In this document: positions 1 through 64,000 of the stretch, in pieces
How positions within the stretch are numbered: position 1 is the stretch's first letter
Layout of the letters: every line of letters begins with the position of its first letter
Assembly: GCF_039696035.1 (NCBI RefSeq)
Contig: NZ_CP155567.1
Coordinates: 3,343,001 to 3,407,000, forward strand
DNA length: 64,000 nt
Origin: Microbulbifer sp. SAOS-129_SWC
GTDB taxonomy: Bacteria > Pseudomonadota > Gammaproteobacteria > Pseudomonadales > Cellvibrionaceae
Reading direction: 5' to 3'
Made by a program: the position numbers and the translations under genes
The notes under the pieces: generated by a model
The model's input: only the letters and a program-made list of their open reading frames with translations
Database searches by the model: none
Told to the model about the DNA's origin: nothing

Positions 1-1429
1 GCCACTCGGCACCGAACGCCACGTTCAGCGGGTTGGCCAGCGCGGCGATCTCGATCGGCTGCACGAAATCCGCGTTCACGCTCTGCTCTTCCTGGGTCAG
101 GGTGCCCGGGTGGAAGCTGGTCGGGGACAGGGCACCGAGGCTCGGGTTAATGGAGTCTTTCAGTACATAACTCACTTCGTTTTGCGCAGTGCGCCCGCGC
201 AGATCCCAGGTCATGCCAGATGCCAGCTCACCGCGAGCGCCGAACACCGCGGACAGATCGGTGATATCGGCACCGAACTGCGGGTTATAGCCGCCGGGGA
301 ACTGGGTGTAGATCGGGTTGCGCAGCACATAGCCGCTGGCGCTGGAGCTGTCCGCCACCAGGTAATCAGACGGACTCAGGCCCTGGGCGGTAATGCTGTC
401 GATCAGCGACTGGGGCGCCGGATCGGGCATAAAGTCCCCGTTGCTGTCCGCCTGCAGCGTGGCGCGGGCGCCGAATGCATACTGCGGGTCCAGCACCGGG
501 CCGCGGTAGAAGAAATCGGAAATAGTGGAATTGTCGGAGTAGCCCAGGGTGCCGTACAACTCGACGTCATTACTGAGCGTATAGCCACTGTTGATGAACA
601 GCTTGGTGGTTTCTACTTTCGGATCGCCCCAGCGCTGACCGAGGCCGTCCAGCGGCACCTGGTCGACACCGACCACCGAACCGACGAACTCCGCATCCGG
701 CCGCGCGGCGCCACGCCAGGTCTTGTCCGCGGTGGAGTGCTCCAGCGTGGTGTTGACGAAGCCGCTGTCGCCGAGAGGGAAGCCGGCATTGACGGACAGA
801 CTGTTGCGCTGGCCGTCGCCGGCAAAATATTCGCCAGTCTGCGCCGACACATTAATGCCTTCGGCATCGTCCTTCAGGATCACGTTCACCACCCCGGCGA
901 TGGCATCGGAACCGTACTGGGCCGAAGCGCCGTCGCGCAGCACTTCCACCCGCTGAATCGCGGCGGAGGGAATCGCGGAGAAATCCACCGCCTGGGCGCC
1001 CTGGTTGTTGGTGCCCAGTGGCGCCAGCTGCAGATTGACCAGCGCCGAACGGTGGCGGCGGGTGCCATTGACCAATACCAGAGTCTGGTCTGGTGACAGG
1101 TTGCGCAACGATACCGGGCGGATAAACGCGGTGCCGTCGGCAATCGGGAAACGCTGGGTATTGAACGAAGGCGCCACCTTGGACAGCGACTCGGTCAGAT
1201 CGAAGCTGGCCTGGTCCTTGAGGTTGGCGCCGCCGACCACGTCCACCGGTGACAGCGTCTCGGTCGGGGCCAGCCCCTCCCGGCGCGTACCAGTCGTAAC
1301 GACCTCTTCGAGCACCCGATCATCTGCGGATGGCGATTTGTTGTCATCCTGAGCCAGGGCAGCGGACACCGGCAGCGCCAGCGCCGCGGCCACAGCCAGT
1401 GACAGCGGTTTGAATGAATATGATTGCAT
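1..1429 (-). CDS. TonB-dependent outer-membrane receptor (partial, N-terminal part)
   Basis: This gene runs off the left edge, leaving about 476 N-terminal residues. It starts with a clear signal peptide (hydrophobic stretch ending SAALAQ), then a TonB-box-like segment (VLEEVVTTGTR) and a complete plug domain with the usual motifs: a LVLVNGTRRHRSALVN-type loop, VEVLRDGASAQYG and DAIAGVVNVILK. Barrel strands follow, ending in NVAFGAEW at the window edge. It would import a bulky substrate across the outer membrane using TonB energy; the substrate cannot be read from this part. There is no STN signalling domain and no carboxypeptidase-like N-terminal domain, unlike the receptor at the right end of the window. 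The gene is transcribed away from the flavin operon through a shared 528-bp intergenic region. The family call is firm. Confidence 0.93.
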   Translation of the reverse strand, partial: MQSYSFKPLSLAVAAALALPVSAALAQDDNKSPSADDRVLEEVVTTGTRREGLAPTETLSPVDVVGGANLKDQASFDLTESLSKVAPSFNTQRFPIADGTAFIRPVSLRNLSPDQTLVLVNGTRRHRSALVNLQLAPLGTNNQGAQAVDFSAIPSAAIQRVEVLRDGASAQYGSDAIAGVVNVILKDDAEGINVSAQTGEYFAGDGQRNSLSVNAGFPLGDSGFVNTTLEHSTADKTWRGAARPDAEFVGSVVGVDQVPLDGLGQRWGDPKVETTKLFINSGYTLSNDVELYGTLGYSDNSTISDFFYRGPVLDPQYAFGARATLQADSNGDFMPDPAPQSLIDSITAQGLSPSDYLVADSSSASGYVLRNPIYTQFPGGYNPQFGADITDLSAVFGARGELASGMTWDLRGRTAQNEVSYVLKDSINPSLGALSPTSFHPGTLTQEEQSVNADFVQPIEIAALANPLNVAFGAEW

Positions 1430-1957
1430 GGTAAGCCCGTCCTCTCTCTTATGGTTATCTCGTGAGGATCACGCCGCCGAATACCCCGCGACAGACGTGC
1501 ACTGATTTTTGTGTGGCGACCCGGTTGTGTCGGCGCACTTTTATTGTGCGGCCAGATTATGCAAATGGCGGGCGGGCGGCAACGCTTCTTTGCAAAACAC
1601 AAAAAAGAGTGCCAAAGAGTGTGACAAAGGTTACATATGATGTGGTTTTCCCCGCCACAAAGGATAGGTGTCAACAAACTGGAAAATTTTTGGATAAAGG
1701 GTCTCGCACTGGCGCTGGCTGCAGGATTATTTATCCCGCCAATTGGTCACCTATTGACCACAACCAGACACCAATTTCGCTGGCCGCCCACTCTCAACCC
1801 GGTCCCAACCGCAGGGTCCGACACGCTCGCACAACAGTCTCCCCACGACCAGGCCAGCAGTTACGACAATTCAAATGATAACTGTTTGCATTACGCTTAA
1901 CAGGCTACTAAACTCCGCCGCACATAACGACACCGTCTGATTTTTCTGGGGACCACC
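1430..1957. other. Divergent intergenic region, 528 bp
   Basis: This gap separates the divergent TonB receptor and the outer-membrane/flavin operon, so it must hold both promoters. It is AT-richer than its flanks. A weak open frame at 1637-1900 (87 codons, hydrophobic start) has no recognisable domain and I do not call it a gene. A small inverted repeat lies at 1744-1760 and near-direct repeats of AAAGAGTG occur around 1605-1620. Confidence 0.6.
1744..1760. promoter_or_regulatory. Candidate operator (6-bp inverted repeat)
   Basis: TGGTCA and TGACCA are separated by 5 bases, forming a short perfect dyad in the divergent promoter region. A dimeric regulator could bind here, but no regulator gene is adjacent and dyads this short arise by chance. 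Confidence 0.2.
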
Positions 1958-2848
1958 ATGCATCAGCTAAGCCGCCTTTCCACCATCGGCGCAGTCCTGG
2001 CCACTCTCTCCGCACCCGCGCTCGCCGACGAGAACCTGTTTGGCAACGTCAAAGGCGCCGAAACCATGCCCGAGGGCAGCTGGGAGGTGTATCAGATCTT
2101 CACCGACCGCAGCGACAAGGGTACCGGCCACTACCGCGCTTTCGACAGCACCACAGAAGTGGAATATGGCGTCAGCAACAAATTCACCGTCGGCGCCGGT
2201 CTCAAGGCCATCGCGGTGGACACCAGCGGTCTGGTGGTAGACGGCTATATCCCCGGCGACTACAAGCGCGACCTGAGCGTGGCGGGCTTCGAAGCCACGG
2301 CAAAATACAACTTCCTGAGCCCGGCGCTGGATGACTTTGGCCTGTCCGGCTTCTGGGAGTTCGACTATATGAGCATCGACCCCCACTCCGGCCGCGACAA
2401 GGACACCCTGTCGCTGGAATCCTCCCTGCTGGCACAGAAGTACCTGCTGGAAGGCCAGCTGATCTGGGTCGGCAACCTGTCCATGGAAGGCACCTACGCC
2501 AAGCGCAGCGCGATCAATAGCCTGCCGGACGGCTTCGAGTGGCCCACCGATCCGGAGATGGAGCTCGAATTCAAGCTGGGCTCGGGCGTGAGCTACCGCT
2601 TCGCGCCCAATTGGTTCGTGGGTGCAGAAATCAACTATGAGACCGAGTTCGAGACCGAGGTCGGCCAGGAGCGCTGGTCGGTGTTCGCCGGCCCCAACCT
2701 GCACTACGCCAACGCCAACTGGTGGGCCACGCTGTCGTGGATGCCGCAACTCGAGGGCGGTGGCGAAATGATCATCGCCGGCGACGACCTGCACCTGATC
2801 GAAAAGACCAAGAGCGAAGCCCGCCTGAAACTCGGCTACAACTTCTGA
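1958..2848 (+). CDS. DUF6662-like outer-membrane beta-barrel protein
   Basis: A 296-residue protein with a signal peptide ending in PALADE, then alternating amphipathic strands rich in Tyr, Trp, Gly and acidic residues, ending in a C-terminal aromatic (GYNF) as expected of an outer-membrane barrel. It resembles the DUF6662 family, whose function is not established. The start has a GGGGACC ribosome-binding site. The FMN-binding protein gene begins 11 bases after its stop, so the two are almost certainly co-transcribed. This links an outer-membrane protein to a periplasmic flavin carrier. Inference: it may be a conduit or receptor for the substrate reduced or oxidised by the flavin module. The barrel call is fairly sure and the role is open. 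Confidence 0.75.
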   Translation: MHQLSRLSTIGAVLATLSAPALADENLFGNVKGAETMPEGSWEVYQIFTDRSDKGTGHYRAFDSTTEVEYGVSNKFTVGAGLKAIAVDTSGLVVDGYIPGDYKRDLSVAGFEATAKYNFLSPALDDFGLSGFWEFDYMSIDPHSGRDKDTLSLESSLLAQKYLLEGQLIWVGNLSMEGTYAKRSAINSLPDGFEWPTDPEMELEFKLGSGVSYRFAPNWFVGAEINYETEFETEVGQERWSVFAGPNLHYANANWWATLSWMPQLEGGGEMIIAGDDLHLIEKTKSEARLKLGYNF

Positions 2849-2859
2849 GCGAAACAGTG

Positions 2860-3402
2860 ATGAAACACGAAATGCTGCTCGGCGCGCTGCTGCCGATTAC
2901 CGCGCTGGTCGCCCCGGCCTATGCCGCCGACTATCTGACGGTGGAGCAGGCCCAGCGCCAGTTCTTTCCCGATGCCAGCCAGTTCGTCGACAGCGCGCTC
3001 AACTTCGACGACGACCAGCGCGACGCGATCAAGGACCACGCCGGCACGCGCCAGCGCCGCGATCGCCAGCAGGTGTGGCGCGCCGCGCGCGACGGCGAGG
3101 ATCTGGGCTGGATGTTTGTCGACGACGTGATCGGCAAGCACGAGTTCATCACTTACGCGCTGGCGGTGTCCCCCGAGGGCGCGGTGCTGGGCATGGAGAT
3201 CCTCAGCTACCGTGAGACCCACGGCGGCGAAGTGCGCCAGGCCGACTGGCGCGAGCAGTTCGACGGCAAGTCACTCGACGACGCCCTCCGCCTGGGCAAG
3301 GATGTGTCCAATATCAGCGGTGCTACGCTGTCGTGCCGCAATGTCACCGATGGCGTGCGGCGGCTGCTGAATATCTGGGACCTGTACCTGAAAAATGCCT
3401 GA
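2860..3402 (+). CDS. Periplasmic FMN-binding domain protein (covalently flavinylated)
   Basis: A 180-residue protein with a Sec signal peptide (to about residue 22, ending AYAAD) and an FMN-binding domain. Residues 148-156 read DVSNISGAT, which matches the motif D...SGA(T/S) in which ApbE attaches FMN through a phosphoester to the Thr (here T156). The HGGEVRQ segment near residues 121-127 is also typical of the family. The gene overlaps the downstream ApbE gene by 8 bases, so modifying enzyme and target are translationally coupled. The ATG at 2860 is chosen because it places the signal peptide at the N terminus; the open frame continues upstream into the preceding gene. Inference: it is a one-electron carrier in the periplasm, fed by the membrane protein at the end of the operon. 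Confidence 0.88.
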   Translation: MKHEMLLGALLPITALVAPAYAADYLTVEQAQRQFFPDASQFVDSALNFDDDQRDAIKDHAGTRQRRDRQQVWRAARDGEDLGWMFVDDVIGKHEFITYALAVSPEGAVLGMEILSYRETHGGEVRQADWREQFDGKSLDDALRLGKDVSNISGATLSCRNVTDGVRRLLNIWDLYLKNA

Positions 3403-4261
3403 CTTCCCGGCTGTCGGGCCGGGGGCGCAGATCAAACGCATGCGCCCCCTGCTCGGCACCTATGTTGAGATCGCCGCGGGCGCTGTTGAAACGATGGCGG
3501 CGGAACGCGCCGAAGCCGCTATCCACAGCGCCTTCGACGTCATCGCCCTTATCCACAGGCTGGCCAGCTTCCAGCAACCCGACAGCGAACTCTCGCACCT
3601 GAATGCCAATCCCGGCCAGTGGCTGACACTCTCCCGCCACACGCTGCGGCTGCTCAGGCTGGCCCGCGCCATAACCGCGGCCAGCGATCACCTGTTCAAC
3701 TGCACCCTCGGCGGCGCCGTCGTGGCCCGCGGCGCCCTGCCCGACCACGGCGGCGATTATCTGGGCAGCGGCCGCGCCGACGATATTGAACTGGAGGCAG
3801 GCCGCGCGCGCCTCGCGCGCCCGGTGCGGATCACCCTCGACGGTATTGCCAAGGGCTACGCCGTGGATTGCGCCATCGCCGCGCTCAAACGCGCCGGCAT
3901 CACCGCCGGCTGGATCAACGCCGGTGGCGACCTGCGCGCCTTCGGGGAGTTAGCGCTGCCGGTATCACAGCGCCGCGCCGATAGCAGCACACGTTCCCTC
4001 GGCGCACTGCAAAATGCCGCGTTGGCCACTTCGCGTGCCGGCGGCGGTGTCGATGCCGATGTCCCCGGCCTGATTCTCGGTCCGGAAACCGCGCACGACG
4101 CCGCGGACATTGGCAAGGCCACAACCTTTAGCGTAATCTCGCGCTTCGCCTGGCGCGCCGACGCCCTGACCAAGGTCGCGGCGCTGGCACCGGCCGCTGA
4201 GCGCGCGGCGCGCGTCGCCGGCCTCGGCGGCCTGCTGATCGAAGAAGAAACCTGGAATTAA
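3395..4261 (+). CDS. apbE: FAD:protein FMN transferase, divergent ApbE
   Basis: A 288-residue ApbE-family protein that transfers FMN from FAD onto a Thr/Ser of its target. Visible family motifs are RPLLGTYVEI (19-28), DGIAKGYAVD (about 149-158), INAGGDLRAFG (about 175-185) and ADALTKVA near the C terminus. Two oddities stand out. The HHI(I/L)DP-type segment that usually follows the ATSG strand is replaced by a short sequence without the histidines. No signal peptide or lipobox is visible, although the target is exported and most Gram-negative ApbE proteins act in the periplasm. The gene sits directly between its probable substrate and the membrane protein. The family call is solid; the compartment in which it acts is uncertain. 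Confidence 0.87.
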   Translation: MPDFPAVGPGAQIKRMRPLLGTYVEIAAGAVETMAAERAEAAIHSAFDVIALIHRLASFQQPDSELSHLNANPGQWLTLSRHTLRLLRLARAITAASDHLFNCTLGGAVVARGALPDHGGDYLGSGRADDIELEAGRARLARPVRITLDGIAKGYAVDCAIAALKRAGITAGWINAGGDLRAFGELALPVSQRRADSSTRSLGALQNAALATSRAGGGVDADVPGLILGPETAHDAADIGKATTFSVISRFAWRADALTKVAALAPAAERAARVAGLGGLLIEEETWN

Positions 4262-4265
4262 CGAA

Positions 4266-4724
4266 ATGCGTCGCTTGAGCGGATACCCGCGCTGGTTCTA
4301 CGCCGCACTGATGATCACCGTCGCCGCGCTGACGGCCAGCGGCTTGCTGCTGATACCCAATATGATGGAGCTGCGCCTGGACATGGACGCGCCGCTGCAC
4401 TTCTCCGGTAGCCTACGCCTCGCCAGCGCCGCCACCCACAGCCTCACCGCGTTCCTCACCATCGGTCTGATCGGCGCCCTGGCCACGGTGCACATGCGCG
4501 CCGGCTGGCACCGCAGGCAGAATCGTGTGAGCGGGCTTTTGCTGGTACTGCTGTTCGCGTTTCTGCTTGCATCAGCGGTGGGGATCTACTATTTCGGCGA
4601 TATGGACCTGAGCCGGTTGTCCAGTCTCAGTCACAGCCTTGTCGGGTTGGTACTGGTACTACTGTTTGCATGGCACGCAGTGGTTGGGCGGCGGATCCGC
4701 TTGCAAAAGCGCCGCGGTCGATAA
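4266..4724 (+). CDS. Four-helix His-rich membrane protein (DUF4405/cytochrome-b-like)
   Basis: A 152-residue integral membrane protein with four predicted helices (about 11-30, 57-77, 88-110, 121-141). Histidines lie at positions 58 and 76 in helix 2 and at 123 and 137 in helix 4. This places one His pair near each face of the membrane, the geometry of a di-haem four-helix cytochrome b. It starts 4 bases after the apbE stop. In an operon with a flavinylated periplasmic carrier, a membrane haem protein would move electrons from the quinone pool or cytosol to the flavin, or the reverse. The resemblance to DUF4405-type proteins is my judgement from topology and His placement; no haem motif proves it. 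Confidence 0.65.
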   Translation: MRRLSGYPRWFYAALMITVAALTASGLLLIPNMMELRLDMDAPLHFSGSLRLASAATHSLTAFLTIGLIGALATVHMRAGWHRRQNRVSGLLLVLLFAFLLASAVGIYYFGDMDLSRLSSLSHSLVGLVLVLLFAWHAVVGRRIRLQKRRGR

Positions 4725-5039
4725 AACGGCCGGCGCATAAAATACCCGCGCAGACTTGCTGTAACAGGAATTTACTGCAAGCCCCAACGTTTTACGGCAC
4801 CTCGAATTTTTACAGCAACGCAACGCTGCCCGATGGCGCCTCTGTAAACAACTCGCCCGCCCGCATTATGCGCCAGCAAAAAAAAGCGCTTTTCTGGGAT
4901 TTTTTCCCGGCAATTAATTAGTATTGCCATCTGCTCAGGCGGATTCCTGAGCCCCGCCGACGTCTAGCAAGCATTCAGACCGACGAACATAACCGCGCTC
5001 GGCCTGCAACCGGCCCTGATCTTCTACAAGGATAGTGAT
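4725..5039. other. Intergenic region, 315 bp
   Basis: AT-richer spacer between the flavin operon and the orphan gene. It contains a short hairpin (CTCAGG/CCTGAG, 4934-4951). I see no convincing coding frame or intrinsic terminator with a T tract. Confidence 0.5.
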
Positions 5040-5741
5040 ATGAGCTTGGATAGCCTCACTGGATCGGCATTGATCCGTCTCGTTATTGCCCGGCAAATGA
5101 AAAACAGCCTCAAGGCGCAAGGACATGGCAAGTTGTGGCGCATGGTGCACGGCTTGTCAGAAAGCAGACTGTTAAAAAAACGCGTCCTGATATCCAACGA
5201 TTTCTATTCCGAGGACCCCTTTACCTGTTGGTGGCTGTTCCTCAACAAACCCACCACCGCCAACGAAATCATCATCAAGGAAGTCAGAGGCATCCTGATG
5301 GCACATGCGATAGGCGGTGTCGCCAACGCCATGGGAGGTCAGGTCAGGTCGGTTCACGAGGCTTACAGCCAGCTGTCCGATACCCACAAGGCGATGGGCG
5401 TGGCGAAACAGACCGTGTCGGCAAAAGCAATGGCCAACAAAACGTACAATAAACTGAATGATGCCTGGCAGGCCGGTGTATGGAGTGCGGCAAAGGGCAC
5501 AGCGCAGGAATTCTCGCTGGGATTTGACCAGATGTTAATCGGCGGCTGCGCGCATATTGAAAAGAACGGCAAAGACCTGGAAATCAACCTCCGCACCTGG
5601 AATAACAAAACCGACATGCTGTCTTTTATGAGCTTTGCGGAGAGCAAAGGCCGCTATTCAGAAGCCAGCCGAAAGTATACCCGCGGACTGTGTAGCGAGA
5701 TTAAATTTCGCTATGACGCCAGATTTGGTACTTTGGTGTGA
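5040..5741 (+). CDS. Hypothetical protein, unrecognised
   Basis: A 233-residue soluble protein that I do not recognise. There is no signal peptide, although residues 86-103 hold a moderately hydrophobic Ala/Gly-rich stretch (MAHAIGG...AMGG) that could be a buried or membrane-interacting helix. The middle is rich in Lys, Ala and Ser, and the C-terminal third alternates like beta strands with Trp and aromatic residues. An AAGGA ribosome-binding site lies just before the ATG. Codon use is less GC-biased than in its neighbours, which suggests recent acquisition. It stands alone between the flavin operon and the convergent Lon-like protease gene, so context gives no functional clue. Confidence 0.6.
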   Translation: MSLDSLTGSALIRLVIARQMKNSLKAQGHGKLWRMVHGLSESRLLKKRVLISNDFYSEDPFTCWWLFLNKPTTANEIIIKEVRGILMAHAIGGVANAMGGQVRSVHEAYSQLSDTHKAMGVAKQTVSAKAMANKTYNKLNDAWQAGVWSAAKGTAQEFSLGFDQMLIGGCAHIEKNGKDLEINLRTWNNKTDMLSFMSFAESKGRYSEASRKYTRGLCSEIKFRYDARFGTLV

Positions 5742-5800
5742 TTCAAAAAGTACCAAGTTGATACAGCCCCCACACAACAACAGGGGTTCTCTACCGGGAC

Positions 5801-8275
5801 TCAATAGCGGTCCCGATCCGGTTTTTTCTCCTTGTTCTCGCCCACGGGTGCCGGTGGCTGGACGCCAGCGTCCAGCTCCTGCTGCAACAGCCGCGTACGC
5901 GTTTCCTCCAGCCGCCGCAATCGCTTCTGCACCTGACCGTTAAACGATTGCGCGGGAAAGCGGCCATCGTCGCCGGGACTGCCGGCGTCCAGTCCGCTGA
6001 GCAACGCCAGTGCTTCATCCACCTGTGCCACCGCATAGATGGAAAACTGCTGCGCGCGCACCGCCGCGACCACTTCCTGTTTCAACATCAGGTGCTGCAC
6101 ATTGGCCGCCGGAATAATTACGCCCTGATTGCCGTCCAGGCCGCGGGCCTGGCACAGCTCAAAAAAGCCCTCGATCTTTTCGTTAACGCCGCCGATCGCC
6201 TGTACGCGCCCCAGCTGGTTGACCGAGCCGGTGACGGCGAAACTCTGGCGCAGCGGCACTTGCGCAATCGCCGACAGCAACGCGCACAGCTCCGCCAGTG
6301 AGGCGCTGTCGCCGTCTACCGGACCATAGGACTGTTCGAATACCAGGCTCGCGGACAGCGACAGCGGCTCGGACGGCGCATAGCGGTTGGCGAGAAAGGC
6401 GCCAAGGATCAGCACCCCCTTGGAGTGCAGCGGGCCACCCAGTTCGGTCTCGCGCTCGATATCCACCATTTTGCCGCTGCCCAGGCGCGCGGTGGCCGTG
6501 ATGCGCGAGGGGCGGCCGAAGGCGGTGTCGCCGAGCTGGATCACGGAGAGACCGTTGATCTGCGCCACCTGTTCACCGGCGGTATCGATCATCAGGATAT
6601 CGCGCTCCACCGCTTCCTGCATACGCTCCTGCAACTGGCGCTGCCGATACTCGCGCTTTTCTATCGCCTTCTGGACATGCGCTGGCTCCACGCGGCTGTC
6701 GCTCTCGTGCCGGCACCAGTAGCCCGCTTCGCGCAGCATATCGGCAAGCCATTCGCGATGTAGCGACAGCTTCTGCGCATCCGCGGAGACCCGCGCGGCC
6801 TGCTCGATCACCCGCGCCACCGCCGCCGCAGACAGCGGCCGCAGTTTTTCGCTTTTTACCAGCGCATCGATCCAGCGGGCATAGGCGAGCACGCTGTGAC
6901 GGTCGCGGGTGATATCCTCGGAAAAATCGGCGTAGACCTTGAACAGCTGGCTGAATTCGGAGTCGTGCGCCTTCAGCAGGTGATAGATCCAGCGCTCGCC
7001 TACCAAGACCACGTTCAGCTGCAACGGAATCGGTTCTGGTTCCAGGCTGCTGGTGGACAGCAACCCCAGTTGCAACTCCAGTGGCTGAATACGAATTTCC
7101 TGTGAGCGCAGGGCGCGCTTGAGCGTCTCCCAGACATAGGGGGTCACCAGCAGCCGGTGCGCATCCAGAATCAGGCAGCCGCCGTTGGCGCGGTGCAGTG
7201 CCCCGCTCTTGACCAGGCTGAAATTGGTTAACAGGGCGCCCATCTGCGATTCGTATTCGACCCGCCCGAGCAGGTTGTGATAGGTGGGATTGTCCTCATA
7301 GACCACCGGGGCACCGTGCGCGCCGCCGTTATCGACGAGAATATTGACCCGGAAGCGGGTGAACTCCGATGCGCGAATCAATTTAGCGGGCGCAATGCCC
7401 TCCTTCTCGCCGCGCTCGCCGGCAGCGCGAAAGTCATCGGTATTCTGCGTGACTTCCCGTTTGATATTTTCGATAAACGCCTGCACCGTTTTCGAGCCGA
7501 GATAGCGCCGGCGCAGCCAGTCGATGCGCTCGTCGAGAGTCAGGTGCAGGTACTCGCTGTTCAGCTGCTTCACATCCTCGGCCAGCTGTTCGTGCCAGCG
7601 CAACGCCTGGCCCAGGGTCTCCTTGAGATCGATATTGACCTGCTCAATGTTGTCCTTGAGGCGCTGCTGCTCTTCCGCCGGCAGCTTGCCGAACTCCTCC
7701 GGACTGATAAATTCGCCCTCCCGCAGCGGCCCGATGGTGTAACCGGAGGGCGTGCGCACGACGCCGATACCCAGCGCTCTGGCGCGCTGCACCAGCGCGC
7801 TGAACGCCTGTTCCTCGCGCTCTTCCAGCGCCTGCTTGAGTTCGTCGCGGCGCGCGCGGTACTCCTCGCTGCGGAAGATATCGGGAATGGCGGTGAGCAG
7901 GTGTTCGAGCAGGTCGTCGATGTCGCGCTGTAGCTCGCGCGCCGTGCCCGCGGGCAACACCAGCGCGCAGGGGCGGTGCTCGGACTCGAAGTTGTGGATA
8001 TAGCAGAGATCGCTGGCCGGCTCCTGGCGCCCGGCCCAGGCGCCGATCTGCTGTCGGGCCAGGTCGTGCCGCCCGAGCCCTACCGAACCGGCGACATAGA
8101 GGTTGTAGCCCTTCTGCGGCATCTCGACGGCGAATTCCAGCGCCTCCAGCGCGCGCGTCTGACCCAGTGGCTGGCGCGTGATATCCCGCCCGGGTTCGGC
8201 TTCGGGTTCGGCGCGCAGCCACTCCAGCGGGCAGTGCCAGTACAGCTGCTCGGGCAGCAGGGGGCTTGGGTTCAT
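5801..8275 (-). CDS. Lon-like ATP-dependent protease (S16 family, LonB/YcbZ type)
   Basis: An 824-residue protein with an N-terminal and central AAA-like region and a C-terminal S16 peptidase domain. The nucleophile Ser is in the segment GPVDGDSAS and its partner Lys lies in GGVNEKIEGF, giving the Ser-Lys dyad of Lon proteases. The Walker A-like loop at residues 63-70 is GSVGLGRH, so the usual Lys-Thr is Arg-His, and the Walker B-like strand reads CLILDAH without the acidic pair. Such degeneracy is seen in this Lon-like branch and raises the question of how ATP is used. A coiled-coil-like helical segment (about 120-260) precedes the AAA core. It likely degrades misfolded or specific regulatory proteins in the cytosol. 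The gene is monocistronic as far as can be seen. Confidence 0.88.
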   Translation of the reverse strand: MNPSPLLPEQLYWHCPLEWLRAEPEAEPGRDITRQPLGQTRALEALEFAVEMPQKGYNLYVAGSVGLGRHDLARQQIGAWAGRQEPASDLCYIHNFESEHRPCALVLPAGTARELQRDIDDLLEHLLTAIPDIFRSEEYRARRDELKQALEEREEQAFSALVQRARALGIGVVRTPSGYTIGPLREGEFISPEEFGKLPAEEQQRLKDNIEQVNIDLKETLGQALRWHEQLAEDVKQLNSEYLHLTLDERIDWLRRRYLGSKTVQAFIENIKREVTQNTDDFRAAGERGEKEGIAPAKLIRASEFTRFRVNILVDNGGAHGAPVVYEDNPTYHNLLGRVEYESQMGALLTNFSLVKSGALHRANGGCLILDAHRLLVTPYVWETLKRALRSQEIRIQPLELQLGLLSTSSLEPEPIPLQLNVVLVGERWIYHLLKAHDSEFSQLFKVYADFSEDITRDRHSVLAYARWIDALVKSEKLRPLSAAAVARVIEQAARVSADAQKLSLHREWLADMLREAGYWCRHESDSRVEPAHVQKAIEKREYRQRQLQERMQEAVERDILMIDTAGEQVAQINGLSVIQLGDTAFGRPSRITATARLGSGKMVDIERETELGGPLHSKGVLILGAFLANRYAPSEPLSLSASLVFEQSYGPVDGDSASLAELCALLSAIAQVPLRQSFAVTGSVNQLGRVQAIGGVNEKIEGFFELCQARGLDGNQGVIIPAANVQHLMLKQEVVAAVRAQQFSIYAVAQVDEALALLSGLDAGSPGDDGRFPAQSFNGQVQKRLRRLEETRTRLLQQELDAGVQPPAPVGENKEKKPDRDRY

Positions 8276-8350
8276 GCAGACATCTGGGTTGAGAATCCTG
8301 GGCGCAGGCGGCGCGCGTGTTTTAGCGCTGCCCGCACTTCAGTTTAGGCC

Positions 8351-9550
8351 TCAACTAAAGTCCTGCTTTTCCATCCACGGAATAATCCGCTCGAAAGCCT
8401 GTTCGATCTTGTCGATGGAAGTGGCGTAGCTGAAGCGCAGCGCATTGCGGCAGGACTCGCCAAAAGTATCGCCCGCGATGGTACAGACGCCGGTCTCGCG
8501 CAACATGCGCAGGGCGACATTGTTGCCGTTGATCCCCTCGGGCAGCGACGGGAACAGATAGAAGGCGCCCTCCGGCATATAGCCCTCGAGATGCGGCGTC
8601 TGCTCTACCAGCTGCACCAGGCGGTTGCGGCGTTTGCGGTAAGTTTCGACGATGTCGTCAATAAAGGTGCGATCGCCCCTGAGCGCGGCGACGCCGGCCC
8701 ACTGGCAGGGGGTATTGGCGACGGTGGTGGTGAACATGTGGTAGCGGCGCAATTTGCGGATCGCGCCTTGGCTGGCGATCAGCCAGCCGATGCGCATACC
8801 GGCCATGCTGAAGGTTTTGGAAAAACTGCTGATGATCATCACGTGGTCGAGGTCGGAGCAGCAGGACAGCACGCCGGCATAGTCGCGGTTGTCGTATACC
8901 AGGTGGTCGTAGACCTCGTCGCTGATCACGTAGATGCCGCGATAGGCGGCCTCCTGCACAATGGTTTCCACCGTCTCGCGCGGGTAGACAGTGCCGGTGG
9001 GATTGCTGGGGGAATTGAGCACAATCGCGTGGGTGTTGTTGTCGATCGCGTCGATGACCTCCTGCGGATCCAGCTGGTGGTTGTTCTCTGCGCGCGTGGG
9101 GATATGCCGCACCTCGCCGCCGTTCATACGGATCAACGGCGCGTACAGCATAAACGACGGATCGGGCACGATAAATTCGCGCCCCGGCGCGGAGACCGCG
9201 GTCAGCGCCAGATAGATGGCCTCGGTGGCACCGGTGGTCACCAGAATATTTTCCGGCGAAATCTCGCGGCCGTAGCGCGCGCCGTTGTAGTCCGCCAGCG
9301 CCTCCAGCAGCTCCGGCAGACCGGCGTCCATGGTGTAGCCGGTCTGCCCCGCCTCCAGCGCGTCCACCGCGGCACCGATGATATGCGGCGGTACCGGCGC
9401 ATCGGGCTGGCCGATCGACAGGTGGATCACATCCTCCATCGTGGCCGCCAGGTTCACCATCTTGCGGATGCCTGGAACCGGTATCGTCAGTAGCGCCGGA
9501 TTCCAGACCGGATCCTCGGATTCATAGAAATCGAAATCGAGGCGGCTCAC
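8351..9550 (-). CDS. PLP-dependent aminotransferase, class I/II
   Basis: A 399-residue fold-type I aminotransferase. The Schiff-base lysine is K245 in SSFSKTFSMAGMRIGW, with supporting residues N183 (SPSNPTGT), D211 and Y214 (SDEVYDHL) and the substrate-carboxylate Arg near the C terminus (NALRFSYA). I place the start at the GTG at 9550, which overlaps the TGA stop of the amidase in a four-base GTGA, implying translational coupling. A longer frame into the amidase gene is a shadow. It would interconvert an amino acid and a 2-oxo acid. Coupling to an amidase suggests the two process an amide-bearing amino compound, for example an omega-amide of a transamination product, but the substrate cannot be read from sequence. 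Confidence 0.88.
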   Translation of the reverse strand: MSRLDFDFYESEDPVWNPALLTIPVPGIRKMVNLAATMEDVIHLSIGQPDAPVPPHIIGAAVDALEAGQTGYTMDAGLPELLEALADYNGARYGREISPENILVTTGATEAIYLALTAVSAPGREFIVPDPSFMLYAPLIRMNGGEVRHIPTRAENNHQLDPQEVIDAIDNNTHAIVLNSPSNPTGTVYPRETVETIVQEAAYRGIYVISDEVYDHLVYDNRDYAGVLSCCSDLDHVMIISSFSKTFSMAGMRIGWLIASQGAIRKLRRYHMFTTTVANTPCQWAGVAALRGDRTFIDDIVETYRKRRNRLVQLVEQTPHLEGYMPEGAFYLFPSLPEGINGNNVALRMLRETGVCTIAGDTFGESCRNALRFSYATSIDKIEQAFERIIPWMEKQDFS

Positions 9551-10989
9551 GCTTTCTCTCCCTCGGCGGCACCGGCGGTGAACAGTGCCGGGCGCTTGTC
9601 GGTGAGCGGCGCGGCCAGCTGGTAGGCCTGCCCCGCGCGCAATACCGTTGCATCGTCGAAACGGCGCCCCACCAGCTGCAGACCGATGGGCAGACCGTCG
9701 CTGGAGAAGCCGCAGGGCACCGACAGTGCCGGCTGCCCCGTGAGATTGAACGGATAAGTAAACGGCGTCCACGATGGCCAGCGGGTGCTGGACCAGTCCT
9801 CCGGCACCTCGCGCCCGGCCTTGAAGGCCGTGATCGGCAGTGTTGGCGTCAGCAGCAGATCGTACTTGCGGTGGAAGTTGGCCATGCGCTCGCACAGGGC
9901 CATGCGTTCGTTGACCGCGGCGAGGTAATCCAGCATCGACAGTTGCGAGGCCTTCTCCGCGACGGCCACCAGCTGCGGATCCATCAGCGCGCGCTGGCGC
10001 TTGCCGATATTGCGCAGCGCATTGGCGGCGCCGCCGTAAAACAGATGGCCGAATGGCGCCAGAGGATCGTCGAAGCCGGGCGCCACTTCGGTTACCTCGG
10101 CACCGAGGGATTGCAGCAGGTGTGCCGCCGCGCGCACGCTCTCTTCGACCTCGCGATCCAGTTGCACATAGCCGAGGGAACCGCTGTAGGCGATGTGCAG
10201 GCCCTTCAGCAGATCTTGTGGTTCGCCTTTTACCGCTTCCCGGTAATCAATATTGCGGCGCGGAATCGCGTTGATATCGCGGCTGTCGGCCTCGGTCAGT
10301 ACGTTCATCAGCAGCGCGCAGTCGGACACGGTCCAGGTCAGGGGACCGGCGTGGGCCAGGGTACCGAAGGGGCTCGACGGCCAGTGCGGCACCTCACCGA
10401 AGCTGGGTTTGAGGCCCACCAGGCCACAAAAGCCGGCGGGAATGCGGATGGAGCCACCGGCATCGGTGCCCAGCGCCAGCGGGCCCATGCCCAGTGGCAC
10501 CGCCGCGGCGCTGCCGCCACTCGAGCCGCCGGTGGTCTTGTCGGGATTCCATGGATTGCGCGTGACGCCATCCACCGGGTTGTCGGTGACGCCCTTCCAA
10601 CCGAATTCGGGGGTCGTGGTCTTGCCCAGCGGCACATAGCCGTGGCGGTTCAGCGCGGCAATGGCCGGCGCCTCCTTACCCAGGGTGGAGGCGGGATCGA
10701 TGGTCTTGGAGCCCTTGATCGTCGGCCACATAGGGGTCAGGAAAACGTCCTTGATCGCCACCGGCACACCGTCGAGAAGGCCGCGGGGACTGCCATCCTG
10801 ATAGCGCTGCTCGGACCCGCGCGCGTATTCCAGCGTGGTTTCCTCGTCCACCAGGTTGAAGGCGTTGACCACGGGGTTACAGCGTGAAATCTGTCGCAAC
10901 AGCGCCTGCGTGACTTCCACCGGGGAAAATGTCTTGTCTTTGTACCCTTGTAACAATTCCACGGCAGTCATGCGGACGAATTCGTTCAT
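9547..10989 (-). CDS. Amidase-signature-family amidase
   Basis: A 480-residue cytosolic hydrolase of the amidase signature family (GatA/FAAH fold). The catalytic triad is visible: K80 in VAIKD, the cis-Ser in TTGGSSGGSAAA (S156/S157) and nucleophile S180 in GTDAGGSIRIPA. It hydrolyses a carboxylic amide to acid plus ammonia or amine. It is not GatA itself, because gatB and gatC are absent and its partner is an aminotransferase, into whose GTG start its stop codon overlaps. Length and motif spacing are normal. The substrate is unknown. Confidence 0.88.
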   Translation of the reverse strand: MNEFVRMTAVELLQGYKDKTFSPVEVTQALLRQISRCNPVVNAFNLVDEETTLEYARGSEQRYQDGSPRGLLDGVPVAIKDVFLTPMWPTIKGSKTIDPASTLGKEAPAIAALNRHGYVPLGKTTTPEFGWKGVTDNPVDGVTRNPWNPDKTTGGSSGGSAAAVPLGMGPLALGTDAGGSIRIPAGFCGLVGLKPSFGEVPHWPSSPFGTLAHAGPLTWTVSDCALLMNVLTEADSRDINAIPRRNIDYREAVKGEPQDLLKGLHIAYSGSLGYVQLDREVEESVRAAAHLLQSLGAEVTEVAPGFDDPLAPFGHLFYGGAANALRNIGKRQRALMDPQLVAVAEKASQLSMLDYLAAVNERMALCERMANFHRKYDLLLTPTLPITAFKAGREVPEDWSSTRWPSWTPFTYPFNLTGQPALSVPCGFSSDGLPIGLQLVGRRFDDATVLRAGQAYQLAAPLTDKRPALFTAGAAEGEKA

Positions 10990-11265
10990 CGCCTGATCCT
11001 CTTGTTCTGGTTACCTTTTGTTCGGGTTACCTTCCTATTTGCGTTATCCCCCTATCCTAGTCCTTTCCGGCGCCGCATCCGCGCTATTCACGTGGAATGA
11101 AACGCCCCGATACAGGTACCGAATAGCCAGGCGAAAACCGCGTATCGGTTGCCGGTCGCCAAATTGTTGTGACAAACGTCTCATTTTTCCTGCGCCGTCT
11201 TCAGGAAACAGTCAGCTTCGATGCGATAATGTCGCCGAATCACAACCGTGTAACAGGAACCGCCG

Positions 11266-11892
11266 GTGAACTTTATCGACAAAAAACTAATAACTGCCGC
11301 ACTGGTCGCGCTGCTGGGTGGCTGTGCGGGTATGAGTGAAGAGGAGTGCATGGTCGCCGACTGGCACGCGCTCGGATTTGAAGACGGCGCCGCCGGCGCG
11401 CAGGTTGCGCAGCTGTCGCGCCGCCGCCAGGCCTGTGCGGATTACGGTGTGCGCCCGGATACCGAGGCCTACCGCGCCGGTCGCAGTGAGGGACTGCGGC
11501 TCTACTGCACCGAGCAGCGCGGATACCGCAGCGGTCGCGCCGGCCAGACCTACACCGGCGTCTGCCCGGCCAATCTCGAGGGCCCGTTTCTGAATGCCTA
11601 CCAGGCTGGCCGCGACCTCTACCTGGCCCAGCACGCGGTCGACGAGGTAGCCGCGGCGATCCACGACCATGAAGTGGAACGCGAACAGCTGGCCGACGAT
11701 ATTACCGATAAGAGCGCGCGCCTGATCAGTGACGAGGCCACGCGGGACGAGCGCATCACCCTGCTCGCCGACATTGCGCGGATGAAGAAGCGGCAGGGGG
11801 AACTGGGCACGGAACTGGACGATCTGCACCAGGAGCTGGCACTGCGCCAGGCGGATTACCAGAACGTGGAGATGAACTCGCCCTACCGTTAA
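11266..11892 (+). CDS. DUF2799 lipoprotein
   Basis: A 208-residue predicted outer- or inner-membrane lipoprotein. The lipobox is LLGGC at about residues 16-20, after a basic N terminus. The mature part has the Cys-containing repeats of the DUF2799 family, such as a W-x-x-x-G-x-x-D-G-x-x-G motif and repeats of the form YxxGRxxGLxxYC, followed by a long acidic helical, probably coiled-coil tail (about 120-200). The start is a GTG at 11266 with an AGGA ribosome-binding site; no ATG gives the signal peptide. The role of the family is unknown. Confidence 0.82.
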   Translation: MNFIDKKLITAALVALLGGCAGMSEEECMVADWHALGFEDGAAGAQVAQLSRRRQACADYGVRPDTEAYRAGRSEGLRLYCTEQRGYRSGRAGQTYTGVCPANLEGPFLNAYQAGRDLYLAQHAVDEVAAAIHDHEVEREQLADDITDKSARLISDEATRDERITLLADIARMKKRQGELGTELDDLHQELALRQADYQNVEMNSPYR

Positions 11893-11949
11893 GTCAGCGC
11901 CTCGCCTTGCGCCAGTGGGCCCTGTTCGTTAACTAAACCGCACGGCCCA

Positions 11950-12543
11950 CTACGGCAGGGTGCCGTCTTCCGCCGCGGCCAGCAGCTTTTCGCGCATCAC
12001 CGCCCACAGGGCACTGCTGCCGGCGCCGATGCGGCTGTTCACATCGAGCACGCGCGTTTTCGAAATGCCGTGCTCGCGCCAGGAATGGCCGCCGCCGTGC
12101 AGGTTGTGCAGCAGTGGCGGCACCCGGTCGATGGCGCGGGCAAAGCGCGCATCGGCGCTGTCGCCGCGCTCGAATTCCTGCCACAGCGCGAACCATACCT
12201 CGCCCCGATCGCCGGGCAACAGCTCGAGCAGGCGTTTTACTCCGGCCGCCTCGCGCGCCTTCTGCTGCTCCGTTTCGCTCTGGTAAATGATCTTGTCGCC
12301 GGCATCGATCTCTCCCAGGTCGTGAATCAGCAGCATCCTGATCACGCGATCAATATCTACCGCCTCGTCGGCGTAGTCTTTCAGCATCAGAGCCGCCAGG
12401 CACACATGCCAGCTGTGTTCCGCCGAGTTCTCGTAGCGATCGAGCCCCACCGGCCGCGTCTTGCGTATTACCGCCTTGAGCTTTTCGATCTCGACAATAA
12501 AGCCGAGTATCTGCTCAATCTCAGCACTTGCCTGTTCTGTCAC
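11950..12543 (-). CDS. HD-domain phosphohydrolase (HDDC2/YfbR-like)
   Basis: A 197-residue protein of the HD superfamily. Metal ligands are visible as H43 (AEHSWH), the H74-D75 doublet in LIHDLGEIDAGD and a later Asp (AIDRVPP). The family includes 5'-deoxynucleotidases that cleave dNMPs. The GTG at 12543 is the probable start; upstream in-frame sequence is low-complexity and overlaps the next gene's terminal region. It lies at the end of a possible arfB-ldh-HD minus-strand unit. Exact substrate specificity is inferred only from the family. Confidence 0.82.
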   Translation of the reverse strand: MTEQASAEIEQILGFIVEIEKLKAVIRKTRPVGLDRYENSAEHSWHVCLAALMLKDYADEAVDIDRVIRMLLIHDLGEIDAGDKIIYQSETEQQKAREAAGVKRLLELLPGDRGEVWFALWQEFERGDSADARFARAIDRVPPLLHNLHGGGHSWREHGISKTRVLDVNSRIGAGSSALWAVMREKLLAAAEDGTLP

Positions 12544-12614
12544 CGGCGATAGTCCTCGCGCCCGTTGCGGTCTTTGAAATGGCGGCCAGACGGCGGCCAG
12601 ATGGCACCGCGGAT

Positions 12615-13667
12615 TTATAGTGGTTGCGGCATGGCGACATTCAGCTTGTCCGCCCACGGCTGCAGGTCGCCCATAATCGACGGATACAGCTCGACGCCAT
12701 TTTGCAGCTGGCGCGTGCGTGCGGCCCAGGCGCGCTGGCCCGGCACCCGTACCGGCGCATCGCCGTCGCTGCGGTTGTTTTCCCACAGGTTGCACAGCGC
12801 CAGTGTCTGGCGCAGGAAATCCGCACGCGGGCCGAAGGCCGCGGGATCGATAATCTGCAGGAAGACCGAATTGGCCTCGTCGTCGGCGGCGGATTCGCGG
12901 TCGCCGCGACCGTAACCACCGAGAGCCATCGACAGCACCTCCAGCATCGCGGACAGCGCCGCGCCCTTGTAGCCGTGGTCGGCACCGCCCACCGGCAGGA
13001 TGCTGCCGCCGTTAGCGAACGCTGCCGGATCGTCGGACAACTGGCCGTCGCTGTCTTTCAGGCATTCCTGCGGCAACCTGCGGCCCTCGCGCTTGGCCCG
13101 TGCCACATAACCGCCCGCGGTGACCGACATGCTGATATCGAACAGCAGCGGGTAGTCGCCGGCCGGCGCGGCAAAGGCCAGGGGATTGGCGGAGAACAGC
13201 GGATCGCGCCCGCCCTGGGGCGAGACCGTGTGCTCTGCCGGTGTCGAACAGGTCAGGATGGCCACACAACCGGCCTCCACGACCTGCGGCAGGTAGGCGG
13301 CGAGGCAGGCAATATGCTGGCTGCGGCGGATGGTGGCGCTGACCACGCCGTGCTCCGCCACCCGCTCGAGCGCCTGCTCGATCGCCCGCGTCAACACCCA
13401 CGGGCCGGGCAGGAATTCCGCATCCCAGTTGAAGCAGTTACCGCGGTCGGCGATCACCCGCGGTTCACCGTCGCGGCGCGAGGCCCCGTCGAGCAGCCAC
13501 TGCAGGTTACTGGACACCCGATTGATGCCGTGGGTGGTGAAGCCGAGCAGATCCGCTTCGAGAAATACGCGCGCCATCACTTCGGCGCGCTCCGCGCCCA
13601 GGCCGGCGCGCTGGAACAGCGTACTGGCGAATTGCTGAAGCTGCTCTGCCGAGTAGCATTTGGACAT
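12615..13667 (-). CDS. Ldh-family NAD(P)-dependent oxidoreductase
   Basis: A 350-residue member of the malate/L-lactate/ureidoglycolate/2,3-diketogulonate dehydrogenase family, which is unrelated to classical Rossmann dehydrogenases. Typical segments are DLLGFTTHGINRV near the N terminus (with the conserved catalytic His), the IRRSQHIACLAAYLP strand, and SANPLAFAAPAGDYPLLFDISMS in the nucleotide-binding core. The start at 13667 has a strong GGAGAGG ribosome-binding site; the frame extends further upstream without one. It should oxidise a 2-hydroxy acid or reduce a 2-oxo acid, but the substrate cannot be assigned. Confidence 0.86.
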   Translation of the reverse strand: MSKCYSAEQLQQFASTLFQRAGLGAERAEVMARVFLEADLLGFTTHGINRVSSNLQWLLDGASRRDGEPRVIADRGNCFNWDAEFLPGPWVLTRAIEQALERVAEHGVVSATIRRSQHIACLAAYLPQVVEAGCVAILTCSTPAEHTVSPQGGRDPLFSANPLAFAAPAGDYPLLFDISMSVTAGGYVARAKREGRRLPQECLKDSDGQLSDDPAAFANGGSILPVGGADHGYKGAALSAMLEVLSMALGGYGRGDRESAADDEANSVFLQIIDPAAFGPRADFLRQTLALCNLWENNRSDGDAPVRVPGQRAWAARTRQLQNGVELYPSIMGDLQPWADKLNVAMPQPL

Positions 13668-13696
13668 AACCTCTCCTCTAATTTCCGTGTCGCCGC

Positions 13697-14110
13697 TCAA
13701 TCGGTAACCTTGCCGCGCAGCGACTTGACTTTGCCGCGCCGCGATTTCTGCTGCAGGCGCCGCTCTTTGGCCGCGCGCCCGGGTTTGGTGGGGATGCGGT
13801 GCTTGCGTTTCTTGTCGGCGGCGGCGATCAATTCCGCCAGCCGCGCCAGCGCATCCTCGCGATTCTTTTCCTGGGTGCGGAAACGCTGCGCCTTGATCAC
13901 GACCACACCGTCACTGGAAATACGCTGGTCGCTGCGCCCCAGCAGCCGCGCCTTCAGCGCTTCCGGCAGCGATGAAGCGCCAATATCGAAACGCAGGTGA
14001 ATCGCACTGGCCACCTTGTTGACGTTCTGGCCACCGGCACCCTGGGCGCGCACCGCGCTCATCTCGATCTCCTCCAGCGGCAGGGACAGGTTTTTAGAAA
14101 TTTTCAACAT
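13697..14110 (-). CDS. arfB: Alternative ribosome-rescue factor / peptidyl-tRNA hydrolase ArfB
   Basis: A 137-residue protein with the GGQ motif (GAGGQNVNKVAS, about residues 24-35) that hydrolyses peptidyl-tRNA on stalled ribosomes. The C-terminal tail is very basic (KKRKHRIP...KPGRAAKERRLQQKSRRGKVKS) and would insert into the empty mRNA channel, as in E. coli YaeJ. Length and layout match ArfB rather than RF1/RF2. The start at 14110 (MLKISKNL) fits the family; an upstream in-frame codon adds residues absent from homologues. It precedes the Ldh gene by 29 bases. Confidence 0.92.
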   Translation of the reverse strand: MLKISKNLSLPLEEIEMSAVRAQGAGGQNVNKVASAIHLRFDIGASSLPEALKARLLGRSDQRISSDGVVVIKAQRFRTQEKNREDALARLAELIAAADKKRKHRIPTKPGRAAKERRLQQKSRRGKVKSLRGKVTD

Positions 14111-14220
14111 GAAGAACCAATTGGATATTAACTGCAAGACTATGCGAAAAACTCGACTATGCTAGGATCTGTAGGCGCGTTTTTTAACCTCGTGATAGCG
14201 AGCCCAATTCCGGACCCTCT

Positions 14221-16230
14221 ATGCCTCTGCACAAAACTGACCCCAAATCCAAAGCCCACTTCAATCCGCCGGTATTCTATTTCTCCACCGGCATACTGCT
14301 ATTGCTCGTCGCCTACGCGGTACTTTTTGCCGACGACGCCACCCAGCGCTTCAAGGCATTGCAACACAGTATCGTCACCAATATGAGCTGGTACTACGTA
14401 CTGGTGGTAGCGATTGTGCTGTTGAGCGTAGTGTTTATCGCCATTTCACGCTTCGGCGAAATCAAACTCGGCCCGGAACACGCCGAGCCCGATTACGACT
14501 ACCTGTCGTGGCTGGCGATGCTGTTTTCCGCCGGCATGGGTATCGGCCTGCTGTTTTTCGGTGTCGCCGAGCCGGTCATGCACTACCTGTCACCGCCGGT
14601 GGGCGAAACGGGTACGGTCGAAGCGGCGCGCCAGGCGATGGTGCTGACCTTTTTCCACTGGGGCTTTCACGCCTGGTCCATCTACGCCATTGTGGCGCTG
14701 ATTCTGGCGTATTTCAGCTATCGCCACAAACTGCCACTGACCATGCGTTCGGCGCTCTACCCGATGATCGGCGAGCGCATCTACGGGCCCATTGGCGATG
14801 CGGTGGACGTATTTGCGATTGTCGGCACCGTGTGCGGCGTGGCCACGACCCTCGGTTACGGGGTACTGCAGATCAACTCCGGGCTCAATCACCTGTTCGG
14901 CGTGCCCGTGGGCAATACGACCCAGGTCATCCTGATCATCGTCACCACGATCCTCGCCACCATTTCCGTGGTGATGGGCCTGGATGTGGGCATCAAGCGT
15001 TTGTCGCAACTGAATATGGGGCTGGCGGCGCTGCTGCTGCTGATGGTGCTGTTTCTCGGCAGCACCGTGTACCTGCTGCAGGCATTTGTGCAAAATTTCG
15101 GCAGCTACCTGTCGGTCATCGTCAACAGAACATTCAATCTTTACGCCTACAAGCCCACTGACTGGCTGGGTGGCTGGACCATCCTGTACTGGGGCTGGTG
15201 GATGTCCTGGTCACCGTTCGTGGGGCTGTTTATCGCGCGTATTTCCCGCGGGCGCACCATCCGCGAATTCGTGATCGGCGCCATGCTGGTCCCCGCCACG
15301 CTGACACTGATGTGGATGACATTCTTCGGCAACTCCGCCATCCACATGATTCTCGACCAGGGCCTGACCTCACTGGGCGAAGTGGTGAGCAAAGACCAGT
15401 CACTGGCCCTGTTCCAGTTCCTGGAGCAGTTCCCGTTTTCCAATGCATTTTCACTTTTGGCTGTGGTGATGGTGGTGGTGTTTTTTGTCACCTCGGCGGA
15501 TTCCGGTGCGATGGTCGTGAATATGCTCGCCTCCCACGGCCGCGACGACACACCACTGTGGCAGCGCATTTTCTGGTGTGCCTTGATCGGTGTGGTGGCC
15601 ATCGCCCTGCTGCTGGCCGGTGGCCTGGGCTCGCTGCAGACCGCAGTGATCGCCAGCGCACTGCCATTTTCGGTGATTCTGCTGACGTCCATTTACGGCC
15701 TTTTCTCCGCGCTGCGCACCGACACCGCCAAGCGCGACGCGCAGACCGCACCGGTGGCGCCATTCACCGGTTCCACCTCGGGCACCTGGCGCAGCCGCCT
15801 GCGCAATGTCATCCAGTTGCCCGATCTCGAAGAAGTACGCGCGTATATCCGTGAGACCGGCGAGCCGGCACTGCACGAGTTCGCCGAGGAAATGCGCAAG
15901 AACGGCTACGAAACCCGGGTTTCCAAGGGCAAAAATCACTACGTCTACCTGGAGGTACTGCAGGGCGATGAGCAGGATTTCATCTACGGGATTCACCCCA
16001 AGGCACACCTGAAACCCAATGCCAACCTGACCGAGCACGAAGGCTTCACCGACCAGGAGCTGGATGACGACCACGACGACGGCAGCGAGGAGAAATATTT
16101 CCGCGCGGAAGTGCATCTGGGCGAGGGTGGCCAGGACTATGATGTCATGGGCTGGACCAAGGACCAGCTACTGACCAATATCCTCACCCAGTACGAGCGC
16201 CACCTGCAGTTCCTGCATACACTCAGGTAA
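14221..16230 (+). CDS. BCCT-family betaine/choline transporter, copy 1
   Basis: A 669-residue carrier with 12 predicted membrane helices and a long hydrophilic C-terminal domain (about 510-669), as in BetT-type transporters. The glycine-rich stretch in helix 3 is FSAGMGIGLLFFGVAEPV (M106). The aromatic substrate box is complete: W147, W152 and Y155 in HWGFHAWSIY (helix 4) and W326, W327, W330 in YWGWWMSWSPFVG (helix 8), corresponding to BetP Trp189, Trp194, Tyr197 and Trp373, Trp374, Trp377. It should import a quaternary ammonium compound such as choline or glycine betaine for osmoprotection. No bet genes are nearby. A paralogue follows 108 bases downstream. Confidence 0.93.
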   Translation: MPLHKTDPKSKAHFNPPVFYFSTGILLLLVAYAVLFADDATQRFKALQHSIVTNMSWYYVLVVAIVLLSVVFIAISRFGEIKLGPEHAEPDYDYLSWLAMLFSAGMGIGLLFFGVAEPVMHYLSPPVGETGTVEAARQAMVLTFFHWGFHAWSIYAIVALILAYFSYRHKLPLTMRSALYPMIGERIYGPIGDAVDVFAIVGTVCGVATTLGYGVLQINSGLNHLFGVPVGNTTQVILIIVTTILATISVVMGLDVGIKRLSQLNMGLAALLLLMVLFLGSTVYLLQAFVQNFGSYLSVIVNRTFNLYAYKPTDWLGGWTILYWGWWMSWSPFVGLFIARISRGRTIREFVIGAMLVPATLTLMWMTFFGNSAIHMILDQGLTSLGEVVSKDQSLALFQFLEQFPFSNAFSLLAVVMVVVFFVTSADSGAMVVNMLASHGRDDTPLWQRIFWCALIGVVAIALLLAGGLGSLQTAVIASALPFSVILLTSIYGLFSALRTDTAKRDAQTAPVAPFTGSTSGTWRSRLRNVIQLPDLEEVRAYIRETGEPALHEFAEEMRKNGYETRVSKGKNHYVYLEVLQGDEQDFIYGIHPKAHLKPNANLTEHEGFTDQELDDDHDDGSEEKYFRAEVHLGEGGQDYDVMGWTKDQLLTNILTQYERHLQFLHTLR

Positions 16231-16237
16231 GTAAGGG

Positions 16238-16264
16238 CTCGCGCAGAAGTTATTCCTGCGCGAG
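16238..16264 (+). terminator. Hairpin between the two BCCT genes
   Basis: A perfect 9-bp inverted repeat (CTCGCGCAG / CTGCGCGAG, 9-base loop) lies 8 bases after the first BCCT stop. It has no T tract, so it is more likely an attenuator or 3'-end stabiliser than an intrinsic terminator, allowing unequal expression of the two carriers. Confidence 0.5.
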
Positions 16265-16338
16265 TCCGAAGAGTCCGGAAGTAGTTCCCTGCGGCGGTGC
16301 CTCAGTTGCGCCGCCGCAGAGACGGACGAGGCAGCCCC

Positions 16339-18330
16339 ATGAAGCAAGACTCTCCTGCAGAACCGGGCAAAGCCCACTTCGACCCACCGGTGTTCTACAC
16401 CTCCACAGCAGTGTTATTGCTGCTGGTCGCCTACGCCGTGTTTTTCCCCGAGGACGCCACCCAGCGCTTCAAGGCGCTGCAGGCCGGTATCGTCGACTAC
16501 ATGGGCTGGTACTACATCCTGATCGTGGCCATCCTGCTGATCACCGTGGTGCTGATCGCCCTGTCGCGCTTCGGCGATATCAAGCTCGGACCGGAACACG
16601 CCAAGCCGGATTACGGATTCTGGTCGTGGCTGGCAATGCTGTTCTCGGCCGGCATCGGTATCGGCCTGCTGTTTTTTGGCGTGGCGGAACCGGTCATGCA
16701 CTACCTGAACCCGCCGGACGCGGCGCCCGGCTCCGTCGAGGCCGCCCGCGACGCCATGGTGTTGAGCATTTTCCACTGGGGCTTCCATGTCTGGGCCATT
16801 TTTGCCGGTGTGGCGCTGATCCTCGGCTATTTCAGTTATCGCCACAACCTGCCGCTGACCCTGCGCTCGGCACTCTACCCGCTGATCGGTGAGCGCATCC
16901 ACGGACCGATCGGCAACGCCGTCGATGTCTTCGCCATCGTCAGTACCGTCTGCGGTACCGCCACCACTCTCGGCTTCGGTGTACTGCAGATGAACTCGGG
17001 CCTCAATCACCTGTTTGGTATTCCGGTGAGCAACGGCGTGCAGGTCATCCTGATTGTGGTCACCACCGCACTGGCAACGCTATCGGTGGTGGCGGGGCTG
17101 GATGCCGGGATCAAGCGCTTGTCGCAATTGAATATGGGGCTGGCGGCGATACTGATGTTCACTATCCTGGTGCTCGGCAGTACCGTCTATCTGCTGCAGG
17201 CTTTCGTGCAGAACTTCGGCAGCTACCTGGCGGTGATCGTCAATCGCACCTTCAACCTCTACGCCTATGCACCCACCGACTGGATCGGCGGCTGGACTAT
17301 CTTCTACTGGGGCTGGTGCCTGTCGTGGTCGCCGTTTGTGGGTATTTTTATCGCGCGTATTTCCCGCGGCCGTACCATTCGCGAATTTATTACCGGCACC
17401 CTGCTGATGCCGACCATGATCACCATTCTGTGGATGACGGTATTCGGCAATTCGGCGATTCACTTTATCCGCGAGGATGGTCTGCAATCGCTGGCAGATA
17501 TAATCCAGAAGGACCAGTCACTGGCCCTGTTCCAGTTCCTGGAACAGTTTCCGCTTTCCAACATACTGTCACTGCTGGCAATCGTGCTGGTGGTGATCTT
17601 TTTCGTCACCTCGGCGGATTCCGGGGCCATGGTGATGAACATGCTGTCCTCCCATGGCCGCGACGACACGCCGCTGTGGCAGCGCATTTTCTGGTCTGCC
17701 ATCGTCGGTATAGTCGCCATCGCACTGCTGCTGGCCGGCGGCCTGGCCTCACTGCAGACCGCCGCGATTACCAGCGCCCTGCCCTTTTCCATCATCCTGC
17801 TGGCGGCACTCTATGGCCTGGTCAAGGCACTGCGCACCGACAGCGCCAAACGCGATGCGCAGAGTGCCACGGTGGCACCGATCAGCGCGCGCAATCCGGT
17901 GTCGTGGGAACGGCGCTTGCGCAACCTCGTGCAGTTACCGTCACTGCAGGAAGTGCACGACTATATCGACGAGGTGGCACTACCGGCGATGCGGGATTTC
18001 GCCGCGCAGGGCAAACACAACAACCTGCAGGCGTATGTCCGCGATGGGGATAACCGCGCAGTACACCTGACCGTATCCCAGGGAGAGGAACTGGATTTCG
18101 TTTACAGTATCTACCCCAAGGCACACCTAAAACCCAACGCCGCCGATCCCGATGCCGAACTGGACGACACCCGTGACGATGGCTCACCGGATAAATATTT
18201 CCGCGCGGAAGTACACCTCAGCGAGGGCGGCCAGGACTACGACGTGATGGGCTGGACCCGCGACCAGTTGCTCACCGATATCCTCAGCCAGTACGAGCGC
18301 CATCTGCAGTTCCTGCACAGCCTGCGCTGA
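16339..18330 (+). CDS. BCCT-family transporter, copy 2, altered aromatic box
   Basis: A 663-residue paralogue of the preceding carrier with the same spacing through residue 330, so it arose by tandem duplication. It keeps the helices, the SADSGAM segment and the acidic C-terminal cytosolic domain, but differs at the binding site: Y155 becomes F (HWGFHVWAIF), W327 becomes C (YWGWCLSWSPFVG), and M106 of the glycine-rich stretch becomes I (GIGIG). These positions correspond to BetP Tyr197, Trp374 and Met150, all at or near the cation-pi cage. A changed substrate range, for example a smaller, sulfonium or carnitine-like compound, is plausible but unproven. The ATG at 16339 is used because it aligns with the start of copy 1. 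Confidence 0.92.
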   Translation: MKQDSPAEPGKAHFDPPVFYTSTAVLLLLVAYAVFFPEDATQRFKALQAGIVDYMGWYYILIVAILLITVVLIALSRFGDIKLGPEHAKPDYGFWSWLAMLFSAGIGIGLLFFGVAEPVMHYLNPPDAAPGSVEAARDAMVLSIFHWGFHVWAIFAGVALILGYFSYRHNLPLTLRSALYPLIGERIHGPIGNAVDVFAIVSTVCGTATTLGFGVLQMNSGLNHLFGIPVSNGVQVILIVVTTALATLSVVAGLDAGIKRLSQLNMGLAAILMFTILVLGSTVYLLQAFVQNFGSYLAVIVNRTFNLYAYAPTDWIGGWTIFYWGWCLSWSPFVGIFIARISRGRTIREFITGTLLMPTMITILWMTVFGNSAIHFIREDGLQSLADIIQKDQSLALFQFLEQFPLSNILSLLAIVLVVIFFVTSADSGAMVMNMLSSHGRDDTPLWQRIFWSAIVGIVAIALLLAGGLASLQTAAITSALPFSIILLAALYGLVKALRTDSAKRDAQSATVAPISARNPVSWERRLRNLVQLPSLQEVHDYIDEVALPAMRDFAAQGKHNNLQAYVRDGDNRAVHLTVSQGEELDFVYSIYPKAHLKPNAADPDAELDDTRDDGSPDKYFRAEVHLSEGGQDYDVMGWTRDQLLTDILSQYERHLQFLHSLR

Positions 18331-18382
18331 CAAATGGCGGCGCAGCGGGCATCATGCAGTAGTCAGAATGTTGGAGACTGCG

Positions 18383-18898
18383 ATGAACCCCCTGCGTACC
18401 GAACGCCTGGTCCTGCGTGAACTCACCGAAGCCGACGCGCCACTGATGCTGGCCGTCCTAAACGATCCGGACTTTATCCGCAACGTCGGCGACCGCGGCG
18501 TACACAGCGAGGACGACGCCCGCCGCTACATCGTCGACGGCCCCATGGCGATGTACCGCCAGTACAATTTCGGCATGTTCCGCGTGGCGCGGGAAGACGA
18601 CACCCCCATCGGCCTGTGCGGCCTGGTCAAGCGCGACGGTCTCGAGGATGTGGATATCGGCTTCGCCTTCCTGCCCGAGTTCCGCGGCCACGGTTACGCA
18701 CTGGAAGCCGCCAGCGCGGTGATGGCCTACGGTCGCGAGTCCATCGGACTCAAACGCATCGTTGCCATCGCGCTGCCGGACAATACTTCCTCACTGGAAT
18801 TGCTGGAAAAGCTCGGTATGAAAACCGAGCGCACCATCAAACTGCCCAGAAACGATGCCGAGCTGGTGTTGATGGCGTGGGAGTCCGGCGCGGCGTAA
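18383..18898 (+). CDS. GNAT-family N-acetyltransferase (RimJ/RimL-like)
   Basis: A 171-residue acetyltransferase. It begins LRTERLVLRELTEADAP, typical of the RimJ/RimL branch, and carries the acetyl-CoA pyrophosphate-binding loop in FRGHGYALEAASAVM, followed by NTSSLELLEKLGM. It would acetylate an amino group on a protein N terminus or small molecule. The ATG at 18383 is preferred over an in-frame ATG 15 bases upstream because GGAG lies 7 bases before it. It is separated from the BCCT pair by 52 bases and shows no obvious link to it. Confidence 0.86.
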   Translation: MNPLRTERLVLRELTEADAPLMLAVLNDPDFIRNVGDRGVHSEDDARRYIVDGPMAMYRQYNFGMFRVAREDDTPIGLCGLVKRDGLEDVDIGFAFLPEFRGHGYALEAASAVMAYGRESIGLKRIVAIALPDNTSSLELLEKLGMKTERTIKLPRNDAELVLMAWESGAA

Positions 18899-19087
18899 TC
18901 CACACCGCCACCGTTTCCCTGCAGGCGAATCTGGAAAGTGTCGTCGCTACCGCATTTGCCTGGTGTCTTCCACGCACAGCGCCCGGCGCCGTCACCATTA
19001 CCGGTCTCCGTGGCACATGGATCGGCGGCGGCAGATTGTACGGGGTAACACCCAATAAACTGTCTGTCATGGCCCGCCTTGCCTGCA

Positions 19088-19115
19088 TTGACAAGCCAAC
19101 ACACTGGACTAGGCT
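19088..19115 (+). promoter_or_regulatory. Candidate sigma70 promoter for the DUF1540 gene
   Basis: A consensus -35 hexamer TTGACA (19088-19093) is followed after 16 bases by TAGGCT (19110-19115), a weak -10. It lies 42 bases before the ATG of the DUF1540 gene in an otherwise empty 258-bp gap. Position and -35 match are good; the -10 match is partial. Confidence 0.45.
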
Positions 19116-19156
19116 CGAACGAGGACAATCCCTTCCCAGATCCAGTGAGGCCAGCC

Positions 19157-19450
19157 ATGATCATCGCTACCGACATGCCCGAAGTCGCCCAGTGTGCCGC
19201 TACCCAGTGCGCCTTTAACGCCAACACGGCCTGCCATGCCCGAGCCATCACCATCGGTTCACCCGACGCTCCGGACTGCGACACTTATTTCGGCAATTCC
19301 AGCCACACCCATAGTGGTCGCACCGCGGGTGTCGGCGCCTGCAAGATGGCGGACTGCAAGCACAACGACGACCTCGAGTGCGCCGCCGACAGTATCCAGG
19401 TGGGCCCCAATGGCGGTGGCTCCATCAACTGCCTGACCTATACGCACTAA
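19157..19450 (+). CDS. DUF1540 cysteine-rich protein (two repeats)
   Basis: A 97-residue protein made of two DUF1540-type units. Unit 1 (about 11-47) has Cys in CAATQC, then AC and DC. Unit 2 (about 60-95) has CKMADC, EC and NC. The eight cysteines at near-equal spacing suggest two metal-binding sites or disulfide knots. No signal peptide is visible. The ATG at 19157 is chosen because the domain begins immediately after it and the upstream frame overlaps the candidate promoter. The family is commoner in Gram-positive bacteria and its function is unknown. The gene has its own probable promoter and a strong terminator. Confidence 0.82.
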   Translation: MIIATDMPEVAQCAATQCAFNANTACHARAITIGSPDAPDCDTYFGNSSHTHSGRTAGVGACKMADCKHNDDLECAADSIQVGPNGGGSINCLTYTH

Positions 19451-19460
19451 CGCCGGAACA

Positions 19461-19503
19461 AAAAAAAGCGGGTGTGGCACCTGGCGCCACACCCGCTTTT
19501 TTT
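19461..19503. terminator. Bidirectional intrinsic terminator
   Basis: A strong stem (AGCGGGTGTGGC with GCCACACCCGCT) is flanked by an A7 tract on the left and a T7 tract on the right. It therefore terminates both the DUF1540 gene (plus) and the sugar transporter (minus), which converge here. Confidence 0.9.
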
Positions 19504-19518
19504 GTGCCACAAACCGGC

Positions 19519-20784
19519 TCAGGTTGTCCGGGCGCGGCAACCCTTCAGGCCGTAGAAAACGATATAGGCGTAGCACGCCACCGGCACCAGGAAGGAGATC
19601 TGCAGTCCGAGGTTGTCCGCCACTGCGCCCTGCAGCAGCGGTACCAGCGCCCCGCCGACAATCGCCAGACAAAGCAGGCCGGAGGCCTGGCCCGCCTGCT
19701 TGCCGAGGCCCTGCAGAGCCAGGCTGAAGATGGTCGGGAACATGATCGAGTTGAACAGACCCACCAGCAGAATGGCCCACATGGCCAGCGCGCCGGAACC
19801 GGCAATGGCTGTGAAGACCAGGAAAATGGCCGCCAGGCCGTTGAAGCCCAACACGGCGCCGGGGGAGACCGAGCGCATTACCACCGCGCCGATAAAGCGC
19901 CCCACCATGGCCCCGCCCCAGTAGAAGGCAATAAAGTGCGCGGCGCGCGATTCTTCCATGCCGGCGACACTGTCGAGACCGAGGAAATTGACCAGCAGGC
20001 TGCCAATGGACACCTCAGCACCCACGTAAACGAAGATGCCGATAGCACCCAGTACCAGATGTGACTGCGACCACAGCGATACGCTTTCGCCTTCGTTGTG
20101 GTCATCGCCAGCTACAGCGTTGAGTTCCGGTAGCTTCAGGCGGCTGAACACCACCGCCAGCACCGCCAGCACCGCGGCCAGCATCAGATAGGGAACCTGC
20201 ACTGACTGCGCCTGCGCCTGTGGATCCATCGCCTCCATACCCTTGGCCGCGGCGGCCAGGATCAGTACCCCACCGAAGAACGGCGCCACCGTGGTGCCGA
20301 GGGAGTTGAACGCCTGGGTCATGGTCAGCCGGCTGGACGCCGTGTTCGGGTCACCCAGCGCCGCCACATAGGGGTTTGCGGAGACCTGCAATAGGGTGAT
20401 ACCGGAGGCCAGCACGAACAGCGCCGCGAGGAACAGCGGGTAGGCCTGATAGCCAGCCGCCGGATAGAACAGCAGGCAGCCGACTGCAGCCACCGCCAGG
20501 CCACCGACGATACCGCGCTGGAAACCGATGCGCTTGACCAGCGCCCCGGCGGGCAGTGAAACGGTGAAGTAGGCACCGAAGAAACAGAACTGAATCAGCA
20601 TCGCCTGGGTGTAGTTCAGGTCGAAGACTGCCTTCAGGTGTGGAATCAGGATATCGTTGAGGCAGGTCAGGAAGCCCCACATGAAAAACAGAACGGTCAG
20701 CGCCGTCAGCGCAAACCGGTAGTCGCCAGCAGATTTGCCAACAGAGGCCTGCGCCTCACCCATGGTCACTTGACCCCCGGCCAT
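19519..20784 (-). CDS. gluP: Glucose/galactose-type MFS sugar transporter (FucP/GluP family)
   Basis: A 421-residue major facilitator protein with about 12 helices. [19 protein letters not shown] in helix 1 is the family signature of FucP/GluP sugar:H+ symporters, and [38 protein letters not shown] is the characteristic helix 4-5 segment. It should import glucose or galactose, or a related hexose, across the inner membrane. The ATG at 20784 has a GAGGTGA ribosome-binding site. The gene is monocistronic, with a dyad upstream at 20855-20871. Distinguishing glucose/galactose from fucose or N-acetylglucosamine specificity is not possible from sequence alone. Confidence 0.87.
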
Positions 20785-20854
20785 AAATCACCTCATCTCT
20801 TTCATTATTGTTGCTGCATCATCGCGTTTGTCGGCGGCCGGTCACCCGGCAGCT

Positions 20855-20871
20855 CCGTGAGACTATCACGG
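20855..20871. promoter_or_regulatory. Candidate operator upstream of the sugar transporter
   Basis: CCGTGA and TCACGG form a perfect 17-bp dyad with a 5-base centre, about 70 bases upstream of the transporter start. The location suits a sugar-responsive repressor, but no regulator gene is adjacent. Confidence 0.3.
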
Positions 20872-20970
20872 TGCCAACGCTACAGGGGATTGCCAGTTAG
20901 TCCGCCCGCGTCCCACTTTAGGCCTGCTCAAGCTGGCACTACTCTGGGCCGGGCGAACCGAAGGAAGGGA

Positions 20971-21969
20971 TCAGCTGACTGTTTCGCCGTGGGCCTGCTT
21001 GTCGGCATGGTAAGACGAGCGCACCAGCGGACCACAGGCAGCGTGCTTGAAGCCAATCTGCTCGGCGTAGCGGCGGTACTCCTCGAACTCGTCGGGGTGC
21101 ACATAGCGCTGCACCGGCAGGTGTTCTTTGCTCGGCTGGAGGTACTGGCCAATGGTGAGCATGTCGATGTCATGCGCACGCATATCGTCGAGCACCTGGA
21201 AGATCTCTTCCTTCTCCTCACCCAAACCGACCATCAGACCGGACTTGGTCATCACGTCCGGGCGGCGCTTCTTGTATTCCTGCAGCAGCTTCAGCGACCA
21301 CTTGTAGTTGGCGCCGGGGCGCGACTCGCGGTACAGGCGCGGCACGGTTTCCAGGTTGTGGTTGAACACATCCGGCGCCTCGGCCTCGAGAACATCCAGC
21401 GCCACATCCATACGACCGCGGAAATCCGGGGTCAGGATCTCCACCTGCAGGTTGGGCGAGTGCTCGCGGGCGATACGGATACAGTCGGCGAAGTGCTGGG
21501 CACCGCCGTCGCGCAGGTCGTCGCGGTCCACCGAGGTAATCACCACATAGCGCAGGCCCATGGCGGCGATCGCTTCCGCCAGGTGTTGGGGCTCTTCCGG
21601 ATCCAGCGGGTTGGGCTTGCCGTGGCCCACGTCGCAGAAGGGGCAGCGGCGGGTGCAGATCTCGCCCATGATCATGAAAGTGGCGGTGCCGCCGCTGAAG
21701 CACTCCCCCAGATTGGGACAACTGGCTTCTTCGCAGACGGTGGACAGCTTCTGCGAGCGCAGAATGCTTTTGATACGGTCCACTTCCTTGGAGGCGGGCA
21801 CCTTGACGCGAATCCAGTCCGGCTTGCGCAGCAGGTTATCGCTGGCGATCACTTTGACCGGAATACGCTCTACCTTGTCGGCATCGCGCAGCTTTTCCCC
21901 CTGCTGCAGGCGGCGGGTGCGTTTTACCGGTACCAGATCGGGCTTGTCCGTAGTGGAATTATCAGCCAT
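20971..21969 (-). CDS. lipA: Lipoyl synthase
   Basis: A 332-residue radical-SAM enzyme that inserts two sulfurs into protein-bound octanoate to form lipoate. The auxiliary cluster cysteines appear in [12 protein letters not shown], and the radical-SAM cluster motif CxxxCxxC is in [17 protein letters not shown] is the typical C-terminal Ser-containing motif that ligates the auxiliary cluster. The start is MADNSTTD at 21969; the longer frame enters lipB, whose stop overlaps by 8 bases. It ends the ybeD-lipB-lipA unit. Confidence 0.97.
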
Positions 21970-22717
21970 TGCTCGTTTCCTGCTCCTGTTGGTCCGCGCC
22001 GGGAGTCGCCTCCCCGCCGGCGGCGCGCGCACGCGCAAAAATTTGTTCGTCTACCGGCTGCCAGTCGGCCTCCGGCAGTGCCAGCGCGCGCAGCAATGCA
22101 CGCACAAAGAGATCAGCCACGGCATTCCAGCCCGGCGCCGGCTGGATCAGCTCGGCCATCTGCACCATCTGCATACCCGCGTAGCCGCAGGGATTGATGC
22201 GCAGGAAGGGCGCCAGATCCATATCGATATTGATGGCGATGCCGTGGAAGCTGCAGCCGCGACGCACCCGCAGCCCCACCGAGGCGATCTTGTTGCCGGT
22301 GCGAGGCCCCTCGGTCAGGTAGACCCCCGGCGCATCGACACGCGGCGCCGCGGCGATGCCGTATTCCGCCAGCATGTCCGCGGTGGCATTTTCCAGTGCA
22401 CTGACCAGGTCGCGCACGCCCACCTTGGCACGCCGCAGATCCAGTAGCGGGTAGACCACCAGCTGGCCGGGGCCGTGATAGGTCACCTGACCGCCGCGGT
22501 CCACCTGCACCACGGGGATATCGCCGGTATTCAGCAGGTGTTCGGCCTTGCCGGCCTGGCCCTGGGTAAACACCGGTTCGTGTTCCACGCACCAGATCTG
22601 GTCGGTGCTATCGCCGTCACGGGTGTCGGTATAGTGGGCCATGGCGCGCCACACGGACTCGTAGTCACGGCGGCCCAGATTACAGACGAGGGTGTGCGAA
22701 TCTGCAGTCATGGTCAC
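21962..22717 (-). CDS. lipB: Octanoyl-ACP:protein octanoyltransferase
   Basis: A 251-residue enzyme that transfers octanoate from ACP to lipoyl domains, supplying the substrate for LipA. Signature segments are [24 protein letters not shown] and the catalytic Cys-Lys region ([19 protein letters not shown]...[14 protein letters not shown]). The GTG at 22717 overlaps the ybeD stop as GTGA; an ATG at 22711 is an alternative start. The last 35 residues are a hydrophilic tail rich in Glu and Gln beyond the usual family end. Confidence 0.96.
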
Positions 22718-22995
22718 AGCACCATATGTACGGCCGGATGGGCCTTGAGTTCCTCGAACAGGCTCTGCAGCTGCGGTTCGCCGGTGGCGAGGATGAAGAA
22801 AGTCATCGAGGTGAATTTACCGTTGCGGCTCTCGCGCAGTGCAATGCGCTCCTCATCCAGCCCCGGGGCGTGGCGGCGCATCACCTCGAGCACGAACTCG
22901 TGTACGGCGTCATCGGACTCCCGCACGACCTTGACCATATAGTCTTCGCAGGGAAACTCGATTTTGGGGGGCTGCTGATTGGGATCTTGACTCAT
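22714..22995 (-). CDS. ybeD: DUF493/YbeD family regulatory protein
   Basis: A 93-residue ACT-like small protein with [13 protein letters not shown] near the N terminus and [15 protein letters not shown] in the middle, as in E. coli YbeD. It sits in its conserved place between dacA and lipB and is coupled to lipB by a 4-base overlap. The exact role is unknown. Confidence 0.93.
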
Positions 22996-23115
22996 ACCGC
23001 TCTCCGGGGCCGCACAGACAGAAATGGACAGATACCGGGCGCGGCCGGGCGGCGATTATACAGCGGTGAACGATTAGTGGACAGGGACCTGGCCGGTGCC
23101 TGTGTGTAGCGGCCA

Positions 23116-23146
23116 CAAAAAAGGGCGATCCGGATGGATCGCCCTC
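23116..23146 (-). terminator. Intrinsic terminator after dacA
   Basis: Read on the minus strand, AGGGCGATCC and GGATCGCCCT form a 10-bp stem with a 4-base loop followed by a T tract (A tract at 23116-23122 on the plus strand). It separates dacA from ybeD-lipB-lipA, which are therefore probably a distinct unit. Confidence 0.88.
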
Positions 23147-23165
23147 TCGACGTAACGGGATTCGG

Positions 23166-24317
23166 TCAGCTGAAGAAGCCCATGACAAAACGCTTGATCG
23201 CGTCCCACATGCGTTTGAAGAAGCCGGCCCGGTCCACATCCTCGGCAGCCACCGCCTTGACATCGGCGACTGTTTTGCCATCCAGGGTCACAACCACCTT
23301 GCCCAGCTGCTGACCTTTTTTGATCGGCGCTTCGATTTCGCCGTCGATGATCAGGTCCGCCTTGATGCTTTCCTCACCGCCGCGGGGAATGGTGACGTAG
23401 ACGTCTTTATCCACAGCAATGCCCACTTCCGGCGCCTTGCCACCCCAGACGCGCTCGGTCTGCAGCACGTCATTGCTACCGTATACCTTGTGCGTCTGGT
23501 AGTAGCGGAAGCCATAGGACAGCAGCTTCTGCGATTCGGAGGCGCGCTTCTCGTCGCTGGCAGTACCCACCACCACGGAGATCAGGCGCATACCGCGTTT
23601 GACCGCCGAGGATACCAGGCAGTAGCCGGCCGCTTCGGTGTGACCGGTCTTGATGCCATCCACAGACGGGTCGCGCCACAGCAGGCGGTTGCGGTTGGGC
23701 TGGTTGATACCGGCGTAGCTGAAGTACTTCTCGGAGTAGATGTTGTAGTGCTCCGGGTGGTCGCGGATCAGCGCGCGGGACAGAATCGCCAGATCGCGGG
23801 CGGTGGTCTCGTGACCTGGCGCCGGCCAGCCGGTGGCGTTGACGAAGTGGGTGTTCTTCATGCCGAGGCGCTCGGCCTCCTGGTTCATGACCTCGGCAAA
23901 GACCTCCTCGCTGCCGGAGATGTACTGCGCCAGGGCGATGCTGGCATCGTTGCCGGACTGCACCACCATGCCGCGCAGCAGGTCGATCACCGGGACTTTG
24001 TCGCCCACTTTCACGAACATCTTGGAGCCACCCATCTTCCAGGCTTTCTTGGAGATCGGCACCAGGTCATTCTCTTTGATCGCGCCCTTTTTCAACTCTT
24101 CGGCCACGATATAGCTGGTCATGATCTTGGTCAGACTGGCGGGCGGGATTTTTTTGTCGGCATTGTGCTGCACCAGTATCTGGCCGGTATGCGCGTCCAT
24201 CAGGACATAGGCGGTGGCGGCCAGTTGCGGCGGCGACGGGATCAGGGGTTTGTCTGCGGCCTGGGCCAGGCCGGCACTGAGCAACAGGAGAAAGCAGGCT
24301 GTAAGGCGTTTGATCAT
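23166..24317 (-). CDS. dacA: D-alanyl-D-alanine carboxypeptidase (PBP5/6 type)
   Basis: A 383-residue penicillin-binding protein that trims the terminal D-Ala of peptidoglycan stem peptides. It has a signal peptide (1-20), the nucleophile motif SLTK (S61, K64), SGN (in VVQSGNDASIALAQ) and KTG (in SVDGIKTGHTEAAGYC). A C-terminal beta domain follows, ending in an amphipathic helix (FFKRMWDAIKRFVMGFF) that anchors the protein to the inner-membrane surface. Length is normal for PBP5/6. Confidence 0.96.
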   Translation of the reverse strand: MIKRLTACFLLLLSAGLAQAADKPLIPSPPQLAATAYVLMDAHTGQILVQHNADKKIPPASLTKIMTSYIVAEELKKGAIKENDLVPISKKAWKMGGSKMFVKVGDKVPVIDLLRGMVVQSGNDASIALAQYISGSEEVFAEVMNQEAERLGMKNTHFVNATGWPAPGHETTARDLAILSRALIRDHPEHYNIYSEKYFSYAGINQPNRNRLLWRDPSVDGIKTGHTEAAGYCLVSSAVKRGMRLISVVVGTASDEKRASESQKLLSYGFRYYQTHKVYGSNDVLQTERVWGGKAPEVGIAVDKDVYVTIPRGGEESIKADLIIDGEIEAPIKKGQQLGKVVVTLDGKTVADVKAVAAEDVDRAGFFKRMWDAIKRFVMGFFS

Positions 24318-24439
24318 GGGTTTGTGTCTCTTATTCCTCGTGTTCGTTGAAATCCCGATGCTGAATCCATTCAGTGCGCACCGCCGCGGCGTTACGCTTG
24401 CGCTACGGGCGCGCCCGTGGCGTCCAGTTCGGGGCCGAC

Positions 24440-25297
24440 TCAGTCGTAGACGACCTGCGGCTGGCCCAGATGTTTTTGCTGTACCGATTCGCGCAGCGTT
24501 ACCAGCACGCGCTGCTGCGAGATTGGCCCGATCCTGACCCGGTAAAGTGTTTTGCCGCCGCGCTCTACCGGGCTGACCGATACAGGATAGTCGAGCTCCG
24601 CAGCCACCTTGCCGCGTACCTGCTTCGCCTTGCTGGCGCTACTGAAGGCACCCACCTGCAGATAGGTATTGGCGGGCAGCTTGAAACTGGCGTCCTGTTG
24701 CAGCGCCTGCCGCGCACTTGCATCTTTTTCCACCGCCAGAGTCTGTCCGGCAGTTGGCAGGGTATCCGGATCCAGCGCCACCACTTCCACCTGTGCTGTG
24801 CCCTTGTCCAGATAACCCAGCTTTTGTGCCGCAGTGTAACTCAGGTCGATGATACGGCCAGCCACAAAGGGGCCGCGATCATTGACCCGCACGATAACAC
24901 TGCGGCCGTTTTCCAGATTGGTAACCTTGGCGTAGCTGGGCAGGGGCAGAGTTTTGTGCGCCGCGGACATGGCGTACATATTGTATACCTCGCCGTTGGC
25001 CGTGCGCTTGCCGTGAAACTTGGTGCCATACCAAGACGCGCGCCCGCGCGCTCGATAGCCCTTGGCACCGGTGCGCACATGATAGGTGACCCCGCCGACC
25101 ACATAGGGAGATTTGTTGCCCGCGACACCGACCGGTTCCCGCACCGGGGTGGGCTCGGGGGTCGCGAGCATATCCACCGGCACCGGCGGACCACCATCTT
25201 TGACCGGTTGTGGCGCCGGCTTGTTCGGCTGGGTACTGCAAGCCGCCAGAAAAACGACCGCCAGCACCACCGCGCGGCGCGCATTGCACAGAAACAT
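24440..25297 (-). CDS. rlpA: Septal-ring lytic transglycosylase RlpA
   Basis: A 285-residue lipoprotein (lipobox LAAC, Cys at about 20) with a proline-rich linker, an RlpA double-psi beta-barrel domain (GRASWYGTKFHGKRTANGE through VRVNDRGPFVAGRIIDLSYTAAQKLG) and a C-terminal SPOR domain (about 205-280) that binds denuded glycan strands at the septum. In Pseudomonas, RlpA cleaves denuded peptidoglycan. It lies between mltB and dacA as is usual. Confidence 0.95.
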   Translation of the reverse strand: MFLCNARRAVVLAVVFLAACSTQPNKPAPQPVKDGGPPVPVDMLATPEPTPVREPVGVAGNKSPYVVGGVTYHVRTGAKGYRARGRASWYGTKFHGKRTANGEVYNMYAMSAAHKTLPLPSYAKVTNLENGRSVIVRVNDRGPFVAGRIIDLSYTAAQKLGYLDKGTAQVEVVALDPDTLPTAGQTLAVEKDASARQALQQDASFKLPANTYLQVGAFSSASKAKQVRGKVAAELDYPVSVSPVERGGKTLYRVRIGPISQQRVLVTLRESVQQKHLGQPQVVYD

Positions 25298-25522
25298 ATT
25301 TCCCCCCGGCGCGCCCCACAGGTTATTGCGCCCCCAAACCGTTGTTATACGAAAACCGATTATTCAGTGGCGCCAACCGGCACCAAGTCCGCCGCGTAAC
25401 CGGTTATCCGGGCTGCGGTAAAAACACACTCAGGCTGGACGCCCGTCTGCCGATAGGCTGTGCGAACAACCCGATGTTAAGTCTGTTCGATAACCGGGCA
25501 ATCAAAAGGTTCCGCGCGCCGC

Positions 25523-26533
25523 TTATGAGCGGCCGCCGCGGGCCTTGACGATCTCCTGCGCCAGGTCGTAGGCCGCCATGGCATAGAGACGGCTGCGATT
25601 GTAACGTGTTATGACATAAAAATTATTGAGCCCGATCCAGTATTGCTTGCCCTGCTCGGTCTGCAGCGAGAAAACATTGGCGGGCATGTCCGGCTGCACC
25701 GTAGCGGTGGTGGGGAAGCCCTTTGCTTCCAGCTCGCCCACCGTCCACTTGGCTTCGAGGGAGTCATTGACGATGGTCATGTCGGCATTGGGGCGCGGGT
25801 TGGAGAGCACGGTTACCGGCTCGCCGCGGTGCCAACCGTGTTTGGCAAAATAATTGGCGACGCTGCCAATGGCGTCTTCGGTATCGGTCCAGATATTCAC
25901 ATGGCCGTCGCCATCGAAATCCACCGCATAGGCACGATAGCTCGACGGCATAAACTGGCCGAGGCCCATGGCACCGGCGTAGGAGCCCTTGAGGGAAGTG
26001 GGATCAAACCCCTGGTCGCGGGTCAGCAGCAGGTAGTTTTCCAGTTCCTTGGTAAAGAATTTGGAACGCGGTGGGTAGTCAAACGCGAGCGTGGCCAGCG
26101 CGTCCAACACCCGATAGCCGCCCATATTGCCCCCGTAGCGGGTCTCGATACCGATGATGGCGACGATCATCTCCGCCGGCACACCGTATTTCTTTTCCGC
26201 CGCCGCCAGGGCCCTCTGGTTCTTGTCCCAGAAATCAACACCGCCGCTGATACTCTGCGGTGTCAGGAAGATCTTGCGGTATTCGTACCAAGGCTTGGCT
26301 TTCTCCGCCGGGCGTTTGATGGCCGTGAGAATGGAATCCTTGCGCTTGGCTTCGCGCATCAACAGGTTGAGCTGGTCGCGGTCGAAATTGTGCTCGGCGA
26401 CCATGTAGTCCACAAATGCCTTGGCATTGACATTGTCCTCGTGCCCTACCTCCTGGGCGCAGGCAGCAAGAACGATACCGATCCCTGCCAAAAGTCCTGT
26501 GGTCCACTTCAAAACAACCGCTCCTGTTCTCAT
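25523..26533 (-). CDS. mltB: Membrane-bound lytic murein transglycosylase B
   Basis: A 336-residue lipoprotein (lipobox VLAAC, Cys25) of the MltB family. The catalytic Glu is E130 in IIGIETRYGGNMG. The segment YAGAMGLGQFMPSSYRAYAVDFDGDG is the usual substrate-cleft and metal-loop region. It cleaves peptidoglycan glycan strands to 1,6-anhydromuramyl products at the outer membrane. It is separated from rodA by a 365-bp gap filled with structured repeats. Confidence 0.95.
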   Translation of the reverse strand: MRTGAVVLKWTTGLLAGIGIVLAACAQEVGHEDNVNAKAFVDYMVAEHNFDRDQLNLLMREAKRKDSILTAIKRPAEKAKPWYEYRKIFLTPQSISGGVDFWDKNQRALAAAEKKYGVPAEMIVAIIGIETRYGGNMGGYRVLDALATLAFDYPPRSKFFTKELENYLLLTRDQGFDPTSLKGSYAGAMGLGQFMPSSYRAYAVDFDGDGHVNIWTDTEDAIGSVANYFAKHGWHRGEPVTVLSNPRPNADMTIVNDSLEAKWTVGELEAKGFPTTATVQPDMPANVFSLQTEQGKQYWIGLNNFYVITRYNRSRLYAMAAYDLAQEIVKARGGRS

Positions 26534-26622
26534 AGTGCTTCTCTACATCCAAGTGTTTTTTTATCGTTACACAACCCGCGAAGCGCACGAATTGCCCTCT
26601 GACTTCCTGACCGGCCCCGGCG

Positions 26623-26900
26623 GGCCTTTTCAGCCGCCTGCTACACCACCGGTTACAGAAAACCGGTCCACAGATCACGTGCGCACGCACTTGATCTGTC
26701 GCGGGGGGTTGCGGGCATGCGCCGCAAACCCGGACCGAAAAGGCCAGGGAAGGCCTTCTCAGCCGCTACTGTACCGCCGGCTACGGATAACCGGCCCGCA
26801 GATCAGGTGCACAGGCACTTGATCTGTCGCGGGGGGGGTTGCGGACATGCGCCGCAAACCCGGACTGAAAAGGCCACGGACGGCCTTTTCAGCCGCCACT
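26623..26900. repeat. Structured tandem direct repeat, about 129 bp, two copies plus a partial third
   Basis: Copies begin at 26623 and 26752, and a truncated third copy begins at 26882 and runs into the end of rodA. Each full copy holds three hairpins: ACCGGTT/AACCGGT-type; CAGATCA...GTGC/GCAC...TGATCTG (26671-26698 and 26799-26826); and a GGTTGCGG-GCATGC-centred palindrome. AAGGCC/GGCCTT arms lie at the junctions. Differences between copies fall mostly in loops, and one outer pair changes A-T to G-C, consistent with retained pairing. The repeats fill the gap between rodA and mltB and could act as mRNA stabilisers, attenuators or a REP-like element. Confidence 0.85.
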
Positions 26901-28044
26901 AAAAAGTCACCCTGCGCTTCTCGGTACCGATGGCCATCAGGATACCGAATCCCGCCATCAGTGTGATGGCCGAGGTACCGCCGTAGCTCACCAGCGGCAA
27001 AGGTACCCCAACCACCGGCAGCAGGCCGCTAACCATGCCTATATTCACAAACACATAGACAAAGAATGTGAGCGTAATACTCCCCGCCAGCAAGCGACCG
27101 AATACAGTCTGGGCCATAAAACTAATATAGATGCCTCTTGCAATAATCAGCACGTAGAGTAACAACAACAGCATCGCACCGCGCATGCCCCACTCTTCGG
27201 AAAGTACCGCAATAATGAAATCCGTGTGGCTCTCGGGCAAAAAGTCCAGCTGCGACTGGGTACCCTGCATGTAGCCCTTGCCCAGCAGGCCGCCGGAACC
27301 GATGGCCGCCTTGGACTGAAAAATGTTCCAACCGGCGCCGAGGCGGTCGGTGTCCGGATTGAGCAGGGTGAGGATACGCTGGCGCTGGTAGTCGCGCAGC
27401 CCCCACTCCCAGATCGGCCAGGCGGAGACCCCCAGCGCCACCAGCGCGCCACCGATCAACTTCCAGCTGAGTCCGGCCAGATAGAGCGCAAAAATTCCCG
27501 AGGCGGCGATCAGGATGGCTGTACCGAGATCCGGCTGGCGCACGATCAGCGCCGCCGGCACACTGACGATCGCCAGGGCACCGAGCACCGTCCACAGCGA
27601 CGGCGGCAGGTTGCGCCCGTGCAGGTATGCTGCCACCAACATCGGCACCGCCAGTTTCAGCGCCTCCGCGGGCTGGAAGCGGAAACCACCGATCTCCAGC
27701 CAGCGCTGCGCGCCCTTGGCGCCAACCCCGATAAACAGCACTGCCACCAGCAGGCAGCAGCCGCCCGCATAGAGCCACAGTGACCAGCGCCGGTAAAAAT
27801 CCAGCGGTATCTGCGCCGCCACAAACATCACGCCGAAAGCCAGCACCAGGAACACCGACTGGCGGCGCACATAGTGCACATCGGCGCCGGCGGCGCTGTA
27901 CAGGACCACCAGGCCGACCCCGGCCAGCACCAGCAACAGTAGCAACAGCGGCACGTCCACATGCAGGCGCCGCGCCAGGCTGGCCGGCCGGCTCAGGCTG
28001 CTGTGGGAATCCGGCAGGCGGTGCATATAGTCGCGGCTAGCCAC
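26899..28044 (-). CDS. rodA: Rod-shape peptidoglycan glycosyltransferase RodA (SEDS)
   Basis: A 381-residue SEDS glycosyltransferase with about ten membrane helices that polymerises lipid II with PBP2 during elongation. Typical segments are ALIVRQPDLGTAILI, NPDTDRLGAGWNIFQSKAAIGSGGLLGKGY and LPESHTDFIIAVLSEEWG, ending in VPLPLVSYGGTSAITLM. I place the start at GTG 28044, which overlaps the mrdA stop by 8 bases and has GGAGAG upstream; ATG 28026 is an alternative. Confidence 0.96.
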   Translation of the reverse strand: MASRDYMHRLPDSHSSLSRPASLARRLHVDVPLLLLLLVLAGVGLVVLYSAAGADVHYVRRQSVFLVLAFGVMFVAAQIPLDFYRRWSLWLYAGGCCLLVAVLFIGVGAKGAQRWLEIGGFRFQPAEALKLAVPMLVAAYLHGRNLPPSLWTVLGALAIVSVPAALIVRQPDLGTAILIAASGIFALYLAGLSWKLIGGALVALGVSAWPIWEWGLRDYQRQRILTLLNPDTDRLGAGWNIFQSKAAIGSGGLLGKGYMQGTQSQLDFLPESHTDFIIAVLSEEWGMRGAMLLLLLYVLIIARGIYISFMAQTVFGRLLAGSITLTFFVYVFVNIGMVSGLLPVVGVPLPLVSYGGTSAITLMAGFGILMAIGTEKRRVTF

Positions 28045-29920
28045 GGGCGCTCTCCTGTTTTTTATCGTCAGCGGACGTGGCTGTATCGTTGCGGTGGCGC
28101 GACATCCAGTCGACCAGTACCTCGCGTGCCACCGGTCCCGCCACACTGCCGCCGTGCTCGCCATTCTCGACCAGCACCGAGACCGCGATCTGGGGGTTTT
28201 CCACCGGCGCGAAGGCGACAAACAGCGCATTGTCGCGGTGGCGCTCCTTGAGTGCCTCCGAGTCGTAGCGCTCGCCCTGGGCGATGCCCACCACCTGCGC
28301 CGAGCCGGACTTGCCGGCGACGGAGAAATCTAGGCCCTGCCCCACTTTGCGCCCGGTACCGTGCTCGATCACGTTCCTCATGTCCTTGAAGATCTCATCC
28401 CAGTACTGGGGCCGGGCTTCCACATGGTGCATGACTTCCGGCGCCACAGGTTCGCCGTTGATGGCCTTGACCACCTGCGGCTTGAGATGCGTGCCACGGC
28501 TGGCCAGCGTGGCGGTCATCACCGCCAGCTGCAGCGGCGTGGCGAGCACGAAGCCCTGCCCGAGAATGGCGTTCAGGTTATCCCCGGGAAACCAGGGCAG
28601 GCCGCGCGCGCCGCGCTTCCACGCGCGCGACGGGTAGAGCCCGGAGCGCTCCACCGGCAGGTCGATACCGGTCTTGGCGCCGAGACCGAAACTGGTGGCG
28701 ACATCGTGCATCTGCTCGATCGTCCAGCGCGATGCCAGATCGTAGAAGTAGACGTCACAGCTCTCGGTGATCGCCTGCTTCAGGTCCACGTGCTTACCGT
28801 GCCCCCAGCGCTTCCAGTCGCGGAAGCGACGGTCGTCGTTGGGCAGCACGAAATAGCCGGGATCGTTGACGGTGTAATCGGGGGTGATGATGCCGTCCTT
28901 GAGGCCACCGAGGCCCATCATCGGCTTCAGCGTCGAGCCCGGCGCGTACTGGCCCTGCAGCGCGCGGTTGAACAGCGGCACATCGAGGGAATCGGACAGC
29001 GCGCGGTAATCCTTGAAACTGATCCCGGTAACGAACAGGTTGGGATCGAACGACGGCTTGCTGACAAACGCCAGCACGCCACCGGTCTTGACGTTGATGG
29101 CGACCACCGCGCCGCGGCGGTCGCCGAGCGCATCGGAGGCCACCCGTTGCAGCTGTGCATCGAGGCTCAGGGTCAGGTCGGCACCGGGCTCGGGGTTGTG
29201 GCGCTCGAGCACCCGCAGCACCCGGCCGCGGGCGTTGGTTTCCACATTTTCGTAACCGACCTTACCGAGCAGCAGGTCTTCGTAGGAGCGCTCCAGACCA
29301 ACCTTGCCGACACTCTGGGTACCCCGGTAGCGGCGTACATCCTCTTCGGTAAAGCGCCGCAGCTCGCGGTCATTGATGCGGCCCACATAGCCGACGCTGT
29401 GGGCGAACAGCTCGCCGAGCGGGTAGTAGCGCACCAGCTCCGCCTCCACCGAGACGCCGGGCAGGCGGAATTCGTTCACGCTGACCCGCGCGATCTCTTT
29501 CTCCGACAGGCGAAAACGCAGCGGTATCGGCTCGAATGGCCGCCGGCGGTGCAGGCGCTTCTTGAATTTGTCCACATCGTCGCTGTCGAGCTCTACCAGC
29601 TGGCCGAGCAGCTTCAGCGTGCGATCCATGTCCTTGACGTGCTCGCGTACGATAGACAGCGTGTAACTGGGGCGGTTGTCCGCCAGCAGGGTGCCATTGC
29701 GGTCGTAGATCAGCCCGCGGGTAGGCGGCACCGGCCGCACCTGGATGCGGTTCTGGTCCGACTGGGTGCGGTAGCTGTCGTAATTGACCACCTGCAGGTT
29801 GTAGAAGCGCGCCACAAGCACCCCCAGCAGTACCGCTACGCCAATCAGCGCCACCAGCATACGGTCGCGAAACAGCCGCTGCTCGATGTGGGGATCCTTG
29901 AGGTGGAGATCGTGGGGCAT
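28037..29920 (-). CDS. mrdA: Penicillin-binding protein 2 (elongation transpeptidase)
   Basis: A 627-residue monofunctional class B PBP. It has one N-terminal membrane helix (about 20-40), a pedestal domain, and a transpeptidase domain with STLK (nucleophile S329, K332), SCD (in TESCDVYFYDLA) and KSG (in VAGKSGSAQVV). It cross-links new peptidoglycan in the lateral wall together with RodA, whose start overlaps its stop. The C-terminal 20 residues are polar and Lys/Asp-rich. Confidence 0.97.
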   Translation of the reverse strand: MPHDLHLKDPHIEQRLFRDRMLVALIGVAVLLGVLVARFYNLQVVNYDSYRTQSDQNRIQVRPVPPTRGLIYDRNGTLLADNRPSYTLSIVREHVKDMDRTLKLLGQLVELDSDDVDKFKKRLHRRRPFEPIPLRFRLSEKEIARVSVNEFRLPGVSVEAELVRYYPLGELFAHSVGYVGRINDRELRRFTEEDVRRYRGTQSVGKVGLERSYEDLLLGKVGYENVETNARGRVLRVLERHNPEPGADLTLSLDAQLQRVASDALGDRRGAVVAINVKTGGVLAFVSKPSFDPNLFVTGISFKDYRALSDSLDVPLFNRALQGQYAPGSTLKPMMGLGGLKDGIITPDYTVNDPGYFVLPNDDRRFRDWKRWGHGKHVDLKQAITESCDVYFYDLASRWTIEQMHDVATSFGLGAKTGIDLPVERSGLYPSRAWKRGARGLPWFPGDNLNAILGQGFVLATPLQLAVMTATLASRGTHLKPQVVKAINGEPVAPEVMHHVEARPQYWDEIFKDMRNVIEHGTGRKVGQGLDFSVAGKSGSAQVVGIAQGERYDSEALKERHRDNALFVAFAPVENPQIAVSVLVENGEHGGSVAGPVAREVLVDWMSRHRNDTATSADDKKQESARG

Positions 29921-29993
29921 GAAATGGTTATACGTGTGGCGCGTAAATAATTGACTACGGAGTGTACAGTTTTAAGACGGAATGATGAACGAT

Positions 29994-30035
29994 GAATGCG
30001 GAATAAACGTCAAAAGCGGGCGCTATTCCGCATTC
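29994..30035. repeat. Inverted repeat between rlmH and mrdA
   Basis: GAATGCGGAATA (29994-30005) and its exact complement TATTCCGCATTC (30024-30035) form a 12-bp stem with an 18-base loop in the 133-bp gap. Its position inside a probable operon suggests attenuation or transcript processing rather than full termination, because there is no T tract on the minus strand. Confidence 0.7.
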
Positions 30036-30053
30036 ACCATCCTCTGCCCTTGC

Positions 30054-30530
30054 TTATTTATGGTACGGGTGTCCCGCCAGTAGCGTCCAGGCCCGGTACA
30101 GCTGTTCCGCCAGCACCACCCTGACCAGCGGATGCGGCAGGGTCAATGGCGACAGCGACCAGCGCTGGCGCGCCCGCGCCAGGCAGTCCGGCGCGAGGCC
30201 ATCGGGGCCGCCGATCAGCAGGCTGACGTTATCCCCCTGCAGCTGCCAGTCGCGCAGTTCCGTGGAGAGCTGCTCGGTACTCCAGGCGTTGCCCTGCACA
30301 TCCAGCGCGACTATGTGGTCGCGCTGACCCAGGGCCGCGAGCATCGCCTCACCCTCTTTCTGGCGGGCCTTTTCCACCAGTGCCGGGGCGTTCTTCTGAC
30401 CGCGATTGCCGAGAGGAATTTCCACCATTTCCAGAGAAATTTCCCGCGGTAGCCGCTTGGCGTACTCACCGTAGCCGTCCTGCACCCAGCGCGGCATCTT
30501 GCCGCCGGCGGCCAGGATCCTGATTTTCAC
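30054..30530 (-). CDS. rlmH: 23S rRNA pseudouridine-1915 N3-methyltransferase
   Basis: A 158-residue SPOUT methyltransferase. The C-terminal trefoil knot is visible in [13 protein letters not shown] and [23 protein letters not shown], which bind SAM and rRNA. It starts with GTG at 30530 ([13 protein letters not shown]) and follows rsfS by 5 bases, the usual ribosome-linked pair ahead of mrdA. Confidence 0.96.
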
Positions 30531-30535
30531 CGGCG

Positions 30536-30898
30536 TCAGACCTCGTGCGGGTCGCTGCCGTCGGCGCCCTCGCGGGTATTCGGGGTCATCGACCAGAGCT
30601 TTTCCAGGTCGTAGAAGCTGCGCACGTCCGCCTGCATCACGTGAACCACCAGGTCACCGTAATCGACCAGCACCCACTCGCCCTGTTCCATGCCCTCGAC
30701 ACCGATCGGGCGCAGCCCCGCTTTCTTGCCTTCTTCGACCACATTGTCGGCGAGAGATTTCACCTGGCGGCTGGAGGTACCGGTGCAGATCACCAGCGTG
30801 TCCATCACATCGGACAGTTCGGAGACGTCGAGGGACACAATGTCCTTGCCTTTAAGATCTTCCAGTGCCGACACGGCAGTTTGTTTAATATCAGTCAT
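30536..30898 (-). CDS. rsfS: Ribosomal silencing factor RsfS
   Basis: A 120-residue protein binding L14 on the 50S subunit to block 30S joining when nutrients are low. Hallmarks are [20 protein letters not shown] N-terminal sequence, [18 protein letters not shown] and [16 protein letters not shown]. The C-terminal 12 residues are acidic and variable. Genomic position between nadD and rlmH is typical. Confidence 0.96.
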
Positions 30899-30911
30899 AA
30901 CACCTGTTTAC

Positions 30912-31580
30912 TTAATCGCTCTTATAGAGCCGGTTGTCTTCAATATATTGCAGTACCGCCGCCGGCAGCAGAAAACGTGGCGACTTGCCGCGCGCGACCA
31001 GGTGGCGGATACGGGTGGCGGAAATCGGCAACAGCGTCTGCTCCCTGACCACCAGGCGACCGCGGGATTCCCGCTTGAGGTCCTCTGCCTCGCCGCGGCA
31101 TTCATCCAGCAGTGCCGCCACCTGGGTTTCGGCACCGCCGGCATCCCGCTGCGGCAACTGCCACCCCGGGCGCGTCGCCACCACCAGGTGTGCCAGCTGC
31201 AGCAGCCGCTCCCAGCGATGCCAGCTGGGCAGGGTCAGCAGCGAATCCAGCCCCATGCAGAAGCTGATCGATACGTCGTCCCCCAGCTCGGACCGCAGTT
31301 CCTCCAGCGTGTCCACCGTGTAGGTGGGGCCGCCGCGATTCAGTTCGCGCAGGTCCAGTTGCAGCTCGTCGCAGCCGTCGAGAGCCAGTTGCAGCATCTG
31401 CCGGCGCCGCTCGGGCGACACCCCGGGGCTCTGGCGGTGGCGCGGCTGGTGGCTCGGCAGCAGGCGCATCTGGTCGAATCCCAGCGCCTGCTGCAACTCC
31501 AGCGCCATACGCAGGTGGCCGAAATGCACCGGGTCAAAGGTGCCGCCGAACAGGGCGACGGTGTGCCGTTTGTCAGTCAT
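30912..31580 (-). CDS. nadD: Nicotinate-nucleotide adenylyltransferase
   Basis: A 222-residue enzyme forming deamido-NAD+ from nicotinate mononucleotide and ATP. GGTFDPVHFGH (12-22) is the nucleotidyltransferase HxGH signature, and ISATRIRHLVARGKSPRFLLP near the C terminus is the matching SxTxxR motif. The ATG at 31580 is preferred over the TTG immediately before it. Confidence 0.96.
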   Translation of the reverse strand: MTDKRHTVALFGGTFDPVHFGHLRMALELQQALGFDQMRLLPSHQPRHRQSPGVSPERRRQMLQLALDGCDELQLDLRELNRGGPTYTVDTLEELRSELGDDVSISFCMGLDSLLTLPSWHRWERLLQLAHLVVATRPGWQLPQRDAGGAETQVAALLDECRGEAEDLKRESRGRLVVREQTLLPISATRIRHLVARGKSPRFLLPAAVLQYIEDNRLYKSD

Positions 31581-31667
31581 CAAAAGCCGTTCTGAAGCTC
31601 ATTGCCTGCAGATTACCTCAGCGCTGAGAGCGCGGGTCCTTTTCGGGACCGTATGTGCATGGGCCGA

Positions 31668-32960
31668 TTATTCGCGGATCTGTCCGTCGCCGAACACTAT
31701 CCATTTCTGCGAGGTCAGCCCCTCCAGCCCCACTGGGCCGCGGGCGTGGATTTTATCCGTACTGATGCCAATTTCAGCCCCCAATCCGTATTCGAAGCCA
31801 TCCGCGAAGCGGGTGGACGCGTTCACCATCACCGAACTGGCATCCACTTCGGCGAGGAAACGCCGCGCGCGGCTGTAGTTCTCGGTGACCACCGCCTCGG
31901 TGTGGCCGGACCCGTACTCGGCGATATGGTCCATAGCTGCATCCATATCCGCCACCACGCGAATCGCCAGCACCGGCGCCAAATATTCTTCGTGCCAATC
32001 GGATTCCTGTGCCGCGTTGCAGTCCGACAGAATTCGGCAGGTCTCGGCACAACCGCGCAGCTCCACGCCCTTCTCGCGGTAGGCCGCCGCCAGGCGCGGC
32101 AGAATCTCATCGGCAATGCCCTGCGCCACCAACAATGTCTCCATCGTATTGCAGACACCATAGCGGTGGGTCTTGGCGTTCAGTGCGATATTGAACGCCT
32201 TGTCCAGATCCGCGCGGTCATCCAGATACACATGGCAAACGCCGTGCAGGTGCTTGATCACCGGCACCCGCGCCTCGCGGCTGACCCGTTCGATCAGGCC
32301 GGTGCCGCCGCGCGGCACGATCACATCCACATATTCCGGCATCGTGATCATGGCGCCCACGGCGGCGCGATCGGTGGTATCTACCACCTGCACCGCGGTC
32401 TCCGGCAGGCCCGCTTCCGCCAGCCCCGCAGCGATACAGGCGGCGATGGCGCCGTTCGAATGCAGCGCCTCGCTGCCGCCGCGCAGAATCGTCGCATTGC
32501 CGGACTTCAGGCACAGGCTGGCGGCATCGATGGTCACGTTGGGGCGCGACTCGTAGATGATGCCAACAACCCCCAGCGGCACGCGCATCTTGCCGACCTG
32601 GATACCACTGGGGCGGTATTTCAGGTCTTCGATCTCGCCCACCGGGTCCGGCAGTTCCGCGATCTGGCGTAGGCCCTCGATCATCGCGTCGATGCGCGCA
32701 TCGTTCAGTTCCAACCGATCCAGTAGCGCCGCGTCGAGACCGCTGTCGCGGCCCGCCTGCATATCCTGCCCGTTGGCTTCGGCGATCTGTTCGCGCTGGC
32801 GGTGCAGCTGTGCGGCGATGGCATGCAGGGCGCGATTCTTGTGCGCGGTATCGGCGCGCGCCATCTGCCGCGCGGCCGCACGGGCGGCGCGCCCCATCGC
32901 CTCGAGGCGGGCGCGGGTAGACTGCTGGTCGGGGGTTTCGGCAACGCTACTACTGGTCAC
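31668..32960 (-). CDS. proA: Glutamate-5-semialdehyde dehydrogenase (gamma-glutamyl phosphate reductase)
   Basis: A 430-residue aldehyde-dehydrogenase-fold enzyme of proline synthesis, reducing gamma-glutamyl phosphate with NADPH. Conserved blocks are [55 protein letters not shown] and the catalytic Cys in [13 protein letters not shown]. The start is a GTG at 32960. The first 15 residues are Ser/Gln-rich and variable. It lies upstream of nadD. Confidence 0.96.
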
Positions 32961-33022
32961 TGCGGCTCTCCGTGCTGGTGTCTGGTCTGTCGCGGGCCGC
33001 GCAGTATAACCCGAACCGCCAC

Positions 33023-33607
33023 TTATTCGTGGGCCCAGCGATCCAGGCTGGCGGCGATACTGGCCAGTCGCGCCAGCGGGTCCTCGGTGCCGAGCAGTTC
33101 CACCCGCACCTTGTCATCCAGGGGTAGCAGCTGCGCCAGTTGCCAGGACAGAGCATCGGCGCTGTCCACCGGTGCAAACTTCAGCGGCAACATGGTCGCG
33201 CGCTCCTTCAGTTCGTCCAGCACCGCCAGCAGGCCATCGCACTCCGCCGGCACCGGTTGTGGCGGCGGCTGCGGCAACCATTCCACCTCAGCGGTCTGCA
33301 GGTTGTCGGCGGCACGGCCGACGTCGTGGATCCGGAAGCGGCGCTGGCCCTGCACCTCCACATGCAGCAGGCCCTCCTCGCCCTGGCTCCAGTCGACGAT
33401 ATGCACATACAGCCCCAGCGGCCACACGGACGCGTGCCCGACCTCAGCGCCGGAGCGGATCAACGCAATGCCGAAGCCACTGTCGCTCTTCAGCACCTCG
33501 CTGACCAGACGCAGGTAGCGCTGCTCGAAGATGCGCAGAGGCAGGGTCACGCCGGGATACAGCGCCATGCTGAGCGGGAACAGAGGGATCTGCGACAAAA
33601 CTTTCAC
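33023..33607 (-). CDS. Lon N-terminal-domain (LON substrate-binding) protein
   Basis: A 194-residue protein consisting of the LON substrate-binding domain alone ([29 protein letters not shown] at the N terminus, then [18 protein letters not shown]), without AAA or protease parts. Such stand-alone proteins are common in Gammaproteobacteria. The role is unknown; it could act as an adaptor. The start is GTG at 33607. Confidence 0.88.
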
Positions 33608-33725
33608 TCAAATCTCGGGGATACCACAACGATAACATCTGCGGCGGCTGCGCCAATGTCGTGCAAAAAAGAATTTTATGCCATCTCGTCTAGACTCATG
33701 GAAGACAAAGTTGTGGAGAGTCCCC

Positions 33726-34628
33726 ATGCGTTGGCGCCAGGGTCGCAGAAGTAGCAATGTAGAGGACCGCCGCGGCGAATCGTCCGGCGGCGGACTGGGC
33801 GGCATGGGCAATCTGCTGGCGCTGGCGCCATTGCTGCTACGCAGCAAGAAGGGCTGGATGATACTGCTTGCTGTCGCCGCCTTTTACTTCTTTTTCGGTG
33901 ACAACCAGCTGTTTCACCAGACGCCACAGCAGTCGGTGCCGTCAACCAGCGGACAGCCCGGCGCGCCCGCCGCGGGCGGTGATGATGTCGCAGATTTCGT
34001 CTCGGTGGTATTGGCAGACACCGAGGACACCTGGAGCAAGCTGTTCCAGACCGCCGGCAAGCAGTACACCCCGCCAAAACTGGTGCTCTACAACGACGCC
34101 ATCCGCTCGGCCTGCGGCCTCAGCTCCGCCGCAGTCGGCCCCTTCTACTGCCCCAACGACGACAAGGTCTACCTGGACCTGAGCTTCCTCAATGAGCTCA
34201 AAAAGCTGGGCGCACCCGGCGACTTTGCCTTCGCCTATGTGATCGCCCACGAGGTGGGTCACCATGTACAGAACCTGCTCGGCACCTCGCAGAAGGTGCA
34301 GCAGGCACGCATGCAGTCCGACAAAGTCACCGCCAACCGGCTGTCGGTCATGCTGGAACTGCAGGCGGACTGCTTTGCCGGGGTCTGGGCCTTTTACGCC
34401 CACCGCGACCGCAACCTGCTGGAACCCGGCGACATCAAGGAAGGCCTGCAGGCCGCCGCCGCGGTTGGCGACGACCGCCTGCAGCAGCGCTCGGGGCATG
34501 CGGTAGCGCCGGACGCCTTCACCCACGGCAGTGCCGAGCAGCGTGTTTACTGGTTTTCCCGCGGTTTCAAAAGCGGCGATGTGAACCAGTGCAACACCTT
34601 TGCAGCCCTGTCCGGCCAACAGCCCTAA
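33726..34628 (+). CDS. ypfJ: YpfJ-like neutral zinc metallopeptidase
   Basis: A 300-residue membrane-anchored protein. A Gly/Ser-rich cytosolic N terminus is followed by one helix (about 43-57) and a periplasmic metallopeptidase domain with the zinc motif H175-E-V-G-H179 (AHEVGHHVQNLLG). The downstream ELQADCFAGVWA provides the third ligand. The ATG at 33726 has GGAGAG upstream and gives the family N terminus MRWRQGRRSSNVEDRRG. Substrates are unknown. Confidence 0.92.
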   Translation: MRWRQGRRSSNVEDRRGESSGGGLGGMGNLLALAPLLLRSKKGWMILLAVAAFYFFFGDNQLFHQTPQQSVPSTSGQPGAPAAGGDDVADFVSVVLADTEDTWSKLFQTAGKQYTPPKLVLYNDAIRSACGLSSAAVGPFYCPNDDKVYLDLSFLNELKKLGAPGDFAFAYVIAHEVGHHVQNLLGTSQKVQQARMQSDKVTANRLSVMLELQADCFAGVWAFYAHRDRNLLEPGDIKEGLQAAAAVGDDRLQQRSGHAVAPDAFTHGSAEQRVYWFSRGFKSGDVNQCNTFAALSGQQP

Positions 34629-34701
34629 AACGCGCCCGCGCCTGCTAGACTGCACGCACCAATCCATTCCCAATCCCAACGAGATCCGAGGAGAAGATCC
34701 C

Positions 34702-34983
34702 ATGCCCAAAGCCAAAGCACGCCACATCCTGGTCGATAGCGAAGAGAAATGCCTGGACCTGAAAAAACAGCTGGAAGGCGGTGCCGACTTCGCCAAGCTG
34801 GCCGAAGCGCACTCCCAGTGCCCGTCCGGACGCTCCGGCGGCGATCTGGGCGAGTTCAGCCAGGGACAGATGGTGCCCGAATTCGATAAAGCCGTGTTCA
34901 GCGGTGAACTGAACAAGGTACAGGGCCCGATCAAGACCCAGTTCGGCTACCACCTGCTGGAAGTGACCGAGCGCAGCGACTGA
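34702..34983 (+). CDS. ppiC: Peptidyl-prolyl cis-trans isomerase, parvulin type
   Basis: A 93-residue stand-alone cytosolic parvulin. ARHILVDSEEKC, FAKLAEAHSQCPSGRSGGDLGEFSQGQMVPEFDKAVF and PIKTQFGYHLLEV cover the whole fold with its conserved His, Phe and Met residues. A GAGGAGAAG ribosome-binding site precedes the ATG at 34702; the longer open frame begins inside the ypfJ gene. Confidence 0.95.
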   Translation: MPKAKARHILVDSEEKCLDLKKQLEGGADFAKLAEAHSQCPSGRSGGDLGEFSQGQMVPEFDKAVFSGELNKVQGPIKTQFGYHLLEVTERSD

Positions 34984-35050
34984 TCCCTCCCCCTCCGTTA
35001 ACGCGTTATCCGGGAAAACCGGCAAACACGCGATGCGGAAGCAGGCCACC

Positions 35051-35908
35051 ATGGCACAGACAGAAACACCCAGACTCAGCAGTTACCGCCACCGCCTGCC
35101 GGTGCGAATCAGCCACTGGGTCAACGCGGCGTGCCTGCTGATCCTGCTGATGAGTGGCCTGCAGATCTTCAACGCCCATTCGGCGCTCTACTGGGGCGCC
35201 GCTTCCGACTTCGACGCGCCCTGGCTGAGTATCGGCGCGGTGCGCGGTACCGACGGTCTCCAGGGGCGTACAGAAATACTCGGCCACCGCCTCGACACCA
35301 GCGGTTTCCTCGGCACCTCCGGCGACGCCACCAATCCCGAGCGGCGCGCCTTCCCCGCCTGGCTGACGATACCCGGCCCGCGCTGGCTGGCCATGGGACG
35401 CCGCTGGCATTTCTTCTTCGCCTGGGTGCTGGTGATCAACGCCATGCTTTACCTGATCTGGTCCAGCGCCAGCGGGCACCTGCGTGAACTGACCCCAACC
35501 CGGCGCGACTGGCGCGGCTTCGGCCGCTCGCTGCTCGACCACCTGTTGCTGCGCCACCCCAGCGGCAGCGCCGCAACACGCTACAACATCCTGCAGAAAC
35601 TCGCCTATCTCACCGTCATTTTTGGCCTCGGCACGCTGATCGTGCTGACCGGGCTGTGCATGTCTCCGCGCATGGACACGGTGCTGCAGCCACTGCTGGA
35701 GCTGTTCGGCGGGCGCCAGTCGGCGCGCAGTCTGCACTTTCTCGCCGCGATGGGGTTTGTGCTGTTCGTTGCCGTGCACCTGTTCGAGGTCATTGTCACC
35801 GGGCCCTGGAACAACCTGCGCTCGATGATTACCGGCCGCTACGATTACCGCGCCGATCCGCCACCGCAGCAGCAGTTCAAACGGGAAGAGACCGATGCCG
35901 AACCCTGA
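35051..35908 (+). CDS. Cytochrome b/b6-domain membrane protein
   Basis: A 285-residue integral membrane protein with four or more helices (about 26-46, 125-146, 190-212, 235-258) of the hydrogenase/thiosulfate-reductase cytochrome b type. Candidate haem ligands are His in RISHWVNAACLL, RRWHFFFAWVL, LHFLAAMGFV and AVHLFEVI. Its last 14 bases overlap the molybdopterin oxidoreductase gene, so it is the likely quinone-linked electron partner of that enzyme. The ATG at 35051 (with AGG upstream) is preferred over one at 35033. Confidence 0.85.
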   Translation: MAQTETPRLSSYRHRLPVRISHWVNAACLLILLMSGLQIFNAHSALYWGAASDFDAPWLSIGAVRGTDGLQGRTEILGHRLDTSGFLGTSGDATNPERRAFPAWLTIPGPRWLAMGRRWHFFFAWVLVINAMLYLIWSSASGHLRELTPTRRDWRGFGRSLLDHLLLRHPSGSAATRYNILQKLAYLTVIFGLGTLIVLTGLCMSPRMDTVLQPLLELFGGRQSARSLHFLAAMGFVLFVAVHLFEVIVTGPWNNLRSMITGRYDYRADPPPQQQFKREETDAEP

Positions 35909-36656
35909 ACGGCGCCGCCTGGTGAAAAGCCTGCTGATCCTCGGCGGTGCGGCACTCGGCGGTTGCGACCGGCTGTCGCGCTCGGACCGTTTCGTGCGTT
36001 TCCTGGAATCGGCCGAACACCTGAACGGGACACTGCAGCCGGCACTGACCGGCCCCGGCGCACTCGCGCGGGAATACACTGCTGCCGATATATCGCCGGT
36101 GTTCCGCGCCAACGGCCAGACGGACCCGGACAACCCGGCCTACCGCCAGCTGGCGCAGAACCGGTTTGCCGACTACCAGCTGCAAATCGGCGGGCTGGTA
36201 AATAAACCCCAGCGCCTCAGCCTGGCGGAGTTGCGTGCCCTGCCCGCGCGCACCCAGATCACCCGCCACGACTGCGTCGAGGGCTGGAGCGCAATCGGCC
36301 AGTGGACCGGCGCGCGCCTCGGACCGCTGCTGGAACGGGTGCAACCGCAGCCGAATGCGCGCTACGTCGTATTCCACTGCGCCGACCTGTGGGGCCGCGC
36401 GCAGACGCCCTACTACGAAAGCATCGGCATGGAAGATGCGCACCACCCGCAGACTTTGCTCGCCTATGACCTGAACGGCACCCCGCTGCCCATCGCCAAC
36501 GGCGCCCCGCTGCGCCTGCGCGTGGAACGGCAACTGGGCTACAAGATGGCGAAATACATCATGGCGATCGAACTGGTGGAGAGCTTTGCGCAGATTCAGG
36601 GTGGCAAGGGCGGTTACTGGGAGGATCGGGGGTATGAGTGGTATGCGGGGATTTGA
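35895..36656 (+). CDS. Molybdopterin-dependent oxidoreductase (sulfite-oxidase fold), likely Tat-exported
   Basis: A 253-residue enzyme of the sulfite oxidase/MsrP superfamily. The molybdenum-ligating Cys is C127 in TRHDCVEGWSAIGQWTG. The N terminus RRRLVKSLLILGGAALGGC combines a twin-arginine-like motif with a lipobox-like LGGC (C24), suggesting Tat export of the folded cofactor-loaded protein and possible lipid anchoring. The translationally coupled cytochrome b would link it to the quinone pool. The pair resembles MsrP/MsrQ in logic, but MsrQ has a different membrane protein, so the substrate remains open. Confidence 0.85.
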   Translation: MPNPERRRLVKSLLILGGAALGGCDRLSRSDRFVRFLESAEHLNGTLQPALTGPGALAREYTAADISPVFRANGQTDPDNPAYRQLAQNRFADYQLQIGGLVNKPQRLSLAELRALPARTQITRHDCVEGWSAIGQWTGARLGPLLERVQPQPNARYVVFHCADLWGRAQTPYYESIGMEDAHHPQTLLAYDLNGTPLPIANGAPLRLRVERQLGYKMAKYIMAIELVESFAQIQGGKGGYWEDRGYEWYAGI

Positions 36657-36785
36657 TGTTCGCGTTCACTCATAGTGAAGTGCCTGCGACGAGGCGAACG
36701 AAAACGAGTAGTGGTTATAGAAACTGCGGCGTTTCAATGCCACTGGAGGCACTGCCGGCGAATTGACTCCAATCCGGTTCGGTAG

Positions 36786-36806
36786 GGGCGAACCTTGTGT
36801 TCGCCC
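36786..36806. repeat. REP-like hairpin
   Basis: GGGCGAAC and GTTCGCCC form a perfect 8-bp stem around a 5-base loop just upstream of the terminator. Hairpins of this type with a flanking GTAG are a common dispersed repeat class in bacteria; whether it recurs in this genome cannot be seen here. Confidence 0.4.
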
Positions 36807-36820
36807 AGACCTCAGAGCGC

Positions 36821-36862
36821 AAAAAAAAAGGCCGGTAACGGAACCCGTTACCGGCCTTTTTC
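36821..36862. terminator. Bidirectional intrinsic terminator
   Basis: The stem AGGCCGGTAACGG / CCGTTACCGGCCT is flanked by A9 on one side and T5 on the other. It separates the convergent molybdoenzyme gene (plus) and MMPL transporter gene (minus). Confidence 0.9.
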
Positions 36863-36883
36863 ATGGCAATTTTCGACCGAAAA

Positions 36884-39490
36884 TCACGAAGTCAGGCAGT
36901 TCTCCGCCTCAGCGTCATCGGTCGATTGTGGCTTTCCCTCGTCATTACCCTGCGGCGCCGGCAGCGGTTTGAACAGCAGAATCAACAGTGGCAGCAGGGT
37001 CAGCGAACCCACCAGCGCGGCGGACATCGCCAGGGCGGTGAGCAGGCCGAAGTAGACCGACGGCACGAACTTCGACAGCGCCAGGATCGAGAAGCCGGCG
37101 ATGATCGTGATCGCGGTGTAGAACATCGCCCGACCGATGGTGGCGTGGCTGCGGTGCATGGTCGCCACATAGTCGCCGTCTTTCGCGAACTCGTCGCGGA
37201 AGCGGTACAGGTAGTGGATCGCGTGGTCCACACCGATGCCGACGGTAATCGCGGCGATGGTAATGGTCATCATGTCCAGCGGAATACCGGCCAGGCCCAT
37301 ACCGCCGAGCACCACGCAAGCGGCCAGCATATTCGGCACCAGCGCAATCAGTGCCAGCGACAGCGAGCGGAACAGCACCAGGAACATCAGCAGGATGCCC
37401 ACGAACACCGCGCCCAGGGTCAGGATCTGCGACTTGAACAGGCTCTGCAGCATGTTGTTGTACAGCACCAGCAGCCCGGTCAGGTGAATGTTTTCCGGCG
37501 CGATGCCCATGTCCTTTTCGGCGTAGTTGTAGATGCGCTCGATCAGTTCCTCACGGCGCAGGTTCGGGTCTGACTCCATGACGCGCAGGGTGATGCGTGT
37601 CTGGTGGTGCTCTACCGAGAGGTAGGGCTTCACCAGCACCGAATTGATCTCCGGCGGCAGGCTGGTGCGCGCCACTGCCAGCTCGAAGTCGTTCAGCGGG
37701 CCGTTGTTCAGGTCGCGGGCCACCTTGTACAGGGTCGCGAGCGACTGCACCTTGCCGATCTCCGGCTGCGCCTCGAGGAAGTCATGCAGCTTTTCGATCT
37801 TGGCCAGGCCGGCCACGGTGAACCAGTAGCTCGACGGTGTCGCGTCGCCGCCATCGCCGCCGAAGGGGTCATCGCTGGCGAACGGGTCGGCATCCGCACC
37901 GCCGCTATCGGCACTATCGCCGCTGTCGGTCGCGAACGGATCGTCTTCACCGGCGGCAACCGCAGCCGGCTGGTCCGGCTCGTCGAGAATGATATCCAGG
38001 CTTACGGTACCGCCGAGGCGCTGGTCGATCACCTGCATGCCCTGGTAGATCTCGGTGGAATCGTCGAAGTAATCGATAAAGCGGTTTTCCACCTTGAGGC
38101 TGGAAATACCCACCGCACTGGCTACTGCCGCCAGCAGTGATACGCCCAGCACGATCGCGCGGCGGCGCTCGGTAAAGCGGGAAAACAGCAGCGTGAACGC
38201 ATGGGATTTGTCCTTGCCCATGCCATCGGCACCACGGCGCGGCAGCAGCATCAGCATGGCCGGGATCATCAGGAATGACAGCACCAGCGCCAGTGCCACA
38301 CCGATGGTCATCATCCAGCCGAAGTCGATCACCGGGCGGATCCCGCTGACCACCAGCGAGGCGAAGGCGACGATGGTCGTCAGCGACGTGTACAGGCACG
38401 GTTTGGCCATAAAGCGCATGGCACCGAGTACCAGCTGGCCGCGCTCCCACTCCGGATGCTCACTGACCAGCTCACGATAGCGCACCGCGAGGTGGATGGT
38501 GATGGCCAGGGTGATGATCAGCAGCAGCGCCACGAAATTGGCCGAGATCACCGTCAGGCGCCAGTCGAGCCAGCTCAACAGCCCCAGCATCACTACCGCG
38601 GTGGTCACACAGGTGACCAGCGGCAGCAGCACCCAGCGCAGCTGACGGAAGATCACCAGCAGCGTGACGACGATAAACACCAGGATGCCGAGGCCGAACA
38701 CCGCCAGGTCGCTCTTGATAAAGGAGACCATGTCGGCGGTGACCATGGACACACCACCGAGGAACAACTCCGCATCGCTCTTGTAGTTGGCGAGAATTCC
38801 ACGCACATGTTCGACGCGCTCGCGCGACAGCTTTTCCTGCTCGGTGCGGTGTTGCAGGTATTCCTGACTCACCGTCTCCAGCCGCGCCTTCTCTTCCTCC
38901 GACAGCGGGCCCTGCTGGCGCTTGCGCAGCAGCGCATCGCGCTCGCGCACCAGCTCGTTGCCCTGCTTGTCGAACTTCAGGTTCACCAGCAGCGCGGTGG
39001 TCTCGCCGTCGGGGCTCAGGATCAGCTTGCGGTAGATGGGGCTGGACAGGAACTCCTTGCGCGCGAGCTTTTTGTCGGTGCCCGGCGTCGACAGCGTGCG
39101 GATGCCGTCGGCGATATCGGTAATCGCGACCTTGGGACTGTACAGCAGCGGTACGTCGAGAATGCTCTGCACATTGTCCACACCCTGCACCTGCGCCAGG
39201 TTGTCGCGCAGCTTGCCGAGGGTTTTCAGAGAAGCGTCACTGAACAGGTCGCCCTGCTTGGAGCGGTAAGTCACCACCAGGAAGTCGCCGCTGGCGTAGC
39301 GCTCGGCAATCTTGCGGTAGTAGTCGAGGGACTTGTCCGCCTCCAGGGTCAGGGAGTCCGCCGAGGCGTCGATCTTGAAGCGCGGCAGCCCCGCTGCGGC
39401 GCCGATCGTAATCAGGGCCAGGATCAACAACAGGGTTTTTGGCCGCTGGATCACCAGCTTTTCGTACCAGGTTTGCAAGGCTGACAGCAT
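36884..39490 (-). CDS. MMPL/RND-superfamily transporter
   Basis: An 868-residue efflux or lipid transporter with two six-helix bundles. The first is preceded by a large periplasmic loop (about 35-240). Conserved parts include ITLAITIHLAVRY in the first bundle and TIAAITVGIGVDHAIHYLYRFRDEF in the second, the sterol-sensing/MMPL-like core. A low-complexity acidic insertion (about residues 503-548), rich in Asp, Gly and Ser and carrying repeated DPF units, lies in the second periplasmic loop, where most relatives are shorter. Substrates of this YdfJ/hopanoid-transporter-like group are often lipids. The gene stands alone. Confidence 0.88.
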   Translation of the reverse strand: MLSALQTWYEKLVIQRPKTLLLILALITIGAAAGLPRFKIDASADSLTLEADKSLDYYRKIAERYASGDFLVVTYRSKQGDLFSDASLKTLGKLRDNLAQVQGVDNVQSILDVPLLYSPKVAITDIADGIRTLSTPGTDKKLARKEFLSSPIYRKLILSPDGETTALLVNLKFDKQGNELVRERDALLRKRQQGPLSEEEKARLETVSQEYLQHRTEQEKLSRERVEHVRGILANYKSDAELFLGGVSMVTADMVSFIKSDLAVFGLGILVFIVVTLLVIFRQLRWVLLPLVTCVTTAVVMLGLLSWLDWRLTVISANFVALLLIITLAITIHLAVRYRELVSEHPEWERGQLVLGAMRFMAKPCLYTSLTTIVAFASLVVSGIRPVIDFGWMMTIGVALALVLSFLMIPAMLMLLPRRGADGMGKDKSHAFTLLFSRFTERRRAIVLGVSLLAAVASAVGISSLKVENRFIDYFDDSTEIYQGMQVIDQRLGGTVSLDIILDEPDQPAAVAAGEDDPFATDSGDSADSGGADADPFASDDPFGGDGGDATPSSYWFTVAGLAKIEKLHDFLEAQPEIGKVQSLATLYKVARDLNNGPLNDFELAVARTSLPPEINSVLVKPYLSVEHHQTRITLRVMESDPNLRREELIERIYNYAEKDMGIAPENIHLTGLLVLYNNMLQSLFKSQILTLGAVFVGILLMFLVLFRSLSLALIALVPNMLAACVVLGGMGLAGIPLDMMTITIAAITVGIGVDHAIHYLYRFRDEFAKDGDYVATMHRSHATIGRAMFYTAITIIAGFSILALSKFVPSVYFGLLTALAMSAALVGSLTLLPLLILLFKPLPAPQGNDEGKPQSTDDAEAENCLTS

Positions 39491-39560
39491 AGGGTTTCGC
39501 TTAAATTAACAATATAGGCTGTACCGCAGCGGCGAACGTTTCGCTCGCCCCGCGCGGCAG

Positions 39561-39584
39561 AAAACGAACACAATGTTCGCTTTT
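39561..39584 (-). terminator. Probable intrinsic terminator after the SelT/W gene
   Basis: AAAACGAACA and TGTTCGCTTTT form a stem with one mismatch and run into T residues on either strand. It lies between the selT/W-like stop and the MMPL start, in an AT-rich stretch. Confidence 0.5.
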
Positions 39585-39608
39585 AAAAAAATTTTCTGGG
39601 AAAAAATT

Positions 39609-39884
39609 TCAGGGCTTATCGATATGCCCCAGTTCACGCCCCGGGAATAACAGATCCCGCACACGCTGTTTCAGTTCCTTCGGACCGGGAAATCCGCCGT
39701 CGCGCTTGCGCTCCCAGAGCAGCTGCTCGCCGACGCGAATCTCGAACACACCGCCGCTGCCGGGTTGCAGCGCCACCTGCGCCAGGTCGTCGGCGAAGGT
39801 GTAGAGCAGCTCCTGTGCCATCCAGGTGGCGCGCAGCATCCAGTTGCACTGCACACAGTAGTGAATGGTCACACTCGGCTTCAT
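39609..39884 (-). CDS. SelT/SelW/SelH-family selenoprotein-like protein
   Basis: A 91-residue thioredoxin-like protein with the redox motif CVQC near the N terminus ([19 protein letters not shown]) where eukaryotic relatives have selenocysteine. [37 protein letters not shown] is the characteristic C-terminal part. Its ATG overlaps the ubiX stop by 4 bases, so it is co-translated with ubiX. Function is unknown; a thiol redox role is the usual guess. Confidence 0.9.
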
Positions 39885-40510
39885 TCAGTCCCCCAGCGCG
39901 GCAGCAGCTGCTGCGCCACGCCCAGCTGGTCGAGCAGCCGCGCGACGACAAAGTCCACCAGATCCTCCACCGATTGCGGCTTCTGGTAGAAGCCGGGGCT
40001 GGCGGGCAGGATCATCGCGCCCATGCGGGTCAGCTTGAGCATGTTCTCCAGGTGGATCTCCGAGTACGGCGCCTCGCGCGGTACCAGGATCAGCTGGCGG
40101 CGCTCCTTCAGGGCCACATCCGCGGCGCGCTCGATTAGGTTGTTCGAGGCCCCGCAGGCAATCGCCGACAGGGTGCCGCCGCTGGCCGGGCAGATCACCA
40201 GGCTCGATGCGGCACCGGTGCCCGAGGCCACCGGCGAGAACCAGTCGCGCTTGCCAAACAGCTGCAGCTGGCCATCGGCGGCGCCGAAGCGCCGGGCGAG
40301 GAACGCCTGCAGCTCGCTGTCGTCGCCGTCCGGCAGCCGGCAGTCGGTTTCGGTGTCGATCACCACCCGCGCGGCATCGGACATCAGCAGCCACACGCGC
40401 ACCTCGGCCGCGAGCAGGCACTGCAGCAGGCGCAGGCCGTACTGGGCGCCGGAGGCACCGGTAATGGCCAGGGTGACGGTCTTGGTCCAGGCAGGTTGAG
40501 TCAAGGTCAT
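39881..40510 (-). CDS. ubiX: Flavin prenyltransferase UbiX
   Basis: A 209-residue enzyme that makes prenylated FMN for UbiD-type decarboxylases in ubiquinone synthesis. The FMN-binding [15 protein letters not shown], the [27 protein letters not shown] core and [31 protein letters not shown] are all present. It follows mpl by 18 bases in the common mpl-ubiX arrangement. Confidence 0.96.
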
Positions 40511-40528
40511 TTCCGCGTGGGGCGCACT

Positions 40529-41908
40529 CTACGAGTGCTTCTGTTTCAGCGCCTGTAACAGCCGCTGGTGAATACCGCCGAAACCGCCATTGCTCATGAC
40601 CACAATATGGGTTCCGGTCTCGGCCAGATTGATGGCGGATTCTACACCCGCTTCGATATTGTCGAAAATCTTTGCCGGCACGGTGGAGTGGTGCACCACA
40701 TCCCCCAGGGACCAGTCCATGCCCTCCGGTTCGTACCACAGCACCAGATCGGCGCCGGTGCAGGCGCGGGCCAGTGTCTGCTGGTGAATACCCATACGCA
40801 TGGTGTTGGAGCGCGGTTCAATCAGCGCGATGATCTTGTCGTCTCCGACCTTGGCGCGCAGGCCGTCCAGGGTGGAGGCGATCGCCGTCGGGTGGTGGGC
40901 GAAGTCGTCGTAGACGCGGATGCCGGCCACTTCGCCGATACACTCCATACGCCGCTTTACGCCGGCGAAGTTGCCCAGCGCCTCGGCGGCCAGCTGTGGC
41001 TCCACGCCCACGTGGCGCGCCGCCGCCATGGCGGCGAGGCCGTTGCGCACATTGTGCATACCGGTGAGATCCCACGCCACTCGGGCTACCTCGGCGTCGC
41101 GGAAGTTCACCGCAAAATGGCCACCGTCGGCGGCGATTTCCACCGCGCACCAGTCCCCCAGGCGCACGCCGTCTTCGGCTTCGGTGGCAAAGCGCTGCAC
41201 TTCGCTCCAGCAGCCCTGATCCAGCACCGCCTCGACCGCGTCCTCGGCCGAGGCCACGATCAGGCCATTGCCGGGTACGGTGCGCACCAGGTGGTGGAAC
41301 TGGCGCTGGATGGCGGCCAGATCCGGAAATATGTCCGCGTGGTCAAATTCCAGGTTGTTGATGATCAGCGTGCGCGGGCGGTAGTGGACAAACTTGGAGC
41401 GTTTGTCGAAGAAGGCGGTGTCGTACTCGTCCGCCTCCACCACGAAGAAGGGCGTCTCCCCCAGGCGCGCGGACACGCCGAAATTGCCGGGCACGCCGCC
41501 GATCAGGAAGCCGGGCTTCATACCGGCGAATTCGAGGATCCACGCCAGCATGCTGGAAGTGGTGGTCTTGCCGTGGGTACCGGATACCGCCAGAACCCAG
41601 CGGCCGCCAAGGAAGTGGTCGCACAGCCACTGCGCCCCGGAGGTATAGGGCAGGCCCCGCTCCAGCACCGCCTCTACCGCCGGATTACCGCGCGACAGGG
41701 CATTGCCGATGATCACCAGGTCCGGCGCCGGCTCCAGCTGCGAGGGCTCGTAGCCCTCGGTGAGCTGAATGCCCGCCTGCTCCAGCTGTGTGCTCATGGG
41801 CGGATAGACGTTGGCGTCTGATCCGGTCACTTTATGGCCCTCGGCCACAGCCAGTTGCGCCAGGCTGCCCATAAAGGTGCCGCAGATACCTAGAATATGA
41901 ATATGCAT
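40529..41908 (-). CDS. mpl: UDP-MurNAc:L-Ala-gamma-D-Glu-meso-DAP ligase
   Basis: A 459-residue Mur-ligase-family enzyme that reattaches recycled tripeptide to UDP-MurNAc. It starts MHIHILGICGTFMGSLA (nucleotide-binding) and has the ATP P-loop VSGTHGKTTTSSML at about 108-121. Further landmarks are FVVEADEYDTAFFD and YDDFAHHPTAI. IC-G-T-F-M-G distinguishes Mpl from MurC. It belongs to peptidoglycan recycling in the cytosol. Confidence 0.96.
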   Translation of the reverse strand: MHIHILGICGTFMGSLAQLAVAEGHKVTGSDANVYPPMSTQLEQAGIQLTEGYEPSQLEPAPDLVIIGNALSRGNPAVEAVLERGLPYTSGAQWLCDHFLGGRWVLAVSGTHGKTTTSSMLAWILEFAGMKPGFLIGGVPGNFGVSARLGETPFFVVEADEYDTAFFDKRSKFVHYRPRTLIINNLEFDHADIFPDLAAIQRQFHHLVRTVPGNGLIVASAEDAVEAVLDQGCWSEVQRFATEAEDGVRLGDWCAVEIAADGGHFAVNFRDAEVARVAWDLTGMHNVRNGLAAMAAARHVGVEPQLAAEALGNFAGVKRRMECIGEVAGIRVYDDFAHHPTAIASTLDGLRAKVGDDKIIALIEPRSNTMRMGIHQQTLARACTGADLVLWYEPEGMDWSLGDVVHHSTVPAKIFDNIEAGVESAINLAETGTHIVVMSNGGFGGIHQRLLQALKQKHS

Positions 41909-42201
41909 GGCGGAAATTTGTACTCCTTAAGGGGGCGGCGCAAGCTTACCACGCCCGTTGTAACCAGTAATTGCCGAATACCCCAATTTCGGTGCAATCC
42001 CGACGTCATTCGATTAGACTCCGCCCCCAAATTCGCCAGCCTCCGCCCCCGCGGGGGACTAGAGCCCGCCAAAAGGGCCACCGGCGTCCCGAGCGCCCCG
42101 CCCGCCGGCGTGCCCACAGGGCACCCCAGGCGGCCGGGGCGCCACGATTTTTGCAGGGTAACGCCCCCGCAAGCGCATATAGATGACGAAATAGGACAAC
42201 C

Positions 42202-43464
42202 ATGCCGAAGAAGAATGCCTTTTACGCCCAATCCGGCGGTGTAACCGCCGTGATCAATGCCTCTGCCTGTGGTGTGATCGAGGCCGCCCGCGAACACCCG
42301 GACCAGATCGGCAATGTCTATGCCGGGCTGAACGGCATCCTCGGTGCCCTGCACGAGGAGCTGATCGATGTCAGCCAGGAGAGCGATGAAGACATCGCCG
42401 CTCTGCGCCACACGCCGTCCGGCGCCTTCGGCTCTTGCCGCTACAAGCTGAAGAGCCTGGAGCAGAACCGCGCCGAGTACGAGCGCCTGATCGAGGTGTT
42501 CAAGGCCCACGATATCGGCTACTTCTTCTACAATGGCGGCGGCGACTCCGCCGACACCTGCCTGAAAGTCTCCCAGCTGTCCGAAAAAATGGGTTACCCG
42601 ATCCAGGCCATCCATATCCCCAAGACTGTCGACAACGACCTGCCGCTGACTGACAACTGCCCCGGCTTCGGCTCCGTGGCCAAGTACGTAGCGGTATCCA
42701 CCAAGGAAGCGGCACTGGACGTGGCTTCCATGTGCGCCACCTCCACCAAGGTATTCATCCTCGAGGTGATGGGCCGCCACGCCGGCTGGATTGCCGCCGC
42801 CGGCGCCCTGGCGCAGGAACAGGAAGGCGATGCGCCGCACATCATCCTGTTCCCGGAAGTGGCGTTCGACAAAGAGAAGTTCCTGGCCAAGGTGCAGCAG
42901 ACTGTGGATCAAAAAGGCTACTGCGTGATTGTCGCCTCCGAGGGCGCCCAGTATGCCGACGGCACCTTCCTCGCCGATGCCGGTAGCGTCGACGCTTTCG
43001 GCCACAAGCAGCTGGGCGGCGTGGCGCCGACCCTGGCCAATATGATCAAGAGCGAGCTGGGGCTCAAATACCACTGGGCGCTGGCCGACTACCTGCAGCG
43101 CGCCGCGCGCCACATCGCTTCGGCCACCGACGTCGAACAGGCCTACGCCGTGGGCCGCTCCGCGGTGGAAATGGCGGTGGCCGGGCAGAACGCCATCATG
43201 CCGATCATCGTGCGCAACAAAGGCCCGGAGTACAGCTGGTCGGTGGGCGAAGCGCCGCTGTCCGACGTGGCCAATGTGGAAAAGATGATGCCGGCGGAGT
43301 ACATCAGCGAGGACGGCCTCGGCATCACCCAGGCGGGCCGCGACTACCTGCTGCCGCTGATCCAGGGCGAGGACTACCCGCCCTATAAAGACGGCGTCCC
43401 GCAGTATGCCAAGCTGAAGAATGTGCTGGTGGAGAAGAAACTGGAAAAAGGTTTCGACGTGTAA
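42202..43464 (+). CDS. Pyrophosphate-dependent 6-phosphofructokinase
   Basis: A 420-residue PFK. The phosphoryl-donor loop at 111-116 is NGGGDS, with Asp115 at the position that excludes ATP and favours PPi; the second key motif PKTVDND at 140-146 has the Lys also typical of PPi enzymes. Other active-site blocks are AQSGGVTAVINA at the N terminus and MGRHAGWIAAA. It interconverts fructose 6-phosphate and fructose 1,6-bisphosphate reversibly, and would serve both glycolysis and gluconeogenesis. ATP-type PFK is not present in the window. AGGA precedes the ATG. A strong terminator follows. Confidence 0.93.
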   Translation: MPKKNAFYAQSGGVTAVINASACGVIEAAREHPDQIGNVYAGLNGILGALHEELIDVSQESDEDIAALRHTPSGAFGSCRYKLKSLEQNRAEYERLIEVFKAHDIGYFFYNGGGDSADTCLKVSQLSEKMGYPIQAIHIPKTVDNDLPLTDNCPGFGSVAKYVAVSTKEAALDVASMCATSTKVFILEVMGRHAGWIAAAGALAQEQEGDAPHIILFPEVAFDKEKFLAKVQQTVDQKGYCVIVASEGAQYADGTFLADAGSVDAFGHKQLGGVAPTLANMIKSELGLKYHWALADYLQRAARHIASATDVEQAYAVGRSAVEMAVAGQNAIMPIIVRNKGPEYSWSVGEAPLSDVANVEKMMPAEYISEDGLGITQAGRDYLLPLIQGEDYPPYKDGVPQYAKLKNVLVEKKLEKGFDV

Positions 43465-43491
43465 GCCGCACAGGCATCCCGAGATGCAGCG

Positions 43492-43526
43492 AGCCCCCGC
43501 CTCCCCGGAGCCGGGGGCTTTTTTAT
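43492..43526 (+). terminator. Intrinsic terminator after PPi-PFK
   Basis: AGCCCCCG and CGGGGGCT pair around a 12-base segment and are followed by a T6 tract. Confidence 0.88.
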
Positions 43527-43678
43527 AGGCCGCCGAACCGGGCTGGCGTGGCGCGCAAGGCGCACACAAAATCCGCCGCGCCGTTTTCAAACAGCGCTGT
43601 GTGGCACTGCTCAACGCCCACCAACTCACCTTCGGGTACCGCGATCGAATACTGCCGCAATTGACCGCCGCAGGCCGG

Positions 43679-44689
43679 TCAGGCGCCGGTGGAGTCCGCC
43701 CGCTCGCGCAGAATGTCCGCCGCAATGCGAAACGACTCCAGTCGCGCGCGGTGATCGAAGATGGTGCCGGTCACAATCAGCTCATCCACCCCGGTGCGCT
43801 CCAGGAAGCCGTCGATAAACGCCGCCACCGTCTCCCGCGAACCGGCAGCACTGGCCGACAGCGCCTGCTCGATCTGCGCCCGCTCCAGCGGCGAGGCGAT
43901 CTCATCCGGATCCTCCACCGGCGGTTTCAGCGGTCCCGGCGTGCCGCGACGCAGGGCGACAAACTGCTGCTCCAGGGATGTCATCAGATAACGCCCGCGC
44001 TCGTCCGAATCCGCCGCGAACACATTGATGCCCGCCGCCGCATAGGGGGCGTCGAGGTAGGCGGACGGACGGAAACTGTCGCGGTAAACCTGCAGGGCAC
44101 GATCGAGCATCGCCGGGGCGAAGTGCGAGGCGAAGGCAAACGGCAACCCCAGCGCGCCGGCCAGCTGGGCGCTGAACAGGCTCGAACCCAACAGCCACAC
44201 CGGCACCCGCAAGCCCACCCCGGGAACCGCGCGCACCCGCTGGCCGGGCTTTTCCGGCTCAAAGTAATGCAGCAGCTCCTGCACATCCTGCGGAAAGCGT
44301 TCGGCGGCATCGGCCAGCTGGTCACGGCGCAGGGCCATCATGGTGTTGCCATCGGTACCCGGCGCACGGCCAAGGCCCAGATCCACTCGATCCGGGTACA
44401 GCGCCGCCAGAGTGCCGAACTGTTCCGCCACCACCAGCGGCGAATGGTTGGGCAGCATGACGCCGCCGGCGGCCACGCGGATGCGGCGGGTGCCCTCGGC
44501 CACAAAACCCAGCGCCACCGCCGTCGCCGCGCTGGCGATACCGGTCATATTGTGGTGCTCCGCCATCCAGAAGCGCCGGTAGCCCCACTGCTCCGCATGC
44601 TGGGCCAGATCGCGTGAATTCAGCAAGGCGCCGCGGGCATCGCTGTCGGTGGTAATCGGGGAAAGGTCGAGCAGGGAAAAAGCGCGCAC
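43679..44689 (-). CDS. LLM-class flavin-dependent oxidoreductase
   Basis: A 336-residue luciferase-like monooxygenase of the YhbW/MsnO8 subgroup. The N terminus SLLDLSPI and the block [19 protein letters not shown] (with the conserved AEHH), then [39 protein letters not shown], are typical. It uses reduced FMN supplied by a separate reductase. The GTG start at 44689 has AAGGAG upstream. Substrate unknown; it stands alone. Confidence 0.9.
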
Positions 44690-44960
44690 AACAACTCCTT
44701 ACAGGCATTCATATGGGCACGGTGCAGCATAGCGCCGTCCGCCATAATGACGATAGCCGGATTCTGCAACACAAGCCCGCGATCCTCCACAGCGACAGTT
44801 GCGGCCGCTTCCAAGCGCACAAAAACACTGCGTTCCCGCGCCAATTGCGGCGGCGAGATCTCTTTTGTTGGAATTTATCAATCCGCAACACCCCCGGCGG
44901 TACTGGACAGCCCTATCGGTCGCACGCAAACTCTGCAAGCGCTGAATAAGAGAGATAATC

Positions 44961-46436
44961 ATGAAAAAAATTCTGATCGGACTGGGCACCGCACTGCTGG
45001 TGCTCGCCGCCGTTGTTCTGGTGCGCACCGCACAATACACAGCACCCGCCCCCACCGCGGAAAAAATCCGGGCCCGGGATATCGATGCGCGCAGTGTCGC
45101 CGAGCACCTGTCCGCCGCCATCGGCTTCCAGACAGTTTCTGCACAGCTGCAGCAACAGCCCACCCAGCAGCAGTTTGAGGCGTTTATCGCCTGGCTTGCC
45201 GAGACTTATCCCCAAGTGCACGCCACCATGGCGCCCCAACGCCTGGGTACCGATCCCGACCACCGGTACAGCCTGCTGTTTACCTGGCGCGGCCAGCGCG
45301 ACGACCTGCAGCCGATACTACTGTCGGCCCACTACGATGTGGTACCGGTAATTCCCGGTACCGACGACCAGTGGCAGCACCCGCCCTATAGCGGCGCCAT
45401 CGACGACACGCACATCTGGGGCCGCGGTTCACTGGACGACAAGAGTGCGGTCATCGCGCTGATGGAAGCCGCCAGCCAGCTGCTCAAGGAAGGATTCCAG
45501 CCGCAGCGCACCGTGTATATCAGCCTCACCAATGACGAGGAGATCGGCGGCAATCACGGCACCGCCGCGGTGGTGAAAAAACTCGAGCAGGACGGTGTGC
45601 GCCCGGCCTGGACCCTGGACGAGGGCTCCTTCCTGCTGCGCGGCTTTATTCCCGGTATTGATGGCGATGTGGCCAGCATCAATGTGGCCGAAAAGGGGTA
45701 TATGACCGTAGATCTGGTTGCCCACGGCAAGGGAGGCCACTCATCCATGCCGCCGCGGCAAACCGCCGTGGATACCCTCGCCGAAGCGCTGGTGAAGCTG
45801 CAGCAGTCGCCGATTCCCGGCGGCCTCGACGGCGTCGGCGGCCAGATGTTTGATGCCATTGCACCGCATATGCCGTTCGGCAAACGCCTGCTGTTCGCCA
45901 ACCGCTGGCTGTTCGGCGGCCTGATCGAGAAGGCCCTGAAAGGCAGCCCCAGCACCGCCGCGATGCTCCACACCACCATCGCGCCGACAATGCTGCACGC
46001 CAGCGTCAAGGAAAATGTGCTGCCGATCGAAGCCGTGGCCACCATCAACCTGCGCGTACACCCGCGCGACACCATCGACGGCGTGGCCGAATACCTGAAA
46101 AACACCATCGGCGACGACCGCGTCGACCTGGTAGTGCGCCAGAGCGACCCAGCCTCGCGTGTCTCCAGCACCGACGCAGCAGGCTTCAAAGCGCTCGCCA
46201 GTGCCACCCGCGCCACTTACGGCCCGGTGATCGTCGCCCCCGGCCTCACCGTTGCCGCCACCGACAGTCACCGTTACGAGAAAGTCGCCGACAACAGCTA
46301 CCGCTTCAACCCGATGGTGGTCAGCAGAGAGGATATCCACGGATTCCACGGCACCAACGAGCGCATCAGTATCGAGAATATGGTGAAGGCTACCAACTTC
46401 TACAGCCAGCTGATCGAAAGTGGCAGCGCGGAATAA
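44961..46436 (+). CDS. M20-family zinc peptidase (PM20D1/CPS1-like), membrane-anchored
   Basis: A 491-residue metallopeptidase. An N-terminal hydrophobic segment (4-21) may be an uncleaved anchor or signal peptide, so the enzyme is probably periplasmic. Zinc ligands are visible in LLSAHYDVVPV, GRGSLDDKSAV, the catalytic NDEEIGGNHG and a C-terminal TDSHRYEKV. A dimerisation domain sits between (about 240-360). The length and motifs fit the carboxypeptidase S/PM20D1 group, which hydrolyses or condenses N-acyl amino acids and dipeptides. It appears monocistronic. Confidence 0.9.
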   Translation: MKKILIGLGTALLVLAAVVLVRTAQYTAPAPTAEKIRARDIDARSVAEHLSAAIGFQTVSAQLQQQPTQQQFEAFIAWLAETYPQVHATMAPQRLGTDPDHRYSLLFTWRGQRDDLQPILLSAHYDVVPVIPGTDDQWQHPPYSGAIDDTHIWGRGSLDDKSAVIALMEAASQLLKEGFQPQRTVYISLTNDEEIGGNHGTAAVVKKLEQDGVRPAWTLDEGSFLLRGFIPGIDGDVASINVAEKGYMTVDLVAHGKGGHSSMPPRQTAVDTLAEALVKLQQSPIPGGLDGVGGQMFDAIAPHMPFGKRLLFANRWLFGGLIEKALKGSPSTAAMLHTTIAPTMLHASVKENVLPIEAVATINLRVHPRDTIDGVAEYLKNTIGDDRVDLVVRQSDPASRVSSTDAAGFKALASATRATYGPVIVAPGLTVAATDSHRYEKVADNSYRFNPMVVSREDIHGFHGTNERISIENMVKATNFYSQLIESGSAE

Positions 46437-46607
46437 ATGACAGAAACAGGCCACTGGGAAAGGCGCAGCAACTGCCGTTTTTCCCGGTGCGCCGCCCCGG
46501 CTGCATCAATGGTTGGAGGCATTCCGGCGAGCATCAATCATATCGCCCACATCATGACTCCCGGGGAAAGCTAAAGCTCCTCAGCCAAAGTAAACTGCAT
46601 CACCGGG

Positions 46608-47057
46608 CTAGGCCTTGCCTTTCACCAGACCATAGGCAAAGCCAGTTGGCGCCCCGAAAAGAGCGCCCACCAATAACACCTTCTGGAAATAAAGCACCCA
46701 GCCCCAAAATGTCGGGAAACCGTCTTTGGACTTGATGACCTTCTTCCCCCAAAAACTGGCGTCCACATGACCAACATATTGACCATCCGGATACGGCCAG
46801 TCCTGAATCCCGAAGAATGTGCAAGCAATCAGGAACCCTAAAACCGCGGCGGAAAACAGATTGAACTTCCCTGCTTTATCGAGAATGACTGCAATAGGAA
46901 CGTAGAAAATCAGATGAAACAGTGTTATTGGGATCGCAAAGATTGATAGCAAATTTGGCGTCAATGCCGACGACATACCTTTAAATCCGCCGATAAACAG
47001 CATGGCAATTAGATAAGGGGTAAATAAAGCCACCAGAAATGCAGACAGGTGCCTCAC
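46608..47057 (-). CDS. Hypothetical membrane protein
   Basis: A 149-residue protein with four hydrophobic segments (LSAFLVALFTPYLIAMLFIGG; LLSIFAIPITLFHLIFYVPIAVIL; FSAAVLGFLIACTFFG; VLLVGALFGAPTGFAYGL) and no recognisable family. The start is uncertain: I use GTG 47057, which begins just before the first helix; a TTG at 47096 is the upstream alternative. It is the first gene of an AT-richer island and I see no functional link to neighbours. Confidence 0.6.
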   Translation of the reverse strand: MRHLSAFLVALFTPYLIAMLFIGGFKGMSSALTPNLLSIFAIPITLFHLIFYVPIAVILDKAGKFNLFSAAVLGFLIACTFFGIQDWPYPDGQYVGHVDASFWGKKVIKSKDGFPTFWGWVLYFQKVLLVGALFGAPTGFAYGLVKGKA

Positions 47058-47168
47058 AACTGCTTCAAGCCCATAACAGGCGTGCCCGATACGCAACAGG
47101 GCATAACCCCGAGCGACCGGCAGACCGCCGCCGCTGCCGCTGCCGCTGGCAGGAAAACCACCCCAAGC

Positions 47169-47540
47169 TTATTGCCCATAATCTCTGCAGTGCCTCTTAA
47201 ACCAACCAGTACGTCGCTTATAATTAACCGGGCAGTCTTCACTACATGCACTACCCAAATCGAGCAGGGACGTCGCTTCCGGATGAGAGTCTACAACCTC
47301 TCCTGAAACTACATGGCTATATCCGGGCTCATCAGACGTGACCAGAAAATGGTTATCCTTACTGCCTATTAGAATTCTATCTCCAGCCAGCGCATAAATA
47401 TCGTATCTCCATATAGCCCAGGTAGACCACTTGTACATGATCAAACACGAATACATCGCATCAAATGGCTGAGACTTTTCGCTCGCAAACGCCAGGGAAG
47501 GCAGGCTCATCAGCAGTGCTATGATTTTTATTATTTTCAT
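47169..47540 (-). CDS. Hypothetical secreted protein
   Basis: A 123-residue protein with a signal peptide (MKIIKIIALLMSLPSLAFAS) and a mature part containing five Cys, including SACSEDC and RHC near the end. The ATG at 47540 has GAGGGA upstream. Not recognised. It belongs to the AT-rich orphan cluster. Confidence 0.65.
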   Translation of the reverse strand: MKIIKIIALLMSLPSLAFASEKSQPFDAMYSCLIMYKWSTWAIWRYDIYALAGDRILIGSKDNHFLVTSDEPGYSHVVSGEVVDSHPEATSLLDLGSACSEDCPVNYKRRTGWFKRHCRDYGQ

Positions 47541-47732
47541 TTTATCCCTCAATACGATACGCGGCTAAGAAACTCCAACAACGCCCAATCATCTTACAAT
47601 GAAGATCCAGAGTAGCACCCTGAAAAACCAGATAAAACTCATATAAAACCGAGCTTACCCAGACCAAGAACCAACCTTCTCTACCTTCAACAATAAAACC
47701 TTACTCGAAATTTATCGAAAAACCCGGTCAGA

Positions 47733-48131
47733 TTAGTACCACCGCAAGCCTTTATAGGAGACTGACTGAAGCGCTTCCAATCGACTTTCCAGGCTGCCAA
47801 CATGAATCTCCAGCTTGTGCCCATCCGGATCGAGAATGTACAGAGAGTCGCCTTCGCTCGCATTTTCTTTCCATGTTTCGACACCGGCCGACAGGAGCTG
47901 AGCGCAATAGCTGTCGAATTCAGAAGTGCTCACATCAAATGCGATATGGCTGTAATCCCTGGCCGGCGAGGCTTTATCCAGAGAGAGACATATCCACAGC
48001 TTCCCTACCGACAAGTAGGCACCAGCATCCCACTTCACTTCCGGCTTCATGCCCAAGATGGAAACATAGAAGTAAAAAGACTTCTCCAGGTCACTTACCG
48101 CGATAGTGATATGATTTAACCCTGCAAGCAT
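47733..48131 (-). CDS. fosA: FosA-type glutathione transferase (fosfomycin resistance)
   Basis: A 132-residue vicinal-oxygen-chelate protein that closely follows FosA: LNHITIAVSDL at the N terminus, KLWICLS, WKENASEGDSLYILDPDGH and KLEIHVGSLESRL. The Mn ligands H7, H62 and E108 match FosA H7, H64 and E110. T9, K88, S92, S96, Y98 and R117 match the fosfomycin-phosphonate contacts and the K+ loop (K90, S94, S98, Y100, R119). It lacks the features of FosX hydrolases. It would open the fosfomycin epoxide with glutathione. The ATG at 48131 gives the family start. It lies inside a low-GC island, which suggests acquisition. Confidence 0.88.
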   Translation of the reverse strand: MLAGLNHITIAVSDLEKSFYFYVSILGMKPEVKWDAGAYLSVGKLWICLSLDKASPARDYSHIAFDVSTSEFDSYCAQLLSAGVETWKENASEGDSLYILDPDGHKLEIHVGSLESRLEALQSVSYKGLRWY

Positions 48132-48182
48132 GGCCCTCTCCAAGAAACACAACACCCAGAATTTGCGTGTTTCACGCAGACC

Positions 48183-48665
48183 TCAGCCACGCATCTGCGC
48201 CCGCACATATTTTATGAATGCAGAACGACCAGAGAGCAGCGGGCTAATCTTATAAGCTCGACCACCTGTGAACCTCAGACTCACATTGTCCCCATGTTCG
48301 TCAACAGACTCGAGCTCCTGCAACGAATATCGCGTGACTGACAGCGGCCAGGCGTGACGCTCAACGACGCCATTCCGGACACTCACACGGTAGAATACGA
48401 AGTAGACCGAGCCTACGAACGCAAACAGGGAAAATCCGAACATCACGACGAAGTTCTCTGGATGCCTGAGGTAGAAAGGATCACCGAGATTATTAAGACC
48501 AGCCAGCAAAAAAAATACCCCAACCAACGGAATTCCAAATCGGGGACCGCAAAAACGCAGGCACGGCTTTCCAAAATCGTCAAGCTCACGCTCCCGGCGC
48601 CAGTAGAACAGCACCCCCAAGAGACCCGAAGCCCCACCCCAAATTGCCGATGTCACCACACTCAT
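48183..48665 (-). CDS. Hypothetical membrane protein with PH-like C-terminal part
   Basis: A 160-residue protein with an N-terminal hydrophobic stretch, two central helices (GIPLVGVFFLLAGLNNL and FVVMFGFSLFAFVGSVYFVFY) and a C-terminal soluble strand-rich part (SLQELESVDEHGDNVSLRF...KISPL) resembling the small PH-like domain that follows paired helices in many uncharacterised membrane proteins. Not recognised further. Confidence 0.6.
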   Translation of the reverse strand: MSVVTSAIWGGASGLLGVLFYWRRERELDDFGKPCLRFCGPRFGIPLVGVFFLLAGLNNLGDPFYLRHPENFVVMFGFSLFAFVGSVYFVFYRVSVRNGVVERHAWPLSVTRYSLQELESVDEHGDNVSLRFTGGRAYKISPLLSGRSAFIKYVRAQMRG

Positions 48666-48719
48666 ATCCAGCGTCCCAAAAACCTAACAGCCGACAACGG
48701 GAGTACCTGCTGAGGCATG

Positions 48720-49029
48720 TTAGTGATATTCATCAATCCAAAATTGTTTAAGCCCCAAATAGGCAATAACAAAAAACACATAGGCCCACACCACATACCC
48801 GCCTAGCGCAAATATTATGATGCCGCCGGCCATTCCCGAGTCTTCCGCTAACCCCAAGGTTTCGGCAATCCACCATAGAAAAGCGCCCCATTGGTGCACC
48901 AATCGATCCCACTCCAATATAAAGCCTATCCAGCCACGTGCCCTTTAAAACGGTTGTAAAGATGGCCAGATAACCGTAGCTGGCAGATCCGCACAGCCCA
49001 ACAAGTGGTGCTGTGAGTTTTCTGAGCAT
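48720..49029 (-). pseudogene. Small membrane protein gene with a frameshift
   Basis: From ATG 49029 a frame reads MLRKLTAPLVGLCGSASYGY followed by LAIFTTVLKGTWL, with a hydrophobic start, then becomes Arg/Cys-rich and improbable. A second frame, one base on, continues from about 48940 with WIGFILEWDRLVHQWGAFL, a hydrophobic helix GGIIIFALGGYVVWAYVFFVIAYLGL and a stop at 48720. A single-base indel between about 48910 and 48945 would join them into one protein of roughly 100 residues with two helices. It may be a true pseudogene, a sequencing error, or a decoded frameshift. Confidence 0.45.
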
Positions 49030-49491
49030 TTTTACTTTTATCACCAACGATTTATGCGGGAGCCAACGGCTTCCTGTCACCTCGGCCAATATTTTCGAAA
49101 GTGCCGCGCAACTGAAAGAAAAAAATTCTTTCATATCAACAAAATAGAATCGATCAAGCAGTTTTTATTCACGCTTAGTATGCTGATCGCTCGCGTCGGC
49201 TGGTTTTACTCAAGGCCAGTGAGCATATTTCAAGCTCCTTGAATGTCAATGACTGCGCGACAACCGGTAATTGACCGAAGTTACCCACAGGATTGAGTAA
49301 TAGAGCTCCATACCTGTGCCGGCCGTATCGTGGTCCAGCTACCGGGCGATGCCTATCACTGTTGGGGATTATCCGGACGGACGTGGGGATGGGCTTTCTG
49401 GCGATGACAGGTAACCGGGACCCGTATGGGGTCCCGGCTCTTCGCGGGAATAGTTATTTAGCCGAGTTTGCGCTGGCGATGTTCATTCAAT
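49030..49491. other. Gene-poor spacer, 462 bp
   Basis: AT-rich left half without credible genes. The right half contains a perfect 9-bp hairpin (CCGGGACCC/GGGTCCCGG, 49415-49437) 55 bases beyond the ExeM stop. It has no T tract but may end or stabilise that transcript. Confidence 0.45.
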
Positions 49492-52362
<2,871 letters not shown>

Positions 52363-52503
52363 TAGATTCCCTGTCCGTAGTCGGTTTATCGGAATTATTC
52401 GCAGGCAGTCTGTCGACCAATTCCTAACGAGGGATGACAGGCAGGTGAAAAATCTGCGGCAAAAAGATGTCGCCGCTCTACTTTCATACTGTTGTGGTGG
52501 GAA

Positions 52504-53100
52504 TCAGTGCGCGGACGCGCGGCCCCAGAGTTGTTGCAGGCGCTGGTCGCGGCCACAGCGATAACGGTAGAACTTGTAGCGCACCGGGTTCTTGCGGTAA
52601 AAATCCTGGTGGTAATCTTCGGCCGGGTAAAACACCGCCGCGGGCCTGATCCGGGTGACGATCTTTTTACCCAGTTTTTCCGCCATTTTTTTCTTGCTGG
52701 CTTCGGCTAGTTTTTTCTCTTCCGGCGTGGCGTAAAAGATAATGCTCTGGTACTGGTCGCCGCGATCACAAAACTGTCCACCGGCGTCGAGCGGATCCAC
52801 ATTGTGCCAGAACACATCCAGCAGTTTGGCGTAACTCACCTTGTTCGCATCGTAGGTTACCTGCACCACTTCCGCATGGCCGGTGCCGCCGGCGGAGACC
52901 TGTTCATAGGTGGGATTTTTCACGTGGCCACCGCTGTAACCGGAAGTGGTGGCGAGCACCCCGTCGAGCCTGTCGAACGGCGGTTCCATACACCAGAAGC
53001 AGCCGCCGGCAAAAACCGCGGTGCGCACATTTTTGGCCTTGTCCGCCGCGGGGGCCGCAACGGAAACCGTGATCAATAGCAGTATTGCCAGCCAGCGCAC
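52504..53100 (-). CDS. msrA: Peptide methionine sulfoxide reductase MsrA, exported
   Basis: A 198-residue MsrA that reduces methionine-S-sulfoxide. The catalytic motif GCFWCMEPPFD (about 33-43) and GYSGG, GHAEVVQV and the distal resolving Cys region (RYRCGRDQRL) are present. An N-terminal signal peptide (VRWLAILLLITVSVAAPAAD) makes it periplasmic, unlike standard cytosolic MsrA. The GTG at 53100 is chosen because GGAGGG lies 7 bases upstream; a GTG at 53133 overlapping the preceding stop is an alternative. Confidence 0.92.
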   Translation of the reverse strand: MRWLAILLLITVSVAAPAADKAKNVRTAVFAGGCFWCMEPPFDRLDGVLATTSGYSGGHVKNPTYEQVSAGGTGHAEVVQVTYDANKVSYAKLLDVFWHNVDPLDAGGQFCDRGDQYQSIIFYATPEEKKLAEASKKKMAEKLGKKIVTRIRPAAVFYPAEDYHQDFYRKNPVRYKFYRYRCGRDQRLQQLWGRASAH

Positions 53101-53129
53101 GCTTGTACCCTCCACATTTTTGCCCCTGA

Positions 53130-54299
53130 TCACAGCACACCGCGCAGGGCGCGTTCGAACAAATCGCTGTACTGCTGCGCATCGAAGGCAATGGGATTGC
53201 CGCCGGCGGACGGGTCCGCGACGGCCATCTGCCCGACTCGCTGCAGCTGCTGATTGTCGATGCCGAGTTCCTCCAGGCTGTGGGGGATACCGATTTCCGC
53301 GCGCAGTTCGAGGATCCAGTCGAGCACACCATCGACGCCACTGTGCGGCAGCTGCAGGTAGCGCGCCAGCCGCTCCATGGGCTCTACGATAGCGTCGCGG
53401 TTAGCCTGCAGCACATAGGGCATCAGCACCGCGTTGAGCAGGCCGTGGTGGGCGTCGTAGAGGGCTCCGAGCGGGTGTGCCAGCGCGTGCATCGCGCCGA
53501 GACCGCGCTGGAACGCGGTCGCCCCCATACTGGAGGCCGCCAGCATCTGCGCGCGCGCTTCCAGGTCGCTGCCGTCTGCTACCGCGCGCGGCAGGTACCC
53601 GCGCACCCGGCGAATGCCTTCGAGCGCGATCCCCTCCGCCAGCGGATGGAATCCCGGCGAACAGTAGGCCTCAAGATTGTGCGACAGCGCATCCATGCCG
53701 GTAGCGGCGGTGAGTCTGGCCGGCAGCCCCAGGGTCAACTCGGGATCGAGAATCACAATGGCCGGCAGCATACGGGGGTGAAAGATAATCCGCTTCTTTT
53801 GCGCTTCCTCGTCCGTAATCACCGACGAGCGCCCCACTTCCGAGCCGGTACCGGCGGTGGTGGGCACCGCGATCACCGGCACCATCGCCTCGACCTCCAC
53901 GCGCAGGTAGTTGTCGCCTTCGTCCTCGAAATCCCACAGCGGCCGCCGCTGGCCGGCCATCAGTGCGATCGCCTTGGCCGCGTCCATGGCCGAACCGCCG
54001 CCGAAGGCGATCACGCCGTCGTGCCAGCCGGCGCGCAGCGCGTCGACACCACCGACGACATTGTCACCGGTGGGATTGCTCTTGACCTGCGCAAACATCT
54101 CGATCTGCAGGTCGGCGTCGCTGCAGGCTCGCAATACCTGCTGCACCATCGGCAACTCCGCGAGGCCGGGGTCTGTGACCAGCAGCGGCGCGCGGATACC
54201 CAGCTCGGCGCAGGTCGCGGGCAGTTCGCGCACGCGGCCGGGGCCGACACGCATGGCAGTGGGGTAATTCCAGTTACTGTGAAAATTTTCAATGTTCAT
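53130..54299 (-). CDS. Iron-containing alcohol dehydrogenase
   Basis: A 389-residue group III ADH. The NAD-binding GGGSAMDAAKAIALM and VIAVPTTAGTGSEVGRSSVI are followed by the metal ligands in TGMDALSHNLEAY (Asp, His) and AMHALAHPLGALYDAHHGLLNAVLMP (His, His). It interconverts an alcohol and an aldehyde. Its ATG overlaps the ALDH stop by 4 bases, so alcohol-to-aldehyde-to-acid oxidation is encoded as a coupled pair downstream of a glutamine-synthetase-like ligase. Confidence 0.93.
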   Translation of the reverse strand: MNIENFHSNWNYPTAMRVGPGRVRELPATCAELGIRAPLLVTDPGLAELPMVQQVLRACSDADLQIEMFAQVKSNPTGDNVVGGVDALRAGWHDGVIAFGGGSAMDAAKAIALMAGQRRPLWDFEDEGDNYLRVEVEAMVPVIAVPTTAGTGSEVGRSSVITDEEAQKKRIIFHPRMLPAIVILDPELTLGLPARLTAATGMDALSHNLEAYCSPGFHPLAEGIALEGIRRVRGYLPRAVADGSDLEARAQMLAASSMGATAFQRGLGAMHALAHPLGALYDAHHGLLNAVLMPYVLQANRDAIVEPMERLARYLQLPHSGVDGVLDWILELRAEIGIPHSLEELGIDNQQLQRVGQMAVADPSAGGNPIAFDAQQYSDLFERALRGVL

Positions 54300-55684
54300 G
54301 GCTGGCGTTTGAAATGGAAGGATTTAGGGCGGGTCAGGTGTTCGAAGCCAATACTCGACAGGGTGCAGCCGCGGCCGGACTGCTTGACGCCGGTCCAGGC
54401 GAGTTCCGGGTCCAGATAGTCGCAGCGGTTCAGGAATACAGTGCCGGTTTCGAGGCGCTCGCCGAGCGCCAGCGCGGCCTGTTCATCGGCGCTGTAGATG
54501 GCCGCGGTGAGGCCGAAATCGCTGTCGTTCATCAACGCCAGCGCCTCGCCGTCGTCGCATACTTTCTGCACGCCGAGCACCGGGCCAAAGGATTCCTCGC
54601 GCATCACGCGCATATCGGCGGTCACGCCGGTCAGCAGCTGCGGGGCCATATACGGGGTGCCGCGCGCGTCCATGGCGAAATCCCGCACGTCGATATGGGC
54701 GCTGGCGCCGGCGGCGAGCGCCTCGTCAATCTGCGCGCGAACAAAATCCGCGGCTTCCGCGCGCACCAGCGGGCCGAGCGTGGTAGCGGGCTCATCGGGG
54801 CGGCCGAGTTTGTACTGCGCAATCAGCTGCGCGGCGCGCTCGACAAAGTCGTCGAACAGGTCCGCGTGCACATAGGCGCGCTCGATACCGCAGCAGGACT
54901 GGCCGGAATTGAAGAAGGCGCCATCGACGACACTCTCCACCGCGTGTGGCAGGTCGGCATCGGCGCGCACATAGGCCGGGTCCTTGCCCCCCAGTTCCAG
55001 CCCGACACTGGCAAAGCGCCCGGCCGCGGCGCGCTCCACCGCGGCACCGCCGCTGACCGAGCCGGTAAAGGCGATATGGTCGATCTCGCCGGCGCGCACC
55101 AGTTTTTCCGTATCCGCGTGGCTCAGGTGCAAAAACTGGAACACGCCAGTGGGCAGGCCGGCTTCGGCAAACGCCTCGACCATGCGCTCGGCGCACAGCG
55201 GGGTCTGCGCCGAGTGTTTCAGGAGCACGCTGTTACCGGCCAGCAGCGCCGGCACCACGGCGTTGACGGCGGTCAGGTAGGGGTAATTCCACGGCGCGAT
55301 CACCAGCGCCAAACCCAGCGGTTCGCGGCGGATAAAGCGGGTAAAGCCGGGCTTTTCCCCCAGGCGAATATCCGCCAGCGCGGCTTCGGCCAAATCCGCC
55401 ATGCCGATGGCGCGCTCGGCAAAGCCGAGAATTTCGCCGCTGGCAAAACGGATCGGGCGGCCCATCATCCAGCACAGTTCCTCACCCAGCTTGTCCTGGC
55501 GATCGGTAAAGTGCTCCACCGCGCGGCGCACAATGCCGATGCGCTCGGCCAGCGGCGTGCGCTTCCACGCGGCCTGGGTGGCGCTGGCGAGCTCCAGCGC
55601 CGCCTGGATCTGCTCGCTACTGGCAAGCGGGCGCTCGACATAAAGGGTGTTGTCGATCGGGGAAATGCACTGGAGTCTGTTCAT
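54296..55684 (-). CDS. NAD(P)-dependent aldehyde dehydrogenase
   Basis: A 462-residue ALDH. The Asn-containing [26 protein letters not shown], Glu base in [12 protein letters not shown] and catalytic Cys in [17 protein letters not shown] are present, together with [13 protein letters not shown] near the C terminus. The start is ATG 55684; an in-frame start 39 bases earlier is possible. It would oxidise an aldehyde produced by the adjacent Fe-ADH. The operon context suggests a gamma-glutamylated amino aldehyde as substrate. Confidence 0.92.
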
Positions 55685-55745
55685 GGCATTTTCGGTGGCA
55701 GTGAATGTGTGTCCGCGGCGCACTTATGCGCGCCGCGGCATAAAT

Positions 55746-57119
55746 TCAAATGATTTCGAAGTAGCGATCCAGCTCCCAGTCGCTGACATGACGGCGGTAC
55801 TCGCGCTCCTCCCACTCGCGGCTGGCGGCAAAGTGTTCGACGAACGCGTTGCCGAACAACTCCCGCGCCGCCTCCGAGGCCTTGAGCCGCTGGGCCGACT
55901 CCCACAGGGTGCGCGGCAGCGCCAGTTCCGCCGGCTGTTCCAGCGCGTAGGCATTGCCGGCCACCGGGTCGCCCGGCTCCCATTTCTGCAGCACGCCGTA
56001 GAGGCCGGAGCCGAGCGCGGCGGCCAGCGCCAGGTAGGGATTGGCATCGGCGGCGCCGAGGCGGTATTCGGTGCGCTGGGATTTGTCGCTGCCGGGAATC
56101 ACGCGCAGTGCCGCGGTGCGGTTCTCGACCCCCCAGGTGGCGTCAGTGGGCGCCCAGAAGCCCGGCACCAGGCGCCGGTAGCTGTTGACCGTGGGCGCCA
56201 TCAGGCTGAGCAATTCCGGCATCAGGCGCTGCTGGCCGGCGAGGAATTGGCGCTGCACCGCGCTCATGTTCTGCGGCGCATCGGCATCGTAGAAGGCCGA
56301 GCTGCCGCCATCGGCATGGCGCAGGGACAGGTGGATATGGCCGCTCTGACCCGGGTAGTCGCCGGACCACTTGGCCATAAAAGTGGCCATCAGGCCGTGG
56401 CGCTGGGCCAGCACCTTGATAAACGTTTTGAACAGCGCCGCCTTGTCCGCCGCCGCCTCGGCGCCGTCGACCGTGATCGCCGCCTCCAGCACGCCGGGGC
56501 CGGTTTCGGTGTGCAGGCCCTCGATGGGGAAGTCCATCTGCTCCCCCAGATCGAGGATGTCGCGGTAGAGCTCGGCGTGCACCGAGTTGCGGAGCACCGA
56601 ATAGCCGAACCAGTCCGGGGTGAAGGGTTTCAGGTTGCGGAAGCCCTTTTCGCGCGCGGAATCCGGGCTCTCGTCGAACAGGAAAAACTCATACTCCAGG
56701 GCTGCCAGCGGCTCGAAGCCGGCCTCGCGGCAGCGCTCCACCACCCGGCGCAGGGTCGCGCGCGGGCACACCGCCTCGGCGTGGCGGTCGAATTCGGCCA
56801 GGAACAGCAGCATATCGTCCTCGAACGGCACCGCGCGGCAGCTGGCCGGCAGTATGCGCACCGGCGCGTCCGGGTAGCCGGTGTGCCAGCCGGTGTACTG
56901 GGCGTTGTCGTAGAGCTGGTCCTTCACGTCCCAGCCCAGCACCACGTCGCAGAAGGAGAAACCGTGTTCCAGGGCGGAGAAGAACTTGTCGCGGCTCATA
57001 TACTTGCCGCGCATGACGCCGTCATTGTCGAACAGCCCGACCTTGACGTGGCTGAGATTGCGCTCCTCGACGATGCGGCGGGCATCCTCGGGGCTGCGTA
57101 CCTCCCGTGGATTCAGCAT
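55746..57119 (-). CDS. Glutamine-synthetase-like gamma-glutamyl-amine ligase
   Basis: A 457-residue member of the glutamine synthetase superfamily of the PuuA/GlnA3/GlnA4 kind rather than GlnA. It begins with the short beta-grasp domain ([18 protein letters not shown]), then has EYEFFLFDE (metal), [11 protein letters not shown] (metal), GHIHLSL (His) and [29 protein letters not shown] (Arg contacts), followed by [19 protein letters not shown]. Enzymes of this type ligate glutamate to an amine using ATP. Being first in an operon with an ALDH and an Fe-ADH, it may activate an amino alcohol such as ethanolamine. It lies 61 bases upstream of the ALDH. Confidence 0.88.
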
Positions 57120-57250
57120 GGCTGGCCTCGTTGTTGTTATCGCGGAATTATGGGAAATGGGATAAGAATAGACCCGCTGCAGGGCCCGTGGGGCCCGGGA
57201 ACTGGCGGTTTGCCCCCAGAACCCGGGCGCGGACGCCGGATTCCACGGCT

Positions 57251-57278
57251 TTGCGCGCTACCGCACAGGGTTTATAAT
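57251..57278 (+). promoter_or_regulatory. Predicted sigma70 promoter of ppa
   Basis: TTGCGC (57251-57256) and a perfect TATAAT (57273-57278) are separated by 16 bases, 43 bases before the ppa ATG. The -10 match and position make this a convincing housekeeping promoter. Confidence 0.7.
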
Positions 57279-57320
57279 CGCGCTCCCAATTTTCCGTCCA
57301 CTTTTTACTCAGGAACAGCA

Positions 57321-57857
57321 ATGAGCTTCGAAAAGGTTTCCGCAGGTAAGGACCTGCCCAACGATATCAACGTCATCATCGAGATCCCCGCCAACCACGA
57401 CCCGATCAAGTACGAAGTGGACAAGGACGCGGACGCGGTATTCGTAGACCGTTTCGTCGCCACCCCGATGTTCTACCCGGCCAACTACGGCTACGTACCG
57501 CACACCCTGTCTGAAGACGGTGACCCGCTGGACGTACTGGTAGTGGCTCCCTACCCGGTAATGGTCGGCTCCGTGATCCGCTCCCGCGTGATCGGCGTCC
57601 TGAACATGACCGATGAGTCCGGTGTAGACGCCAAGCTGCTGGCCGTTCCGCACACCAAGCTGACCAAGCTGTATGACCACGTTCAGGAAATCGGCGACCT
57701 GCCGGAGCTGCTGATCAAGCAGATCGAGCACTACTTCGAGAACTACAAGGCGCTGGAAGCCGACAAGTGGGTGAAGGTAGACGGCTGGGCCGATGCCGAA
57801 GCCGCGCGCAAGGAAGTCATGGCTTCCCGCGAGCGTTTCCTGAAGGAAGAAGGCTGA
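57321..57857 (+). CDS. ppa: Inorganic pyrophosphatase (family I)
   Basis: A 178-residue soluble pyrophosphatase that hydrolyses PPi to phosphate. Metal-site blocks are [40 protein letters not shown] (the DxDPxD signature) and [12 protein letters not shown] at the C terminus. AGGAA precedes the ATG at 57321; a much longer open frame upstream is antisense to the GS/ALDH genes and is a shadow. Codon use is the most biased in the window, consistent with high expression. Confidence 0.97.
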
Positions 57858-57877
57858 GTTAGCTCGGCCTTCTGCTG

Positions 57878-57904
57878 AAAAAACCGGCTTCGGCCGGTTT
57901 TTTT
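57878..57904 (+). terminator. Intrinsic terminator of ppa
   Basis: AAAAAACCGGC-TTCG-GCCGGTTTTTTT: a stable UUCG-tetraloop hairpin with a T tract, 20 bases after the ppa stop. Confidence 0.93.
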
Positions 57905-57953
57905 GTGTCTGTCGGAATTAGGATTCCGAGGTGCTCTGATACGGCTTCGTGGC

Positions 57954-58113
57954 GGCAAAGCCCTGGGTGTACCATTTCGAAAACGAGCTAGGCGCCCCCC
58001 CTGTGAATACATCCCTGTACGCTCCGGCGGCGACGGTCCGGCCGTTCCAGGTATTCACGGCGCCTTCGGCCCTGTCGCCGACGGTTTCGAAATGGTACAC
58101 CCAGCTCTTTGCC
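57954..58113. repeat. Palindromic repeat element A (about 160 bp)
   Basis: A 29-base arm (57954-57982) matches the reverse complement of 58085-58113 with two mismatches, including a perfect 18-base core (57965-57982 with 58085-58102). Inside lie AGGCGCC...GTGAATAC and GTATTCAC-GGCGCCT arms, giving nested pairing. It carries a 23-base motif at 58002-58024 that recurs inverted in element B. A 71-codon frame across it on the minus strand (57918-58133) is a by-product of the palindrome rather than a likely gene. Confidence 0.85.
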
Positions 58114-58198
58114 TTCAATTCGCAGTAATGCACTCTGTAAGAAGTATCTGAGCTGCTGAGCTCTCTGGATACGATAGGCGTGACGCTAAGGTGCTGAT

Positions 58199-58291
58199 GC
58201 CGATAACTGTTTGCCAGACCTTATGAGGCATGGATGCCGATTAGAGCGTACAGGGATGTATTCACAGCGCGTCTGGCAAACAGTGATCGGT
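58199..58291. repeat. Palindromic repeat element B (about 93 bp)
   Basis: Arms 58199-58219 and 58271-58291 are inverted copies (19 of 21 match, with a perfect 14-base core). The centre holds, at 58244-58266, an exact inverted copy of the 23-base motif in element A. Two related palindromic elements therefore sit head to head 85 bases apart. Confidence 0.85.
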
Positions 58292-58558
58292 AGCAGTGCC
58301 GCCGTAGACTAGCTACAGCGCGCCAAGCCAACAAGGGCGGACACGGGGAGCAGTCTATTCAGAGCTTCACAAAGCTCGCCATGTCACTACTGGCATTCAA
58401 ACCAGGCCAGAAAGTAATTTCTTCCCCACCTCAAAAAATTTCCGCAATTCTGTCGGGTTATCCACACCGCTGGCGTTTACTCCCAATGTAGGTCCGTATA
58501 CCTGCGACAAAAAAATCAAGATTCGCCCAATTCAATAACAATAGTCTGGAGAAACCCG

Positions 58559-61168
58559 ATGCACAGTTCGCGCACTCCCACTCACCTGTTTCACAAAACG
58601 CTGCTCGCCAGCGCCGTGACACTGCTGTCTGCCGGTGTGCAGGCACAGGAAGCCAGTGGCAAGTCCCTGGAGGAAGTCACGGTGACCGGTATTCGCGGCA
58701 GCCTGCAACAGGCGCTGGATGTAAAACGCGATGCCACCTCGATCGTCGACGCCATCAGCTCCGAGGACATCGGCAAGTTTCCCGACAAGAACGTCGCCGA
58801 CTCCCTGCAGCGTATTCCCGGTATTTCCGTCGACCGCATCTGGGGCGAAGGCCGCGATATTTTTGTGCGCGGTACTGACAGCACCCTGAACCGCACGCTG
58901 ATGAACGGCCAGAACGTCGCCTCGGCCTACTGGTGGGCCAACGACAATCCCAGCCGCGGTTTCAACTACTCCATTCTCGCCTCCGAGCTGGTGTCCTCCC
59001 TCGAGGTGTACAAGAGCCCGGAAGCGCGTCACGACGAAGGCAGCATCGGCGGCATGGTGAACGTCATCACCCGCAAGCCGCTGGACCTGGATCCGATGAC
59101 CGTCAACCTGTCCGCCGAGAACGTCTACAGCGACCTGCCCGGCGAGTGGGATCCACAGGTATCCGGCCTGCTGAGCTGGAAAAACGCCGATGAAACCTTC
59201 GGCGTGCTGGCCTCGATCAACAGTCAGCAGCGCACCGTGCGCCGCGACGGCCTGGAAGTGTTCCCCACCAACGACCTGTATGCCGTCACCGACCAGAACG
59301 GCAACACCACCGACAACGTCTACGTGCCCTGGGGCGGCGGCTCGGCGATTTTCCAGCAGGACCGCGAGCGCCAGACCACCAACGTCACCCTGCAATTCCG
59401 CCCCAACGACCGCTGGGATACCGCGCTGAACTATGTCGCCTCCGACATGAATATGGACAACAGTAACCAGAACTACCTGTTCGTGGCCGGCGGTTACAAG
59501 ATCCCCGCCGGCGACGTGGTCACCGATCCGGTCTTTATCCCCACCAGCGACGGCAACCAGGCTTTAGTGGGCGGCACCATCGAAAATGACAGCACCATCG
59601 GCGTGGCCGACGAGCCGATCGTGCGCGATGCCTACATCGAATCCGAAGTTCTCGACCTGTCCGGCGACTACGAGGGCGACGGCTGGCAGCTGCACCTGCA
59701 GGCGGGCACCACCAGCGCCGAGGGCGGCAGCAACCACGACCGCAACTACTGGTTCGAAGGGTACGCGGCAGAGAAACTCAACTTCGGCCCCAATACCAAC
59801 GAATTCAGCTTCCCCGGTGTCGATCCGCTCGACGGCACTGCCATTCACCTGAACGCCGCCAACCTGCGCGACTGGGTGCGCGTCATGAACGATGACGAAA
59901 CCTACTTCCAGGCGGATGCCAATATCGATGTGGATCTCGGTTTTATCACCGCGATCAAAACCGGCCTGAAAATGCGCGACCACACCATCGAGAACAACCG
60001 CCAGAACGGTTCCGTGGACATCACCAATCCGGCCATCGCCGACCAGGTTGCCGCGCTGAATGCCATTACCCTGGCCGACGTTTCCAAAGGCGCCAGCCCG
60101 AAGCTGCACGGCGAGGGCGCCACCGCCGGCTCCCTGACCCAGTATGCCTTCCTGGATATCGGCCTCGCCCAGCAGAAAGTCAACAGCATCCTCGATGCCG
60201 GTGTCATGACCTATGCCGAGGACCAGCGGGCTTACTACAAGATCAACGAAGACATCACCGCCGGCTATGTGCAGGGTGAATTCGAGAGCGGCAAACTGCA
60301 CGGCAATTTCGGCGTGCGCCTGGTGGATACCGATCAGACTTCCAACGCCTATATGGACGGCGAGCGCGGTTCCGTCGGCCGCAGTTACCGCGAGGCGCTG
60401 CCGAGCGTGAACGCCACCTACGACCTGTCCGAGGATGTCATCCTGCGCGCCGCCGCGTCCCGCGCCATGGCCCGCCCGACCTTCCAGAACCTGAGTTCGA
60501 ACATCGTCATCAACGCCACCAGCGGCACCGCCACCGCCGGTAACCCGGAACTGGATCCGATCATGGCCGACCAGTTCGAGTTCGGCGCCGAGTGGTATTT
60601 CAGCGACGCCAGCCTGCTGGCTGCCACCTACTTCAACAAGAGCCTGAGCACCTTCGTGTTCCAGAACACCCAGGTGGAAAATATCGACGGCCAGGATATC
60701 AACGTCACCCGCCCCTACAACGCCGACAAGGGCGCCGATATCCAGGGCATAGAACTGCAGGTGCAGCACGACTTCAGCAACGGCTTCGGCGCGCTGGCCA
60801 ACTACACCTGGACCGACGCCAAAGTGCCGGCCAATGGCGACGGCACCCGCCTGGAACTGCCGGGTAATTCACGCGATCAGTTCAATGCCTCCGGCTACTA
60901 CGAAAACGACTTTATGAGTGTACGGCTGTCCTACAACAGGCGCTCCGAGTCCTACGGTGGCCTCACCTCCGGATCGCAGCTGGTCACCGACGAGTACGAC
61001 CAGTGGGATGCCACCGCCAACTGGAGCGCAACCGACAATGTAGATGTCTTCCTGACCGCGGTGAACCTCACCAACGAGATCATCTACATGCGCACCGCAG
61101 ACGGTATTCCGGTCGGTTTCTATGAAAATGGCCCACGCTACAGCCTGGGCGCACGCGTTTCCTTCTGA
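58559..61168 (+). CDS. TonB-dependent outer-membrane receptor without signalling domain
   Basis: An 869-residue receptor with a signal peptide (to about residue 29, ending VQAQ), a TonB box-like EEVTVTGIRGSL, and a plug domain (about 45-170) with SEDIGKFPDKNVADSLQRI, VRGTDSTLNRTLMNGQNVASAYWWANDN and EGSIGGMVNVITRKP. The 22-stranded barrel ends in YSLGARVSF with the terminal Phe. The plug is strikingly similar to that of the STN-bearing receptor at 63202, so they may recognise the same or related ligands. The subclass is often linked to oligosaccharide or complex-nutrient uptake in marine bacteria; the ligand is unknown. A strong terminator follows. Confidence 0.94.
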   Translation: MHSSRTPTHLFHKTLLASAVTLLSAGVQAQEASGKSLEEVTVTGIRGSLQQALDVKRDATSIVDAISSEDIGKFPDKNVADSLQRIPGISVDRIWGEGRDIFVRGTDSTLNRTLMNGQNVASAYWWANDNPSRGFNYSILASELVSSLEVYKSPEARHDEGSIGGMVNVITRKPLDLDPMTVNLSAENVYSDLPGEWDPQVSGLLSWKNADETFGVLASINSQQRTVRRDGLEVFPTNDLYAVTDQNGNTTDNVYVPWGGGSAIFQQDRERQTTNVTLQFRPNDRWDTALNYVASDMNMDNSNQNYLFVAGGYKIPAGDVVTDPVFIPTSDGNQALVGGTIENDSTIGVADEPIVRDAYIESEVLDLSGDYEGDGWQLHLQAGTTSAEGGSNHDRNYWFEGYAAEKLNFGPNTNEFSFPGVDPLDGTAIHLNAANLRDWVRVMNDDETYFQADANIDVDLGFITAIKTGLKMRDHTIENNRQNGSVDITNPAIADQVAALNAITLADVSKGASPKLHGEGATAGSLTQYAFLDIGLAQQKVNSILDAGVMTYAEDQRAYYKINEDITAGYVQGEFESGKLHGNFGVRLVDTDQTSNAYMDGERGSVGRSYREALPSVNATYDLSEDVILRAAASRAMARPTFQNLSSNIVINATSGTATAGNPELDPIMADQFEFGAEWYFSDASLLAATYFNKSLSTFVFQNTQVENIDGQDINVTRPYNADKGADIQGIELQVQHDFSNGFGALANYTWTDAKVPANGDGTRLELPGNSRDQFNASGYYENDFMSVRLSYNRRSESYGGLTSGSQLVTDEYDQWDATANWSATDNVDVFLTAVNLTNEIIYMRTADGIPVGFYENGPRYSLGARVSF

Positions 61169-61197
61169 CAATTCGCATCGATTGTCACCCCATCTTC

Positions 61198-61222
61198 GGG
61201 CGCCCAGCGGGCGCCCTTTTTT
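61198..61222 (+). terminator. Intrinsic terminator of the receptor gene
   Basis: GGGCGCCC-AGC-GGGCGCCC stem with a T6 tract, 30 bases after the stop. Confidence 0.9.
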
Positions 61223-61441
61223 ATGGCCAACGCCACAGCAACGGCTCACGTATAAAGATGGACGAAAACCCGCAACGCAATCGAAGGCGCCGGGGCCGGA
61301 GGCGCTTGAGAAAGGCACCTGCGGCGGAGCAACAGATCGATCAGGCTGTTGAACAGGCAGCTACCGGTTACCGGCGCTGCCGAGATTCCTACTACAGGGC
61401 ACTGCGCTGGAATCAGGATGGAGTATGGAGAAGAGGATGAA

Positions 61442-62419
61442 TTACCGCGGCCCGAGCACTAGGATGCGCTGGTCGTTCTCGGTGACCCGCGCATCGAAGC
61501 CCTGCTGCAGCGCGAACACCAGCGCCTCCGGGTCGCCGATGTTGAACACCCCGCTGATACGCTCGTCGGCCAACTCGTCGCCGACCAAGACCACCTTGCG
61601 GGTGGTGTAGCGGTTGTACTCGGCGATGGCATCCTCGAGGCGATCGTTGTCGAAGTAAATGCGGTTGGTCTGCCAGGCGGTAACCTTTTCCAGGTTCACC
61701 GGCGTGACGCCACTGTTGTGCTGCGGATGCGCCGCCGGGTAATCGATCCCCTGCCCCGGCAGCATCCGCGCCAGGTGGCGGGCCTTGCCGGCCGCGTCTG
61801 CGGCTTTGACCTCGACAATGCCCTGGGTCACCGCCACGCGCACGTCGCCCGCACGCAACGCCACATTGAACGCGGTGCCCACCGCGCGCACTTCGCTATC
61901 GCGCACATGCACGACGAACGGGCGCCGGTGATTTTTGGCCACCATAAAGAAGGCCTCGCCGCGATCCAGGTACAGGTCGCGCTGGCCGCGGGAATAACGC
62001 ACCCCCACGCGACTGTCGGTATTGAGCATCAGCGTGGAGCCGTCGTCGAGGTGGACCACACGCTGGGCGCCGATCGCGGTCTGGTAGTAATCGATGGCGA
62101 AATGCGCGCGCACCAGCAGCACCGTCACCGCCACCAGCACGACTGCCGCCACGGCGCCGAGCCACTGCCAGCGCCCGCGCCGGCGCACCGCCTTGCGCAC
62201 CGGTGGCAGATCGGCGTTCAGTTCCGGGTCGTCGCGCAGCAGCTCGGTCATCAGGCCCAGCTGGCGGCACTGGGCAAACGCGAGGCGGTGGCGTGCATCC
62301 GCCGCCAGCCAGCGATCGAGTGCGCGCTGCTCAGCCGCACTCATGGCGCCGCTGTCGCAGCGCGCGAGCCAGTCGGCGGCCTGTTCGCGGATGGCCTCGT
62401 CTACAACTTCCACGTTCAT
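61442..62419 (-). CDS. fecR: FecR-family anti-sigma regulator
   Basis: A 325-residue single-pass membrane protein. The cytosolic anti-sigma part (DUF4880-like, about 5-60, with ADWLARCDSGAMSAAEQRALDRWLAADARHR) is followed by one helix (86-104), a periplasmic FecR domain (DDGSTLMLNTDSRVGVRYSRGQRDLYLDRGEAFFMVAKN) and a C-terminal secretin/TonB short-N-terminal-interacting domain (VNLEKVTAWQTNRIYFDNDRLEDAIAEYNRYT). It transmits the state of the signalling receptor to FecI. The ATG at 62419 overlaps the sigma-factor stop as ATGA. Confidence 0.93.
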   Translation of the reverse strand: MNVEVVDEAIREQAADWLARCDSGAMSAAEQRALDRWLAADARHRLAFAQCRQLGLMTELLRDDPELNADLPPVRKAVRRRGRWQWLGAVAAVVLVAVTVLLVRAHFAIDYYQTAIGAQRVVHLDDGSTLMLNTDSRVGVRYSRGQRDLYLDRGEAFFMVAKNHRRPFVVHVRDSEVRAVGTAFNVALRAGDVRVAVTQGIVEVKAADAAGKARHLARMLPGQGIDYPAAHPQHNSGVTPVNLEKVTAWQTNRIYFDNDRLEDAIAEYNRYTTRKVVLVGDELADERISGVFNIGDPEALVFALQQGFDARVTENDQRILVLGPR

Positions 62420-62994
62420 AGGATACCGTTCAACTCTTTCTGCAGGTGCTTGAGGGCAGTGCTCATATGGCGCTCGACACTGCGGGTACTGATCGACAGG
62501 GCGGCGGCCACTTCCGGGTAGGTCATCTCCTCGAAGCGGCTCAACAGGAAGACCTTGCGGGTCAGCGGCTTCAGCTGCAGCAGTGCCCGCTTCAGCTGTT
62601 GCAGGCTCTGCTGCCACTCGGCGCTGCCCTGGGGCGACGGTTCGCGGCTCTCGTGCTCCGCCTCTTCAAAGTGTTGGTGGAAGTCGCCGCGACGGCGCAT
62701 GTGCCGGCGCAGGCTGTCGCGCACCAGATTGGTGGCCACGGTGAAAATATAGGCACGGGGATTGTCCTGCAGCTGCTGCAGGTCGTCCAGCCGCAACAGG
62801 CGCACATAGGTTTCCTGCAGAATCACCTCCACGTCCTGCGGCCCGCCCGGCAGCATGCGCGCGACGTAATTGCACAGGGCACCGCGGTGCCGGCGGTACA
62901 GATCCTCCACCAGCAGGCGCCCGCTGTCGGCGGCAGGCGCGGTGCCGGCGGGGTTCGAGCTGACTAGGCGCAGCTGTGCCTTGGAAACTGCCAT
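62416..62994 (-). CDS. fecI: FecI-type ECF sigma factor
   Basis: A 192-residue extracytoplasmic-function sigma factor. Region 2 includes LYRRHRGALCNYVARML and NPRAYIFTVATNLVRDSLRRH; region 4 has LKPLTRKVFLLSRFEEMTYPEVAAALSISTRSVERHMSTALKHL. It would direct transcription of the divergent receptor gene when released by FecR. Coupling to fecR by a 4-base overlap is the normal arrangement. Confidence 0.94.
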   Translation of the reverse strand: MAVSKAQLRLVSSNPAGTAPAADSGRLLVEDLYRRHRGALCNYVARMLPGGPQDVEVILQETYVRLLRLDDLQQLQDNPRAYIFTVATNLVRDSLRRHMRRRGDFHQHFEEAEHESREPSPQGSAEWQQSLQQLKRALLQLKPLTRKVFLLSRFEEMTYPEVAAALSISTRSVERHMSTALKHLQKELNGIL

Positions 62995-63201
62995 GCGCTT
63001 ATCCGTTCAACCCCAACTTATCCCATAACCTCTATAAACGCCGCCGACACCGGATTCCCGACAACTTTGACAAAGTTTCCGGAAAATTCCCACTGCGCGC
63101 GCCAGTCGCTTGCCGGCGCGCGCGCAAATCGAGTATTTTGCCGGAAAACACCGGGCACCGCGGCCGCAGTCGGCCGCGCCCGCCGAGTCCGAAAGATAAT
63201 A

Positions 63202-64000
63202 ATGACGAACAGGCACGCCTTCGCCCGTGCGGCCGGCCCCGCCCGCGGCACCATTCTGCCAATCGCGCGCTCCACCCTGGGCGCGCTGCTGCTGTTCGCC
63301 TCCGCTGCCGCGCTGTCGTCCGCCGCCCCGGCGCCACTGCAGGCGGCGGTGCCCTTCGATGTCGACGCCCAGCCTCTCGACGACGCCCTGAAGCAGTTTG
63401 CCGAACAGTCCGGCCTGCAGATCTTTTATCGCCACAGCGAGCTGCCCCGGCGAGCCAGCGCCGCCCTGCACGGCACTTTTCCGCCACGGGAGGCACTGCG
63501 GCGGCTGCTCGCCGGCAGTGGTCTCGACTACCGCTTCGACGGCAACGCTACCCTCGTCATCCGCCGCGCGAAAAAAGCGGTGGCGCCCGCGCCCGCCGCA
63601 GCGGCGCAATCCGGCCCGAGGTCGCTGGAGGAGACCTATGTCACCGGTGTGCGCGGCAGCCTGCGCCAGAGCCTGGCGATCAAGCGCCACAGCGATAATC
63701 TGGTGGACGTGATTACCTCCGAGGATATCGGTAAGTTCCCCGACCGCAATGTGGCCGATTCACTGCAGCGCATCGCCGGTGTATCGGTGGACCGGCTGTG
63801 GGGCGAGGGCCGCGATGTGAATATCCGCGGCACCGACAAAGATATCAATCGCACGTTGCTGAACGGCCAGCACGTGGCATCCGCCTACTGGTGGGCCAAC
63901 GACAACCTCAGCCGCGGCTTCAATTATTCCACCCTGGCATCGCAGCTGGTGCAGTCGCTGGAAGTGCACAAGACGCCGCGCGCGGATCTGGACGAGGGCA
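63202..64000 (+). CDS. TonB-dependent receptor with N-terminal signalling (STN) domain, partial
   Basis: The first 266 codons of a FecA-type transducer. A signal peptide (to about residue 43) precedes a secretin/TonB short N-terminal domain (about 50-118; VPFDVDAQPLDDALKQFAEQSGLQIFYR, ALHGTFPPREALRRLLAGSGLDYRFDG), which contacts FecR in the periplasm. The linker is Ala/Pro-rich. The plug starts with LEETYVTGVRGSL and has SEDIGKFPDRNVADSLQRIAGVSVDRLWGEGRD, GTDKDINRTLLNGQHVASAYWWANDN and SRGFNYSTLASQLVQSLEVHKTPRADLDEG. It is transcribed divergently from fecI-fecR and continues beyond the right edge. Its plug nearly matches that of the receptor at 58559. Confidence 0.94.
   Translation, partial: MTNRHAFARAAGPARGTILPIARSTLGALLLFASAAALSSAAPAPLQAAVPFDVDAQPLDDALKQFAEQSGLQIFYRHSELPRRASAALHGTFPPREALRRLLAGSGLDYRFDGNATLVIRRAKKAVAPAPAAAAQSGPRSLEETYVTGVRGSLRQSLAIKRHSDNLVDVITSEDIGKFPDRNVADSLQRIAGVSVDRLWGEGRDVNIRGTDKDINRTLLNGQHVASAYWWANDNLSRGFNYSTLASQLVQSLEVHKTPRADLDEG

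Follow-up and report, generated by a model that had tools for sequence, protein, structure and literature searches.

The stretch of DNA analysed here (64,000 nucleotides, referred to as the window) belongs to a genome consisting of a single contig of 4.63 Mb. Four genes lie near the beginning of the window, all on the + strand and at the positions given in the preliminary description, with successively a gap of 11 bases, an overlap of 8 bases and a gap of 4 bases between them. They are preceded by a palindromic site (Table 1), and a gene encoding a TonB receptor is located divergently, opposite the operon.

Table 1. Features of the four-gene cassette and of its upstream region (positions in the window)
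Feature	Position	Strand	Characteristics
Fur-box-like palindrome AATGATAACTGTTTGCATT	1874..1892	.	begins 84 nt 5' of the barrel ATG
DUF6662 outer-membrane barrel, 296 aa	1958..2848	+	signal peptide by eye; 12 predicted strands; C-terminal Phe
Exported FMN_bind protein, 180 aa	2860..3402	+	flavinylation motif NISGAT with Thr156; invariant GKHEFITY signature
ApbE flavin transferase, 288 aa	3395..4261	+	PF02424, 100.2 bits; recognisable signal peptide absent
Four-helix membrane protein, 152 aa, probable di-haem b cytochrome	4266..4724	+	His58/76/123/137

The first gene product, initially described as a DUF6662-like barrel, was assigned to this family by a PF20367 match of 325.8 bits (cut-off 27), and was modelled as a 12-stranded channel-type fold of the 4rl8 type, with a lumen predicted to be polar, charged and net acidic. 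It shares about 10 percent identity with the COG4313 channel Pput2725 (PDB 4rl8) and with FapF (5o65), from which it differs in belonging to a separate Pfam family. The profile PF13557 (Phenol_MetA_deg), which we take to be the Pfam counterpart of COG4313, gave 17.7 bits, below its cut-off of 22. DUF6662 was not found in any of the papers searched.

The second product contains an FMN_bind domain (PF04205, 41.7 bits for a cut-off of 22) and the sequence DVSNISGAT, in agreement with the exported, motif-bearing FMN-binding protein proposed earlier. Residues T156, G154 and N151, as well as the GKHEFITY signature, are conserved in 81/81 FMN proteins. Membership in the FMN_bind family and a Ser/Thr flavinylation motif are shared with RnfG/NqrC, but the protein studied here is a free exported protein with a signature of its own, in a cassette without any Rnf or Nqr gene, and the NCBIfam rnfG profile scores 37 bits against it (cut-off 102).

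The third gene is indeed an apbE (Pfam cut-off 25.6 bits); core residues G150, A152, K153, G154 and D158 are present in 77/77 sequences, and N175-D179 in at least 75/77. An ApbE and a substrate with an [ST]GA[ST] motif are thus encoded at one locus, as in ApbE-dependent flavinylation systems. A hydrophobic N-terminal stretch was detected in 5/76 cassette ApbEs, using a crude measure that detects one in 75/80 FMN proteins but in only 55/80 barrels, and the second ApbE of the same genome (L001) carries a lipoprotein-like signal. Unlike in the extracytosolic-ApbE subtype of flavinylation systems, no signal peptide seems to be present in the cassette enzyme, which therefore looks cytosolic, though its presumed substrate is exported. 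Cytosolic ApbEs are known, for example in Klebsiella, where a soluble fumarate reductase is concerned (excerpt of PMC12052999). Either the cassette ApbE works before export, or flavinylation of the exported protein is the task of the second ApbE of the genome, or enzyme and substrate meet otherwise; a signal-less ApbE beside an exported substrate raises the question of where flavinylation takes place.

The fourth product had been labelled DUF4405, a four-helix protein with histidines placed as in a cytochrome b. The histidine plan was borne out: His58, His76 and His123 occur in all 74 sequences compared and His137 in 73 of them, and the four residues are located on helices 2 and 4 (residues 48-82 and 113-151) of a confidently predicted four-helix model (pLDDT 94.8), which indicates a probable di-haem b cytochrome. 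The family label was not retained, as the best Pfam match has an E value of 0.24, nothing exceeds the cut-off in Pfam or NCBIfam, and DUF4405 does not figure in the Pfam output with E values up to 1 (weak hits, above about 0.1, are mostly removed by the filters of HMMER). There was no match to PepSY_TM in Pfam either. PF01292 (prokaryotic cytochrome b561) scored 24.5-25.3 bits in three relatives tested (cut-off 30.1), and gave no match at E up to 1 in the window protein. DUF4405/FezC cytochromes resemble this protein in being small membrane proteins with four central histidines placed for two haems; haem b binding has been demonstrated for one DUF4405 protein, and DUF4405 is found beside apbE (excerpt of PMC11334425). 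They differ by their six helices, versus four predicted here, and a barrel is unmentioned in the DUF4405/FezC section of that article.

Relatives of the cassette were collected by scanning genome contigs with the FMN protein, which gave 145 hits, the nearest being those of Microbulbifer hainanensis (85 percent) and M. variabilis (81 percent); the best 80 of these 145 were kept as loci. Names of the relatives' hosts include bins that are possibly misassigned. As sequences close to the query are over-represented in the best 80 of 145 loci, a second search was started from the barrel family, leading to 13 DUF6662 genes in 12 other genomes (hereafter the family-found loci).

The conserved co-occurrence of the four genes, on which the preliminary description depended, was observed in both sets: 72 of the best 80 of 145 loci contain all four, collinear and on one strand, so this order is not a chance arrangement, and 11/13 family-found genes lie in complete cassettes. 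The barrel and FMN genes occur together in all 80 of the best 80 of 145 loci. Among the 8 loci short of a full cassette, 4 had no detected membrane gene, 3 had neither ApbE nor membrane gene, and 1 had no ApbE. Using profiles made from the cassette families themselves, complete cassettes rise to 73/80 (L010 being the locus completed in this way); 3 of the 7 remaining loci are cut by a contig end at most 1.5 kb from the FMN gene, which leaves four truly incomplete loci (L016, L033, L063 and L080). In the family-found set, the barrel is accompanied by the FMN and membrane genes in 12/13 loci, including L122, where ApbE is missing, and the gene at L119 is a solitary barrel gene in a genome with a complete cassette elsewhere. 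The cassette is patchy: DUF6662 is present in 3/293 genomes of the order and 11/398 of the phylum (own genome counted in each), and matched none of the 6 other genomes of the genus sampled.

Regions upstream of the barrel gene were searched for motifs by unsupervised palindromic EM on 40 non-redundant sequences (43 representatives at 75 percent barrel identity, 3 of which were dropped because their upstream sequence was too short). The motif recovered was AATGATAATCATTATCATT, which corresponds to the Fur box consensus. Its EM score was 172, versus 44-53 in six control sets of 41 regions each, one of which also produced a Fur-like motif because control regions include iron genes. A score above 8 bits was reached by 21/40 barrel upstream regions versus 35/485 control regions (Fisher p 2.7e-12, an optimistic value since the motif was trained on the barrel set); the box is weak or missing in the other 19/40 representatives.

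In the window, the site at 1874-1892 scored 21.6 bits with a matrix trained without Microbulbifer (next best in the 64 kb, 6.8), and 25.1 versus 12.7 for the next best with a second matrix from which the window was also left out. The strict pattern AATGNNAANNNTTNNCATT has 3 sites in the whole genome, of which this is one, and none with the reversed-pattern control; when 3 mismatches are tolerated, the window has a single match, versus none across 100 shuffles. The two other strict sites lie 5' of a PepSY_TM gene and 5' of a TonB receptor gene followed by a PKHD-type hydroxylase gene, which are usual Fur targets, and a Fur protein is encoded in the host genome. An initial scan with a preset consensus in one register had given only 11/19 at the window (p 0.16) and a slight excess in the other loci, with a mean of 11.46 in 78 cassettes (2/80 loci dropped for short upstream sequence) versus 10.18 in 487 controls; this was resolved by the de novo motif, which is in the other register. 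The preliminary description had missed both the Fur box and the iron genes found near relatives of the cassette (see below).

In all 13 family-found loci, the highest score of the whole 13-14.5 kb locus falls at the barrel start, taken as the interval between 220 nt upstream and 90 nt downstream of the first possible start codon; the lead is very small in L111 (19.8 versus 19.7), the runner-up lies near the same barrel start in L115, L117, L118 and L120, and the site of L114 was part of the motif training set, so that at most 12/13 loci are independent. Conserved upstream boxes of this kind suggest that the operon belongs to the Fur regulon. The Fur box marks iron control and is no proof that the product handles iron.

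Iron genes were searched with five queries at the 80 + 13 loci. Within about 6 kb, FeoB relatives were found at 13/80, bacterioferritin at 10/80 and either at 17/80 of the best 80 of 145 loci, mostly in Hydrogenophilales, Thiobacillus, Sulfuriferula and nearby bins, so that these neighbours come chiefly from a single betaproteobacterial branch; the same queries matched at none of the 13 family-found loci. FeoB or bacterioferritin lies near 7/19 box-less representatives versus 0/20 other-genome representatives with a box. The box and the iron neighbours therefore seldom support the same locus, and replace rather than repeat each other; perhaps a box-less cassette is part of a more extensive iron cluster. 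Neither a box nor Feo/bacterioferritin genes accompany the copies from Verrucomicrobia (L046, L053, L068, L072 and L078), which lie between genes reading as rpoC and rpsB.

Flanking genes of the loci were called with a home-made codon score (207 downstream, 213 upstream), and part of them were scanned with Pfam (64 plus one farther gene downstream, 73 upstream, mostly same-strand or nearest). FeoA topped the downstream tally (7/65), and response regulators (5) preceded FeoA (4) and FeoB (4) in the upstream tally of 73; both tallies lean to iron genes as the set was chosen after the FeoB/bacterioferritin clusters had shown up. Beside the family-found loci (L111-L123), all 78 gene calls were scanned, and the commonest family was ABC_tran (6/68). 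In L111, the cassette is immediately preceded, on its own strand, by genes for DHOR, imelysin and DUF1513, a set that we presume to be iron-linked; L122 and L123 have a TonB receptor gene in divergent orientation. In the host genome there was no FeoB_C match, and FeoB_N matches did not exceed 64 bits, as expected of other GTPases.

Taken together, the Fur box, the iron neighbours, the flavin carrier and the di-haem-type membrane protein are most simply accounted for by reductive iron acquisition, and from these sequence data we consider it likely that the operon is Fur-repressed and serves to acquire iron via ferric reduction in the periplasm. Under iron starvation, Fur would leave the site at 1874-1892 and the four tightly packed genes would be made together. 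The membrane protein would draw electrons, most likely from quinol, and its two putative b haems, held by the four conserved histidines of helices 2 and 4, would carry them across the inner membrane to FMN, which by comparison with known ApbE/FMN_bind proteins would be held covalently on Thr156. In the periplasm, the reduced flavin protein would then pass its electrons to Fe(III), free or as a chelate, and Fe(II) would enter via FeoB where present, otherwise via another importer, as in the host genome. At the weakest step, the DUF6662 barrel may be the operon's own outer-membrane channel, with a predicted lumen that would suit the passage of hydrophilic or cationic compounds, iron and its complexes among them. 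Published flavinylation clusters have been tied to iron reduction (excerpt of PMC8238504). Several observations speak against iron reduction: a two-haem protein costs iron during starvation, the presumed substrate of this cytosolic-looking ApbE is exported, the box is weak or missing in 19/40 representatives and rarely coincides with Feo/bacterioferritin genes, the Verrucomicrobia copies have neither, the host genome is without FeoB, and hydrophobic molecules are the proposed cargo of COG4313, the fold nearest to the barrel (excerpt of PMC4493636). The DUF6662 lumen is predicted to be charged.

The preliminary description had considered the four genes as a self-contained redox operon of the envelope, in which electrons pass from membrane haem to periplasmic flavin and from there to the outer-membrane protein or across it; they would end on an acceptor outside. 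What stands of it is a conserved flavinylation cassette, with a dedicated barrel that comes first in all 80 of the best 80 of 145 loci, an exported carrier open to flavinylation and a membrane protein whose histidines are arranged for two haems, all of which would suit such a conduit. The passage of electrons to or through the outer membrane is not supported. Mtr-type porin-cytochrome conduits are defined by a large barrel and a decahaem cytochrome; here the barrel is 12-stranded, its mature part contains no cysteine (and hence no c haem) and no [ST]GA[ST] flavinylation motif occurs in it, so that no known covalent redox cofactor could sit there, and a c-type cytochrome is absent from the four proteins. 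Fur control also favours acquisition over respiration, and we regard this conduit as very improbable.

Fur control is also compatible with a role in iron sparing or stress, in which the flavin protein would substitute for an iron-containing periplasmic electron carrier or keep the periplasmic redox pool reduced, and flavinylated proteins and cytochromes are reported to interchange in respiratory clusters (excerpt of PMC8238504). A cassette that encodes a probable two-haem protein is nevertheless ill-suited to sparing iron, no oxidoreductase partner is prominent among the 25 families listed per neighbour tally, and the barrel is left unexplained, which gives this role hardly more than a slight chance. 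Somewhat better placed, though still unlikely, is an operon acting on ferric siderophores or haem already imported by a TonB receptor, the barrel exporting free siderophore or flavin. No siderophore-synthesis family is prominent among the 25 families listed per neighbour tally, and export genes vary between loci.

Reductive iron acquisition has its nearest published parallel in PepSY-like clusters, which contain PepSY_TM with DUF2271, ApbE and DUF4198 and are said to be Fur-repressed in Caulobacter and Shewanella (excerpt of PMC8238504); a Caulobacter operon is of the PepSY type (excerpt of PMC3751524). Both systems have an ApbE, a flavinylated exported carrier (predicted here), a membrane electron carrier, Fur control and a proposed role in iron reduction and assimilation. 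The present cassette differs in using FMN_bind instead of DUF2271, in its small membrane protein without PepSY_TM match, and in having its own outer-membrane barrel; the PepSY_TM protein of the host genome is encoded elsewhere, outside the cassette. The word 'barrel' is absent from the main texts of two flavinylation surveys (PMC8238504 and PMC11334425), and DUF4405 from the main text of the first, published in 2021. A description of the cassette was not found in the literature searched, and published supplementary cluster tables may list the neighbourhood. Three elements set the cassette apart from published flavinylation clusters: its barrel, a carrier of the FMN_bind family and the small size of its membrane protein.

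A more complete version of the iron-acquisition reading can be formulated, as a route independent of TonB and siderophores: DUF6662 would be an iron-specific channel handing Fe(III) to the flavin protein at its periplasmic mouth, where it would be reduced via a minimal di-haem cytochrome of 152 residues, the carrier being flavinylated in the cytosol by the signal-less ApbE before or during export. We hold this full scheme to be speculative and rather unlikely in all its parts.

The iron-acquisition reading offers a testable function for DUF6662 and for a small cytochrome-like family that is unnamed in Pfam, and would place both families in the iron-starvation biology of Gamma-, Beta- and Alphaproteobacteria. 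To our knowledge, bacterial assimilatory ferric reductases are poorly understood, and one encoded together with a dedicated channel for the outer membrane would be an uncommon arrangement.

In the source genome the operon is flanked by the genes listed in the table below; the 233-residue product was searched against Pfam and NCBIfam and gave nothing above cut-off.

Genes flanking the operon (window coordinates; L124 is a locus of the source genome)
Feature	Length (residues)	Position	Strand	Remark
TonB-dependent receptor	868	2-1429 (L124 3824-6430)	-	divergent from operon
Protein	233	5040-5741		directly downstream of operon
LonB-like AAA protease	824	5801-8275	-	

Two strong Fur-box matches were found elsewhere in this genome, at G000:C1:1035283 and 1036731 (7284 and 8732 of locus L128). 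They stand ahead of two genes, one for a PepSY_TM protein and one for a TonB receptor, the latter with a PKHD-type hydroxylase gene behind it; a cytochrome b561 gene (L128 6505-7053) is their neighbour.

Among relatives of the cassette, a porin-like gene family was repeatedly found close by (L050, L059, L065 and other loci), with one cluster spanning 14 loci and Pfam matches to Porin_O_P or Porin_4. In four loci of one small-genome family (L115, L117, L119, L120), the barrel gene is directly preceded by a DNA/RNA non-specific endonuclease gene that reads in the same direction; at L119 the barrel stands alone, with its own Fur-box-like site. The FMN gene is doubled in tandem at L067 and L077, and L063 carries two barrels. 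Verrucomicrobia cassettes (L046, L053, L068, L072, L078) are flanked by genes reading as rpoC and rpsB; their barrels match weakly (E 9e-24 to 5e-08), and no Fur box was seen when searched for at these five cassettes.

A signal-like stretch is absent from the cassette ApbE (window 3395-4261) in 71 of 76 relatives, yet its presumed substrate is exported. The second ApbE of the source genome (L001) possesses a lipoprotein-like signal, and is located 3 kb from a further FMN_bind gene, which is probably NqrC. In the FMN protein encoded by the cassette, the signature GKHEFITY (residues 92-99, window 3133-3156) was unchanged in all 81 sequences, and its His94/Glu95 pair is a candidate that could serve as a metal or partner site.
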